Source: Billgrantia tianxiuensis (lineage in GTDB: Bacteria > Pseudomonadota > Gammaproteobacteria > Pseudomonadales > Halomonadaceae). Taken from it: a stretch of 64,000 nucleotides of DNA. The stretch lies in assembly GCF_009834345.1 (NCBI RefSeq), contig NZ_CP035042.1, forward strand, positions 682,001 to 746,000. The letters are read 5' to 3'. Position numbers and translations under genes: made by a program. The notes beneath the pieces were generated by a model, which worked only from the letters and a program-made list of their open reading frames with translations, was not told where the DNA came from and did not search any database. Positions 1 through 64,000 of this stretch are shown piece by piece. Numbering within the stretch: the first letter of the stretch is position 1; the number at the start of each line of letters is the position of its first letter.

Positions 1-200
<200 letters not shown>

Positions 201-423
201 CTACTCCGGCTGTGGCCACTTCCACCATGTCGTCAGTTGGCGGCAGTGTGCCTGGGAAGAATGACGGTTCGATGACAAACGAAGTGTATTGTGTCGAGTA
301 TATCAGTGCCGATCGAAGCGAAAAGCCGCGCCTTGTCGCACCCGGCACGACTCTCTAAAGTGTTGGCTTCGGGATTCGAGGCATAGCCCTTCATTCGAGG
401 CGCCTTACTACAAGGAGAAAGGC

Positions 424-1086
424 ATGAGCAAACAAGTGGCGGTCATCCTGTCGGGCTGCGGCGTTCAGGATGGTTCGGAGATCTACGAGACCACCCTGAC
501 CTTGCTGCGTCTGGATCAACTGGGCATCGGCTATCGCTGCTTTGCACCGGACATCATGCAGCACCACGTGATCGACCATCGCAACGGCGAGGCGGTCGAG
601 GGCGAGACGCGCAACGTGCTGCTGGAGTCGGCGCGGCTGGCGCGGGGCAACATAGCGCCGCTGGGGGAGCTCGAGGCCGATGAGTTCGATGCGGTGATCC
701 TGCCCGGTGGCTTCGGCGCGGCCAAGAACCTGTCCAACTTCGCCGAAGCCGGCAGTGACATGGAGCCGCTGGCGGAACTGGTCGAGGCAGTGGCGCCCTT
801 TCATGAGGCGCGCAAGCCGATCGGGCTGATGTGCATCGCGCCGGCGCTGGTGCCCAAGTTGCTGGGTCCGGGCATTGCCGTGACCATCGGCCACGATCCC
901 GGTGTTGCCGGTGCGATCAGCTCGATGGGGGGGCTGCATCGCAGCTGTGGCGTCGAAGATATCGTGGTCGACTTCGAGAATCGTGTGGTGACCACCCCGG
1001 CCTACATGCTCGCCACGCGCATCGGTGAGGCCGCCACTGGCATCTTCAAACTGGTAGAGCGTATCGATGAGCTGATGGATCTGTAA
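424..1086 (+). CDS. elbB: Isoprenoid biosynthesis glyoxalase ElbB (DJ-1/PfpI family)
   Basis: A 220-residue DJ-1/PfpI-fold protein, close to the usual ElbB length. The start at 424 is chosen because AAGGAGAAA lies just upstream and the product begins MSKQVAVILSGCG; the frame stays open to 289 but that extension is unlike the family. Seen: SGCG near residues 10-13, LPGGFGAAKNL near 93-103, and a GLMCIAPA nucleophile elbow with Cys137. Family members are class I glutamine-amidotransferase-like proteins with reported glyoxalase activity, linked genetically to isoprenoid synthesis; the physiological substrate is unsettled. Single gene, followed by a strong hairpin shared with convergent tatC. Confidence 0.9.
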   Translation: MSKQVAVILSGCGVQDGSEIYETTLTLLRLDQLGIGYRCFAPDIMQHHVIDHRNGEAVEGETRNVLLESARLARGNIAPLGELEADEFDAVILPGGFGAAKNLSNFAEAGSDMEPLAELVEAVAPFHEARKPIGLMCIAPALVPKLLGPGIAVTIGHDPGVAGAISSMGGLHRSCGVEDIVVDFENRVVTTPAYMLATRIGEAATGIFKLVERIDELMDL

Positions 1087-1105
1087 CGCCGCGCTTCGCA
1101 TGCGC

Positions 1106-1140
1106 AGCGCCCCCGTTCGCTGGCGGACGGGGGCGCTTTA
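1106..1140. terminator. Bidirectional terminator between elbB and tatC
   Basis: Perfect 11-bp stem (AGCGCCCCCGT at 1106-1116 pairing with 1127-1137) around a 10-base loop, followed by TTTA. It sits between two convergent genes and can serve both. Confidence 0.8.
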
Positions 1141-1165
1141 CGTTCATCGCCTGCTTGATGGTGGC

Positions 1166-1951
1166 TCAGGTGTCGTCACGCTCTTCGGCTGGGGTGGTCT
1201 GGTCCGGCCGTTGCTTCTTGCGCCGCACCAGGCGACCGAACAGGATGCCGACCTCGTAGAGCAGGTACATGGGGATGGCGAGCAGGCTCTGGGAGATCAC
1301 GTCGGGCGGGGTCAGCAGCATGCCGACGACGAAACAGCCCAGGATGATGTAGGGGCGTTTCTTGGTCAGGCTCTCCACCGTGGTGGCCCCGGAGGCGATC
1401 AGCAGGAAGGTGGCGATGGGGATCTCGAAGGCCACGCCGAAAGCGAAGAACAGCTTGAGGACGAAATTCAGGTACTGATTGATGTCGGTCATCACCGCCA
1501 CGTTCTCCGGCCCGGTCTGGGTGAAGAACTGGAACAGCAGCGGGAAGACGACGTAGTAGGCGAAGGCGGCGCCGGCATAGAACAGCCCTACGCTCGAGGC
1601 TAGCAGCGGCAGGGCTAGGGCCTTCTCGTTGTCGTAGAGTCCGGGCGCAACGAAGGCCCAGGCCTGGTGCAATACGTAGGGGATGGCGACGAACACCGCC
1701 ACCACCAGGGTCAGCTTGAAGGGGGCCAGGAACGGCGAGGCCACCTCGGTGGCGATCATCTGCGAGCCTTCCGGGAGCATGCCCATCAGCGGTTGGGCCA
1801 CGAAGGTGTAGATCTCGTTGGCGAACGGGTAGAGCCCCAGGAAGATCACGAAGATCGCCACCACGGCGCGCAACAGGCGCGAACGCAGCTCGATCAGGTG
1901 TTCTATCAGAGGGGCCTGGCCAAGTTCCTGCTTGTCGTCGGAGTCGCTCAT
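1166..1951 (-). CDS. tatC: Sec-independent protein translocase subunit TatC
   Basis: A 261-residue polytopic inner-membrane protein with about six hydrophobic segments, the size and pattern of TatC. The N-terminus carries the conserved PLIEHLIELRSRL helix, and the FQFFTQTGPEN and KKRPYIILGCFVVGML regions follow as expected. TatC binds twin-arginine signal peptides and, with TatB, forms the receptor complex that exports folded proteins. Its start codon overlaps the end of tatB (ATGA), so translation is probably coupled. Last gene of tatABC. Confidence 0.97.
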   Translation of the reverse strand: MSDSDDKQELGQAPLIEHLIELRSRLLRAVVAIFVIFLGLYPFANEIYTFVAQPLMGMLPEGSQMIATEVASPFLAPFKLTLVVAVFVAIPYVLHQAWAFVAPGLYDNEKALALPLLASSVGLFYAGAAFAYYVVFPLLFQFFTQTGPENVAVMTDINQYLNFVLKLFFAFGVAFEIPIATFLLIASGATTVESLTKKRPYIILGCFVVGMLLTPPDVISQSLLAIPMYLLYEVGILFGRLVRRKKQRPDQTTPAEERDDT

Positions 1952-2385
1952 CGGGAAGCGGCGCCCTTGTCATCGTCGGAAGGGGAGGACTCGTGGCTCG
2001 TGGCCCTGGCTTCGGCCAGGGCATCGTCGAGGCGAGCGGAAGCCGACGGCGCTTCGTCGTCGGTCTGGCGCCGGTCGGCATCGGGCCGCTCGTCGTCGTC
2101 CTTGTGCGGTGTCGAGGACGAGTAGGGCTGGGCGATGCTCTCGACGTCGCGCTTGGCCTTGTTGAGGCTCTCGTCGAGCTTGGTCTGCTGCTCCTTGAGC
2201 TTCTGACGCAGCTCCTCCGCCTCGAGCTGCGAGTTGATCTCGCGTTGCATGCTCGAGACGGTGCGCTTGATCTTGCCGATCCACAGTCCCGCCGTGCGCG
2301 CCGCCTTGGGCAGGCGCTCCGGACCGAGTACCAGCAGACCCACGATGCCGAGAATCAGCAGTTCCAGGAAGCCGATATCAAACAT
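1948..2385 (-). CDS. tatB: Sec-independent protein translocase subunit TatB
   Basis: A 145-residue protein with one N-terminal membrane helix (MFDIGFLELLILGIVGLLVL), the GPERLP hinge, then an amphipathic helix and a long charged C-terminal tail rich in Asp, Arg and Ser. The glutamate in the membrane segment and the GPERLP turn separate it from TatA. It partners TatC in substrate recognition at the inner membrane. Six bases separate it from tatA upstream and it overlaps tatC by four. Confidence 0.95.
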   Translation of the reverse strand: MFDIGFLELLILGIVGLLVLGPERLPKAARTAGLWIGKIKRTVSSMQREINSQLEAEELRQKLKEQQTKLDESLNKAKRDVESIAQPYSSSTPHKDDDERPDADRRQTDDEAPSASARLDDALAEARATSHESSPSDDDKGAASR

Positions 2386-2391
2386 GGAGGC

Positions 2392-2652
2392 TTACTTGCG
2401 CTCTTCCCGTTCCTCGACCTTGTCCGCCGACTTCTGCTCGGCCTGGACGTCATAGGTATTGGGCTGCTGCTCCTCGTGGGTCACCTTGGCTTGCGGCTTG
2501 TTCTTCTCGTCGTCTTCGTTGACGGCCTGCTTGAAGCCCTTGACCGCGCCGCCCAGGTCGGAGCCGACGTTGCGCAGCTTCTTGGTGCCGAAGATCAGGA
2601 TGATGATGCCGAGTACGATCAGCAGTTGCCAGATACTGATGCCACCTAACAT
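2392..2652 (-). CDS. tatA: Sec-independent protein translocase subunit TatA
   Basis: An 86-residue protein with a short N-terminal membrane helix ([18 protein letters not shown]), the [14 protein letters not shown] amphipathic region and an acidic/basic tail. TatA oligomerises to form the transient passage for folded proteins recruited by TatBC. First tat gene; it starts about 50 bases downstream of the hisE stop and is probably transcribed with the upstream hisE/ubi genes, an order also found in Pseudomonas. Confidence 0.95.
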
Positions 2653-2699
2653 GAAGCGTTACCTCTGAGTTGGGTTTCCGGCGGATCCGGAAGCCAATT

Positions 2700-3035
2700 T
2701 CACTTGGACCTTGCGGCCTTCTCTTCGTGCCCGGAGATTCCGAAACGGCGGGCCAACTCGTCTAGCACGTCCCGGTGGTCGAGTCCGAGATGCGACAGCA
2801 TCACCAGGCTATGAAACCACAGGTCGGCGGTTTCGGCGACCAGGGCCTTGCGTTCGGCCTCGCCACCGGTTTCGGCATCCTTGGCGGCCAGCAGGGTTTC
2901 CGTGGCTTCCTCACCGATCTTTTCGAGTATCTTGTTAAGCCCCTTGTCGTGCAAGGCGGCCACGTAGGATTCGGTGGGGTCGGCGCTGCGGCGCTGGCGC
3001 AGCACGTCGAAGAGTTCGTCAAGAATATCACGCAT
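2700..3035 (-). CDS. hisE: Phosphoribosyl-ATP pyrophosphatase
   Basis: A 111-residue all-alpha MazG-like pyrophosphohydrolase for the second step of histidine synthesis (PR-ATP to PR-AMP). Seen: [22 protein letters not shown] followed by [13 protein letters not shown], the metal-binding EExxE and ExxD pattern of the family. In enterobacteria this activity is fused to HisI. In Pseudomonas hisI lies directly upstream, between ubiB and hisE. Here the ubiB stop is only about 30 bases from the hisE start, so no hisI is present at this site. Confidence 0.93.
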
Positions 3036-3065
3036 GGGGGCGATTCCGGTTGCGGTGGGTCAAGT

Positions 3066-4691
3066 TCATTGCCAGGCCAGCAGCACGAGGCCGATGGCAC
3101 CAAGGGCCAGTATCGGCCAGGGTTGGTTCACGGCCCACTCGGACAGCGGCTGCCAGGCCAGTGCCAGCCCGGCCAGCAACACCCCCAGGCGCAGGCGTCG
3201 ACCGCCGCGGCGGCCAACGCGAAGCTGGTGCTGGATGCCGTTCAGGGCCATGGCCTGGCGACGGCGCTGGCGGTGCTCGTGCTCGATCCGGGTCAGTGCC
3301 TGGTGGGCCACGCTGGGTAGCTCAGGCAGTTGGCGCGACAGCTCCGGTGCCTGGCGCTTGAGCGACTCCCATAGCCCGACCGCTCCGGCGCGCTCCTTCA
3401 TCCAGCGCTCCAGGTATGGCTTGGCGGTGCTCCACAGGTCGAGGTCGGGATAGAGCTGGCGTCCCAGGCCCTCGATGTTGAGCAGGGTCTTCTGCAGCAG
3501 TACCAGTTGTGGCTGCACCTCCATGTTGAAGCGCCGCGCGGTCTGGAACAGGCCGAGCAGCACCTGCCCGAAGGAGATGTCCTTGAGCGGTTTCTCCAGA
3601 ATCGGCTCGCATACCGTGCGGATCGCCGCGGCGAATTCGTTGGCGCGAGTCTCCTCGCCGACCCAGCCCGACTCGATGTGCAGTGCGGCGACCTCGTAAT
3701 AGTCCTGATGGAAGAAGGCCAGCAGGTTGCGTGCCAGGTAGTCCTGGTCCTCGCGGGTCAGGCTACCGACGATGCCGCAGTCGATGGCGATGTACTGCGG
3801 GTCCTGGGGGTGCTCGCGAGCGACGAAGATATTGCCCGGGTGCATGTCGGCGTGGAAGAAGTTGTCGCGAAACACTTGGGTGAAGAAGATCTCCACGCCG
3901 CGCTCGGCGAGTCGCTTGAGGTCGGTACCCTGGGCCTCGAGTGCGGCGATGTCGGCAACGGGAATGCCATGCACGCGTTCCTGCACCATGACTCGCTTGC
4001 GGGTATGCGACCAGTAGATCGTGGGTACGTAGAGCAGCGGCGAATCCTTGAAATTGCGCTTGAGCTGCGAGGTGTTGGCCGCTTCCTTGTGCAGATCGAG
4101 CTCGTCGAACAGGGTTGCCTCATAGTCGCGCACCACCTCGATGGGGCGCAGCCGGCGGGCCTCGGGGATCAGCGTCAGCAGGCCGGCCACGCGGTACATC
4201 AGTGCCATGTCCTGGCGCATGATGTGGTCGATACCGGGGCGGATGATCTTGACCACCACGTCCTCGCCGCTATGCAGGCGGGCGGCATGCACCTGGGCGA
4301 TGGAGGCCGAGGCCAGCGGCTCGGGCTCGAAGTGGGCGAAGGCGACCTCGAGAGGCATGCGCAGCTCGGTTTCCACCAGGGCGGAGGCCTCGCTACCGGG
4401 GAAAGGCGGTACCTGGTCCTGCAGGCGGCGCAGCTCGTCGGCGATCTCCTCCGGTAGCAGGTCGCGGCGGGTGGAGAGCAGTTGGCCGAACTTGACGAAG
4501 ATGGGGCCGAGCGACTCCAGCGCCAGGCGCAGGCGCTCGCCGCCGCTGCGACGCCCCACCGGCACCAGCCGCAGCGGTGACAGCACGAAGACCAGCCGCA
4601 GCCACCACGGCAAGCGCTGCAAGGGCAGCAGGGTATCCAGGCGATAGCGGGTAATCACCCAGATGATGCGCAGCAGCCGTAGCCCCATCAT
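3066..4691 (-). CDS. ubiB: Ubiquinone biosynthesis atypical kinase/ATPase UbiB
   Basis: A 541-residue ABC1/ADCK-family protein. Seen: the KFGQ motif (residues 67-70, in [12 protein letters not shown]), the alanine-rich loop ASASIAQV (127-134) that replaces the P-loop, a catalytic-core HADMHPGN, and two C-terminal hydrophobic segments that anchor it to the inner membrane. UbiB is needed for coenzyme Q synthesis; family work points to ATPase activity supporting the Q-biosynthetic complex and lipid handling. The start overlaps the ubiJ stop by four bases, so the two are probably translationally coupled. Confidence 0.96.
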
Positions 4692-5326
4692 GACGCGGCC
4701 TCGCTCTCGAGCCTGCGGCGCAGCCGGGTCAGGCGGGCGTCGAGTCGATCGGTGGCCACCTCCAGTTCGGTGAGATGATCGCGCAGGTTCTCCAGCTGCC
4801 GGCGGCCGGGGAGCAGGCGAGCTTCCTCGAACACGTACTCGGCAACATCGGCGCGCATTTCCTCCTGGGCACGCAGGCCCCAGCGGGCCAGGCTTCGCAG
4901 CCCTTCGGCGAGGCTATGGGCGGGTACGTCGCCCAGCCAGCGAGCCAGCTCCGCTTCCCAGTCGATCTCGAGGTCGAGGAACAGGTCACGCACCTCCTCG
5001 AGCAGATGGACCCGCCCGCGCACTGCGAGCCTGCCACGGAACATCAGGCGCTCCAGGGATTCGCCGCCAAGCAGCTCTCCCAGCGCCTCGGCATCGAGTT
5101 CCACCACGGTGTCGGCGCTGCTCTCGTCGAAGTCGTCCTGACGCATCAGGTCCACGCCGTGAGGATGGAAGCTCAGCAACAACGCCAGGGAGGGACGCTC
5201 CAGGCGCAACAACAGCCGGCTGCCAGACAGCCGGGCCAGGCGCGAGGGGGCGGCCAGGTCCCGGGCGAGCAGGGCGTTGAGGGTGCGCTCGATGCCGGCC
5301 AGCAGCAGGGTCGGGGTCAAGGTCAT
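4688..5326 (-). CDS. ubiJ: Ubiquinone biosynthesis accessory factor UbiJ (SCP2 domain)
   Basis: A 212-residue protein with an SCP2-like lipid-binding N-terminal half and a C-terminal coiled-coil tail ([25 protein letters not shown], given here only as the region near residues 175-200). In E. coli UbiJ binds ubiquinone intermediates and, with UbiK, organises the cytosolic Q-biosynthesis complex. Position between ubiE and ubiB matches the conserved gammaproteobacterial order. About eight bases separate it from ubiE. Confidence 0.92.
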
Positions 5327-5333
5327 TGCGCCC

Positions 5334-6101
5334 TCAGAGCTTGATGCCGCGATGCAGGGCGACGATGCCCCCGGTGAGATTGGTGTATTCCACCCGCTCC
5401 AGGCCTGCCGCTTCCATCATCGCCTTGAGCGTCTCCTGGTCGGGATGCATGCGAATCGACTCGGCCAGGTAGCGATAGCTGTCGGCGTCGCCCGCTACCA
5501 TCTGGCCCATCAGCGGCAGCAGACGGAAGGAATATTCGTCGTAGGCACGGGTCAGTACGGGGTTGTTCGGCTTGGAGAATTCCAGTACCAGCAGCCGGCC
5601 GCCGGGCTTGAGCACCCGGGCCATGGAGCGCAGCGCGGCGTCCTTGTCGGTGACGTTGCGCAGGCCGAAGGCGATGGTGATGCAGTCGAAGCTGTTGTCG
5701 GGAAACGGCAGGCACTCGGCGTTGGCCTGCACGTACTCGACGTTGCCGCCGACGCCATTGTCGAGCAGCTTGTCGCGCCCGACCCGCAGCATGGATTCGT
5801 TGATGTCGGCCAGTACCACCCGGCCGCGGGGGCCGACCATGCGCGAGAACTTGAGCGTCAGATCGCCGGTGCCGCCAGCGATGTCGAGCACGCTGTGGCC
5901 GGGACGTACGCCCGAGCGCTCAATGGTGAGCCGCTTCCACAGCCGGTGGATGCCCAGCGACATGAGATCGTTCATGACGTCGTAGCGCGCCGCCACGGAA
6001 TGGAATACGTCGGCCACGCGCGAGGCCTTTTCCTCTACCGGCACTTCCTGATAGCCGAAGTGGGTGGTGCGCTGGTCCCCGGGGGTGGAGTGAGGGCTCA
6101 T
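5334..6101 (-). CDS. ubiE: Demethylmenaquinone/2-methoxy-6-polyprenyl-1,4-benzoquinol methylase UbiE
   Basis: A 255-residue class I SAM-dependent methyltransferase. The start at 6101 gives [18 protein letters not shown], near the usual 251 residues, with GGGAG upstream; an ATG at 6158 would add 19 residues that do not resemble the family. Seen: the SAM-binding [12 protein letters not shown] at 71-82, followed by RDKLLDNG, and the family signature [10 protein letters not shown]. It performs the C-methylation step of ubiquinone (and menaquinone) synthesis. First gene of the ubiE-ubiJ-ubiB run. Confidence 0.95.
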
Positions 6102-6224
6102 GCGTGAAAGGCTCCCGAATCGCTGCGAAAGGTGAGGCCTGGCCTCATGTTGGGCCACATTGTAGCCTTCCCCCGGCTGCCTTGTCTTTGACCTGCTGGG
6201 GCTACTGGAGCTGCTCGATCACGA

Positions 6225-6608
6225 TTAGAGCTGCTTGATCTCGATGCCCAGCGGTTCGCGGCTCGCGCCAGCCTTCTCCAGACGCTCGAGATAGTCGGCC
6301 CAGTAGGCCTCGCGGTTCTCGATCAGTTCGAACAGGTATTCCCAGCTGTAGATACCGCTGTCGTGGCCGTCGTCGAAAGCGAGCTTGACGGCATAGCGGC
6401 CCACCGGCTCGATGTTCTTCAGACCGACGTCCTTCTTGCCGACCTGCAGCACGGCCTGGCTGGGGTGATGGCCGCGCACCTCGGCGGAGGGGGAGTAGAC
6501 GCGCAGGTACTCCACCGGCAGGCGGTGGCTCTCGCCGTCGGGGTAGGTGAGCTCCAGCTCGCGGGCCTTCTTGTGGTAGTGGATCTTGCTGGGGATGGGG
6601 GCTGTCAT
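6225..6608 (-). CDS. DUF971 (gamma-butyrobetaine hydroxylase-like N-terminal) domain protein
   Basis: A 127-residue stand-alone DUF971 protein of unknown function. The domain also forms the N-terminus of gamma-butyrobetaine hydroxylases and sometimes accompanies iron-sulfur carriers. Seen: the LELTYPDGESHRLPVEYLRV start, then KDVGLKNIEPVGRYAVKL and the SGIYSWEYLFEL motif typical of the family. It lacks zinc-binding cysteines. The place between hslU and the ubi genes is conserved in pseudomonads. A GGTGCC-rich leader with a hairpin (6657-6699) separates it from hslU. Confidence 0.85.
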   Translation of the reverse strand: MTAPIPSKIHYHKKARELELTYPDGESHRLPVEYLRVYSPSAEVRGHHPSQAVLQVGKKDVGLKNIEPVGRYAVKLAFDDGHDSGIYSWEYLFELIENREAYWADYLERLEKAGASREPLGIEIKQL

Positions 6609-6656
6609 GGGGCACCTCCGGTGAGATGTGAGACAGAAGAACGGCGCTGCGCGCCT

Positions 6657-6699
6657 GGAAGAAGGAAGAGCATGGCACTGCTTCCCTCTTCATTCTTCC
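6657..6699. repeat. Long inverted repeat between hslU and the DUF971 gene
   Basis: GGAAGAAGGAAGAG (6657-6670) pairs with 6686-6699 over 14 positions with one mismatch and a 15-base loop; the arms are GAAG simple-sequence repeats. It may attenuate transcription or protect the hslVU message. A second short inverted repeat (GCGCGGC/GCCGCGC) lies beside the hslU stop. Confidence 0.5.
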
Positions 6700-6723
6700 C
6701 TCTTCGCGCGGCGTAGCCGCGCT

Positions 6724-8046
6724 TTAGAGGATATACCGCGACAGATCCTCGTCCATGGCCAGCTCGCCGAGCTGGGAGTCGACGTAGGCGGCATCGATCG
6801 ACAGCGGGCTGCCAAGATCGGCGCCCTTGAACGAGGCCTCCTCGAGCAGTCGCTCCATTACCGTGTGCAGGCGCCGCGCGCCGATGTTCTCGGTACCCTC
6901 GTTGACCTTCCAGGCGATCTCGGCGATGCGCTCGATACCATCCTCGGTGAAGTCGATCTGGAGCCCTTCGGTGGCCAGCAGCGCCTTGTACTGCTTGGTC
7001 AGGGCGGCGGAAGGTTCGGTGAGGATGCGCTTGAAGTCCTCTGGTGTGAGCGCTTCCAGCTCGACCCGGATTGGCAGGCGGCCCTGCAGCTCAGGAATCA
7101 GGTCGGACGGGCGCGACAGGTGGAAGGCACCGGAGGCGATGAACAGGATGTGGTCGGTCTTGACCATGCCGTACTTGGTCGAGACGGTGGAGCCCTCGAT
7201 GAGCGGCAGCAGGTCGCGCTGCACACCCTCGCGGGAGACCTCGCCGCCGCTGGATTGGCCGCTGCCCTTGGCTACCTTGTCGATCTCGTCGAGAAAAACG
7301 ATGCCGTTCTGCTCCACGGCGTCGATGGCGCGGTGCTTGATCTCCTCCTCGTTGACCAGCTTGGCGGCCTCCTCGTCACGCAGCAGGGCGAAAGCGTCCT
7401 TGACCTTGACCCGGCGGGTCTCGGTCTTGTGGCGCCCCATGTTGGAGAACAGGCTCTGCAGCTGGCTGGTCATCTCCTCCATGCCTGGCGGGGTCATGAT
7501 GTCGATGCCCGGGCCCTGGGGGGTGATCTCGATATCGATCTCCTTGTCGTCGAGGTCGCCCTCACGCAGCTTCTTGCGAAAGATCTGGCGAGTGGAGCTG
7601 TCGGCACGCGGGCTGGCCTCCTGACCGCGGGGAGGCGGCAGCAAGGCATCGAGAATGCGATCCTCGGCGGCGTCCTCGGCGCGGTGGCGCACTTCGTCCT
7701 TGGCCTGCTCGCGCACCAGCTTGACCGCGGCCTCGGTGAGGTCGCGAATGATCGATTCCACGTCGCGACCGACATAGCCCACCTCGGTGAACTTGGTCGC
7801 CTCGACCTTGATGAAGGGGGCGCGGGCCAGCTTGGCAAGGCGTCGGGCGATCTCGGTCTTGCCGACCCCGGTGGGGCCGATCATCAGGATGTTCTTGGGC
7901 GTGACCTCGGGGCGCAGGTCGTCATCGAGTTGCATGCGACGCCAGCGGTTGCGCAGGGCGATGGCGACGGCGCGCTTGGCGTCCTGCTGACCGACGATGT
8001 ACTGATCCAGGGCGTGAACGATCTCGCGGGGTGTCATCTGGGACAT
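6724..8046 (-). CDS. hslU: ATP-dependent protease ATPase subunit HslU
   Basis: A 440-residue AAA+ unfoldase (ClpY). Seen: [16 protein letters not shown] at the N-terminus, Walker [10 protein letters not shown] at 57-65, the GYVGRDVES pore loop, an intermediate domain of about 130 residues, Walker [11 protein letters not shown], sensor GRLPIRVEL, and the C-terminal LSRYIL tail that docks into HslV. It forms hexamers that feed unfolded substrates into the HslV chamber. It lies 11 bases downstream of hslV, in the usual hslVU operon. Confidence 0.98.
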
Positions 8047-8057
8047 GGTGGCGGCCT

Positions 8058-8576
8058 TCAGAGCGTTTCGAGGGTGACGTGGTGGTTGGTGAACACACAG
8101 ATGTCGCCGGCGATCTCGAGCGACTTCTCGGTGATCTCCTTGGCCGAGAGGTCGGTGTTCTCCAGCAGGGCGCGGGCCGCGGCCAGGGCGAAGTTGCCGC
8201 CCGAGCCGATGGCGATGATGCCGCGCTCCGGCTCCACCACGTCACCGTTGCCGGTGATGATCAGCGAGGCGTTCTTGTCGGCCACGGCGAGCAGGGCCTC
8301 GAGGCGACGCAGGGCACGGTCGGTGCGCCAGTCCTTGGCCAGCTCCACGGCCGCCTTGACCAGGTTGCCCTGGTACTTTTCCAGCTGCGCTTCGAAGCGC
8401 TCGAACAGGGTGAAGGCGTCGGCGGTGCCGCCGGCAAAACCCGCCAGCACCTGACCGCGGTAGAGGCGGCGAACCTTGCTGGCATTGCCCTTCATCACGG
8501 TGTTGCCCAGCGATACCTGGCCGTCGCCGGCCAGGGCCACCTGATCACCGCGGCGCACGGAAACGATCGTGGTCAT
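8058..8576 (-). CDS. hslV: ATP-dependent protease peptidase subunit HslV
   Basis: A 172-residue threonine peptidase related to the proteasome beta subunit. The start at 8576 is chosen because it gives MTTIVSVRR, so removal of Met exposes the catalytic threonine; ACGGAG lies eight bases upstream. A longer frame from 8633 would bury this residue. Other seen motifs: [32 protein letters not shown] and [17 protein letters not shown]. It forms the double-hexamer proteolytic core with HslU and is usually heat-shock induced; no clear sigma-32 promoter was identified. Confidence 0.97.
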
Positions 8577-8750
8577 GGAGATGACTCCGTAACGGGGAGC
8601 CGAGGGCTCCCGGTGACTTTCGGTCCCCGGCATGTCCGGGGACCGTGAAAGAGCGTTCAGGGTAGGTGCGGGCGGCAGGGGGCGAATTCAAGCGCCTTCG
8701 TCGAGCGCGGGCGGAATCGATGCGCGCCCCGTGTGTGCCGTCAGGGGAGC

Positions 8751-9476
8751 TCAGTTGGTCGCGCGATGGCGCAGTGGGGTGATTCCCTGGGTCACCATCA
8801 GGTCCTCGGCGCGGTTGAGCTCCCGGGTGTCGTCGTAAGGGCCGACCATGACGCGGTGCCAGGTCTGGCCGTCGGCGGACTGCACCTGGCTGACCTGGGC
8901 CATCAGGCTCAGGTTGCGCAGACGCTGGCGCAGTTGCTCGGCATCTTCCGGCTGGCGGAACGATGCCGCCTGCAGCATGTAGCGCGTACCCGCCGGTGCC
9001 GCCGCCTCGCTGGCCGGGGTGGCGCTCACCTCGTCACGCAGGTTGGCGGCAATCACCTGGGCGATGGGGTCGTCGGCCGGTGCCTGTTCGGCGGCGGCAT
9101 TGCCGTCGATGGGAGGCGGCACGTTGACCGTCGGCTCAGGCGGCGAGGCAGTGGAGGCGACCTCGCGTGGCGCCACGACTTCCTCGGGCAGCAGGGTATA
9201 GAACTCGAAGGTCGGCATGCGCGGTTCGCGCGGCTCGATGGTCGGCGCGGGTTCACTGACTTCCGTTGGTGTCCGCGGGATCAGGTTGGCCAGTGGCGAA
9301 TCGCTGCCTTCCTGCCACGGGGCGGAGCCGTGCTGGTGCTGGGCCAGCAGGAAGCCCGCAACGACGCCGCCGACGCCCCACACCCAGCCGGGCAGGCGAA
9401 AGCCCTCGCGCCGGGCGGGGGTTCGTTTGCGGCTGGTGGTGGCGCCGCGCTTCTTGGGCGTGCGACGAGCGGCCAT
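8751..9476 (-). CDS. ftsN: SPOR-domain cell division protein, FtsN-like
   Basis: A 241-residue bitopic membrane protein: basic cytoplasmic start (RRTPKKRGATTSRKR), one hydrophobic segment near 30-45 (WVWGVGGVVAGFLLA), a FEFYTLLPEE motif near 97, a proline-rich periplasmic linker, and a SPOR domain over about the last 75 residues (YMLQAASFRQPEDAEQLR to TWHRVMVGPY). This is the FtsN architecture: the SPOR domain binds denuded septal peptidoglycan and the N-terminal part activates septal synthesis. Placement between argS and hslV matches Pseudomonas. FtsN diverges strongly, so assignment rests on architecture and synteny. Confidence 0.82.
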   Translation of the reverse strand: MAARRTPKKRGATTSRKRTPARREGFRLPGWVWGVGGVVAGFLLAQHQHGSAPWQEGSDSPLANLIPRTPTEVSEPAPTIEPREPRMPTFEFYTLLPEEVVAPREVASTASPPEPTVNVPPPIDGNAAAEQAPADDPIAQVIAANLRDEVSATPASEAAAPAGTRYMLQAASFRQPEDAEQLRQRLRNLSLMAQVSQVQSADGQTWHRVMVGPYDDTRELNRAEDLMVTQGITPLRHRATN

Positions 9477-9479
9477 GGC

Positions 9480-11165
9480 TTACATCTCCTCCGGGGCACT
9501 GACGCCAAGCAGGTCGAGGCCGTTGCGCAGTACCTGGCGAGTGGCCAGGCCCAGGGCCAGACGGGCGTTGCGCAACTCGTCGTCCTCGACCATGACTTTC
9601 ACCGCGTTGTAGCAAGAGTGGAATTCGGCTGCGAGATCCAGCAGGTATTGGGCCACCTGCTGCGGTTCGCGCGAGGCGGCGGCATGGTCGACGACCTCGG
9701 GGAAGCGTGCCAGTCGGTTCATCACCGCCTTCTCGTGGTCCTCAGTCAGGCGGCCCAGGCTGACCATCGCCAGGTCGTGATCGAAGTTCAGCCCCTGGGC
9801 CTCGGCCTTGCGCAGCATGCTGCACACCCGGGCATGGGCGTATTGCACGTAGTAGACCGGGTTGTCGTTGGACTGCGAGCGGGCCAGGTCGATGTCGAAA
9901 GTGAGCTGCGAATCGGCGCGGCGTGCAGCGAGGAAGAAGCGCGTCGCATCGCGCCCCACTTCGTCGATCAGGTCGCGTACGGTGACGTAGCTGCCGGCGC
10001 GCTTGGAGAGCTTCACCTCCACGCCGGAGCGGGTCACCATCACCATCTGGTGCAGCACGTAGTCGGGCCAGCCCTGAGGAATGCCGGTTTCCAGCGCCTG
10101 CAGACCGGCGCGGACCCGGGTCACGGTGGAATGGTGATCGGCACCCTGCTCGTTGATAACGGTGGTAAAGCCACGCTGCCACTTGTTCAGGTGATAGGCC
10201 ACGTCGGGCAGGAAGTAGGTGTAGCTGCCGTCGGACTTGCGCATCACCCGGTCCTTGTCGTCGCCGAAGTCGGTGGTGCGCAGCCACAGGGCGCCGTCCT
10301 GCTCGTAGGTGTGGCCGCCTGCGATCAGGCGCTCCACCGCCTCTTCCACCTTGCCTTCGCGATAGAGCGAAGACTCCAGGAAATAGACGTCGAAGGAGAC
10401 GCCGAAGGCCTTGAGATCGAGGTCCTGCTCACGGCGCAGCCAGGCCACGGCGAAGTCGCGGATGGCGTCGAGGTCGTCCGGGTCGGCCTTGGCGGTGACG
10501 TGGCGGTCGTCGGCGTGCACCGTCTCGCCGGCCAGGTAGTCGTTGGCCACCTCGATGATGTAGTCGCCGCGATAACCATCCTCGGGCCAGGCGTCGTCGT
10601 CGGGGGTGAGGCCCTTGGCGCGGGCCTGTACCGAGAGCGCCAGGTTGGCGATCTGGGCCCCGGCGTCGTTGTAGTAGAACTCGCGGGTCACATCAAAGCC
10701 GGTGGCCTCGAGCAGCCGGCTGATGCAGTCGCCGATGGCGGCACCACGGCCGTGGCCAACGTGAAGCGGGCCGGTGGGGTTGGCGGAGACGAATTCGACC
10801 TGCACCTTGTGGCCGCGCCCGACCAGGCTGCGGCCGAAAGTGTCGCCGGCATCCAGTACCTGGCGCACGATCTGGGCGGCGGCGTCGGCGGCGGCGAAGA
10901 AGTTGATGAAGCCCGGCCCGGCGATCTCCACCTTCTCCACGGCGTCGCTTTGCGGCAGCGCCGCGACCAGTGCCTCGGCCAGCTCGCGCGGCTTCTTACC
11001 GGCCGGCTTGGCCAGCATCAGTGCCAGATTGGTGGCGTAGTCGCCGTGAGCCTTGTCCTTGGTCGGATCGACCTTGACGGTCGGCGCGGCATCGGCGGGC
11101 AGTGTGCCCTGCTGCTTGAGCGTATCGACGGCGTTCTCGAGCAGGGAAATGATCGTCTCTTTCAT
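9480..11165 (-). CDS. argS: Arginyl-tRNA synthetase
   Basis: A 561-residue class I synthetase charging tRNA-Arg. The start at 11165 ([13 protein letters not shown]) gives the normal N-terminal Add1 domain; the open frame continues to 11480 but through an intergenic tandem repeat. Seen: [15 protein letters not shown] with the HIGH-type [15 protein letters not shown] as the KMSKS-equivalent region, and the anticodon-binding all-alpha C-terminus ending LGVSAPEEM. Four bases separate it from ftsN. Two tRNA-Arg(ACG) genes are near 48.5 kb. Confidence 0.97.
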
Positions 11166-11313
11166 GAAGCGGCTATGTCCTGTTGCGGCGGGCGCACGAG
11201 GCGATGACAGTGACCAGGCTAGCCTGAGGCACTCGTGAATGGCGCGGCCACGAAGAATGGGCTGGTCGAACATTATCGGCAATTGTGGCGCGGCTTTAAA
11301 CCCTGCCAGCATC

Positions 11314-11355
11314 GCTTCGGGCTTCGGGCTTCGGGCTTCGGGCTTCGGGCTTCGG
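11314..11355. repeat. Heptanucleotide tandem repeat (GCTTCGG x 6)
   Basis: Six perfect head-to-tail copies of GCTTCGG between the priA stop and the argS start. Read on the minus strand it is CCGAAGC. It is non-coding here, although both strands stay open through it because seven is not a multiple of three only over short spans. Such a tract is prone to slippage and copy-number variation. Confidence 0.9.
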
Positions 11356-11382
11356 GCCAAGAGGTAAGCTGGTGGCTCGTGG

Positions 11383-13620
11383 CTAAGCCAGTGTCTGCGG
11401 GTCGACGTCCAGCGACCAGCGCACCCGGCGCGCCCCGGGTGAGGCCTCCAGCCAGGCGGTGAGCCGGGCGCAGGCGGCATGCAGCTGGCTGCGCCGACCG
11501 GCGCTCAGCAGCAGTTGGACATGGTAGCGGTTCTGGCGCCGCTCCATGGGCGCGGGCACCGGCCCCAGGCAATGCACGTCGGGGGCGTGCTCGCCGATCC
11601 AGCCGCGCAGCATTGCTGCCGCCTCGCGGCCAAGCGAGATGGTCGCGTCCTCTCGTGGGCTCTCCAGCCGCAGCAGGGCGAGAAAACGATAGGGCGGCAG
11701 CGCGGCGGCGCGGCGTTCGGCCAGCAGCTGCTCGGCCAGGGCATCGTAGCCGTGTTCGGCGAGCAGCCGCAGGTGAGGGTCGTCGGTGTGCAGGGTTTGC
11801 ACCAGCACGCGACCGGGATGGGCGGCACGGCCGGCACGACCGGCCACCTGGACGAGCAACTGGGCGCTGTGTTCCAGGGCGCGAAAATCGCTGGCGTAGA
11901 GCCCGGCATCGGCATTGACCACGACCACCAGCGTAACGTGCGGCAGATGGTGGCCCTTGGCCAGCATCTGGGTGCCCACCAGCAGACAGGGTTCGCCGCG
12001 CCGCACCTGGGCGAGGGTTTGCTCGAAGGCATCGCGCCGGCGCGTGCTGTCACGATCGATGCGATGGACCGGCACCTTGGGGAAAAGGCCGGCGAGCGTC
12101 TCTTCGGTGCGCTCGGTGCCGCTGCCCAGCGGGCGCAGGTCGGCGCTGCCGCAACTGGGGCAGGCGTCGGGCACCGGGCGGCGTTTGTCGCAGTGATGGC
12201 AGGCCAGCATCGGCGGTTGGCGGTGCAGGGTCATGCGCGCGTCGCAGGAGTCGCAGTCGGCCAGCCAGCCGCAGGCATGGCAAGCCAATGTCGGAGCGAA
12301 GCCGCGGCGGTTGATGAACACCAGGACTTGGTGGCCGGCCGCGAGCGTCTCGCGTATCGCCTCGATGACCGGTGGGATGAGCCCGCCCTGGCGCGGCCGG
12401 CCGCGCAGATCGGTCAGCTCCAGTCGGGCCGGGGCATGGCGGCTGGCGCGGCGCGTCAGGCGCAGGTGGCGATAGTTGCCGCGCTCGGCGTGGTAGAGGC
12501 TTTCCAGCGAGGGCGTGGCGCTGCCCAATACGAGTGGGATGCCGTGATGCTTGGCACGGGCCACGGCCAGATCGCGGGCGTGGTAGCGCAGCCCCTCCTG
12601 TTGCTTGAACGAGCCGTCGTGCTCCTCGTCGACGATGATGGCGCCGGGCCGCGCTAGCGGCGTGAAGATTGCCGAGCGGGTGCCGATGACGATGGGCGCA
12701 CGGCCGCTGGCCACTGCCTCCCAGGCGTCCAGGCGCTCGTTGTCGGTGAGTCCCGAGTGCAGTGCCACCACGGGGACCCGGAAACGGCTGCGAAAGCGCG
12801 CCAGGGTCTGCGGTGTCAATCCTATCTCCGGCACCAGCAGCAGCGCCTGGCGGCCACGGGCGACCACCGCCTCGATCAACTGCAGGTAGATTTCAGTCTT
12901 GCCGCTGCCGGTGACCCCGTGCAGCAGGCAGGGGTGAAAGGCATCGAGCCGCTCATGGATGGCTGCCAACGCCTGGGCCTGTTCGCGGTTGAGTGGCAGG
13001 GCCGGCTCGGCGAGCAGTTGCTCGGTGGCGGGTTCGGCGGCGGTCAGAGGAATCTCTTCACGGACGGCTAGCTGTTTTTCCACCAGGGTGGTCAGCTGTT
13101 CGCGGGAATAGCCCTGGGCCACTATCGCTTGGGTAGGCAAGCCGTGTGGATGCTGGCGCAACATGGCCAGCAGCTCGGCCTGACGTGGAGCACGCTTCAG
13201 GCGCGGGTCGTTCGTGCCGGGCTCCGTCAGGGCCTGCCAGCGCTCGCGCATGCGACCGGCCAGGGGGCGACCCTGGCGCAGCAGCACGGGCATCGCCTGA
13301 TGCAAGGTGTCGCCAAGCGAATGCTGGTAGTAGCGCGCCGTGAACTGACACAACCATAGCCAATCCTCAGGCAGCGGCTCGGCATCCAGCCAGGCTTCCA
13401 CCGGCTTGAGCTTGTCCGGTGCCAGGTCGCTTCGAGCGGCGCACGCCACCACGACCCCGACGACCTGACGACGGCCGAACGGCACGCGTACCCGAATACC
13501 GGGCCGCCACCCTCCCGGCGGCGCCTCATGGCTTGCACGGTAGTCGAACAGGCGTCTCAGGGGACTGGGGATGGCGACGCGCAGTACGCGCGGCGGTGGC
13601 GAAGAGAGGGAATCGGGCAA
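11383..13620 (-). CDS. priA: Primosomal replication restart helicase PriA
   Basis: A 745-residue superfamily 2 helicase that restarts stalled forks. Seen: Walker [16 protein letters not shown] box (DEEHDGSFK), a zinc-binding module with eight cysteines ([13 protein letters not shown] and [17 protein letters not shown]), and helicase motif [12 protein letters not shown] at 13620 is proposed as start: it yields [16 protein letters not shown], the right length, has GGAGG four bases upstream, and abuts rather than crosses the rpmE promoter. The only in-frame ATG, at 13749, would add 43 residues with no resemblance to PriA. Confidence 0.93.
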
Positions 13621-13649
13621 TTGGCCTCCGGCGTCAACTCTGCTAGAAT
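13621..13649 (+). promoter_or_regulatory. Probable sigma-70 promoter for rpmE
   Basis: TTGGCC (13621-13626), a 17-base spacer, and TAGAAT (13644-13649) preceded by TGC, an extended -10. It points at rpmE 180 bases downstream and sits exactly in the gap left if PriA starts at the TTG at 13620. Confidence 0.6.
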
Positions 13650-13828
13650 ATCCGGCCGTCGTGACGTCTGTCCCTCTTGCTTCCTGGTGTTGGCAGAAGG
13701 GTGTCAGGCTCTTGGCGGCTACCGGTTGGTTAACGAACTTAATGTTCAACGAGTAGCGACGACAGACAACCCGTATGCGGTGCCTGGCAACGGATCAGGT
13801 GGCGGCATACCGCTCCATGAGGCTCAAG

Positions 13829-14044
13829 ATGAAACAAGGTATTCACCCGGATTACAAGACGGTCACCGCCACTTGCTCCTGCGGCGCGACCTTCGAGATC
13901 GGCTCTACTGCCGGTCATGACCTGTCACTGGATGTCTGCTCCCAGTGCCACCCTTTCTATACCGGCAAGCAGAAGCAGGCGACCACCGGTGGTCGCGTCG
14001 AGCGTTTCAACAAGCGTTTCGGTGCCGCCATCAAGCGTGGCTGA
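13829..14044 (+). CDS. rpmE: 50S ribosomal protein L31
   Basis: A 71-residue ribosomal protein, [10 protein letters not shown] onward. The start at 13829 has GAGG six bases upstream; an in-frame ATG at 13817 would add four residues. It is the zinc-binding (C+) form: Cys16, Cys18, Cys37 and Cys40 are all present (CSC and CSQC). The C-terminus has the conserved [11 protein letters not shown]. Zinc-free paralogues often replace this form under Zur control, but none is in the window. Monocistronic between its own promoter and terminator. Confidence 0.97.
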
Positions 14045-14077
14045 TTCGCCATTGCCGCGAGCATCATCGCTCAGGAG

Positions 14078-14104
14078 ACCCGCCTTCATGGCGGGTTTTC
14101 TTTT
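14078..14104 (+). terminator. Rho-independent terminator of rpmE
   Basis: Stem ACCCGCC (14078-14084) and GGCGGGT (14090-14096) with a five-base loop, followed by TTTCTTTT. Confidence 0.9.
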
Positions 14105-14223
14105 GCGCGGCGTAAAGGCTGGCGATAAGGTAAGCGTTATAGCTGGGGCTTTTGGCATAAGTTGCAGCAAATGGAATCGAATGTTCGCGAACGAGCGTTC
14201 AAAATCGCCAAACGGGGCGGCTG

Positions 14224-14252
14224 TTGAGCTGTGGAAGGTTTTTCTATATTGT
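14224..14252 (+). promoter_or_regulatory. Possible promoter of the malic enzyme gene
   Basis: TTGAGC (14224-14229) stands 15 bases before TATATT (14245-14250), or 17 before TATTGT, in a locally AT-rich stretch about 40 bases upstream of the start codon. Hexamer matches are only moderate. Confidence 0.35.
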
Positions 14253-14291
14253 AGGTGGCCTTTCCCAAGAGATGGATACCGGACTCACAGC

Positions 14292-15563
14292 ATGACAGAC
14301 GCCAAGAAGCAGGCCGCGCTGGATTATCACGCCAAGCCGATTCCCGGAAAGCTTTCCGTGGAACTGACCAAGCCCACTGCGACCGCTCGTGATCTTTCCC
14401 TTGCCTACAGTCCTGGTGTCGCCGAACCGGTGCGCGAGATCGCACGTGACCCCGAGAATGCCTATCGCTATACCGGCAAGGGCAACCTGGTCGCGGTGAT
14501 TTCCGACGGCAGTGCCATTCTCGGCCTGGGCAATCTGGGACCGCTGGCCAGCAAGCCGGTGATGGAAGGCAAGGGTGTACTGTTCAAGTGCTTCGCCGGC
14601 ATCAATTCGGTGGACATCGAGGTCAATGCCGAAAGTCCGCAGGCCTTCATCGATACGGTGGCGCGCATTGCCGATACCTGGGGTGGCATCAACCTCGAGG
14701 ACATCAAGGCGCCCGAGTGTTTCGAGATCGAGCAGGCGCTCATCGAACAGTGCAGCATCCCCGTATTCCACGACGATCAGCATGGCACTGCCATCGTCAC
14801 TGCGGCCGGCATGCTCAATGCACTGGAGATCGCCGGCAAGCGCCTCGAAGGGGCCAAGATCGTCTGTCTTGGCGCCGGAGCCGCGGCGATTGCCTGCATG
14901 AAGCTGCTGGTGGCCTGTGGCGCCCGCTCCGAGAACCTGATCATGCTCGATCGTCGTGGGGTCATCCATGCCGGGCGCGAGGGGCTCAATCCCTACAAGG
15001 CGATGTTCGCGGTGGAGACCGACAAGCGCACGCTGGACGACGCCATCGACGGCGCCGACGTGTTCATCGGCCTGTCTGGCCCCAACCTGATGACTGCTGA
15101 GCACATGCGCAAGATGGCGCCGAACCCCATCGTCTTCGCCTGCACCAACCCCGACCCGGAGATCCATCCCGACGTGGCGCGGGAAGCGCGGCCCGACGTG
15201 ATCATGGCCACCGGCCGTTCCGACTATCCCAATCAGGTCAACAACGTGTTGGGCTTCCCCTTCATCTTCCGCGGTGCGCTGGACGTTCGCGCCACGCGTA
15301 TCAACGAGGAGATGAAAGTGGCTGCGGTGCATGCCCTTAAGGACCTGGCGCGCGAGCCGGTGCCCCAGGCGGTGCTCGACGCCTATGAGCGTGAGCACAT
15401 GGAGTTCGGCCCCGAGTACATCATCCCCACGCCGGTCGACGTGCGGTTGCTCGAGCGTATCCCGGCGGCGGTGGCCCAGGCCGCGGTGGATTCGGGTGTG
15501 GCGCGGCGTCCCTATCCTGCGCACTACCCGCTGAAGACCGTGGATGACGTCTACGGCGGCTGA
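14292..15563 (+). CDS. Malic enzyme (oxaloacetate-decarboxylating), short form
   Basis: A 423-residue malic enzyme: oxidative decarboxylation of malate to pyruvate with NAD(P)+. The start at 14292 (MTDAKKQAALDYHAKP) is the usual one; the frame is open further upstream through intergenic DNA. Seen: LAYSPGVAEPVREI, the substrate loop NLEDIKAPECFEIE, VFHDDQHGTAIV, and the Rossmann loop CLGAGAAAIACM. It lacks the roughly 330-residue phosphotransacetylase-like tail of MaeB, so it is the short bacterial type. The place beside rpmE and ponA matches Pseudomonas. NAD versus NADP preference cannot be read with confidence. Confidence 0.92.
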   Translation: MTDAKKQAALDYHAKPIPGKLSVELTKPTATARDLSLAYSPGVAEPVREIARDPENAYRYTGKGNLVAVISDGSAILGLGNLGPLASKPVMEGKGVLFKCFAGINSVDIEVNAESPQAFIDTVARIADTWGGINLEDIKAPECFEIEQALIEQCSIPVFHDDQHGTAIVTAAGMLNALEIAGKRLEGAKIVCLGAGAAAIACMKLLVACGARSENLIMLDRRGVIHAGREGLNPYKAMFAVETDKRTLDDAIDGADVFIGLSGPNLMTAEHMRKMAPNPIVFACTNPDPEIHPDVAREARPDVIMATGRSDYPNQVNNVLGFPFIFRGALDVRATRINEEMKVAAVHALKDLAREPVPQAVLDAYEREHMEFGPEYIIPTPVDVRLLERIPAAVAQAAVDSGVARRPYPAHYPLKTVDDVYGG

Positions 15564-15588
15564 CGGCCAACCGTAGGCATTCCCTGAC

Positions 15589-15625
15589 GCAACGCGCCGG
15601 CCTTCGAGCCGGCGCGTTGCGTTCT
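15589..15625. terminator. Bidirectional terminator between malic enzyme and DUF481 genes
   Basis: Perfect 13-bp stem (15589-15601 with 15608-15620) and a six-base loop CTTCGA between convergent genes. Confidence 0.85.
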
Positions 15626-15653
15626 GACGTGTCGTCGTGCCCCGGTGTCGGAG

Positions 15654-16400
15654 TCACCAGGTGTAGAGCAGCGTCACGTTAGTGGTGTGGTCGGTATTCG
15701 CATCCGCCGTTTCGGGTGGGCTGGAGTTGTGCTTGATCTCATGGGAGAGGCGCAGCGAGAGCCGTGAGTTGAGTCGCGACGTGAGTGACGACACCGACCG
15801 CGAGATGGTGTTGACATCGGTGGCTTCCACCGACATCTCCTGGCGCAGGTTCGAATAGTCGGAGAGTGTCCACTGATAGTCGAGTGCGCTGTAGACGACG
15901 CCTAGGTTGTCGTTCTCGTCGTCCCGTACCCGATCGTGGCGAAACCCGGGGCCGCCCTCGAGCGATAGCCGATGTCGCTCATGATCGATGACGTCGCGAC
16001 CGTAGCCGGCAATGGTAGTGAACTGCTGGTCGTAGCCGCTGAAGCGGTCCTTCTCCCAGCGGGCGAAGCCGAACAGGTAGTGCGGGCCGTGGAAGTCGTA
16101 GCGTTCGCGGCCCGAGAGAAGGTACTGCTCGGCACTGGTCTCGCCGTTGCGGGTCACGTTGCGCACTTCGCCGCGCAGTGTGTGGGTCCAGTTTCCAGTC
16201 AGCCAGGTGAGGCGGCTCTTGCCGATCAGGGTCTGGCTGTCGGTATTGCCGGAGAGGTGGGTGTAGCCGAGTTCGGCTTCGCCGCTGAAGGTCGGGGCGT
16301 CTTCCTCCGGCGGCGGAGGCGCATAGAAGACGCTGGCGGCAAGGGCGGTGCCCGGTAACAGCGTCAATCCAATGACGCTCCATGACATTAGGCGTGGCAT
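15654..16400 (-). CDS. DUF481 family outer-membrane protein (YdiY-like)
   Basis: A 248-residue exported protein. Residues 1-22 are a signal peptide (basic start, hydrophobic core, cleavage after ALAA). The mature part is made of alternating beta strands with aromatic girdles (FSGEAELGYTHLSGNTDSQTL, ERYDFHGPHYLFGFARWEKDRF) and ends in Trp preceded by Tyr, as expected of a beta-barrel. DUF481/YdiY proteins are annotated as salt-induced outer-membrane proteins in some halophiles; no molecular function is established. It is convergent with the malic enzyme gene and about 100 bases downstream of mrcA. Confidence 0.85.
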   Translation of the reverse strand: MPRLMSWSVIGLTLLPGTALAASVFYAPPPPEEDAPTFSGEAELGYTHLSGNTDSQTLIGKSRLTWLTGNWTHTLRGEVRNVTRNGETSAEQYLLSGRERYDFHGPHYLFGFARWEKDRFSGYDQQFTTIAGYGRDVIDHERHRLSLEGGPGFRHDRVRDDENDNLGVVYSALDYQWTLSDYSNLRQEMSVEATDVNTISRSVSSLTSRLNSRLSLRLSHEIKHNSSPPETADANTDHTTNVTLLYTW

Positions 16401-16503
16401 GGCTGAATAACCTGTCCTGTTGTCCCGCTAACGGGCCGCATCAAGGGCGGCCTGTGGTGGTTGGCAAGACGTGGGCGGCCTCCGTGCCGCCCGGGCGATG
16501 TCG

Positions 16504-19025
16504 TCAGAAGATCGCTTCGTAGCTTCCCGTCCCCTGTGAACCGCTGCGCTGCTCGACCTCCTGCTCGATCCGGCGCGGCTCCATGTCCGGCAGGTAGTCG
16601 GGATGGAAAATCTCGCTGATACCGCCTGGCTGGCCATCGGCCAGACGCCGACCGGTCTGTTCGTCGATGCGCGCCGTGACCAGTCCCGCAGGCCGTTCGG
16701 GCCTGGCTTCGGGGCGTCCGTTCAACGCGTTGCCCATGAAGTCGATCCAGATAGGCAAGGCCGCATTGCCGCCGTACTCGGCGATCGACTCGTTATTGTC
16801 CTTGCCGACCCATACGGTCGCTACCAGGTCGTCGTTGTACCCGGCGAACCAGCCATCGCGCTGATCGTTGGTGGTGCCGGTCTTGCCGACCACGTCGTTG
16901 CGATTGAGCGACAGCGCAGCGCGTCCTGTGCCGTTCTCGATCACGTCGCGCAACATGTCGCGCAGGATATAGACGGCGGTAGGGTCGGCGACCCTGGGGG
17001 CCACGTCGTAGCGCTTGCCGTCGATCTCGACTTCGGTTTGTCCATCGCGACAGTCGCGGCAGGCAATGGCCGGCCGGGCTTCGCTGATGATCTGGTCGTC
17101 GTTGCCGCGGGTCACGCGCTCGATGAACCAGGGAGCGACCTGGAAGCCGCCATTGGCCAGCACGGCATAGGCGTTGGTCATCTCCAGCGGAGTGAGATCG
17201 GCGCTGCCCAGGGCCAGCGACAGGCCGCGGGGCAGCCGGCTCGGAGCAAAGCCGAACCCTTCCAGGTACTCAATGGTGTTTTCCAGCCCCAGGGTTTGCA
17301 GGATGCGAATGGTGACCAGGTTGCGCGAGCGTGCCAGTGCCACGCGCAGGCGAGTCGGGCCGAGGAAGTCGCCGCTGGAGTTCACCGGCCGCCACAGGCT
17401 GCTGCCGTCATGCATCACCACTGGGGCGTCGTTGACCACGGTGGAGGCTGTCATCAGGCCGGTGTCGAGTGCCGCAAGGAAGACGAAGGGCTTGAAGATC
17501 GAGCCTGACTGGCGTTGTGCCTGTACCGCACGGTTGAACTTGCTGGCGTTGAAGCTGAAGCCGCCCTGCAGGGCGAGAATGGCACCGCTACGTGGATCCA
17601 TCACCACGATCGAGCCTTCGGCATCGGGGCGCTGAGAGAGTCGCCAGCTGCCGTCGTCACGCTGCAGGATGCGCACCAGGTCGCCGGTGCGGGCAATGTC
17701 GGCGGCGGAGCCCGGCTCCGGGCCACGCGCACGCGGGCTGCGATATTCGCGTGCCCAGGAAAGGCCTTCCCAGTTCAGAGTGACGATCTCGGCGTTGCGC
17801 GTCAGGACGCGCATTTCGCGGCCTTCGCTGGCCACTACGATAGCCGGTTGCAGCGGGCCGAAGCCGGGAGTACGTTCCAGTACCCGCAGCCAGTTGCTGA
17901 CGTCACCGTCGATGCCTTCCACACGGGTCTGGCTGCGCTCGGCGGCCTGGCGCGCGGTCTGCATGATCTCGGGGGATTCGTCGAGTTCCTCTTCCAGTCC
18001 GCGGCGTTCGGTACGCTCCTGCGCTTCGGCCAGGCTGGCGGGAATGTCGCGCTCTTCCGGGCCGCGCCAGCCATGGCGGGTATCGTAGTCGATCAAGCCG
18101 CGGGCCAGGGCCTGACGGGCGAAAGGCTGCAGTTCGCTGTCCAGGGTGGTGTGGATGCGGTAGCCGCCGGTATAGGCCTCCTCGCCGAACTGTTCGAGGG
18201 CGTACTGGCGCGCCATCTCGGCCACGTAGTCGGCGTCCACTTCGACCTGGGCAACATGGCGGCGTGCGGTGGTCGGCTCCTGTACGGCAGCCTCGTAGGT
18301 GGCCTGGTCGATATGGCCGAGCTGGCGCATGCGGTAGAGGATCCAGTTGCGACGGATCAGCGAGCGTTCGGGTTGGCCAGCGGATTGAACAGCGAGGGCG
18401 CCTTGGGCAGACCGGCGATCATCGCTTTCTGCGCCAGGGTGAGTTCCTCCAGCGGCTTGTTGTAATAGACCTCCGCGGCGGCGGCGATGCCGTAGGCACG
18501 GTGACCGAGGAAAATCTTGTTGACGTAGAGTTCGAGGATCTCCTCCTTGGTCAGGATGCGCTCCATCTGCAGCGCCAGGAGGATCTCGCGGATCTTGCGG
18601 GTGAAGGTGCGGTCGAGCGTGAGCAGGTAGTTACGCGCCACCTGCATGGTAATGGTGGAGCCACCCGACTGGATGTCGCCGCTGGCGACCAGCTCCACCG
18701 CCGCCCGGGCCAGGCCGCGGGGGTCGACGCCGCGATGCTCGAAGAAAGCGGCATCTTCGGCGGCCAGCAGGGCCTGGATGAAGTCTTCGGGGATTTCGTC
18801 GAAGGAGACCGCCATGCGACGCTCTTCGCCATATTCGCCGATCAGCTTTCCATCACGGGTGAAGATGCGCAGCGGCGTGTGCAGCTCGAAGTCCTGCAAC
18901 TGGCGAACGTCGGGCAAGCCCGGCGAGAAATACAACGCTGCCCCGGCCACGCTGAGCAGCGCCGCGACGGACAGTGAGACCAACAGCCAGAAGGCCGAGA
19001 TAACCAGAGTCTTGATCCACTTCAT
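16504..19025 (-). CDS. mrcA: Penicillin-binding protein 1A (bifunctional transglycosylase/transpeptidase), frameshifted in this sequence
   Basis: Two overlapping frames together encode one 840-residue class A PBP once a base is restored in GGG at 18370-18372 (CCC to CCCC on the coding strand, giving NPERSLIRRNW). N-terminal half: cytoplasmic stub, one membrane helix (about 8-30), transglycosylase motifs EDAAFFEHRGVD, GGSTITMQ and RKIREILLALQ. C-terminal half: transpeptidase with the SxxK serine in SGSIFKPF and the KTGTTND box. It polymerises and cross-links peptidoglycan in the periplasm. Divergent from pilM, as ponA is in Pseudomonas. The break is most likely a sequence error. Confidence 0.93.
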
Positions 19026-19094
19026 GAAAAGGCGTTATCCGTGGTGAGAGCAGGGGGGAAATGGCGATGAAAGAGCGCCTTCACTGGCACGACC

Positions 19095-19100
19095 ATTATA
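19095..19100 (-). promoter_or_regulatory. Possible -10 element for mrcA
   Basis: ATTATA on the plus strand reads TATAAT leftward, about 70 bases before the mrcA start. No good -35 is visible at normal spacing. Confidence 0.4.
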
Positions 19101-19295
19101 AAGAATCGAGGCCGCTTGCCACCAGCGTTGAAGCTGTGTCCCGTCCTGCTTTGTATGCAATGGCGAAATATCATGTAACCTCGTTGCGGGTAGTGCGAGT
19201 CTGGTCAGCTTTCCAGTAGCCAAGCGTTAAAGACTCGCACAAGCAAGATCATAACGAGCGAATTATCGCCACGGCATACGCAGGGATAGCGATTA

Positions 19296-20357
19296 ATGCG
19301 ACTGAGACCCTCCGGCAAGGGGTTGATCGGTGTCGACATTACCTCGGCATCGGTCAAGCTGATCGAACTCAGGCAAGTGGGTCTCCACTACCAGGTCGAA
19401 AGTTACGCCGTCAGGCCACTGCGCGAAGGCGCCGTGGTCGAGAGGCGCATTCGCGACATGGGCGAAGTGGCCGATGCGCTCCGACACGCGGTCGGGAGCG
19501 CCAGGCCAGCCTCACGGCAGGCCGTGGCTGCCGTACCGGCCAGCGCCGCCATCACCAGGATCCTGACGTTTCCCGCTTCGCTCAACGATGACGAGATCGA
19601 AGCGCGTATTCAACTCGAATCAGACAAGCACATTCCGTTTCCGTTCAGCGAGGTCGCCTTCGACTTCCAGCGTCTGGGGCTCAATGCCCGCAGTGGCGAC
19701 CAACAGGACGTGCTGCTGGTCGCTTGTCGTCAGCAGGACGTCAACCAGCTCACCGATACCCTGCAGCAGGCGGGGCTCGAGCCTGTGGCGATGGATGTCG
19801 AGACCTTTGCCAAGGAGCGTGCCTTCGGCGAGCTGCGCCAGCAGCTGCCGCCGGCCGGTGGTGACGAGGACTGCGTGGCGTTGGTCGATATCGGCGCCAC
19901 CATGAACGCCTTCCACGTACTGTGCGGCGGTCGTGTCGTCTATAGCCGCGACAACGCTTTCGGCGGGCGCCAGCTCACCGAGGCGATACGGGGGCGCTAC
20001 GGACTGACGCTGGAGGAGGCCGGACTGGCCAAGAAGCGCGGAGAGCTGCCCGACGACTATCAGACCAGCACACTGGCACCTTTCCTCGACACCCTGGTGC
20101 AGCAGGTCGAACGTTCGCTGCAGCTCTATTATACCGCGGGTCGCAAGCACGAAGTGCAACGCATGGTGCTGGCCGGCGGTTCCAGCGTCATTCCCGGACT
20201 GGCCGAACGGCTCGCCGGGGAGGGCGCCATGCAGGTGGCCATCGCCAACCCTTTCCTGCGCATGCGATTCGGCTCGCGTATCGATGTGCAGGCCCTGGTC
20301 AGCGATGCTCCGGCCATGGTGACCGCCTGCGGCCTGGCCATGAGGTCGCCGGCATGA
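19296..20357 (+). CDS. pilM: Type IV pilus/competence inner-membrane platform protein PilM
   Basis: A 353-residue actin-fold ATPase (FtsA/SHS2-like). Seen: GLIGVDITSASVKLIEL at residues 10-26 (phosphate-1 loop region), CVALVDIGATMNAFHVL (phosphate-2) and MVLAGGSSVIPGLAERL (adenosine-binding). PilM is cytoplasmic, binds the N-terminal tail of PilN and couples the pilus motor to the PilNOP alignment complex. First gene of pilMNOPQ; each gene overlaps the next by about four bases as far as pilP. Confidence 0.95.
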   Translation: MRLRPSGKGLIGVDITSASVKLIELRQVGLHYQVESYAVRPLREGAVVERRIRDMGEVADALRHAVGSARPASRQAVAAVPASAAITRILTFPASLNDDEIEARIQLESDKHIPFPFSEVAFDFQRLGLNARSGDQQDVLLVACRQQDVNQLTDTLQQAGLEPVAMDVETFAKERAFGELRQQLPPAGGDEDCVALVDIGATMNAFHVLCGGRVVYSRDNAFGGRQLTEAIRGRYGLTLEEAGLAKKRGELPDDYQTSTLAPFLDTLVQQVERSLQLYYTAGRKHEVQRMVLAGGSSVIPGLAERLAGEGAMQVAIANPFLRMRFGSRIDVQALVSDAPAMVTACGLAMRSPA

Positions 20358-20922
20358 CCATCGAGATCAACCTGTTACCTTGGCGGGAGCGGCAGCGGAT
20401 CCGTCGCAGTCGCTATTTTCACCTGGCCCTGGTGGGTGCGGTGCTGCTCGGCGGAGCGGGCGGTTGGGGGCTGACCTGCTACTACGACAGCGCGCTGGAT
20501 GCCCAGCACGAACGCAATGCGCATATTCGCCAGCGCATGCAACAGCTCGACGGCGAGATTCGTTCGCTAGGTGAGTATGAAGCCAAACGCGAACGCATGA
20601 TCGGCCAGGTCCGGGTGTTCAGCGATCTACAGCAGGGCCGCTCCCAGACTGTGCGCGTCTTTCGCGATCTGACCCTGAGTCTGGTCGATGGCGTGCACTA
20701 TACCCAGTTGAGCCGGCAGGGCGACCAGCTTCGCCTGTCGGGACGCGCGGAGAGCAACCATCGGTGTCCGAGCAGCTGCGAGCCCTGTCCGCTGCTGCGT
20801 CGTTCTCCGAGCCGGTGCTCTCCGAGGTTGAGTCCAGCGGCGGTTCACGACGCCGTTTCAGTCTCGGCGTGGGGCAGCTCAGCCCGGGTAGCGACCAGGC
20901 GGAAGGCGGGAACGAATCATGA
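20354..20922 (+). CDS. pilN: Type IV pilus inner-membrane alignment protein PilN, frameshifted in this sequence
   Basis: PilN starts MTIEINLLPWRERQR, the conserved PilM-binding INLLPWR motif, then one membrane helix (about 22-42) and a coiled-coil periplasmic part. The frame breaks near 20758: after GRAESN it reads nonsense, whereas the +1 frame continues VSEQLRALSAAASFSEPVL to a TGA at 20920-20922 that overlaps the pilO start. Restoring one C in the CC at 20758-20759 gives an intact 189-residue protein. As read, the frame runs on to 20935. PilN dimerises with PilO to link motor and secretin. Confidence 0.9.
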
Positions 20923-21542
20923 ACCTGCAGGCTGAAATTCGCCGCCTCCGCGAGCTCGACTGGCGCGGTCTGGACCTCAAGGAGGCCGGCACCTGGCCGC
21001 TGCAGCAGCAGTGGCTCTGCTGCCTGCTGATACTTGCCTTGACCCTGGCCGCGGCGCACTGGTATCTGGCCGGCCCCAAGGCCGATGAACTGCAGCGAGC
21101 GCAGGCCGAGGAGGCGCGGCTGCTGGCGGAGTACCGCAACCGAGCCGCCCAGGCGGCCCGCCTGCCCGAGATGCTCGAGCAAATGGTCCAGCTCGAGTGG
21201 CACATGGGCGAACTCATGGCCCTGCTGCCTTCTGGGGCAGAGATCCCTGCGTTGATCGACAACATCAGCGGGAGTGCTCGCGACCACCACTTGACGATCG
21301 ACTTCATTCGTCTGCGTGGCATGGTCGAGCGGGACTTCTATATCGAGCGCCCCTTCGACCTGCAGGTGGAGGGCGGATACCATCAGATCGCCGGTTTCAT
21401 TGCCAGCGTGGCGGCGCTGCCGCGTATCGTCACTTTACACGACTTCGTGCTGGCGCCGTTGGAAGGTAGCGAGCGCCTGCGCCTCTCGATGCTGGCCCGT
21501 ACCTACAGCTATCGGCCCTTGGGCGAAGGGGATGGGCAATGA
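20919..21542 (+). CDS. pilO: Type IV pilus inner-membrane alignment protein PilO
   Basis: A 207-residue bitopic protein: short cytoplasmic start with LDWRGLDLKEAGTWPL, one membrane helix (about 33-50), a coiled coil, and a ferredoxin-like periplasmic core containing GGYHQIAGFIASVAALPRIV, a typical PilO signature. It heterodimerises with PilN. Start overlaps the corrected pilN stop (ATGA) and its stop overlaps pilP, consistent with coupled translation of fixed stoichiometries. Confidence 0.93.
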   Translation: MNLQAEIRRLRELDWRGLDLKEAGTWPLQQQWLCCLLILALTLAAAHWYLAGPKADELQRAQAEEARLLAEYRNRAAQAARLPEMLEQMVQLEWHMGELMALLPSGAEIPALIDNISGSARDHHLTIDFIRLRGMVERDFYIERPFDLQVEGGYHQIAGFIASVAALPRIVTLHDFVLAPLEGSERLRLSMLARTYSYRPLGEGDGQ

Positions 21543-22057
21543 AAAGGCGCTGCTCATGGGGCCTTGTTGGCCTGTTGCTGGCTGGGTGCGCCGATCCCCA
21601 ACTGGGCGATCTCGATCGTCGGCTAAGCGACATTCGCCACAATCCGGGCACGCCACGACCGCTGGAAATGCCTGCCGTGCCCGACTACGAAGCGGTGTCC
21701 TACCAGATCGGCGGCCGTCGCAGCCCGTTCCAGCCGCAGTTGCCGGAGCAGACGTCAGCGGGCAGCGGCGAACTCGCTCCGGACTCCGAGCGGGACTTGG
21801 AAGCTCTCGAGGCATACGACCTGGCAGCGCTGCGGCTCGTCGGTACCCTGACCATGAGCGGGCAGACCCATGCCCTGGTCAAGGCGCCGGATGGCGAGGT
21901 GCATCGGCTGCGGGCCGGCCATCGCCTGGGCAGGAATCACGGACGTATCGTCAGCATCACCGGCACCACGGTACAGCTGGTCGAGCTGGTGCCTGCCGGG
22001 GGAGGGGGCTGGACGGAGCGAACCGTTCGCCTGTTGCTGGACGAGGCGAGGCGTTGA
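21539..22057 (+). CDS. pilP: Type IV pilus lipoprotein PilP
   Basis: A 172-residue lipoprotein with a lipobox at LLLAGC (Cys17). The mature part has a disordered linker followed by the small beta domain: LRLVGTLTMSGQTHALVKAPDG and HRLRAGHRLGRNHGRIVSIT are standard PilP sequence. It binds PilN/PilO and the secretin PilQ, tying inner- and outer-membrane complexes together. About 50 bases separate it from pilQ, the only larger gap inside the pil genes. Confidence 0.94.
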   Translation: MKRRCSWGLVGLLLAGCADPQLGDLDRRLSDIRHNPGTPRPLEMPAVPDYEAVSYQIGGRRSPFQPQLPEQTSAGSGELAPDSERDLEALEAYDLAALRLVGTLTMSGQTHALVKAPDGEVHRLRAGHRLGRNHGRIVSITGTTVQLVELVPAGGGGWTERTVRLLLDEARR

Positions 22058-22110
22058 AGAGTCGCGCAGTCGGTGGCTGGGTGTTGGAACAGGGAAGGTC
22101 AGGGAAAACG

Positions 22111-23496
22111 ATGGGACATGTGATTCGCATACTTGTGGTGCTCTGTCTGGCATTGGCGGCAGCGCCTGTTCTCGCGGCATCGACATACACTGGAGAGCGC
22201 ATCACGCTCAACTTCCAGGACATAGAGGTGCGCTCGGTGTTGGCGATCATCGCCGACTTCACCGGCCTCAACCTGGTGGCCAGCGACAGCGTGACCGGCC
22301 AGGTCACTCTCAACCTGCAGGACGTGCCCTGGGACCAGGCGCTCGATCTGATACTCGAGAGCCACGGCCTGGCCAGTCGCCAGGAAGGCAATGTCATCCT
22401 CGTGGCGCCGGTCAACGAGCTGGCTGACATCGAGCGCCAGCAGATCGAGGCGCGGGCGCAGTCGGAGGCGCTGGCCCCGCTGGTTTCCGAGTATGTGCAG
22501 GTGCGCTATGCGCGGGCCGAGGACCTGGCCCAACTGCTACGTGGCGAAGACGGCTTTGGCCTGCTGACCGAGCGCGGTCGGGTGGCGGTGGATGTGCGCA
22601 CCAACATGCTGTTGCTTCAGGATACCGCCGATCAGGTCCAGGAAATCCTGCGCACCCTGGACCGGCTCGACGTGGCCGTGCGCCAGGTGCAGATCGAAGC
22701 GCGCATCGTCATTGCCCGTGACGGCGTGACCCAGCAGCTCGGCGTCAACTGGGGGCTCTCTTCCCGCGGCAGCCGTCGCCTTAACCTGGAAGGCGCTTCC
22801 TCCGGCGAGATGGTCGCCGCCTACGGCAATGGCTTCTCCGGCCAGCGCGATTCGCGCGGCCAGTTCACCGGTGGTGGCGACGCGCCCTCTGGCAGTCAGT
22901 TCCGGCGCGGTGGGCTTGCTGTCGACCTCGGCAGTGCCAACCCCATCACCAGCTTCGGCTTCGGGTATCTTTCCGGCGATATCCTGCTCGACCTGGAACT
23001 GCGGGCGCTGGAGAGCGAGAACCAGAGCCAGACGATTTCCCAGCCCCGCGTGATTACCGCCAACCAGCGCAAGGCGACCATCATCCAGGGCGAGGAGCGG
23101 GCCTTCCAGTCCATCGGCGAAGGCAACGTGCCGCAGACCGAGTTCAAGGAAGCCGAGCTGTCGCTGGAAGTGACGCCGCAGATCACCCCCGACAACCGAA
23201 TCATCATGGATCTGGTAGTCAAGAACGACAGTTTCAGGGAGGCGCCGGCGGGGCAGGCACCGCCGATCGATACCAACCGCATCGAGACCCAGGTATTGGT
23301 CGACAATGGGGAGACGGTGGTGCTGGGCGGGATTCTTACCACCGAGCAGCTCAGTCGCTTGGTCAAGACGCCGTTCTTTGGTGACCTGCCTGTGCTGGGC
23401 AGGCTTTTCCGGTACAATGAGTCGAGCAATCAGAAAGTGGAGCTGCTGGTGTTCATCACTCCACGCATTCTCGAGGACGGCCTGGCGATTCACTGA
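22111..23496 (+). CDS. pilQ: Short type IV pilus/competence secretin PilQ
   Basis: A 461-residue outer-membrane secretin. The start at 22111 gives a signal peptide ([23 protein letters not shown]) and GGGAAAAC-like purine-rich sequence upstream; the frame is open to 21316 only in shadow of pilO/pilP. After the signal come an STN domain ([26 protein letters not shown]), one N1/KH-like domain and the secretin core ending [12 protein letters not shown]. Pseudomonas PilQ is over 700 residues and has AMIN domains; these are absent here, so the protein resembles HofQ/ComE secretins of competence systems. Its stop overlaps the aroK start. Confidence 0.92.
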
Positions 23497-24038
23497 TGCA
23501 GGACTTGCCCAATCTGATATTGATCGGCCCCATGGGAGCCGGCAAGAGCACCATCGGCCGCCTTCTGGCGGCCGAGCTTTCACGTGAATTCCTCGACAGC
23601 GACCATGAGATCCAGGCGCGCTGCGGTGCCGACATTCCGTGGATCTTCGACGTCGAAGGTGAGGCGGGTTTCCGTCAGCGCGAGGAGCAGATGATCGCCG
23701 AGCTGACGGAGCTCGATGGCGTGGTCATCGCCACCGGAGGCGGAGCGGTGCTGCGTGAATCCAATCGGCGCCGGCTGCGCGAGCGGGGCACCGTGATCTA
23801 CCTGTTCACCACCGTCGAGCAGCAGCTCAAGCGCGTGGCCAAGGATCGCAACCGCCCCCTGTTGCAGCGCCCCGACCGCGAGCAGGTGCTGCGCGAGATG
23901 TTCGATCTGCGCGATCCCCTCTATCGCGCCACCGCCGATGTCGTGGTGCGCACCGACCGGCGCAGTCCGCGCGCCGTGGTCAACGAGATCGTGCGTCGCG
24001 TGCAGCGGATCATCGACCCCTTACAAGCCAAGGCCTGA
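23496..24038 (+). CDS. aroK: Shikimate kinase
   Basis: A 180-residue P-loop kinase: Walker [10 protein letters not shown] at 11-19, the DSD motif ([13 protein letters not shown]) and the shikimate-binding GGGAVL. It phosphorylates shikimate at the 3-hydroxyl in aromatic amino acid synthesis. The ATG shares a base with the pilQ stop (TGATG) and aroB follows after two bases, so it is expressed from the pil operon, as in other gammaproteobacteria. Confidence 0.96.
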
Positions 24039-24040
24039 CC

Positions 24041-25152
24041 ATGTCCACGAGCGAACGTCAAGCGACCCGACGCAGCCTGCAGGTAGCGTTGGGTGAACGC
24101 AGCTACCCCATTCATATCGGCACCGGCCTGCTCGGCGATCCCTCCTGCCTGGCGCCCTACCTGGCCGGGCGCCAGGTCATGATCGTGACCAACGAGGCGG
24201 TTGCTCCGCATTACCTGGCGCGCCTGAAGTCAGGGTTGCCGGGCGATGCCGAGGTGCGCGAGGTGGTGCTACCCGACGGCGAGGCGACCAAGACCCTGGC
24301 CAGCGTTGGCCTTATCTGGGATGCGCTGCTCGAGGCCGGCTTCAATCGTCGCTGTACCCTGATCGCCCTGGGAGGCGGTGTGATCGGTGACATGGTTGGC
24401 TTCGCTGCCGCCTGCTACCAGCGCGGCGTCGCCTTCATCCAGGTGCCCACCACGCTGCTCTCCCAGGTGGACTCCTCGGTGGGTGGCAAGACCGGCGTCA
24501 ACCATCCGCTGGGCAAGAACATGATCGGTGCCTTCTGGCAGCCGCGGGCGGTGCTGATCGACACCGATACCCTGCGCACGCTGCCGGCCAAGGAGCTCTC
24601 GGCGGGCTGGCCGAGGTGATCAAGTATGGCCTGATTCGCGATGCCGAGTTCCTCGTCTGGCTGGAAGATGCGATGACCGCCCTGAGAGCCTTGCAGCCCG
24701 AGGCGTTGGCCTGGGCCATAGAGCGCAGCTGCCAGCTCAAGGCCGACATCGTGGCCGAGGACGAAACCGAACAGGATGTACGGGCGCTGCTCAATCTCGG
24801 CCATACCTTTGGCCATGCCATCGAGGCGCACCAGGGGTATGGCCGGTGGCTGCATGGCGAGGCGGTAGGGGTTGGCATGCTGATGGCGGCAGAGCTTTCG
24901 CACCGCCTCGGCTGGCTGTCCCAGGCGGAAGTCGAGCGCACTGCCGCGATCATCGCCGCTGCCGGCCTGCCGCTGGCGGCTCCCGCCGACATGGGCGTGG
25001 AGGACTTCCTTGCGCGGATGCGCCTGGACAAGAAAAACATCGACGAGCGCCTGCGCCTGATCCTGCTCGAAACGCTGGGTCGTGCGGTGATTCACGACCA
25101 GACGCCTCGAGAGCTGCTCGAGGAGTTGCTGGCCACCTTCCCCCGGAACTGA
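24041..25152 (+). CDS. aroB: 3-dehydroquinate synthase, frameshifted in this sequence
   Basis: Two adjacent frames make one 370-residue enzyme if one G is restored in GGG at 24604-24606, turning SAGWPR-stop into [16 protein letters not shown]-terminal part: NAD-binding with DGEATKTL and [12 protein letters not shown], then [22 protein letters not shown]-terminal part: metal ligands in [13 protein letters not shown] and the [11 protein letters not shown] region. It converts DAHP to 3-dehydroquinate. Pathway neighbour of aroK. The damX-like gene that often follows aroB in pseudomonads is missing; 470 non-coding bases follow instead. Confidence 0.93.
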
Positions 25153-25180
25153 CGTTCCGCCGATTTTTCCTCTCTTGGGC

Positions 25181-25220
25181 GCAAGCAGGCCGCACGAATC
25201 GCTTCGTGCGGCCTGCTTGC
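25181..25220. terminator. Long perfect hairpin after aroB
   Basis: An 18-bp perfect stem (25181-25198 with 25203-25220) with a TCGC loop, 28 bases past the aroB stop. It lacks a following T run but probably ends the pil-aro transcript. Confidence 0.75.
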
Positions 25221-25621
25221 CGTTCGTCAGGCGTTGTCCTGAGCTGTTCAGAGCGACTCGTGTTGCACCTCAGGCATCAAATCCGTATGCCTCATGCCGT
25301 ATCGGTATGGGAGAAATGACCCTTTTTCGACTAAAGTCGAATGCTTGGTTTTGATCGTTTGAAATCCGTTTATGCGCCACGCAAGTCTTTGAACTGGTGG
25401 TTTTTTTTGCTTTAGATCATTCAGCAAGTTGCGGATTTGACGAGAGTTTTGCAAAGGGCGTAGCGGGCGGGAGATTGCGCGGCAGGGCAGTAACTGTCTA
25501 TGCTGGGCGTCCTTTTCTCGCGACGGCAGCAGGCTGCCCTTGGCAGTCAGAATAAAAAGAAAACCAGCCAAAATACATAACTGCTTCCGTTTGGTCAATA
25601 GTCATTCTTTGAGGCACGCCC
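25221..25621 (+). promoter_or_regulatory. AT-rich upstream region of gltB
   Basis: About 400 bases without a convincing gene, clearly richer in A and T than the surroundings (for example a run of eight T at 25404-25411). It must hold the gltBD promoter. A near-perfect 16-base palindrome, TTCGACT-AA-AGTCGAA, lies at 25326-25341. No certain -35/-10 pair or known operator was recognised. A 116-codon open frame on the minus strand is judged spurious. Confidence 0.5.
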
Positions 25622-31516
<5,895 letters not shown>

Positions 31517-31538
31517 GCGTTCCACTCCCGATGCGTTC

Positions 31539-31571
31539 CGCCCCGGCCAAGTGCCGGGGCGTTGTCGTTCT
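31539..31571 (+). terminator. Terminator of gltBD
   Basis: Stem CGCCCCGGC (31539-31547) and GCCGGGGCG (31553-31561), five-base loop, then TTGTCGTTCT. Confidence 0.75.
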
Positions 31572-31591
31572 GGGCGCTCCTTTTCTAGACT
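31562..31591 (+). promoter_or_regulatory. Possible promoter of the cupin gene
   Basis: TTGTCG (31562-31567), 18-base spacer, TAGACT (31586-31591), 40 bases before the start codon. Overlaps the tail of the gltD terminator. Confidence 0.4.
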
Positions 31592-31630
31592 CAGGTCTGT
31601 GACAGCAGCTGAACGCGACAGGAGACGATC

Positions 31631-32185
31631 ATGGACGATTCGCTCGAAATGCTGGGGCTGGCCGATGCCGATGGCGGCCCCGTTGCCCCCGATTGCCAGG
31701 TCTTCGCCGACGACGGGCGCATCCCCAACAGCCCGCTGGCGACGTTGCTGTTTCGCTCCCGCGGAGTCGTTGCCGCGCTCGACCGCGAGGCTATCGCGGC
31801 GCGTTTCGAGCGGCTGTTTCGCGCCAACGGCTGGCGGCCGAGCTGGCGCGGTGGGGTCTACGATTACCACCACTATCACTCCATCGCCCACGAGGCCTTT
31901 GGCGTGCTCTCGGGCTGGGGCAGGCTGCGCCTGGGCGGTGAGCGAGGCGAGGATTTCACGCTCGAGACCGGCGATGCCCTGGTGCTGCCGGCGGGCACCG
32001 GCCACTGCCACCTGGAGGCCAGCGAGGATTTCCTGCTGCTCGCTGCCTACCCCAGGGATCAGCGCGAACTCGACCTGATCCGTGCCGACCCGGAGGCACA
32101 CGATGCTGCCGTGGCGCGTATCGCCCAGGTTTCGCGGCCGCCGCACGACCCGCTGGGCGGTGACAGTGCGCGCTGGTGGGCGTGA
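31631..32185 (+). CDS. YjlB-type cupin protein
   Basis: A 184-residue single-domain cupin of unknown function. The metal-binding cupin motifs are visible: YDYHHYHSIAHEAFGVLSG (His-rich motif 1, near residues 77-95) and GDALVLPAGTGHCHLEAS (motif 2, near 117-134). The N-terminal third (NSPLATLLFRSRGV) and the PRDQRELDLIR stretch match YjlB-like proteins. GGAGACGATC precedes the ATG as ribosome-binding site. It stands alone between gltBD and pyrG, so context gives no clue to the substrate. Confidence 0.8.
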   Translation: MDDSLEMLGLADADGGPVAPDCQVFADDGRIPNSPLATLLFRSRGVVAALDREAIAARFERLFRANGWRPSWRGGVYDYHHYHSIAHEAFGVLSGWGRLRLGGERGEDFTLETGDALVLPAGTGHCHLEASEDFLLLAAYPRDQRELDLIRADPEAHDAAVARIAQVSRPPHDPLGGDSARWWA

Positions 32186-32222
32186 AGGTGCGGTCGTGAA
32201 TCTCGGCGTACGTGTACCGAAA

Positions 32223-34839
<2,617 letters not shown>

Positions 34840-34912
34840 CGGGCTACCCAGGCAGCTTCTATAAAGGCCGAGAGAGAAAGCAGTTCCCATCGACTCAATC
34901 AACGCTGACTGA

Positions 34913-36226
<1,314 letters not shown>

Positions 36227-36257
36227 TTCATCCAACCGACGACATTGCTGACATTCT

Positions 36258-36275
36258 TGTAGGATATTTGCTACA
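36258..36275. promoter_or_regulatory. GacA/UvrY-type upstream activating sequence
   Basis: TGTAGG-N6-GCTACA, inside a larger perfect inverted repeat TTGTAG-N8-CTACAA (36257-36276). The consensus for GacA-controlled regulatory RNA genes is TGTAAG-N6-CTTACA: spacing is identical and 9 of 12 arm positions match. It lies about 150 bases before the first GGA hairpin of the RNA at 36420, within the range seen for rsm genes. No other target gene follows on the plus strand. Confidence 0.65.
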
Positions 36276-36309
36276 AAGAGGCGACGATTTAAGCTAATGG
36301 AAGCCTCAG

Positions 36310-36341
36310 AAGGTCGACACCTAAGGTGTCGGCCTTCTTTT
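36310..36341 (+). terminator. Rho-independent terminator of eno
   Basis: Twelve-pair stem (36310-36321 with 36325-36336, one G-U) with a three-base loop, followed by CTTTTAT. It separates the pyrG operon from the RNA gene downstream. Confidence 0.9.
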
Positions 36342-36419
36342 ATGTCTTTGTTTTAAAAGAATTCTGCTTGGAGGTGGTCAACCTGGGGCAGGCGATAAGG
36401 TTGCTTAGGGCGTGCTTGC

Positions 36420-36624
36420 GTCGTTTGGCGGAAATGCCAGAATGGACGTGGGACAAGGCAGAGCGGGAGGCTCTCCAGCAGGATGCAACGGGATGCTATT
36501 TGTGTGGCACGCCCGGTGTGACAGGAAGTCGCCTCCGGGCAGGGAAGATGCCACAGGAGAGAGGGCGGAGGGAGCCGCCCAAGGAAATGCTGGGAGCCGG
36601 GCGGCCTATGGGCCGCCTTTTTTT
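36420..36624 (+). ncRNA. rsmZ: Probable RsmZ/CsrB-type CsrA-sequestering regulatory RNA
   Basis: Between eno and fdxA lies a non-coding stretch with 13 GGA motifs in 36430-36595, many in hairpin loops: TGGC-GGAAAT-GCCA (36426-36439), GAGC-GGGAG-GCTC (36461-36473), GCA-GGA-TGC (36478-36486), GAC-AGGAA-GTC (36520-36530) and GGGCGG-AGGGAG-CCGCCC (36563-36580). It ends in a textbook terminator with seven T. This is the hallmark of RNAs that titrate CsrA/RsmA, and csrA is encoded at 48004. In P. aeruginosa rsmZ also neighbours fdxA and mutS. A GacA-like box lies upstream. The 5' end is not fixed; no clear -10 was found, so 36420 is approximate. Not confirmed by alignment to known family members. 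Confidence 0.8.
36600..36624 (+). terminator. Terminator of the RsmZ-like RNA
   Basis: GGCGGCC (36600-36606), TATG loop, GGCCGCC (36611-36617), then TTTTTTT (36618-36624). A strong plus-strand terminator with no upstream coding gene other than eno, which already has its own. Confidence 0.92.
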
Positions 36625-36641
36625 GCGTGTCGTGGTCAGGA

Positions 36642-36681
36642 AAATGTGCCGAGTGCTAGGCAACCCGGTACTCGGGCATTT
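36642..36681 (-). terminator. Probable terminator of fdxA
   Basis: Imperfect hairpin pairing AAATGTGCCGAGT (36642-36654) with ACTCGGGCATTT (36670-36681); on the minus strand it ends in ATTTTCC, 40-80 bases past the fdxA stop. Confidence 0.5.
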
Positions 36682-36723
36682 CCCGGCACTCAGCTATTAT
36701 TTGGTCGCAGAAAGCTGCGAGAC

Positions 36724-37046
36724 TCAGCGCTCCAGGTACTGCAGCTTGCCAGGCTTGCCGTCCCACTCCTCGGCGTCGGCCGGGGATCCTTCTTCTCCGC
36801 GATGTTGGGCCACACCTCGGAGAGTTCGGCATTGAGGGCAATGAACTCTTCCTGGCCCTCTGGTAGTTCATCTTCCGAGAAGATCGCTTCGGCAGGACAC
36901 TCGGGCTCGCACAGGGCGCAGTCGATACACTCGTCCGGATGGATTACCAGAAAGTTGGGCCCTTCGTAGAAGCAATCCACCGGGCAGACCTCGACGCAAT
37001 CGGTGTACTTGCACTTGATGCAGTTTTCGGTGACGACAAAGGTCAT
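36724..37046 (-). CDS. fdxA: 7Fe ferredoxin FdxA, frameshifted near the C-terminus in this sequence
   Basis: A small electron carrier with a 3Fe-4S and a 4Fe-4S cluster. [29 protein letters not shown] and [12 protein letters not shown] supply the cluster cysteines. The start at 37046 follows GGAGGGAG. The frame breaks late: after AEKKDP the next frame gives [12 protein letters not shown]...LER and a TGA at 36724-36726, the standard FdxA ending. Restoring one G in GGGG at 36782-36785 gives 107 residues, the family length; as read the frame runs to 36690. Convergent with the RsmZ-like RNA, between it and mutS, as in Pseudomonas. Confidence 0.93.
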
Positions 37047-37108
37047 GCCTGTCTCCCTCCTCGCAGCCGGGTCGTGCCCTTCCCGGTTGGTAATGTTCGG
37101 TATCAGTC

Positions 37109-37324
37109 TTAGAGAAGCACTGAACAAATGCCTGTGCGAGCGAATCGCTGCGTTACGCGGTGCTCGGAATCCTCACATATACCCCATATGCTCCGGTTGA
37201 CTCGAAGCCTTCGGCTTCTCGCCCCTTCGGGGTCAGCCTACGGCTGTTTGTCGCTATGCTCGGTTCTGTGCTCCGTGCGCCTTGCGCTTCACCTCGCTCG
37301 GCGATTTCTTCAGCACTTTCTTAG
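37109..37324. mobile_element. MITE-like non-coding element
   Basis: About 216 bases between fdxA and mutS bounded by imperfect terminal inverted repeats: TTAGAGAAGCACTGAACAAAT on the left and, inverted, CTAAGAAAGTGCTGAAGAAAT on the right; similarity extends inward over roughly 35 bases (GCC, GAGCGA). The interior holds short palindromes (CGAAGCCTTCGGCTTC, CCCCTTCGGGG) and no convincing gene. Size, ends and lack of coding fit a MITE or similar intergenic repeat. No second copy occurs in this window. Confidence 0.55.
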
Positions 37325-37333
37325 GTCTGATGG

Positions 37334-37357
37334 TTATAAAAAATAAACTTTTTATAA
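37334..37357. repeat. AT-only hairpin downstream of mutS
   Basis: TTATAAAAA (37334-37342) pairs with TTTTTATAA (37349-37357) around ATAAAC. It lies about 65 bases beyond the mutS stop and may help end that transcript, though its stem is weak. Confidence 0.45.
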
Positions 37358-37420
37358 GATTGAAATCGCTGGACGCTTCATTCTAGACATGCCGCCCTGC
37401 CTGAGCAAGCGGCGCGGCGC

Positions 37421-40008
37421 CTACAGCTGCTTCCGCCAGGCATAGATCAACTCCAGCGCTTGGCGCGGCGTCAGCTCATCCGGGTCGAGGCCGGCTAGGG
37501 CGTCGAGCAGCGGGTGCGGCGCGGTGGCGAACAGGTCGCTCTGCATCGGCTTGGCTGCGTTGGCGTTATAGGTTTCGCCGCGACTGCTCTGGTCCACCTC
37601 CTGCTGCTCGAGCTGCGCCAACTTGTCGCGTGCGCGTGCAATGACGGATTGAGGCACGCCGGCCAGTTGGGCCACCTGCAAGCCGTAGCTTTGACTGGCA
37701 GGGCCCTCTTCCACCCGATGCATGAAAACGATGCCATCGCGGTGTTCGGCGGCGGTGAGGTGCACGTTGGCTACCCCCTCGGCCTGCTCGGCCAGCGCGG
37801 TCATCTCGAAATAATGGGTGGCGAACAGGGTGAAGGCGCGTGTGCGGGTCAGGTGCTCGGCGCTGGCCCAGGCCAGCGACAGGCCGTCGAAGGTGCTGGT
37901 GCCTCGCCCGATCTCGTCCATCAGCACCAGGCTATGGTCGGTGGCGTTGTGCAGGATACTGGCGGTCTCGGTCATCTCCACCATGAAGGTGGAGCGGCCG
38001 CCGGCCAGGTCGTCCGACGAGCCGATGCGGGTGAAGATGCGGTCCACCGGGCCGATGCACGCCTCGTCCGCCGGCACGAAGCTGCCGGTATGGGCGAGCA
38101 GGACGATCAGCGCCGCCTGGCGCATGTAGGTCGATTTACCGCCCATGTTGGGACCGGTGATGACCAGCATGCGGCGGCGGTCGTCGAGCATCAGGTCGTT
38201 GGGCACGAAGGGGGCGTCGCTGACGTGCTCCACCACCGGGTGGCGTCCGCCGCGAATCTCGATGCCCGGCGCTTCGGCGAGACGGGGCCGCGAGAAGCCG
38301 AGTGCCTGGGCGCGCTCAGCGAAGGCCGCCAGCACGTCCAGGGCGGCCAGAGCGCGGCCGGTGCCTTGGAGCGCATTGAGTTCGGCGTTGAGTGAATCGA
38401 GTAGGCCGTCGTAGAGCAGCTTCTCGCGGGCCAGGGCTCGCGACTTGGCCGACAGCGCCTTGTCCTCGAACTCCTTGAGTTCGGGGATGATGAAGCGCTC
38501 GGCGTTCTTCAGGGTCTGGCGCCGGATGTAGTCGACCGGTGCCTCGCGGGCCTGGGCGCGGGGGATCTCGATGTAGTAGCCGTGCACCCGGTTGTAGCCC
38601 ACCTTGAGGCCGGCGAGGCCGGTGCGCTCGCGCTCGCGGACCTCGAGCTGCACCAGGTAGTCGCCGGCATGCTCGGCCAGCCCGCGGTAGTCGTCGAGCT
38701 CGGCGTCGAAGCCTTCGCGAATCACGCCGCCGTCGCGAATTACCACGGGCGGGTTGTCGACCAGCCCACGGGCGAGCAGGTCGGCGAGTTCGGGGTAGGG
38801 GCGGATATGGTGACTCAGCTCGTCGAGTGCGGTGCCGTCACTGTAGCCGGCGAGTTCGCGCTCGAGTTCCGGCAGGGCCAGCAGGGCGTCGCGCAGGCGC
38901 GCGAGGTCTCGCGGTCGCGCACTGTAGAGCGCGACACGCGCAAGGATGCGCTCGACGTCGCCGATCGCCTTGAGCAACTCGCGCAGGGCCATGAAGCCCT
39001 CCTGCTCGAGCAGCAGGGCGACCGCCGCCTGGCGTCCCTGCACCTGGGCACGGTCGCGCAGCGGGCGGTTGAGCCAGCGCTTGAGCAGTCGCGAGCCCAT
39101 GGCGGTGGCGGTGGTGTCGAGCACACTGGCCAGGGTGTTGTCGCCGCTGCCGCCGAGGTTGGTATCGATCTCCAGGTTGCGACGGCTGGCGGCATCGATC
39201 ACCACGGCATCGTCGCGGCTCTCCACGCCGAGCGCGGTAACGTGAGGTAGCCGCGAGCGCTGGGTGTCGCGGGCATACTCGACCAGCACCCCGGCAGCGG
39301 TGAGTGCCGCTTGGAGATGAGCGCAGCCGAAACCGCGCAGATCCTGTACCTGGAATTGATCGCACAGCAGGCGGTTGGCGGTTTCGAGATCGAACAGCCA
39401 GTCGCTCTGGCGGCGCAGGCCCTGCCTTCCCTCCAGGGCGGGAGGCAGTGACAGGCTTTCGGGTACCAGCAGCTCCGCGGGATCGAGGCGCTGCAGTTCG
39501 GCGAGCATGTCCCTTCGCCCTCCACCTCCAGCACGCTGAAGCGTCCACTGGAAAGCTCCAGCCAGGCGATTCCCCAGCAGTCGCCGACGGGATGCACGGC
39601 GACCAACAGATTGTCGCGCCGGGCATCGAGCAAGGCCTCGTCGTGCAGCGTACCGGGGGTGACGATGCGCACCACGCGGCGCTCCACCGGTCCCTTGCTC
39701 GTCGCCGGATCGCCGATCTGTTCGCAGATCGCCACCGATTCGCCGGCTTTCACCAGGCGCGCCAAGTAGCCTTCGGCGCTATGGTAGGGCACCCCGGCCA
39801 TGGGAATCGGCTTGCCCGCGGACTGGCCGCGCTGGGTCAGGGTGATATCGAGTAGCGCGGCGGCGCGTCTGGCGTCGTCGAAGAACAGTTCGTAGAAGTC
39901 GCCCATTCGATAGAAGAGCAGCACGTCAGGGTGCTCGCGCTTGATCTTCAGGTACTGAGCCATCATCGGCGTATGGCTCGGCACATCCGTCTTGACCGCG
40001 TCGTTCAT
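37421..40008 (-). CDS. mutS: DNA mismatch repair protein MutS, frameshifted in this sequence
   Basis: Two overlapping frames give one 862-residue protein if a base is restored in CCC at 39511-39513 (coding [13 protein letters not shown]). N-terminus from 40008: [17 protein letters not shown] and the mismatch-contact [15 protein letters not shown] with the Phe-x-Glu reading motif. Then the connector, core and clamp domains, and the ATPase with Walker [39 protein letters not shown] and [14 protein letters not shown]. It recognises mispairs and recruits MutL. If the break were real the strain would be a mutator; error is more likely. Confidence 0.95.
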
Positions 40009-40161
40009 GCTTTCTCGGCTGGCTTGTCGGTTGTGTGGGGCATGGAAGAGAGCAAGGTTACCACGCCCCACCCGCGCTCGACATGCCGTAACAAAGCCAC
40101 GGCATCAGGAGGCGTCGTTTTGACCATAATGACTGGCGCCATTGGACAAAGGGAGGCATCC

Positions 40162-41268
40162 ATGGAGACGGAACTCTGGCAAGACTGGGGGGCATGGCTA
40201 AGCCAGCCTACCCTGGTGACTGCGCTCCTGCTGCTGGGCATCACGCTAGTCGCTTACCTCGTCCTGCGCCTGGCATTGCGCCTGCTCGTTGGCCGCATCA
40301 TCGACTGGTCGGCCCATGGGCGCGGACACTGGCGGCACTATGCCGCGCATATCGCCGAGCATACCAGCCGGCTGTTGCTCGCCGTGCTGGCATTGCAGGT
40401 TGCCCTGTTCGTGGTAGAGCTCGATCCTGTCTGGGAACAGCGGGTCAGCCACCTGTGGTTCCTTGTGTTGGCGTTTCAGTTCGGCCTGTGGGTCGATGCC
40501 GCGCTCGACCTGTGGAAGGAGGGTACGCTGCGATCGGAGGCCGGGCGCGATAACCAGCTGACCGTGACCATGGTCCTGCTGATGTTTCGCACCGGGCTCT
40601 GGGCCGTGGTGCTGCTTTCCATCCTGGCCAATCTGGGGGTCAACATCACCGCCTTCGTGGCCAGCCTGGGGATCGGCGGCATTGCCATCGCGCTGGCGGT
40701 GCAGACGCTGCTCGGCGACCTGTTCGCCTCTGCGTCGATCGGCATCGACAAGCCGTTCAAGGTCGGACACTTCATCGTCTTCGGCGATATCGCCGGCACC
40801 ATCGAGTACATCGGGCTCAAGACCACCCGTATACGCAGCCTCAGCGGCGAGCAAATCATCATCTCCAACACTCGCCTGCTGCAGCAGACCATTCATAACT
40901 ACAACCGCATGCAGGAGCGGCGTGTGGTGTTCAACCTGTCGCTCTCCTTTCGGACGCCGCTGGATAAGGTGCGCGAGGTGCCGGAGGTGGTCAGGCAGGT
41001 CATCGAATCGGTGGAGAGCACGCGCTTCGACCGGGCCCATCTGCGTTTCTTCGATGACTACGCGCTGAAATACGAAGTCGTCTACTACGTACTCAGCTCG
41101 GATTTCACGCTCTACATGGATATTCAGCAGGCGATCAACTTCGGCTTGCTGGACGAATTGCGCAAGCGCGAGATCAAATTCGCCATGCCGGTGCGCTCGC
41201 TCGAGTTCCTCGACGAAGTGCCATCCACCGCTACCGGCTTTCAGGTGCAGCAGGCCTCGCGGTCGTGA
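40162..41268 (+). CDS. MscS-family mechanosensitive ion channel
   Basis: A 368-residue membrane protein with four to five hydrophobic segments before the MscS core. The start at 40162 follows GGGAGGCATCC; the frame is open back to 39931 through intergenic DNA. Pore helix TM3 is ITAFVASLGIGGIAIALAVQ with the usual Gly/Ala pattern, followed by LLGDLFASASIGIDKPFKVGHFI, the diagnostic beta-domain entry, and IRSLSGEQIIISN. Such channels release solutes on hypo-osmotic shock, which suits a halophile. Divergent from mutS. Confidence 0.9.
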   Translation: METELWQDWGAWLSQPTLVTALLLLGITLVAYLVLRLALRLLVGRIIDWSAHGRGHWRHYAAHIAEHTSRLLLAVLALQVALFVVELDPVWEQRVSHLWFLVLAFQFGLWVDAALDLWKEGTLRSEAGRDNQLTVTMVLLMFRTGLWAVVLLSILANLGVNITAFVASLGIGGIAIALAVQTLLGDLFASASIGIDKPFKVGHFIVFGDIAGTIEYIGLKTTRIRSLSGEQIIISNTRLLQQTIHNYNRMQERRVVFNLSLSFRTPLDKVREVPEVVRQVIESVESTRFDRAHLRFFDDYALKYEVVYYVLSSDFTLYMDIQQAINFGLLDELRKREIKFAMPVRSLEFLDEVPSTATGFQVQQASRS

Positions 41269-41414
41269 GGCCGTTGCTGGCGGGTAGGAGCATCAGGACC
41301 ACTGATGATGCCGGGGAGCAGGATGCGCTATGGTAAGGCAGTCGCAGAACCTTTGGACGGTGCCGCCGGTTCTACTCGGAAAGCGCCGACTCTCTCGCAA
41401 AAAGGAGCGATACC

Positions 41415-41936
41415 ATGCCCCATAGTGCATCCAGTCTGGCCAACCTCGATCTCGCCACGCTCGCCGAGCGGCTCGGGCGGCGTTGCCGTGAGCATGGCGT
41501 CAGCGTCACCGCGGCCGAGTCCTGCACTGGAGGCGGGGTGGCCAGCGCCATCACTTCGGTAGCCGGTAGCTCGGACTACTTCGAAACCGGCTACGTGACC
41601 TACTCCAACGCCGCCAAGGCACGCCTACTCGGCGTACCCGAGGCAACGATCGCCCAGCACGGGGCGGTCAGCCGCGAAGTGGTGGAGGCCATGGTGGCCG
41701 GCGCCTGTCGCGACAGCGGGGCCAAGCTCGGCGTGGCGATCAGCGGTGTGGCGGGGCCCGACGGCGGCACGCCGGAGAAACCGGTAGGTACCGTGTGGCT
41801 GGCCTGGGGCAGCGAGGCGCGGCAGCAGGCCGAGCGCTTCCAGTTTCCCGGCGATCGTCGTGCGGTACGCGAGCGTGCAGTACGCGAAGCCATCGTCGGG
41901 CTGATTCGCTACCTCGAGGCCGAGCCGCATTCGTAG
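41415..41936 (+). CDS. pncC: Nicotinamide-nucleotide amidase (CinA C-terminal domain)
   Basis: A 173-residue stand-alone CinA C-terminal domain. Seen: VTAAESCTGGGVASAITSVAGSS (catalytic Ser/Lys region), YVTYSNAAKARLLGV, VSREVVEAMVAGAC and VAISGVAGPDGGTPEKPVGTV. It deamidates nicotinamide mononucleotide to nicotinate mononucleotide in pyridine nucleotide recycling. It directly precedes recA, the conserved cinA-recA arrangement, but the LexA box lies between them. Confidence 0.93.
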   Translation: MPHSASSLANLDLATLAERLGRRCREHGVSVTAAESCTGGGVASAITSVAGSSDYFETGYVTYSNAAKARLLGVPEATIAQHGAVSREVVEAMVAGACRDSGAKLGVAISGVAGPDGGTPEKPVGTVWLAWGSEARQQAERFQFPGDRRAVRERAVREAIVGLIRYLEAEPHS

Positions 41937-41969
41937 TGCTAGGCGCGCGGCGTTTTTTTCGTCATACTA

Positions 41970-41985
41970 CTGTCCAACCATACAG
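41970..41985. promoter_or_regulatory. LexA (SOS) box of recA
   Basis: CTGTCCAACCATACAG fits the CTG-N10-CAG gammaproteobacterial LexA site and is flanked by TA/TG. It lies 80 bases upstream of the recA start, as expected for SOS induction of recA-recX. Confidence 0.85.
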
Positions 41986-42065
41986 TGTCAGGCGAGCTCC
42001 CCCGTCGGCAGCCCGCCCTACATTATGCATCTGCAAGCGTCAGCGAGTTCTGCGAGGAGAGCCAC

Positions 42066-43130
<1,065 letters not shown>

Positions 43131-43133
43131 GCC

Positions 43134-43616
43134 ATGCCTGTACGGCCCGAAGCCGAACATGCGTCGTCCCCGCGGGACGACGCCATCCGTCTGCTGGCCC
43201 GGCGTGAGTATTCGCGCGCCGAGCTGGCGCAGCGGCTATCGGTCCGAACCCACTCCCCCGAGGCGATCGACGACTGCCTCGATGCGTTGGCCGAGGCCGG
43301 TTTGCAGTCCGACGCCCGCTTCGCCGAGAGCTTTCTGCGCTCGCGGGTCACGCGTGGCCAGGGGCCGCTGAAGATCCGCGCCGAGCTGGAGCGGCGCGGT
43401 GTCGAGCGTGCCCTGATCGCGGCCGTGCTGGCCGAGGCCGAGCAGGAGAGCGAGGTCGACTGGTTCGAGCTTGCCCGCGAAGTGCTCGAGCGACGCTTCT
43501 CCAGCCCAGGCGACTCCCCCCGCGAACGCGCCCGGCGCGAGCGTTTCCTGGCCTCGCGCGGCTTCGACTTCGAGCAGATTCGTCACGCTCTGGAGCGACT
43601 CGGCGCCGCCGAATGA
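43134..43616 (+). CDS. recX: RecA regulatory protein RecX
   Basis: A 160-residue helical protein built of three-helix repeats: AIRLLARREYSRAELAQRL, LDALAEAGLQSDARFAESFLRSRVTRGQGPLKIRAEL and RFLASRGFDFEQIRHAL are classic RecX segments. It caps RecA filaments and limits RecA activity. It starts three bases after the recA stop and is co-transcribed under SOS control. Confidence 0.95.
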   Translation: MPVRPEAEHASSPRDDAIRLLARREYSRAELAQRLSVRTHSPEAIDDCLDALAEAGLQSDARFAESFLRSRVTRGQGPLKIRAELERRGVERALIAAVLAEAEQESEVDWFELAREVLERRFSSPGDSPRERARRERFLASRGFDFEQIRHALERLGAAE

Positions 43617-43660
43617 GCGACAGCTTGAACGCCTCCCCTTTAGTCGCTTGACAACTGCGT

Positions 43661-43666
43661 TATAAT
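43661..43666 (+). promoter_or_regulatory. Probable -10 element of alaS
   Basis: Perfect TATAAT about 120 bases before the alaS start. A TTGACA lies only seven bases upstream and is too close to be its -35; TTTAGT at 43639-43644 is at workable spacing. Confidence 0.55.
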
Positions 43667-43701
43667 GCCTCCCTTTGTGACGCCCCAGGTGGCGCTCCTG
43701 A

Positions 43702-46396
<2,695 letters not shown>

Positions 46397-46403
46397 CGGT
46401 TGA

Positions 46404-46434
46404 ACAGGGACGGTAGCGCATGCTCCGTCCCTGT
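46404..46434. terminator. Hairpin between alaS and lysC
   Basis: Perfect 10-bp stem ACAGGGACGG (46404-46413) with CCGTCCCTGT (46425-46434), 11-base loop, no T run. It may attenuate read-through into lysC. Confidence 0.55.
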
Positions 46435-46500
46435 GTGCATGGACACATCTTTCACTCATCCGGGCGCGACCCCGCTCGACATACGAGGGAAAAAACGCAG

Positions 46501-47751
46501 ATGGCACTATACGTACAGAAATTCGGCGGCACCTCGGTGGGCTCCGTGGAGCGCATCAAGGCCGTGGCCGAGAAGGTCAAGGGCTTTCGTGACGACGGCC
46601 ATCAGGTGGTGGTCGTGGTCTCCGCCATGAGCGGCGAGACCAACCGTCTGATCGCCATGGCCAACGAGATCAACGACGAGCCCACGCCGCGCGAAATGGA
46701 CATGCTGGTTTCCACCGGCGAGCAGGTGACCATCTCGCTGCTGGCTCTCGCCCTGCACAAGCTGGGCGTGCCGGCCACCTCCTATACCGGCTCCCAGGTG
46801 GGGATCCTGACCGACAGCGCCCACACCAAGGCACGCATCCAGCGTATCGAGACCGACGAGATGCGCGAAGACCTCGACGAGGGCAAGGTGGTCGTGGTCG
46901 CCGGCTTCCAGGGGGTCGACGAGGAGGGCAACATCACCACCCTCGGTCGCGGCGGCTCCGATACCACCGGCGTGGCGCTGGCGGCGGCGCTGGGCGCCGA
47001 CGAGTGCCAGATCTACACCGACGTCGATGGCGTCTATACCACCGATCCACGGGTCTGCTCGAAGGCACAGCGCCTCGACACCATCACCGTCGAGGAGATG
47101 CTGGAGCTGGCGAGCCTTGGCTCCAAGGTGCTTCAGATCCGCTCGGTGGAATTCGCCGGTAAGTACAATGTCCCGCTGCGTGTGCTGTCCAGTTTTCAGG
47201 ATGGCCCCGGCACCCTGATCGTTGCTGAATCCGACCAAGACGAGGACTCCATGGAAGAACCGCTGATCTCAGGCATCGCCTTCACCGCCAACGAGGCCAA
47301 GCTGACGCTGCTCCACACGCCGGACGTGCCTGGCGTCGCCTCGCGCATTCTCGGACCGATCGCCGATGCCAACATCGAAGTCGACATGATCGTGCAGAAC
47401 GTGGCGCCTGCCGGTGACTACACCGACTTCACCTTCACCGTGGCCAAGGGGGATTACAAGAAGACCCTCAAGATCCTCGAGGAGCAGGTGATCCCCGATC
47501 TGGGCGGCGGTGAGGTCAATGGTGACGATAACATCGCCAAGGTCTCGCTGGTCGGTGTGGGAATGCGCTCACATGCCGGCGTGGCGTCCAAGATGTTCCG
47601 CGTCCTGGCCGACGAGAACATCAACATCCGCATGGTCTCCACCTCGGAAATCAAGATTTCGGTGGTGATCGACGAAAAACAGATGGAACTTGCCGTTCGC
47701 GCCCTGCACACCGCTTTTGGTCTGGATAAGAGCGATATCGAAAGCGAATAG
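46501..47751 (+). CDS. lysC: Aspartokinase
   Basis: A 416-residue aspartate kinase, first step of the Lys/Thr/Met family. Catalytic domain: YVQKFGGTSVGSVERI, VVVVVSAMSGETNRL, TLGRGGSDTTGVALAAAL. Two C-terminal ACT domains (from about residue 265: GIAFTANEAKLTLL; and 345: AKVSLVGVGMRSHAGV) supply lysine/threonine feedback. It is a monofunctional enzyme. An internal start for a separate beta subunit is possible but not evident. alaS-lysC-csrA is the conserved order. Confidence 0.96.
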   Translation: MALYVQKFGGTSVGSVERIKAVAEKVKGFRDDGHQVVVVVSAMSGETNRLIAMANEINDEPTPREMDMLVSTGEQVTISLLALALHKLGVPATSYTGSQVGILTDSAHTKARIQRIETDEMREDLDEGKVVVVAGFQGVDEEGNITTLGRGGSDTTGVALAAALGADECQIYTDVDGVYTTDPRVCSKAQRLDTITVEEMLELASLGSKVLQIRSVEFAGKYNVPLRVLSSFQDGPGTLIVAESDQDEDSMEEPLISGIAFTANEAKLTLLHTPDVPGVASRILGPIADANIEVDMIVQNVAPAGDYTDFTFTVAKGDYKKTLKILEEQVIPDLGGGEVNGDDNIAKVSLVGVGMRSHAGVASKMFRVLADENINIRMVSTSEIKISVVIDEKQMELAVRALHTAFGLDKSDIESE

Positions 47752-47926
47752 GGAAGTTACAAGAAAATTAACAAGGTACGGACGACTAAAGGCGGTGCCT
47801 TTTCTACTCTGTTGGGGAGTTGCTGCCTGGGGAAGCGACGGTCTGATGAGATTGGTACGGCTTCCCTTCAACGCTGTCATGATGTCATGGTGGGGTTGGT
47901 GGTGGTGCACAGTAGAGAAAATGTTA

Positions 47927-47932
47927 CATAAT
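47927..47932 (+). promoter_or_regulatory. Possible -10 element of csrA
   Basis: CATAAT in the AT-rich 250-base gap between lysC and csrA, about 70 bases before the csrA start. No convincing -35 was found; read-through from lysC is also possible. Confidence 0.35.
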
Positions 47933-48003
47933 GCAAGCAGCAGCTTAGCGTCGATGGGATCGACGCGTATCCCGTTGCTAGTCGTCTGAGAAGGAGATCA
48001 GTC

Positions 48004-48204
48004 ATGCTCATCCTGACCCGCCGTGTCGGAGAAACGCTGATGATCGGTGATGACATCACCGTGACCGTCCTTGGCGTCAAGGGCAATCAGGTCCGCATTG
48101 GCGTCAATGCCCCCAAAGATGTCGCTGTGCATCGTGAAGAGATCTATCAGCGCATCCAACGGGAGAAATCCGACGAAGAAGGGGGAAGTGGTCCGTCTTC
48201 GTAA
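48004..48204 (+). CDS. csrA: Carbon storage regulator CsrA/RsmA
   Basis: A 66-residue dimeric RNA-binding protein: [40 protein letters not shown] (region 1-40, shown in part by its key residues Leu4, Arg6, Arg7 and the [10 protein letters not shown] helix with Arg44). Leu4 and Arg44, which contact GGA in target RNA, are kept. It represses translation of mRNAs with GGA near the ribosome-binding site and is titrated by CsrB/RsmZ RNAs such as the one at 36420. AGAAGGAGATCAGTC precedes the ATG. Confidence 0.97.
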
Positions 48205-48256
48205 CGGAGCGCCGTTTCCGATCCTTCCAGCACAGGAAACAAATCACTGAATATGC

Positions 48257-48285
48257 TGGACAAAGGCTCGGGGAAACGATAGGAT
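48257..48285 (+). promoter_or_regulatory. Promoter of the tRNA cluster
   Basis: TGGACA (48257-48262), 17-base spacer, TAGGAT (48280-48285), about 18 bases before the 5' end of tRNA-Ser. Confidence 0.65.
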
Positions 48286-48303
48286 ATGCGCCGTGTCGTT
48301 GAG

Positions 48304-48402
<99 letters not shown>

Positions 48403-48429
48403 ATGTTGTCGTTGTTCGAAGCGTAATGT

Positions 48430-48506
48430 GCGCCCGTAGCTCAGCTGGATAGAGTACCTGACTACGAATCAGGTGGTCGGAGGTTCGAATCCTCCCGGGC
48501 GCGCCA
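48430..48506 (+). tRNA. tRNA-Arg (ACG anticodon), copy 1
   Basis: 77 bases: acceptor GCGCCCG with CGGGCGC, D arm AGCTCAGCTGGATAGAG, anticodon loop CTACGAA, GGTTCGAATCC T arm, encoded CCA. Adenosine 34 would be converted to inosine to read CGU/CGC/CGA. Confidence 0.97.
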
Positions 48507-48598
48507 CGATGGGTGAGTATGAGCATGACTGTGTCATCTCTCGCCGTGCGGTTCGAAGAAAGGCATTCTGCCAGCAAGATCGTCGGATCTTGCCACTA

Positions 48599-48675
48599 GC
48601 GCCCGTAGCTCAGCTGGATAGAGTACCTGACTACGAATCAGGTGGTCGGAGGTTCGAATCCTCCCGGGCGCGCCA
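48599..48675 (+). tRNA. tRNA-Arg (ACG anticodon), copy 2
   Basis: Identical in sequence to the copy at 48430, separated by a 92-base unrelated spacer; a tandem duplication within the same transcript. Terminator follows seven bases later. Confidence 0.97.
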
Positions 48676-48681
48676 GATTTC

Positions 48682-48715
48682 GACCCGTCCTCGTCAGAGG
48701 GCGGGTCTTCTGTCT
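48682..48715 (+). terminator. Terminator of the tRNA cluster
   Basis: Eleven-pair stem (48682-48692 with 48697-48707, one G-U), four-base loop, followed by TTCTGTCTG. Confidence 0.8.
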
Positions 48716-48793
48716 GTGTCCCTGGCACCTGTGCCGGACACGCGTATCGACTAGCCGAGCCGGCATGGGATGATGCCGGTCGCGCGATCGTTT

Positions 48794-48827
48794 GGGTGCC
48801 CTCGTGAGTCGATGGGCACCCTTTTTT
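48794..48827 (+). terminator. Second strong terminator between tRNAs and dusC
   Basis: GGGTGCCC (48794-48801) and GGGCACCC (48814-48821) around a 12-base loop, then TTTTTT (48822-48827). It can back up the first terminator; dusC converges from the right. Confidence 0.85.
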
Positions 48828-48867
48828 ATTCCCTCCTGCTCGTCTCCTGCGGTGCCTTCGGGCCGGC

Positions 48868-49884
48868 TCAGGCTGGCTCGAGCGTGCCGTGAGCCGGCGC
48901 TTCATGGGGCTGGGCAAGCCTGGCGAGCAGCGTCTCGAGCTCGTTGATGCGCTTGACCGCCTGGAAGCGTTGGGCCGCTTCGGCATCGCGCTGTCGCATG
49001 TGATTAAGCCATTGCTTTACCAGGGAGGTGACAATACGGTCGGGGAGTGTGATACGCTGCAATGCAGCAAAGTCTGCCAGAACCTTGGCGCGGGCCTGCC
49101 AGGGAGTGGCGGCTAGCTGCTCGCCGGTTGCCAGCCAGTGGCGTATGCGCGGCGCCAGCCAGGGGTCGGCCAGCGCGCCTCGGCCCAGCATGACGTCGCG
49201 ACAGCCCGAGAGGGTGCGGGCCTTCCAGTAGTCCTCGAGGCTCCAGATGTCGCCGTTGGCCACGACTGGAATGCTCAGGTGGCGGCGGATACGGCCGATC
49301 CACTCCCAGTGAGCCGGAGGTCGGTAGCCCTCGTCTCGAGTGCGGGCATGCACGACCAGTTGCGTGGCGCCGCCGTCCTCTGCGGCCTTGGCGCAGTCGA
49401 GCGCCAGGCGGCGATGCGAGAAGCCGAGGCGGATCTTGGCCGTGACCGGTATCTCGTCGCCCACGGCCGCGTGCACGGCCGCTACGGCCGCGTGCACCCG
49501 GCGAGGGTCGCGTAGCAGCGAGGCGCCGCCGTCATGCCGGTTGACCAGCTTGGCCGGGCAGCCGAAATTGAGATCGATGGCGCTGGCGCCGAGTTTTCTC
49601 GCCTGTTCGGCATTGGCCGCCAGTGCCGCTGGATCGCTGCCGAGCAGTTGGAGAGCCACCGGCACGCCTGAAGGCGTCGTCACGCGCCTGTCGAGCTCGG
49701 GGCAGTGACGCAGGAAGACCTTGGGTGGCAGGCGGGCGTCGACGACGCGGACGAATTCCGTCACCGTCCAGTCGAAGCCGGGCTGGCGGGTCAGCAGGTC
49801 GCGGGTATGAGCATCGATCACGCCCTCCATGGGGGCGAGACCGATCCTACCTTGTAGTAAAACAACAACGTTGGCTTCCACCAT
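48868..49884 (-). CDS. dusC: tRNA-dihydrouridine(16) synthase DusC
   Basis: A 338-residue FMN-dependent TIM-barrel reductase. Seen: IGLAPMEGVIDAHTRDLL, VTEFVRVVDARLPPKVF (DusC-type insertion), LQLLGSDPAALAANA, catalytic Cys in NFGCPAKLVNRHDGGASLL, VVHARTRDEGY, and PVVANGDIWSLEDYW with VMLGRGAL. It reduces U16 in the tRNA D loop. The ATG at 49884 is preferred; a GTG at 49902 behind GAGG is possible, and homologues start close to the LAPMEG motif. Confidence 0.9.
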   Translation of the reverse strand: MVEANVVVLLQGRIGLAPMEGVIDAHTRDLLTRQPGFDWTVTEFVRVVDARLPPKVFLRHCPELDRRVTTPSGVPVALQLLGSDPAALAANAEQARKLGASAIDLNFGCPAKLVNRHDGGASLLRDPRRVHAAVAAVHAAVGDEIPVTAKIRLGFSHRRLALDCAKAAEDGGATQLVVHARTRDEGYRPPAHWEWIGRIRRHLSIPVVANGDIWSLEDYWKARTLSGCRDVMLGRGALADPWLAPRIRHWLATGEQLAATPWQARAKVLADFAALQRITLPDRIVTSLVKQWLNHMRQRDAEAAQRFQAVKRINELETLLARLAQPHEAPAHGTLEPA

Positions 49885-49997
49885 AGGTCGCTTGCAATCC
49901 ACCTCGAGTGGGGGCAGTTTATATGGCCGACTTGAAAGCTTATCGGCATGTTGGCGTCAGTTCGCCAATAAGTCGCGAAGAATAAGGGAGATAATGC

Positions 49998-50246
49998 ATG
50001 CGGGACGAACAGCTGCTGCTGGATGGTCTGGCCCTGATGGGGGTCGGCATGGGGTTTGTTTTTGTTTTTCTTACGCTCCTCGTGCTCGTCACCACCCTGA
50101 TGTCATGGGTCGTATGCCGCCTGGCGCCGGCTACCCCTCCAGCTCCCGCGCCCGTCTCCAAACCCTCTGGCCGTGCGGACGACGCGGAGCTGATGGCTGC
50201 CATCACTGCCGCCATCCATCGCTATCGCCGCCGCCATCGCCGCTGA
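49998..50246 (+). CDS. oadG: Oxaloacetate decarboxylase gamma chain
   Basis: An 82-residue small membrane subunit: one transmembrane helix (about 14-38, LALMGVGMGFVFVFLTLLVLVTTLM in part), a proline-rich linker and a short C-terminal helix ending in basic residues (HRYRRRHRR). OadG assembles the alpha and beta subunits and can bind Zn. Weakly conserved in sequence, so the assignment relies on length, topology and position before oadA and oadB. AGGGAG precedes the ATG. Confidence 0.85.
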   Translation: MRDEQLLLDGLALMGVGMGFVFVFLTLLVLVTTLMSWVVCRLAPATPPAPAPVSKPSGRADDAELMAAITAAIHRYRRRHRR

Positions 50247-50305
50247 TCGACGCCGCAGCGGCCGCCAATACTACTACATAACATGCCATTCACGGGATCA
50301 TTGTC

Positions 50306-52132
50306 ATGAGTGAGACCAACCGCCCGCTGGGCATCACCGACGTCGTCCTGCGCGACGCCCACCAGTCGCTATTCGCCACTCGCATGCGCCTCGACGACAT
50401 GCTGCCGATCGCCGAGAAGCTCGATCGGGTCGGCTTCTGGTCGCTGGAGTCCTGGGGCGGTGCCACCTTCGACGCTTGTATCCGCTATCTCGGCGAGGAT
50501 CCGTGGGAGCGGATACGGGCGTTGAAGGAGGCCATGCCCAACACGCCGCAGCAGATGCTGCTGCGCGGACAGAACCTGCTCGGCTACCGCCATTATGCCG
50601 ACGATGTCGTCGATCGCTTCGTCGAGCGTGCCAAGATCAACGGCGTCGATGTGTTCCGTGTGTTCGATGCCATGAACGACCCGCGCAACCTGGAGCGGGC
50701 CATCCAGGCCGTGCGCAAGGTGGGGGGGCACGCCCAGGGCACCATCTCCTATACCGTGAGCCCGGTGCACACTCTCGACAGCTGGGTGGAGCTCGCCGAG
50801 ACCATCGCCGCCATGGGCGCCGATTCCCTGGCGATCAAGGACATGGCCGGCCTGCTGGCGCCCTATGATGCCTATGAACTGGTCACGCGGCTGAAGAAGA
50901 CGCTGTCGATTCCGATCCACATGCAGTGCCATGCCACCACCGGCATGTCTACCGCCACGATTCTCAAGGCGGTGGAAGCCGGCATCGACAACGTCGACAC
51001 GGCGATCTCCTCCATGTCGATGACCTACGGCCACAGCCCTACCGAATCGGTGGTGGCGATCCTCAAGGGCACCGGGCGCGATACCAATCTCGATCTCGAG
51101 CTGCTCGAGGAGATCGCCGGCTACTTCCGCGAGGTGCGCAAGAAGTACGCTGCCTTCGAAGGTTCGCTCAAGGGCATCGATTCGCGCATCCTGGTCGCCC
51201 AGGTGCCGGGCGGCATGCTCACCAACATGGAGAGCCAGCTCAAGGAGCAGGGCGCCGGCGACAAGCTCGATGACGTGCTTGCCGAGATTCCACGCGTCCG
51301 CGAAGACCTGGGTTTCATTCCGCTGGTGACGCCTACCTCGCAGATCGTCGGCACCCAGGCGGTGATGAACGTGATGATGGGCGAACGCTACAAGTCGATT
51401 TCCAAGGAGGTCCAGGCGCTGCTCAAGGGTGAATATGGCGCCGCCCCGGCTCCGTTCGACAAGGCGCTGCAGAGCCGTGTGCTGGAAGGCGGCGAGCCGA
51501 TCACCTGTCGTCCTGCCGATCTGCTCGAGCCCGAAATGGAGCGCCTGGCTGCCGAACTCAAGGAGAAAGCCAAGGCCGACGGTATCCGCCTCGCCGAGGG
51601 CGAGCGTGAGATCGATGACGTGCTGACCTACGCGCTGTTCCCGCAGATCGGGCTCAAGTTCCTCAAGAACCGCGACAACCCCGATGCCTTCGAACCGGCC
51701 CCCCAGGCGCCGGGCCAGGAGTCGCCCAGCGCCAACCTGCCGGCTTCTTCAGCGCAGGGGGCCAAGGTGCCCGCGGCTCCCGCCGCAGCGTCCGCCGGCC
51801 CCGAGACCTATACCGTCACGGTCAACGGCAAGCAGTATGTGGTCGAGGTCGCCGAAGGCGGCGAGATCGGCGCGATTCAGGAGCAGGCTCAGCCCCAGGC
51901 CGCTGCGCCGGCAGCGTCGAGCGGTGAAACGGTCTCCGCCCCGCTGGCCGGCAACATCTTCAAGGTCAACGTGCGCCCGGGCGATACGGTCGCGGAGGGT
52001 GACGTGGTGATCATCCTCGAAGCCATGAAGATGGAGACCGAAGTGCGTGCCGCCAGCGGCGGTACCGTCTCCGAGGTCAAGGTTGGCGAGGGCGACAGCG
52101 TCGCCGTCGGCGACGTCCTGATCGTGCTGTAA
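50306..52132 (+). CDS. oadA: Oxaloacetate decarboxylase alpha subunit (carboxyltransferase with biotin carrier)
   Basis: A 608-residue biotin protein. N-terminal carboxyltransferase TIM barrel ([63 protein letters not shown] with metal ligands), a middle conserved domain, an Ala/Pro linker near 460-500, and a C-terminal biotinyl domain with the target lysine in EAMKMETE (near residue 575). It transfers the carboxyl of oxaloacetate to biotin, forming pyruvate. Works with OadB, which couples decarboxylation to Na+ export. Confidence 0.96.
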
Positions 52133-52145
52133 GGGCCTGCGTTCC

Positions 52146-53468
52146 ATGGACAAGTTATTGACCCTGTGGGAGGGTTCCGGCCTCTACAATCTGACCCTAG
52201 GCCAGGCGGCCATGATCCTGGTGGGGCTGGTGCTGCTCTACCTGGCCATCGCCAAGAAGTTCGAGCCGCTGCTGCTGGTGCCGATCGGCTTTGGCGGCAT
52301 TCTCGCCAACATTCCCGAAGCCGGGCTGGCGATCTCGGCGCTGGACCAGGCCATCGAGGTGGCTCGCCCGGCGGTGCTGCAGCAGATCGCCGCCGCACTG
52401 GGGGCCACCCTCGATCCGCTGGCGGACGTGGAGACATGGCGCACCTCGCTCAAGCTGCTGGCCCACGACAGTGCCTCGCCCGATCAGCTGCGGGCCGCTC
52501 ATGACGTGGCGGTCAACGTCGGTTACAGCGACGGCATGCTCTACGTCTTCTACTCCGTTGCCGTGGCCTCCGGCATCGCCCCGCTGCTGATCTTCATGGG
52601 CGTGGGCGCGATGACCGACTTCGGCCCACTGCTGGCCAATCCGCGCACCCTGTTCCTGGGGGCTGCGGCGCAGTTCGGCATCTTCGCCACGCTGTTCGGT
52701 GCGGTGGGGCTGTCGTCGCTCGGGATCATGGACTTCTCGCTGCAACAGGCTGCGGCCATCGGCATCATCGGTGGTGCCGACGGGCCCACCTCGATCTACG
52801 TCTCGAGCGTGCTGGCACCGGAGTTGCTCGGCGCCATCGCCGTCGCTGCCTACGCCTACATGGCGCTGGTGCCGATGATCCAGCCGCCGATCATGCGGCT
52901 GCTCACCACCCGGCGTGAGCGTGAGATCACCATGACCCAGCTGCGTCCGGTCTCCAAGCTGGAAAAGATCGTCTTCCCGCTGTCGTTGCTGCTGCTGGTG
53001 GCCCTGTTCCTGCCGGATGCCGCGCCGTTGCTGGGCATGTTCTGCTTTGGCAACCTGATGCGCGAATGCGGCGTGGTGGAGCGTCTCACCGACACCGCCC
53101 AGAACGCATTGATCAACATCGTCACCATCGTGCTCGGTCTGTCCGTGGGCTCCAAGCTCATGGCCGAGAGTTTCCTGGCCATGGAAACGCTGGGGATCAT
53201 GGGGCTGGGCATCGTGGCCTTCGCCATCGGTACCGCGGCCGGCGTGCTGATGGCCAAGCTGATGAACCTGGTCAGCCGCATGCCGATCAATCCGCTAATC
53301 GGTTCGGCGGGGGTCTCGGCGGTGCCCATGGCCGCGCGGGTGTCCAACAAGATCGGCCTCGAGGCCAATCCGCACAATTTCCTGCTGATGCATGCCATGG
53401 GGCCCAACGTGGCCGGCGTGATCGGTTCGGCGGTGGCCGCTGGGGTAATGATCAAGTACCTGGGCTGA
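52146..53468 (+). CDS. oadB: Oxaloacetate decarboxylase beta subunit (sodium pump)
   Basis: A 440-residue polytopic membrane protein. Seen: [28 protein letters not shown] at the start, [37 protein letters not shown] (with the conserved Asp in the Na+ path), and [23 protein letters not shown] near the C-terminus. It decarboxylates carboxybiotin and pumps Na+ outward. Fourteen bases separate it from oadA. A malic enzyme (14.3 kb) is the other malate/oxaloacetate-to-pyruvate route in this window. Confidence 0.96.
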
Positions 53469-53483
53469 GCGACACGCAACGGC

Positions 53484-53520
53484 AGGAGCCCGCCAGCGCG
53501 AGCTGGCGGGCTCCTTTGCG
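53484..53520. terminator. Terminator after oadB
   Basis: Perfect 14-bp stem (53484-53497 with 53502-53515) with a four-base loop, between convergent oadB and the ferredoxin gene. Confidence 0.85.
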
Positions 53521-53553
53521 TCGTGGCGACCTCACCGCGACGGCGGGGTGCGC

Positions 53554-53895
53554 TCATGATGTCGTGACGCTACCGGCACGGCTCTGGCTGGTAGTGGCGG
53601 CCGGGCTCTCCTGGGCCAGCTCGAGATCCTCTTCCACCCATAGCTGGCAGGCCAGGCGATAGCCCTGCTCGAGACGCGTGCCAAGCATCTTCTTCTCTTT
53701 CCAGTTGGGCTCTGGCAGCGCTTCGCCGCCCTTGATCACCTTGCACATGCACTTGGCGCACTTGCCCATGCCGCAGCCGTAGCTGAGGTGGGGATAGGGA
53801 AACTGGCGGATTCCGGCGCGCACGACCAGGTTGGTGTTGGGCTGGACTTCGCCTTCGAAGACTTCGCCGTTCTTGTGAATCTTGATCAGGGGCAT
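53554..53895 (-). CDS. [2Fe-2S] ferredoxin
   Basis: A 113-residue plant-type ferredoxin. Cluster ligands: the first three cysteines in CGMGKCAKC (near residues 43-51) and the fourth in RLACQLW. The start at 53895 gives MPLIKIHKNGEVFEGEVQ; the frame is open to 53964. The KVIKGGEALPEPNWKEKKML linker is like that of the ferredoxin at 60874, suggesting relatives serving similar partners. A TGGTATACCA palindrome lies about 85 bases upstream, shared with the creatininase gene, so it probably belongs to the same regulon. Confidence 0.87.
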   Translation of the reverse strand: MPLIKIHKNGEVFEGEVQPNTNLVVRAGIRQFPYPHLSYGCGMGKCAKCMCKVIKGGEALPEPNWKEKKMLGTRLEQGYRLACQLWVEEDLELAQESPAATTSQSRAGSVTTS

Positions 53896-53974
53896 GGCAT
53901 TCACCTGGCTCGTTGTCGTCGTAGCGTGCTTAGGGTCTAGGAGGCCCCTAGGGCGCGCGAGCATTAGATTGTGA

Positions 53975-53998
53975 TGGCATATGGTATACCATGTGCCA
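53975..53998. promoter_or_regulatory. Operator-like palindrome upstream of the ferredoxin gene
   Basis: A 24-base inverted repeat with one mismatch centred on TGGTATACCA (53982-53991). The 20 bases from GGC at 53976 match those at 57805 in 17 positions. The TGGT/ACCA half-sites suit a FadR-subfamily GntR regulator such as the one at 57078. Confidence 0.7.
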
Positions 53999-54039
53999 TA
54001 AGGTTGATTTCGTCAACCCTCGTTTCCTCTTCTGCTGCG

Positions 54040-54071
54040 GAAAACGACACCCTGGCGCCTCGGCCAGGGTG
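54040..54071 (-). terminator. Terminator of the permease gene
   Basis: Stem CACCCTGGC (54048-54056) with GCCAGGGTG (54063-54071), six-base loop; on the minus strand it is followed by GTCGTTTTCC. Confidence 0.8.
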
Positions 54072-54088
54072 CCGCGATGCCGAGAAGG

Positions 54089-55567
54089 CTAGAGCAGCAC
54101 TATCGCGAGCAGGCATGCCGCGACGATACCGGAGATCACCGGCACGAAGTTGCGCCGCACCAGAGCCGAGGGGCTGACCCCGGCAATGCCGGCGTCGGCC
54201 GCCACGCCGAAGGCCCAGGCCGCCAGCGTGCCCCCGCCAGCGAAGATCGCCGCTACCTGGCCGAGGGCGGCCAGTACATGCACGTCGACCCCGGCACCGG
54301 TGCCCAGGGCGCCGGACAGCGAGCCCACCAGCGGCAGGCCGGAGAAGCCCGAGCCATCCATGCCGGAGAGCAGGCCGATGAACGCCATGCCAAAGGTCAG
54401 CAGGAAGACATTGCCGTCGATGTAATGGCCGATGTTGTGGCCGATGTCGAACAGATAGCCGGCGGCGCTGGCGCCGATCACCTGCGAGGAGTGCTCGGGA
54501 TGGCCGAGGAAGAAGAACCCGGCGATCGGGATGATCGGGGCGAAGATCTTGATGGCGAAGAAGAAGCCTTCGCGGGTATAGGTGCTGATGCCGTCCAGGG
54601 CGTGGTGGCCGTGGGAGGCGAATGAAGAGAGCACCAGCAACACGGTAGCCGTGCCGCCCAGCAGTGCCGTGGCGCCGCCGCCGCGGATCGCCTGGTCGGG
54701 CAGGAACAGCGCGCGATAGATCATCAGCCCCGCGATGCCGAGCAGGATGACCGGCACGGCGATGGCAAAGAGACGTGCATAGGGGCCGGCGGCAGGCTCA
54801 TCCACTTCCTTGACGGTGTCGGCCTGAACGGCGGCGGCTCCTGCCGAGCGGGGACTGAAGACTTCATCGGTCTTGGGTGCTTGGAGTACACCGGAGCGCA
54901 TGTCGCGGCGCAGGTGGATACAGGCGAGGGTGATCGCTACCACGCCCACCACCAGGGAGAACAGCAGGGTATAGGGCACCAGGGTGGTGGTCTCGATACC
55001 GGCGGCACCGGCGGTCAGGCGGCTGGCGCCCTGAATCACCGGGTCGGCGGAGAGCGCCATGCCATGACCGAACAGATTCACTGCCATGGCGGCGCCGATG
55101 GCCGGCAGGCCCACTTGCATGGCCACGGGGATCAGCACGGTGCCGACCAGTGCCACGGCCGGGGTCGGCCAGAAGAAGGCAGCGGCGATGTACATGGTGA
55201 TACCGACGACGAAGAACGCGGTCCAGGGGCCGACCATCAGCTTCTTCATCGGCGCCACCATCAAGCGATCGGCGCCCTGGTGCTGGAGCGACTTGAGCAT
55301 GGCGACCATCAACGCGATGACCAGCATGATGTCGAACAGCTCGGTGCCGGCATTGAGCAGGGCACGGAAAACCACCTGAACGGCGAAGATGAGCTGGTTG
55401 AGTCCACCCTCGTGAGGAGCTTCGGCCAGTAGGCCCAGCATGAAGATACCGGCAATGGAGGGGATGATCACACCCTTGCGGAAGCCGATGGAAACGAAGA
55501 TCGCCAGGATCACCAGGAGAAAGACCCAGTGCGAGGCGGTGAGAGGTATCTGTTCGAGTTGTTCCAT
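54089..55567 (-). CDS. Predicted multi-spanning permease, substrate unknown
   Basis: A 492-residue integral membrane protein with about 12 hydrophobic segments and a charged cytoplasmic loop near residues 225-260. Two halves share glycine-rich re-entrant-like stretches (FWPTPAVALVGTVLIPVAM and GMDGSGFSGLPLVGSLSGALG), a layout like that of ion-transporter-superfamily carriers of organic anions (GntP/CitM-type), but no specific family was recognised. AAGGTG precedes the ATG. It follows the CHR-family pair on the same strand after about 230 bases, and the neighbourhood suggests uptake of the compound handled by this cluster. Confidence 0.6.
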   Translation of the reverse strand: MEQLEQIPLTASHWVFLLVILAIFVSIGFRKGVIIPSIAGIFMLGLLAEAPHEGGLNQLIFAVQVVFRALLNAGTELFDIMLVIALMVAMLKSLQHQGADRLMVAPMKKLMVGPWTAFFVVGITMYIAAAFFWPTPAVALVGTVLIPVAMQVGLPAIGAAMAVNLFGHGMALSADPVIQGASRLTAGAAGIETTTLVPYTLLFSLVVGVVAITLACIHLRRDMRSGVLQAPKTDEVFSPRSAGAAAVQADTVKEVDEPAAGPYARLFAIAVPVILLGIAGLMIYRALFLPDQAIRGGGATALLGGTATVLLVLSSFASHGHHALDGISTYTREGFFFAIKIFAPIIPIAGFFFLGHPEHSSQVIGASAAGYLFDIGHNIGHYIDGNVFLLTFGMAFIGLLSGMDGSGFSGLPLVGSLSGALGTGAGVDVHVLAALGQVAAIFAGGGTLAAWAFGVAADAGIAGVSPSALVRRNFVPVISGIVAACLLAIVLL

Positions 55568-55801
55568 GTTGCACCTTGTCGTGTCGTCAGGCTTGGCGAT
55601 GGCGGCGCCGAGGGTGTCGGGCGGCTCATCGACTGCTTGTAGTTGTCGGTTGCTGCATTGCCACGGTTGTCGTTGCCTTGCATGTCACGAAAGTGGTGCT
55701 TTGACATCTTTCGCACATGTCATTCGCTCATCTCGGCGGTTGTCGCATTGGGTTCTCCTGTCTCGATGGGTAGCTTTCCATGAGGAATCGGTCGTTGTCC
55801 T

Positions 55802-56332
55802 CTAGCCCAGCAGCAAGCCGCCGTAGGCCAGTGCGCCGACCACCACGAGGGCGGGGTGCGCCTTGAAGCGGAGCAGGGCAAGCGCTGCTGCCGCCGCAAT
55901 GATCAGGGTATGGACGAGCCCGGCGCCGGCCAGGCCTTCCGCGAAGAAGCTCACCACCAGGCCGGCCATCATGATGGCGATCACAGGGCGAACCCACTGG
56001 CTCATGCGCTTGACCCGGGGCGACTCGCGATAGCGGTAGAGCAACCCCAGGGCGCCCAGCATCAACAGCAGCGTGGGCACCACGGTGGCGAAGACGGCCA
56101 CGATGGCACCGCCGGCCCCGGCCACCTCGTAGCCGACGTAACCGGCCATCTTGGTGGCGATCGGACTCGGCAGTGCATTGCCCAGGCCCAGGATTTCGGC
56201 GAACTCCTGCGCATTCATCCAGCCATAGCGCCCCACCACTTCGGCTTCGATCAGTGGAATGATCGCCGGGCCACCGCCGTAGCCGATGATGTTGGGAATG
56301 AAGAAGGCCAGGAAGAGCTGGACATAGATCAT
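55802..56332 (-). CDS. CHR-family (ChrA-like) transporter, second half-size subunit
   Basis: A 176-residue protein holding one chromate-transporter domain: NIIGYGGGPAIIPLIEAEVVGRYGWM, EFAEILGLGNALPSPIATKMAGYVGYE, then about four further hydrophobic segments. The start at 56332 overlaps the upstream partner's stop by four bases; an in-frame ATG at 56479 lies inside that partner and is rejected. Short CHR proteins occur as adjacent pairs that form one transporter. The name chromate transporter is by homology only; the setting among organic-compound genes argues for another anion. Confidence 0.82.
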   Translation of the reverse strand: MIYVQLFLAFFIPNIIGYGGGPAIIPLIEAEVVGRYGWMNAQEFAEILGLGNALPSPIATKMAGYVGYEVAGAGGAIVAVFATVVPTLLLMLGALGLLYRYRESPRVKRMSQWVRPVIAIMMAGLVVSFFAEGLAGAGLVHTLIIAAAAALALLRFKAHPALVVVGALAYGGLLLG

Positions 56333-56901
56333 TGCGCTGTCCCCTCGACGGCTTTGTTCTTGGTCAGGGGTGGCAGCAAGGCAGCCACCAGCAGCGCGCC
56401 GATCACCAGGCCGGGATGAACACCAAGCCAGTAGATCAGCCCGCCCGCCACGCCTGCCATGAGCAGGCTGACGATCCATCCCAGCGCCAGTCGCGACTTG
56501 TTCAGGAAGTCCCAGGCGAGCTGGGCCATCATCACCATCACCACCGGCACCATGCCTTGGCTCATGCCGTGGATCCAGGCCACGTCGCGGTAGCGGCTGA
56601 ACAGGCCGAGCAGCAGGATCATCGCCACGATCATCGGCAGAATCACCGCCAGCACGGCATTGAGGCAGCCCAGCGCACCGCCGACCCGATAGCCGATGTA
56701 GCCAGGCATCTTGGTGGCAATGGGGCCCGGCAAGGTATTGGCGATGGCCAGGACATCGGCGAACTCTTCATCTTCCAGCCAAGCGTGCCTTTTGACCACC
56801 TCTTGGTGTACCAAAGGGATCATCGAAGGCCCGCCGCCGAACCCGAGAAGGCCAATTCGAAGGAAGGAGAAGAACAGCTTGCCCTGTTGAGATGCCGCCA
56901 T
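56329..56901 (-). CDS. CHR-family (ChrA-like) transporter, first half-size subunit
   Basis: A 190-residue CHR-domain protein: RIGLLGFGGGPSMIPLVHQEVVKRHAWL, EFADVLAIANTLPGPIATKMPGYIGYR, with about six hydrophobic segments. The start at 56901 (MAASQQGKLFFSFLR) is preferred over an ATG at 56940. It pairs with the overlapping gene downstream, and together they match the two halves of a long ChrA. Divergent from the GntR gene at 57078, with an operator-like site between them. Confidence 0.83.
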   Translation of the reverse strand: MAASQQGKLFFSFLRIGLLGFGGGPSMIPLVHQEVVKRHAWLEDEEFADVLAIANTLPGPIATKMPGYIGYRVGGALGCLNAVLAVILPMIVAMILLLGLFSRYRDVAWIHGMSQGMVPVVMVMMAQLAWDFLNKSRLALGWIVSLLMAGVAGGLIYWLGVHPGLVIGALLVAALLPPLTKNKAVEGTAQ

Positions 56902-57039
56902 GTCAGAGGGTATCCTTTGCTGTATTCCAAGAAAAATCACCTGTAAAACAATGAGTTCTATAATTCCTTGGTGGTTTTTTCATAGAAATAATCGATTATT
57001 TGACCTAGAGTATGATCACGCGAGACGAGTCGTCAAGAT

Positions 57040-57049
57040 AGGTATACCA
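57040..57049. promoter_or_regulatory. Operator-like site in the CHR/GntR divergent region
   Basis: AGGTATACCA, one base off the TGGTATACCA palindromes at 53982 and 57811. It lies 29 bases before the gntR start and about 140 before the CHR pair; next to it TTGACG (57031-57036, minus strand) could be the -35 of the leftward promoter. Suggests autoregulation. Confidence 0.65.
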
Positions 57050-57077
57050 AATTCCAAAAATCGAATGGAGTCACGCC

Positions 57078-57740
57078 ATGACCCAAGCTACCCGTCCTGG
57101 GAGCGCTACTACGGCAAGTCGGATCTACGAAGCGCTGCGCCAGGACCTGCTCAACGGGCGTTTCGGCGCCGGTGAACGGCTGTCGATCACGCGGCTTCGC
57201 GAAACCTACCAGGTGGGGCTGAGCCCGTTGCGCGAGGCGCTCAACCGCCTGGCGGCCTATGGGCTATTGCGCCAGGAGAATCAGCGCGGCTTTCGCGTGC
57301 TGGAGCTGACACGAGCGGAGCTCGCCGACATTACCGAGATGCGCCGTCAGCTCGAGGGCATGGCTCTGGAGCTGGCGATCCAGCATGGCGACGATGAGTG
57401 GGAGTCCCAGCTGTTGGCGGCCAATCACCGCCTGGGGCGCGCGGGTGAAGGCACGCCGGTGGGCGAATGGGAGCAGCTGCATACGCGCTTTCACAACGCC
57501 CTGGTGGCCCCTTGCGGTTCGACCTGGCTGCTGCGCTTCATCTCCCAGTTGCACGACCAGTTCGACCGCTATCGGCGCGTGGCGCCGCGTGCCCAGGAGC
57601 TACGCCATCGTCTCGACGCCCAGCATCAGGAGCTGGTCGATCTGGCCCTGGCTCGTGATGCCCGCCGCGCCCGGGCATTGATCGAGGAGCACATCACACT
57701 CTCCAGCGAGGTGGCCAAGCGCAGCTGTCGCCCGGCCTGA
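57078..57740 (+). CDS. GntR-family transcriptional regulator, FadR/FCD subfamily
   Basis: A 220-residue repressor-type regulator. N-terminal winged helix-turn-helix: SRIYEALRQDLLNGRFGAGERLSITRLRETYQVGLSPLREALNRLAAYGLL (about residues 12-62). C-terminal FCD ligand domain with metal-binding-type residues (TEMRRQLEGMALELAI, HTRFHNALVAPCGSTWL, HQELVDLALARDARRARALIEEHI). Such proteins usually respond to small carboxylates or catabolic intermediates. It is divergent from the CHR pair and upstream of the creatininase gene, both next to TGGTATACCA-like sites. Confidence 0.9.
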   Translation: MTQATRPGSATTASRIYEALRQDLLNGRFGAGERLSITRLRETYQVGLSPLREALNRLAAYGLLRQENQRGFRVLELTRAELADITEMRRQLEGMALELAIQHGDDEWESQLLAANHRLGRAGEGTPVGEWEQLHTRFHNALVAPCGSTWLLRFISQLHDQFDRYRRVAPRAQELRHRLDAQHQELVDLALARDARRARALIEEHITLSSEVAKRSCRPA

Positions 57741-57810
57741 CGATCCATTGCGGAGACTTCTGAGGGGAACCTCTTTACAGGACGCGTTGAGTTCGGCTAG
57801 TTTTGGCTTA

Positions 57811-57820
57811 TGGTATACCA
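57811..57820. promoter_or_regulatory. Perfect TGGTATACCA palindrome upstream of the creatininase gene
   Basis: Identical core to 53982-53991, with matching flanks (GGC-TTA on the left, AATG on the right). It sits 110 bases before the start at 57931 and 70 bases after the gntR stop. Confidence 0.7.
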
Positions 57821-57930
57821 AATGGCGTGCTGTGCTTGAGCCCAACGGCACGCCGCCTGCCGACGAGCCTTGTCGCGCAGGCGGTGAAAGCGCGCAGGCA
57901 GCGAACGAGAGCGGGAAAGAGGAGAGCGGG

Positions 57931-58752
57931 ATGATGAGCGGGAAAGAAAGCGGGAGGGCAAGCTACCTTCTGACCGAGATGACCTGGCCCGAGGTCGAGG
58001 AAGCGCTCAAGAGCGTCAAGATGGCCATCGTCCCTGTCGGCGCCCATGAGCAGCACGGGCCGCACATGAGCGAGAGCTGCGATGCGGTGCTGGCCACGGA
58101 GATGGCCAAGCGGCTGGCGGCCAGGCTGCATCCGCTCGTTCTGGTGACACCGACGGTGAACATGGGCGTGTCGCCGCATCACCTCAACTTTCCCGGCACC
58201 ATCAGCCTGCGTCCGGAGACCTTGCTGGCCGTGCTGCGCGACATGGTCGTCTCGCTGAAGCGCCATGGGATCGACAAGGTGCTGTTCCTCAACAGCCATG
58301 GCGGCAACCAAGGCACCCTGGGCCTGGCCTGTGCCAGCTTCGCCCAGGAGCTGGGGGTCGACTGCTATTACGCCAAGACCACGGCCTCGGCCAAGCAGGC
58401 CATGCAGAAACATATCTCCTCGCCTCTGTACGGCCATAGCTGCGAGCGCGAGGTCTCCGAGGCCTATTATCTCGCGCCCCACCTGGTACGTCCCGAGCGG
58501 CTGGAGAAGGGCGATATCGTTCACGGCGGGCGCTGGGAGGGAATGCGCCCGGGCAAGCCGCTGCAGGGCTTCTACCGCTATGAGGAAATGACGCGCAACG
58601 GCTGCATCGGCGATGCCACCCGGGCGAGCCTCGAGATCGGCAAGGCGATCGTCGAAGAGGCGCTGGAAGAGCTGTCGCGGGCGGTGCGTACGGTATTGGC
58701 CGAGCCCGCACAGGCCCGCGCTACGCACGGCGAAGGCGAACTCGCCGTTTGA
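57931..58752 (+). CDS. Creatininase-family amidohydrolase
   Basis: A 273-residue metal-dependent hydrolase. The start at 57931 follows GAGGAGAGCGGG; the open frame goes back to 57748 across the operator. Seen: VPVGAHEQHGPHMSESCDAVLATEMA (metal ligands Glu and His, Asp), VNMGVSPHHLNFPGTISL, and FLNSHGGNQGTL, all signatures of the creatininase fold. Members open cyclic amides or hydrolyse related C-N bonds (creatinine, mycofactocin precursors, others), so the substrate is open. Probably co-transcribed with the 101-residue gene 75 bases downstream. Confidence 0.88.
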   Translation: MMSGKESGRASYLLTEMTWPEVEEALKSVKMAIVPVGAHEQHGPHMSESCDAVLATEMAKRLAARLHPLVLVTPTVNMGVSPHHLNFPGTISLRPETLLAVLRDMVVSLKRHGIDKVLFLNSHGGNQGTLGLACASFAQELGVDCYYAKTTASAKQAMQKHISSPLYGHSCEREVSEAYYLAPHLVRPERLEKGDIVHGGRWEGMRPGKPLQGFYRYEEMTRNGCIGDATRASLEIGKAIVEEALEELSRAVRTVLAEPAQARATHGEGELAV

Positions 58753-58827
58753 GACCTGCCGCAACGAGGCGTCACGCAGCCGGCGTCACGATGACAACGA
58801 GCACGAATCCAACAAGAGGGCAGCGAG

Positions 58828-59133
58828 ATGTACATCATTCTGACCAGCAAGCTGGGCGAATACGATGCCAGGCCGGGGCAGGGCATCGCCCCGGTCGAGT
58901 GCTACGAGTACTTCTTCTACGGCCGCAAGAAGGCCGATTTCACCATTGCCGAAGTCACTGCTGACCAGGGCAGGGTCAGCATCGTCGAGACCGGCGAGGG
59001 TGGCCAAACCAACAGCGTACCGCTGAAGTTCTTCGAGCACTTCGACACGCTGGAGGCGGCCCGCGCCGAGCTGGAGCAACTGGTCACCTTCGGCTCCATC
59101 GACGCACGCCTGGAGAGGGCACCGCTGCACTGA
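58828..59133 (+). CDS. Conserved-looking small protein of unknown function
   Basis: A 101-residue protein, MYIILTSKLGEYDARPGQG onward, that I do not recognise. It has no signal peptide, membrane segment or cysteine. The alternating pattern (ADFTIAEVT, RVSIVETGE) followed by a helical C-terminus (LEAARAELEQLVTFG) suggests a small alpha/beta fold. GAGGGCAGCGAG precedes the ATG and codon use is like its neighbours, supporting a real gene. It lies 75 bases after the creatininase gene on the same strand, so a role in the same pathway is likely but not shown. Confidence 0.75.
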   Translation: MYIILTSKLGEYDARPGQGIAPVECYEYFFYGRKKADFTIAEVTADQGRVSIVETGEGGQTNSVPLKFFEHFDTLEAARAELEQLVTFGSIDARLERAPLH

Positions 59134-59203
59134 GTGACGGCGCGCTCCCCCGACTCTTCCCGCCCCTGTGCGTCGGTACGGGGCGAATTGTCTGGCCCTT
59201 CGT

Positions 59204-59241
59204 GTACCAGATACCGCTGCGGTGCTTCGCTATGCTAAAAT
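59204..59241 (+). promoter_or_regulatory. Promoter/operator region of the second GntR gene
   Basis: GTACCAGATACC (59204-59215) holds two direct TGGTA half-sites on the minus strand. It ends 20 bases before an extended -10, TGC-TAAAAT (59234-59241), about 55 bases upstream of the start at 59296. Confidence 0.4.
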
Positions 59242-59295
59242 GCGGGTTTCCTTTCCATAGCGCCCATAGCCGCGAGACAGCCGAAGGTAGCCCGA

Positions 59296-59955
59296 ATGGC
59301 CGAGACCTGGACCCAGGAAGACCTCTCTCCGATCCGTGACAAGGTATACGCCTATCTCAAGGACGCCATCCTGCGCGGCGAGTACAAGGCAGGCGATCGC
59401 CTGGTCGAGCGAGTGCTGGCCGAGAAGCTCAACATCAGCCGCACGCCGATCCGCGAGGCGCTGTTCCGTCTCGAGACCCAGCGCTTCGTGCGCACGGTGC
59501 CGCGCAAGGGAGTGGTGGTCAACGAGATCACCCAGGCGGAGATCCTCGAGGTGTTCATGATCCTGGCCTCGCTGGAGTCGCTCGCCGCGCGCCTGGCAGC
59601 GCAGAAGATCAACGATGAAATCGCCGCCGAGATCGACCGGCTCATGGCCGAGATGGACGAGGCCCTGAACGACGGCGGCGGCGATGCGGTCGAGCTCAAC
59701 GTCAAGTACAACGACCTGATCGGCCGGGCCTCCGGCAATCCCAAGCTGCACGAGATGCTGGTCGACCTGAAGGACTACGTGCGTGCCTTCTCCAATCTCA
59801 GCGCCGCCCTGCCGGGGCGTACCAAGGAAGCGCTGCGCGAGCACCAGGACATCCTCGGTGCCATCCGTGGCGGCGAGGAGGACCTGGCCGAGAGCTTTAC
59901 CCGCATCCACCTGGAGAAGTCGCGCAAGGCCTACATGAGCCGCTCGCAGGTCTGA
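59296..59955 (+). CDS. GntR-family transcriptional regulator, FadR/FCD subfamily (second)
   Basis: A 219-residue regulator with an N-terminal winged helix (LSPIRDKVYAYLKDAILRGEYKAGDRLVERVLAEKLNISRTPIREALFRLE, about residues 9-59) and an all-helical FCD domain (LEVFMILASLESLAARLAAQ, VKYNDLIGRASGNPKLHEML, LREHQDILGAIRGGEEDLAESFTRIHLEKS). Unlike the regulator at 57078 it is convergent with the AspDH-ferredoxin operon, which it may control. The two differ clearly in sequence and so are not a recent duplication. Confidence 0.9.
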   Translation: MAETWTQEDLSPIRDKVYAYLKDAILRGEYKAGDRLVERVLAEKLNISRTPIREALFRLETQRFVRTVPRKGVVVNEITQAEILEVFMILASLESLAARLAAQKINDEIAAEIDRLMAEMDEALNDGGGDAVELNVKYNDLIGRASGNPKLHEMLVDLKDYVRAFSNLSAALPGRTKEALREHQDILGAIRGGEEDLAESFTRIHLEKSRKAYMSRSQV

Positions 59956-59980
59956 CGGGAAAGAAGACAGGCAGGACGAA

Positions 59981-60017
59981 ACGAGCCGGGCGCCGCATTG
60001 CGAGCGCCCGGCCTCGT
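59981..60017. terminator. Hairpin between the second GntR gene and the aspartate-dehydrogenase gene
   Basis: CCGGGCGC (59986-59993) pairs with GCGCCCGG (60004-60011), extended by ACGAG/CTCGT with one bulge. Serves convergent genes. Confidence 0.7.
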
Positions 60018-60043
60018 TGTGACCGTCATCGGCCGACAGGCTG

Positions 60044-60877
60044 CTAGCCGATCACCAGCGGCGAGGAAAGATTCCTCAGCGCCCGGGCAACGCTCATTGC
60101 GACGATGTAGCCGGTCTTGGGATTGTTCGGCGACGGTGTGTTCTGCACCTCGATGCGGACCTCGCCGAACAGGCCCTTGGCGGACACCTCATGCACGTTC
60201 TTGTCGATGGTCGGGTCGACCAGTACGCGCACCTCGGTGGCCTCGAAGCCCACGCCGGCCAGGCTCAGTGCCGCCGACACGTTGACGCTCTCGGGGAACA
60301 CTCGGGACGACTCGCGGGCGTTGCCCTCGAAGATCACCGTTGGCTGCGTCACCGTGTCGAGATCGACCACCTCCTCGGCAAAGGTGCCGCGCCAGGCTTT
60401 CACCGGCTTGCGAGTGGTCAGCGTGACCCGCTCCAGCGGCCCCTGGGCGGCGGCAGCGATGCGGTCGAGTCCGGCGATCGCTGCCGAGGGCACCAGCACG
60501 CGCCTGCCATGCCGGCTGGCGCTCTCCATCACCCGGTCATGCAGCGCCTGGTCGCAGAAAGCGCCGACGGAGACCACCATGAAATCGCAGCCGTGGGCAA
60601 GCGAGGTCTCGGCATAGCGGACCACGGCCGCGTGGCCCGCCGTCTCCACTACCACGTCAGGAGTGCAGGCGAAGAAGGCCTCCTCGCTGTCGGTGAAGTG
60701 ACAGCCTTCCAGGGCAACGTCGGCATACTTGGCCACGTCGCGCACCAGCACGGCGACCAGGCGGCTGTTGCCCGCCTGGCCGCCGATGATGGCCTCGGCG
60801 ACGTCCTTGCCGGCGGTGCCATAGCCGATGAGGCCGACCCGTGTCGTCTTCTCGCTGTTGGTCATGGCGCTGCTCAT
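60044..60877 (-). CDS. Aspartate dehydrogenase-like protein
   Basis: A 277-residue two-domain dehydrogenase. N-terminal Rossmann domain starts VGLIGYGTAGKDVAEAI; the C-terminal DUF108-type domain carries the active-site region (TIDKNVHEVSAKGLFG) and NTPSPNNPKTGYIVAMSVARAL, the NPKTG signature of L-aspartate dehydrogenases. Known members oxidise aspartate to iminosuccinate for NAD synthesis, but clustered paralogues next to oxygenase electron-transfer genes probably act on another amino acid or imine. Its start overlaps the ferredoxin stop (ATGA). Last gene of the minus-strand operon. Confidence 0.85.
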   Translation of the reverse strand: MSSAMTNSEKTTRVGLIGYGTAGKDVAEAIIGGQAGNSRLVAVLVRDVAKYADVALEGCHFTDSEEAFFACTPDVVVETAGHAAVVRYAETSLAHGCDFMVVSVGAFCDQALHDRVMESASRHGRRVLVPSAAIAGLDRIAAAAQGPLERVTLTTRKPVKAWRGTFAEEVVDLDTVTQPTVIFEGNARESSRVFPESVNVSAALSLAGVGFEATEVRVLVDPTIDKNVHEVSAKGLFGEVRIEVQNTPSPNNPKTGYIVAMSVARALRNLSSPLVIG

Positions 60878-61209
60878 GCCTCCGCCTTGGGCTGAACCTG
60901 CCGTGCGCTGGTGCCGCCCTTGGGCGCCTCTTCCCAGGAGACCTTGACGTCACCCTTGAGGAAGGTCTGGCAGGCCAGTCGGTAGCCCTGCTCGAGTTCC
61001 TCGGCGGAGAGCAGCTTCTCTTCCTTCTTCTTCACCGCGTCGGTGTTTTCGCGGCCCTCCTCGATGAGGCACTTGCAGGTACCGCACAGGCCGCCACCGC
61101 ACTTGAACGGGATACCGCCCTTCTCGCGCAGCGATACGCGCAACAGGTTGGAGTCCTGGGGGGCGCTGACGACCTTGCCGTCGTTGGTAATGAAAGTGAT
61201 ATCCGGCAT
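60874..61209 (-). CDS. [2Fe-2S] ferredoxin of the catabolic operon
   Basis: A 111-residue ferredoxin: PDITFITNDGKVVSAPQDSNLL, cluster cysteines in KCGGGLCGTCKC (near residues 37-48) and the fourth in YRLACQTF. An acidic/lysine-rich stretch (EGRENTDAVKKKEEKLL) follows the cluster loop. It lies 30 bases after the reductase and overlaps the dehydrogenase gene, so it is probably the soluble carrier between that reductase and an oxygenase not visible here. Confidence 0.88.
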   Translation of the reverse strand: MPDITFITNDGKVVSAPQDSNLLRVSLREKGGIPFKCGGGLCGTCKCLIEEGRENTDAVKKKEEKLLSAEELEQGYRLACQTFLKGDVKVSWEEAPKGGTSARQVQPKAEA

Positions 61210-61239
61210 GTCGATTACCTCGCTAGATCGGGTGATGCC

Positions 61240-62256
61240 TCAGGCCACGCTGCCGTCGAGCTCATGGGTGAAGTTGAAGCTGTCGGCGAAGATCCGTTCG
61301 ACCTCGAGGCCGCGCTGGGAAAAGCTCGTCTTGGCGGCGGCGATCATCGGTGGGGGGCCGCACAGGTAGGCGTCGAAGGCCGCAAGGTCGTCGTGATCCT
61401 CGCATACGGCTTGGTGAACGAAGCCACGGCGTCCGCCCCACTGCGGGTCGGGCTCAGAGAGCACCGGTACGTAACGGAAGTCGGGCAGCGTGCGTGCCCA
61501 GTGGCGCAGCTGCTCGTCGAGGTAGAGATCCTCGGCGCGACGCACGCCCCAGTAGAGGGCGATGCCGGGGCGTAGCGGGTCGTCCTTGAGCGATTCGATG
61601 ATGCTCTTGATCGGCGCCAGGCCGGTGCCGCCGGCCACCATCAGCAGCTCGCGGGGGCTCGTGGCGTCGTGGCGGAAGGCGCCCAGCGGCAGCTCCACGT
61701 CCAGGGTGTCGCCGGGCTGGTAGTGGGTCTCGAGGCGGCCGGTGAAATAGCCGCCCGGAACGCGGCGGATATGGAAGTCGAACAGCTCACCGTTGGGCGG
61801 CGAGGCCATCGAGAAGCTGCGTGGGCTGCCGTCGTCGAGCATCACGTTGAGGTACTGGCCCGGATGGAACCGCACGTCGCTCGCCGTGGGGATACGCAGC
61901 ACCAGGTGGGTCACGTCGTGGCTGAGCTTGTCCAGCCGCTCGATGGTGGCGACATGGAAGTCGGCGGGCACGTGCCCTTCCGGCAGCAGGCTGGCGCTGA
62001 TGGTCAGGTCGCTGCAGGCCCGGGCCTGACAGGCCAGGGCGTAGCCTTCCCCGGCTTCCTCCTCGGTCAGCCCGAAGGGAAACTCCTCGTAGTCGACGCG
62101 TCCTTCCAGCAGCTTGACGCGGCAGGCGCCGCAACCGCCGAAGCGGCAGTCGTGCACCAGCGGAAAGCCCGCGCGCTCGGCGGCCTCGAGCAGTGGCTCT
62201 CCCGGCTGGGCGTCGAAGGAGTCGGAGGATTCGGAGAGAGTAATACGGTAGCTCAT
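61240..62256 (-). CDS. Oxygenase-type NAD(P)H reductase with N-terminal [2Fe-2S] domain
   Basis: A 338-residue electron-transfer protein in three parts: N-terminal ferredoxin domain with CRFGGCGACRVKLL and YALACQA; an FAD domain with RSFSMASPP; and an NAD(P) domain with MVAGGTGLAPIKSII and YLCGPPPMIAAAK. This is the BenC/phenol-hydroxylase-P5/CDP-glucoseen-reductase layout. The start at 62256 (MSYRITLSESSDSF) gives the usual length. It passes electrons from NAD(P)H to a terminal oxygenase; none is in the window, so the partner is probably beyond the right edge, upstream in the operon. Confidence 0.9.
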   Translation of the reverse strand: MSYRITLSESSDSFDAQPGEPLLEAAERAGFPLVHDCRFGGCGACRVKLLEGRVDYEEFPFGLTEEEAGEGYALACQARACSDLTISASLLPEGHVPADFHVATIERLDKLSHDVTHLVLRIPTASDVRFHPGQYLNVMLDDGSPRSFSMASPPNGELFDFHIRRVPGGYFTGRLETHYQPGDTLDVELPLGAFRHDATSPRELLMVAGGTGLAPIKSIIESLKDDPLRPGIALYWGVRRAEDLYLDEQLRHWARTLPDFRYVPVLSEPDPQWGGRRGFVHQAVCEDHDDLAAFDAYLCGPPPMIAAAKTSFSQRGLEVERIFADSFNFTHELDGSVA

Positions 62257-62386
62257 GGCAGCCTCCTCGAGCGCACCCGTGTCAGGCAGTCTTGTCGTTG
62301 TCTGCCGGGTGTCGGCGCTTGGCCGTTCGTCAGGGGTCGGCAAGAGGCGTGGCCGCTTGCCGACACTATCGTCGGAGCCGTAGGGC

Positions 62387-62866
62387 TCACTTCTTGATGT
62401 CGGCCTCGACCATCACCTCATGGCCCGACTCGCGCAGATGGTCCTGTAGGGCCTTCAGCGCGGCGAGGCCGGCCTGGGTGTCCTGCTCGCCGTTGCCGCC
62501 GCTCAGGCCCACGCCGCCGATCACCTCGCCATCGACCACGATGGGGAAGCCGCCGACGAAGACGGCGAACTTGCCCTCGAAGCTCCACTGGATGCCGAAG
62601 GCCTCGTTGCCCGGCAGGGCGGGACCGTTGGGAGCGGTGTTGAAGAGGTGGGTGGAGCGCTTGTGGCCGGCGGCGGTGAAGGCCTTGTTCCAGGCGATCT
62701 GCGGGCCGGTGACGCGAGCGCCATTCATGCGCTCCATGGCCAACGGGTAGCCGCCGTCGTCCACCACGCAGATGGTTTCCAGCACGCCGATCTCCTCGGA
62801 GCGCTGCTTGGCGGCTTCCACCATCAGCTTGGCTTCTTCCAATTCCAGTCGAAATACCTGTTTCAT
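62387..62866 (-). CDS. GlcG/HbpS (DUF336) family protein
   Basis: A 159-residue single-domain protein: LTLEEAK-like start (RLELEEAKLMVEAAKQRSEE), then ICVVDDGGYPLAMERMNGA, AWNKAFTAAGHKRSTHLF and the glycine-rich VDGEVIGGVGLSGGNGEQDTQ typical of DUF336. Family members occur in glycolate, propanediol and aromatic degradation operons and some bind haem (HbpS), but the role here is unknown. About 40 bases separate it from the aldehyde dehydrogenase and 130 from the reductase. Confidence 0.88.
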   Translation of the reverse strand: MKQVFRLELEEAKLMVEAAKQRSEEIGVLETICVVDDGGYPLAMERMNGARVTGPQIAWNKAFTAAGHKRSTHLFNTAPNGPALPGNEAFGIQWSFEGKFAVFVGGFPIVVDGEVIGGVGLSGGNGEQDTQAGLAALKALQDHLRESGHEVMVEADIKK

Positions 62867-62904
62867 CGGGTCACCTTGTCGTCGGGTTGTCGTTGTAGGG
62901 GGGC

Positions 62905-64000
62905 TCAGCAGCCGAGATAGACGGTCTTGGTCTGGGTGAAGAAGTCGAGTCCGGCGCGTCCCGATTCACGGAAGGTCGAGGTGCTCGACTGCTTCAGTCC
63001 GCCGAAGGGGGCGTTGACCAGGTTGCCGGTGGTGGTGCGGTTGATCTTCACCGTGCCGGCCTGGATATCGAGCGGGAAGCGCTGGATGTAATCGAAGTTC
63101 TTCGTCACCAAAGCGGCGGAGAGCCCATAGGGCGTATCGTTGGCCTTGGTGATGGCGTCTTCGTAGCCGTCGATCTCGATCACCGCCACGACCGGGCCGA
63201 AGATCTCCTCGCGGGCGATGCGCATTTCCTGGGTCACATCGCTGAAGATCGCCGGGGTGACGTAGAAGCCCTTGGCGTAATCGCCCTCGGTGAGGTGTTC
63301 GCCGCCGTGCACGTGGGTCGCTTCCTGCCTGCCCGTCTCGATGTAGCCGAGCACGGTATCGAGCTGCTGACGGGTGGCCAGCGGGCCGATCTGGGTGCCC
63401 TCGGTCATGCCGTTGCCGATCTTCAGCGTCTTGACCTTCTCTACCAGGCGAGTGAGATACGCCTCCTTGCACGAGCGCGCGATCAGCACGCGACTGGTGC
63501 CGGTGCAGGCCTGCCCGGTGAGCGAGAAGCCGCCCTTCACGGTCAGGTCGACTGCGGTGTCGATGTCGGCATCCTCCAGCACGATCAGCGGGTTCTTGCC
63601 GCCGAGCTCCATCTGGGTGCGGGTGGCCATGGCCGCGGCGCGGTGGATGCGCTCGCCGGCGGCGGTGGAGCCGGTGAAGGAGATCGCCTTGACCACCGGG
63701 TTGGCGGTGATCTCCTCGCCGATCGCCGAGGCGGCGCCGGTGATGAAGTTGAACACGCCTGCCGGCACGCCGGCGTGATGCAGGGCTTCGGCCAGGCGAT
63801 AGCCGATCAGCGGCGCATCCGACGAGGGCTTGAACACCACGCTGTTACCAGTGATCAGCGCCGGGGCGATCTTGCGCGCCGGAATCGAGATGGGGAAGTT
63901 CCACGGCGTGATGACGGTCGCCACGCCGAGCGGTTCGCGCTGGGTATAGACCGTCATCCTGGCGTCGTCCTGGGGGAAGGTCTCGCCGGTGATGGTTTGG
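62905..64000 (-). CDS. NAD(P)+-dependent aldehyde dehydrogenase, C-terminal part
   Basis: Partial gene: 365 codons are visible and the frame continues past the right edge (QTITGETFPQDDAR precedes an internal Met at 63957). Seen: VITPWNFPISIPARKIAPAL, KPSSDAPLIGYRLAEAL, SFTGSTAAGERI, catalytic Glu in QMELGGKNPLIVLEDAD, and catalytic Cys in SLTGQACTGTSRV, followed by EEIFGPVVAV and the APFGGLKQSSTSTFRESG tail. ALDH superfamily member oxidising an aldehyde to its acid; it resembles semialdehyde/alpha-ketoglutaric-semialdehyde dehydrogenases, but the substrate is uncertain. First visible gene of the minus-strand operon. Confidence 0.92.
   Translation of the reverse strand, partial: QTITGETFPQDDARMTVYTQREPLGVATVITPWNFPISIPARKIAPALITGNSVVFKPSSDAPLIGYRLAEALHHAGVPAGVFNFITGAASAIGEEITANPVVKAISFTGSTAAGERIHRAAAMATRTQMELGGKNPLIVLEDADIDTAVDLTVKGGFSLTGQACTGTSRVLIARSCKEAYLTRLVEKVKTLKIGNGMTEGTQIGPLATRQQLDTVLGYIETGRQEATHVHGGEHLTEGDYAKGFYVTPAIFSDVTQEMRIAREEIFGPVVAVIEIDGYEDAITKANDTPYGLSAALVTKNFDYIQRFPLDIQAGTVKINRTTTGNLVNAPFGGLKQSSTSTFRESGRAGLDFFTQTKTVYLGC

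Follow-up and report, generated by a model that had tools for sequence, protein, structure and literature searches.

The sequence comparisons reported here indicate that an unannotated small-RNA gene lying between eno and fdxA of the salt-loving bacterium Billgrantia tianxiuensis (~36450-36624, + strand, of the 64-kb stretch of DNA analyzed, which we refer to as the window) is real. The fdxA and mutS genes adjoin this gap downstream on the other strand, as the sequence-only reading had stated and as the list of open reading frames and the FdxA family match confirm. The DNA of the RNA locus was found once in the genome by similarity search at E 0.001. The gap holds a conserved gene for a structured RNA in which GGA motifs are kept, together with a terminator, a promoter-like block and a putative upstream activating sequence (UAS), and the genome contains both csrA and gacA. 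The csrA gene does lie 11.4 kb away, as had been claimed, and the GacA protein scores 286.1 bits against a curated cutoff of 280 bits, its gene being positioned just before uvrC. Within the window the fdxA frame is shifted near its end, giving 118 amino acids compared with 107 in seven relatives, and mutS (37421-40071, - strand) is split between frames; with genome completeness at 95.2%, whereas most relatives reach 99-100%, assembly errors are likely at these two genes. An AT-rich patch at 36347-36370 is a conceivable IHF site.

Table 1. Features in and around the eno-fdxA gap, in window coordinates
Feature	Position	Strand	Basis and description
eno, upstream neighbor	34934..36226	+	Open reading frame; named in the sequence-only reading and by similarity
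Putative GacA-type upstream activating palindrome TGTAGGATATTTGCTACA	36258..36275	+	Lies after the eno stop codon and before the eno terminator
Terminator-like hairpin of eno	36308..36338	+	Terminator scan; hairpin columns conserved in the gap alignment
Promoter-like block	36416..36443	+	TTGCGT, 16 bases, CAGAAT preceded by TG
Small RNA	36450..36624	+	~175 nt, 11 GGA; start predicted, ends with the T run; supported by alignment A1, model R1 and covariation
Helix 36505-36509/36549-36553 enclosing helix 36511-36522/36528-36540	36505..36553	+	Apical loop AGGAA; double changes at 5/5 and 6/10 pairs
Hairpin GGGCGG-AGGGAG-CCGCCC	36563..36580	+	GGA in loop; 4/6 pairs with double changes; loop GGA 36571 in 56/56 copies
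Intrinsic terminator of the RNA	36599..36624	+	8-pair stem 36599-36618, then seven T
fdxA, convergent neighbor	36690..37046	-	NCBIfam FdxA, 162.6 bits; frame shifted near its end in the window
csrA, presumed target protein	48004..48204	+	Only CsrA gene found in the genome

The extent of the RNA requires some revision. The sequence-only reading began it at 36420, which is ~30 bases too early: the promoter-like block, within which TTGNG and TGNCANAAT are conserved in the gap alignment, occupies the bases up to 36443, and the start should therefore be placed at ~36450. It follows that the GGA motifs at 36430 and 36444 fall in the promoter and precede the RNA. The 13 GGA motifs claimed within about 165 bases are indeed present in 166 bases (36430-36595; the motifs start at 36430, 36444, 36451, 36466, 36481, 36491, 36524, 36543, 36556, 36567, 36571, 36583 and 36593), but only 11 of these are inside the RNA. 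The proposed seven-T terminator is found as described, with its last T at 36624. The sequence signals of a free-standing non-coding transcript are in place (promoter-like block, terminator, no conserved frame), and we predict that the locus is transcribed; a simple consensus scan of 36200-36760 reported no sigma-70 promoter.

When 165-base windows were slid over the whole 64 kb, at least 12 GGA motifs were reached only in the stretch 36421-36609 of the + strand, the maximum on the other strand being 9. The RNA alone contains 11 GGA motifs compared with a mean of 6.9 in dinucleotide shuffles, and 96 of 5000 shuffles were as high. This excess is modest for a single RNA and the count by itself is weak evidence; significance comes from conservation rather than from the raw number of GGA motifs.

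We sampled 61 genomes of the genus, 60 of which have a readable eno-fdxA gap. A search with positions 36250-36640 of the window matched 57 of the 61, the genome itself included. Of the four that it missed, one ends at a contig border, and in the other three the eno-fdxA gap equals the rest in size and GGA density. All 60 readable gaps contain a GGA-rich stretch, with 7-14 GGA on the RNA strand in the best 170-base window of each gap (at least 8 in 59 of the 60) and 2-10 on the other strand. The conserved islands in the gap alignment are the palindrome, the eno hairpin, the promoter-like block and the RNA itself (~36447-36624). Comparison of the gap between relatives, which had been suggested as a check on the sequence-only reading, thereby comes out in its favor: the gap is conserved throughout the genus and in most of the family, with its GGA sites kept.

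Alignment A1 comprises 56 of the 60 copies, the other four (L037, L049, L052 and L054) having 124-134 extra bases, carrying 4-6 more GGA motifs, between promoter and RNA. The transcript in these four genomes may be about 300 nt long; their copies match model R1 over its full length at 96.1-131.2 bits. The R1 match in the window itself (36447-36624, 186.5 bits) is by construction, as the window sequence is in A1. Ten GGA sites are present in at least 48 of the 56 aligned copies (36451 in 53, 36481 in 54, 36491 in 53, 36524 in 54, 36543 in 55, 36556/36557 in 55, 36567 in 48, 36571 in 56, 36583/36584 in 55 and 36593 in 55). The eleventh, 36466, shifts position and lies within 36465-36467 in 38 of 56.

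RNAalifold applied to A1 gives 34 pairs, 18 of them with compensating double changes. Pairing is possible in 97.8% of the cells of A1 compared with 91.4% in shuffles, and double changes fill 155 cells against 41.3 (sd 7.0) in shuffles, none of 500 shuffles being as high. If partners are instead slid along A1 the pairing falls to 36-49%, a comparison in which the structure is favored by its derivation from the same alignment. In the minimum free energy structure of 36450-36624, 8 of the 11 GGA motifs are unpaired, the exceptions (36556, 36567 and 36593) being wholly or partly paired. Three motifs (36491, 36524 and 36571) are located in hairpin loops, so that this part of the sequence-only reading stands but its figure of at least five does not. 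G residues within GGA motifs are also less paired than other G residues (mean unpaired probability 0.58 versus 0.28). Multiple conserved and mostly unpaired GGA motifs in a structured RNA mark the functional class of CsrA-titrating sRNAs, and they are found here.

The GacA-like box noted upstream of the RNA in the sequence-only reading is kept in 59 of 60 gaps, L058 being the sole readable genus gap that lacks it. The palindrome fits TGTAAG-N6-CTTACA, the GacA site of PMC4950607, and among the 59 copies TGTA is present in 58, whilst base 5 is A or G and base 6 is G in all 59. Genome-wide, a GacA-like pattern with up to two mismatches occurs 245 times against 243 for the reversed control, which is the chance level. 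The pattern alone says little, and the weight of this putative GacA-type box lies in its conservation at this place. GacA-like palindromes also occur in pairs with a spacing of exactly 23 bp, three such pairs being found in the genome (G000:C1:131544/131567, 167968/167991 and 1737229/1737252). The center of the UAS is positioned ~184 bp upstream of the predicted RNA start here and ~180-199 bp upstream in the 59 genomes; for P. aeruginosa, PMC4950607 places the GacA site at -196 for rsmZ and at -75 for rsmY. From the start of the UAS to the start of the -10 element the distance is 176-181 in 38 genomes, 188-195 in 21 and 182-187 in none (n = 59). We do not rely on an interpretation of these two spacing classes as one helical turn, as one inherited indel could give the same result.

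Covariance scans with known families found nothing at the locus, as the sequence-only reading had foreseen. No Csr/Rsm family of Rfam reaches its gathering score in the window, and relaxing the threshold to E 10 over 561 bases brought up just one Csr-type line, a 31-base fragment of a Yersinia CsrC model at 13.7 bits. RF00166 (PrrB_RsmZ) at its curated 44 bits is found in none of the 61 genus genomes and nowhere in the window. Sub-threshold RF00166 matches at E up to 10 are present in 44 of the 61 genus genomes and also in 7 of 14 unrelated control genomes; 16 such places were inspected, 11 of which are a third class of RNA and two a second (both described below), with three looking like chance or coding DNA.

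Across the order, RF00166 identified 28 places in 25 of the 244 genomes searched. Ten places in 9 genomes are over the cutoff, all of them in family f21, which we take to be Pseudomonadaceae. Seventeen of the 28 places, in 16 of these genomes, have a convergent fdxA gene within 1.5 kb, the other 11 being without fdxA nearby. Of these 17, seven are among the ten over cutoff and the other ten belong to 9 genomes from other families. All seven that are over cutoff have a UAS, centered 169.5-181.5 bp from the model start.

By position, the RNA described here corresponds to rsmZ. It shares with RsmZ/PrrB of Pseudomonas (RF00166) its many unpaired GGA motifs, its terminator, the convergent fdxA with mutS beyond, and a far-upstream GacA-type UAS (roughly 170-200 bp upstream). 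It differs in length, since the RsmZ/PrrB matches are 118-135 nt compared with ~175 nt, and on its other side, where the upstream neighbor of rsmZ in Pseudomonas is rpoS. The Pseudomonas-like neighborhood asserted by the sequence-only reading consequently holds for fdxA and mutS but not upstream, where eno takes the place of rpoS. R1 detects six of the seven fdxA-linked RsmZ places, at only 10.6-22.2 bits, and gives 16.1 and 14.9 bits for two other Csr-type RNAs of this genome. An argument for descent from rsmZ based on R1 score was accordingly rejected, and common descent is unproven by sequence because R1 scores RsmZ no better than other Csr-type RNAs. The fdxA neighborhood persists where the sequence is no longer recognizable, which suggests an old origin of rsmZ in this order, and we infer shared ancestry with Pseudomonas rsmZ.

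Within the family, R1 at a threshold of E 0.01 finds 171 of 201 genomes, spread over 19 of 24 genera, some ten of the genomes matching weakly. In the order it matches 28 of 293 genomes at E 0.001, with no match above 31 bits outside the family. The RNA is recognized by both pattern and R1 in named members of Halomonas, Billgrantia, Vreelandella, Litchfieldella, Modicisalibacter, Franzmannia and Bisbaumannia, and of 57 pattern loci R1 matches 56, two of which are truncated by the locus end. An exact pattern match in an Opitutia MAG (L149) has no R1 match and was taken as chance. For a closer look we took 22 fdxA places from 20 genomes of the family, most of them picked because R1 matched weakly or not at all. 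The six genomes of genus g4 leave only 144-283 bp between the aligned ends of eno and fdxA, so the RNA is absent from this place in them, and several further genera of the family are likewise without it there. In two g5 genomes the sequence beside fdxA holds 15 and 13 GGA per 170 bases together with an intact GacA palindrome, and eno is not nearby. One control genome in this set (G075) shows the RNA. At the remaining inspected fdxA places the GGA count stays at 8 or fewer per 170 bases and no UAS is present; L279, one of these places, matches R1 weakly (15.5 bits). Tandem copies of the R1 RNA occur in genus g8, with three partly overlapping matches at G090:C1:1221641-1222184 and two at G104:C18:57950-58492. 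Likewise, two RsmZ-like RNAs in tandem beside fdxA are seen in other families of the order, in L197/L208 (G324), L200 (G351) and L191 (G261).

Taken with its genomic context, the RNA in all probability titrates CsrA as a member of the RsmZ/CsrB functional type, under the control of GacA, from the promoter at 36416-36443 to its own terminator. In this mechanism phosphorylated GacA would bind the palindrome and, from ~184 bp upstream, activate the promoter, producing a ~175-nt RNA that would end at its own terminator and whose unpaired GGA motifs would capture several CsrA dimers and so draw CsrA away from the mRNAs it targets. Titration of CsrA, the function originally put forward in the sequence-only reading, is very likely the correct one. 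It would be in common with CsrB/CsrC of enterics and with RsmY/RsmX, which are presumed to sequester CsrA under a GacA/UvrY-type regulator, but whose families have no match over cutoff in the window.

The RNA could combine CsrA titration with an action on the convergent fdxA gene, through antisense pairing or opposite-strand transcription. PMC9788540 proposes such a role for CsrR2 of Alcanivorax dieselolei, a CsrA-related sRNA detected by dRNA-seq beside a divergently annotated ferredoxin gene, and the convergent order of RNA and fdxA is kept both in the genus and at the 17 RF00166 places noted above. We nevertheless regard a second function as unlikely, as the fdxA frame stops at 36690, short of the RNA end at 36624, leaving the mapped parts without overlap. 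CsrR2, which we liken to our RNA by description, lies antisense to fdx and adjoins an hpt gene according to PMC9788540. The same source notes the fdxA-rsmZ parallel for CsrR2, so a link to fdxA outside Pseudomonas is already in print. Less probable still is a structured RNA with some other task, for example an Hfq-dependent antisense RNA, in which the GGA motifs are incidental to purine-rich loops. This would accord with the modest GGA excess over shuffles of the single sequence, CsrA binding here being predicted, but GGA sites are kept while stems change, they are preferentially unpaired, and the GacA-type UAS is kept with them. Hardly any credence can be given to a short protein gene or a mere 3' UTR of eno: the two overlapping open reading frames of 169 and 185 amino acids have no Pfam match, no frame through the RNA is open in more than 32 of the 56 copies, and the copy lengths fall in all three classes modulo 3, which led us to reject coding and upholds the earlier statement that the stretch contains no plausible gene, whilst eno has its own terminator-like hairpin followed by the conserved promoter-like block.

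A table in a 2020 review (PMC7366521) lists Halomonas anticariensis as having GacS-GacA and CsrA, with its sRNA given as 'Unknown'. A copy of the CsrA-titrating RNA proposed here is present in this organism (Litchfieldella anticariensis FP35, L129) at 155.5 bits. The RNA is a candidate for the sRNA step missing from the Gac/Csr cascade of Halomonadaceae, a family used for salt-tolerant bioproduction. Current Rfam models miss this RNA, which is present in most genomes of a family, and A1 gives a covariance model that could be added to Rfam. The CsrA of H. hydrothermalis has been modeled, with sponge RNAs left to future models (PMC12889724). No Csr/Rsm RNA of Halomonadaceae is named in the titles and abstract starts of the literature searched, and an earlier prediction for the family may exist. 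What is new is very probably the RNA for Halomonadaceae, the CsrA-sponge type of regulator being already known.

Two further Csr-type RNAs are encoded in the genome. The second is located at ~G000:C1:1737887-1738051 (L241:888-1052, + strand; also L091 and L086) and has two GacA-like palindromes just upstream. The third belongs to a class of ~130-nt, GGA-rich RNAs with a terminator and lies here at G000:C1:2171778-2171906 (L272:1479-1607, - strand). Model R2, built from 11 loci of this third class, matches 58 of 121 family genomes and recovers the copy in this genome at 69.6 bits. Upstream of the third class are 11-bp Pho-box-like repeats, and a GacA box was not seen there. For 31 loci (30 and that of this genome) we scored the best set of four 11-bp half-site repeats, using the E. 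coli consensus as half-site, against 200 shuffles. In 20 of the 31 loci the repeats beat all 200 shuffles, and in 28 no more than 10 shuffles reached them; for the remaining three loci 24, 25 and 47 did. The third RNA of this genome has three good repeats, reached by 1 of 200 shuffles. In Halomonas sp. HAL1 the Pho box bound by PhoB consists of two 7-bp repeats with a 4-bp spacer (PMC4563254). We tentatively suggest, as a possibility falling somewhat short of even, that Halomonadaceae feed a single CsrA through three sponges, one behind a far GacA box, one behind two near GacA-like boxes, and one, after trmJ, behind Pho-box-like repeats. If this is true, phosphate starvation would titrate CsrA directly through PhoB. 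The third RNA behind its Pho-box-like repeats is perhaps the more novel point. Relatives of the third class are found in L079-L083, L085, L087, L090, L092-L094 and L242-L271, and in L242 the RNA is located after a trmJ-like gene.
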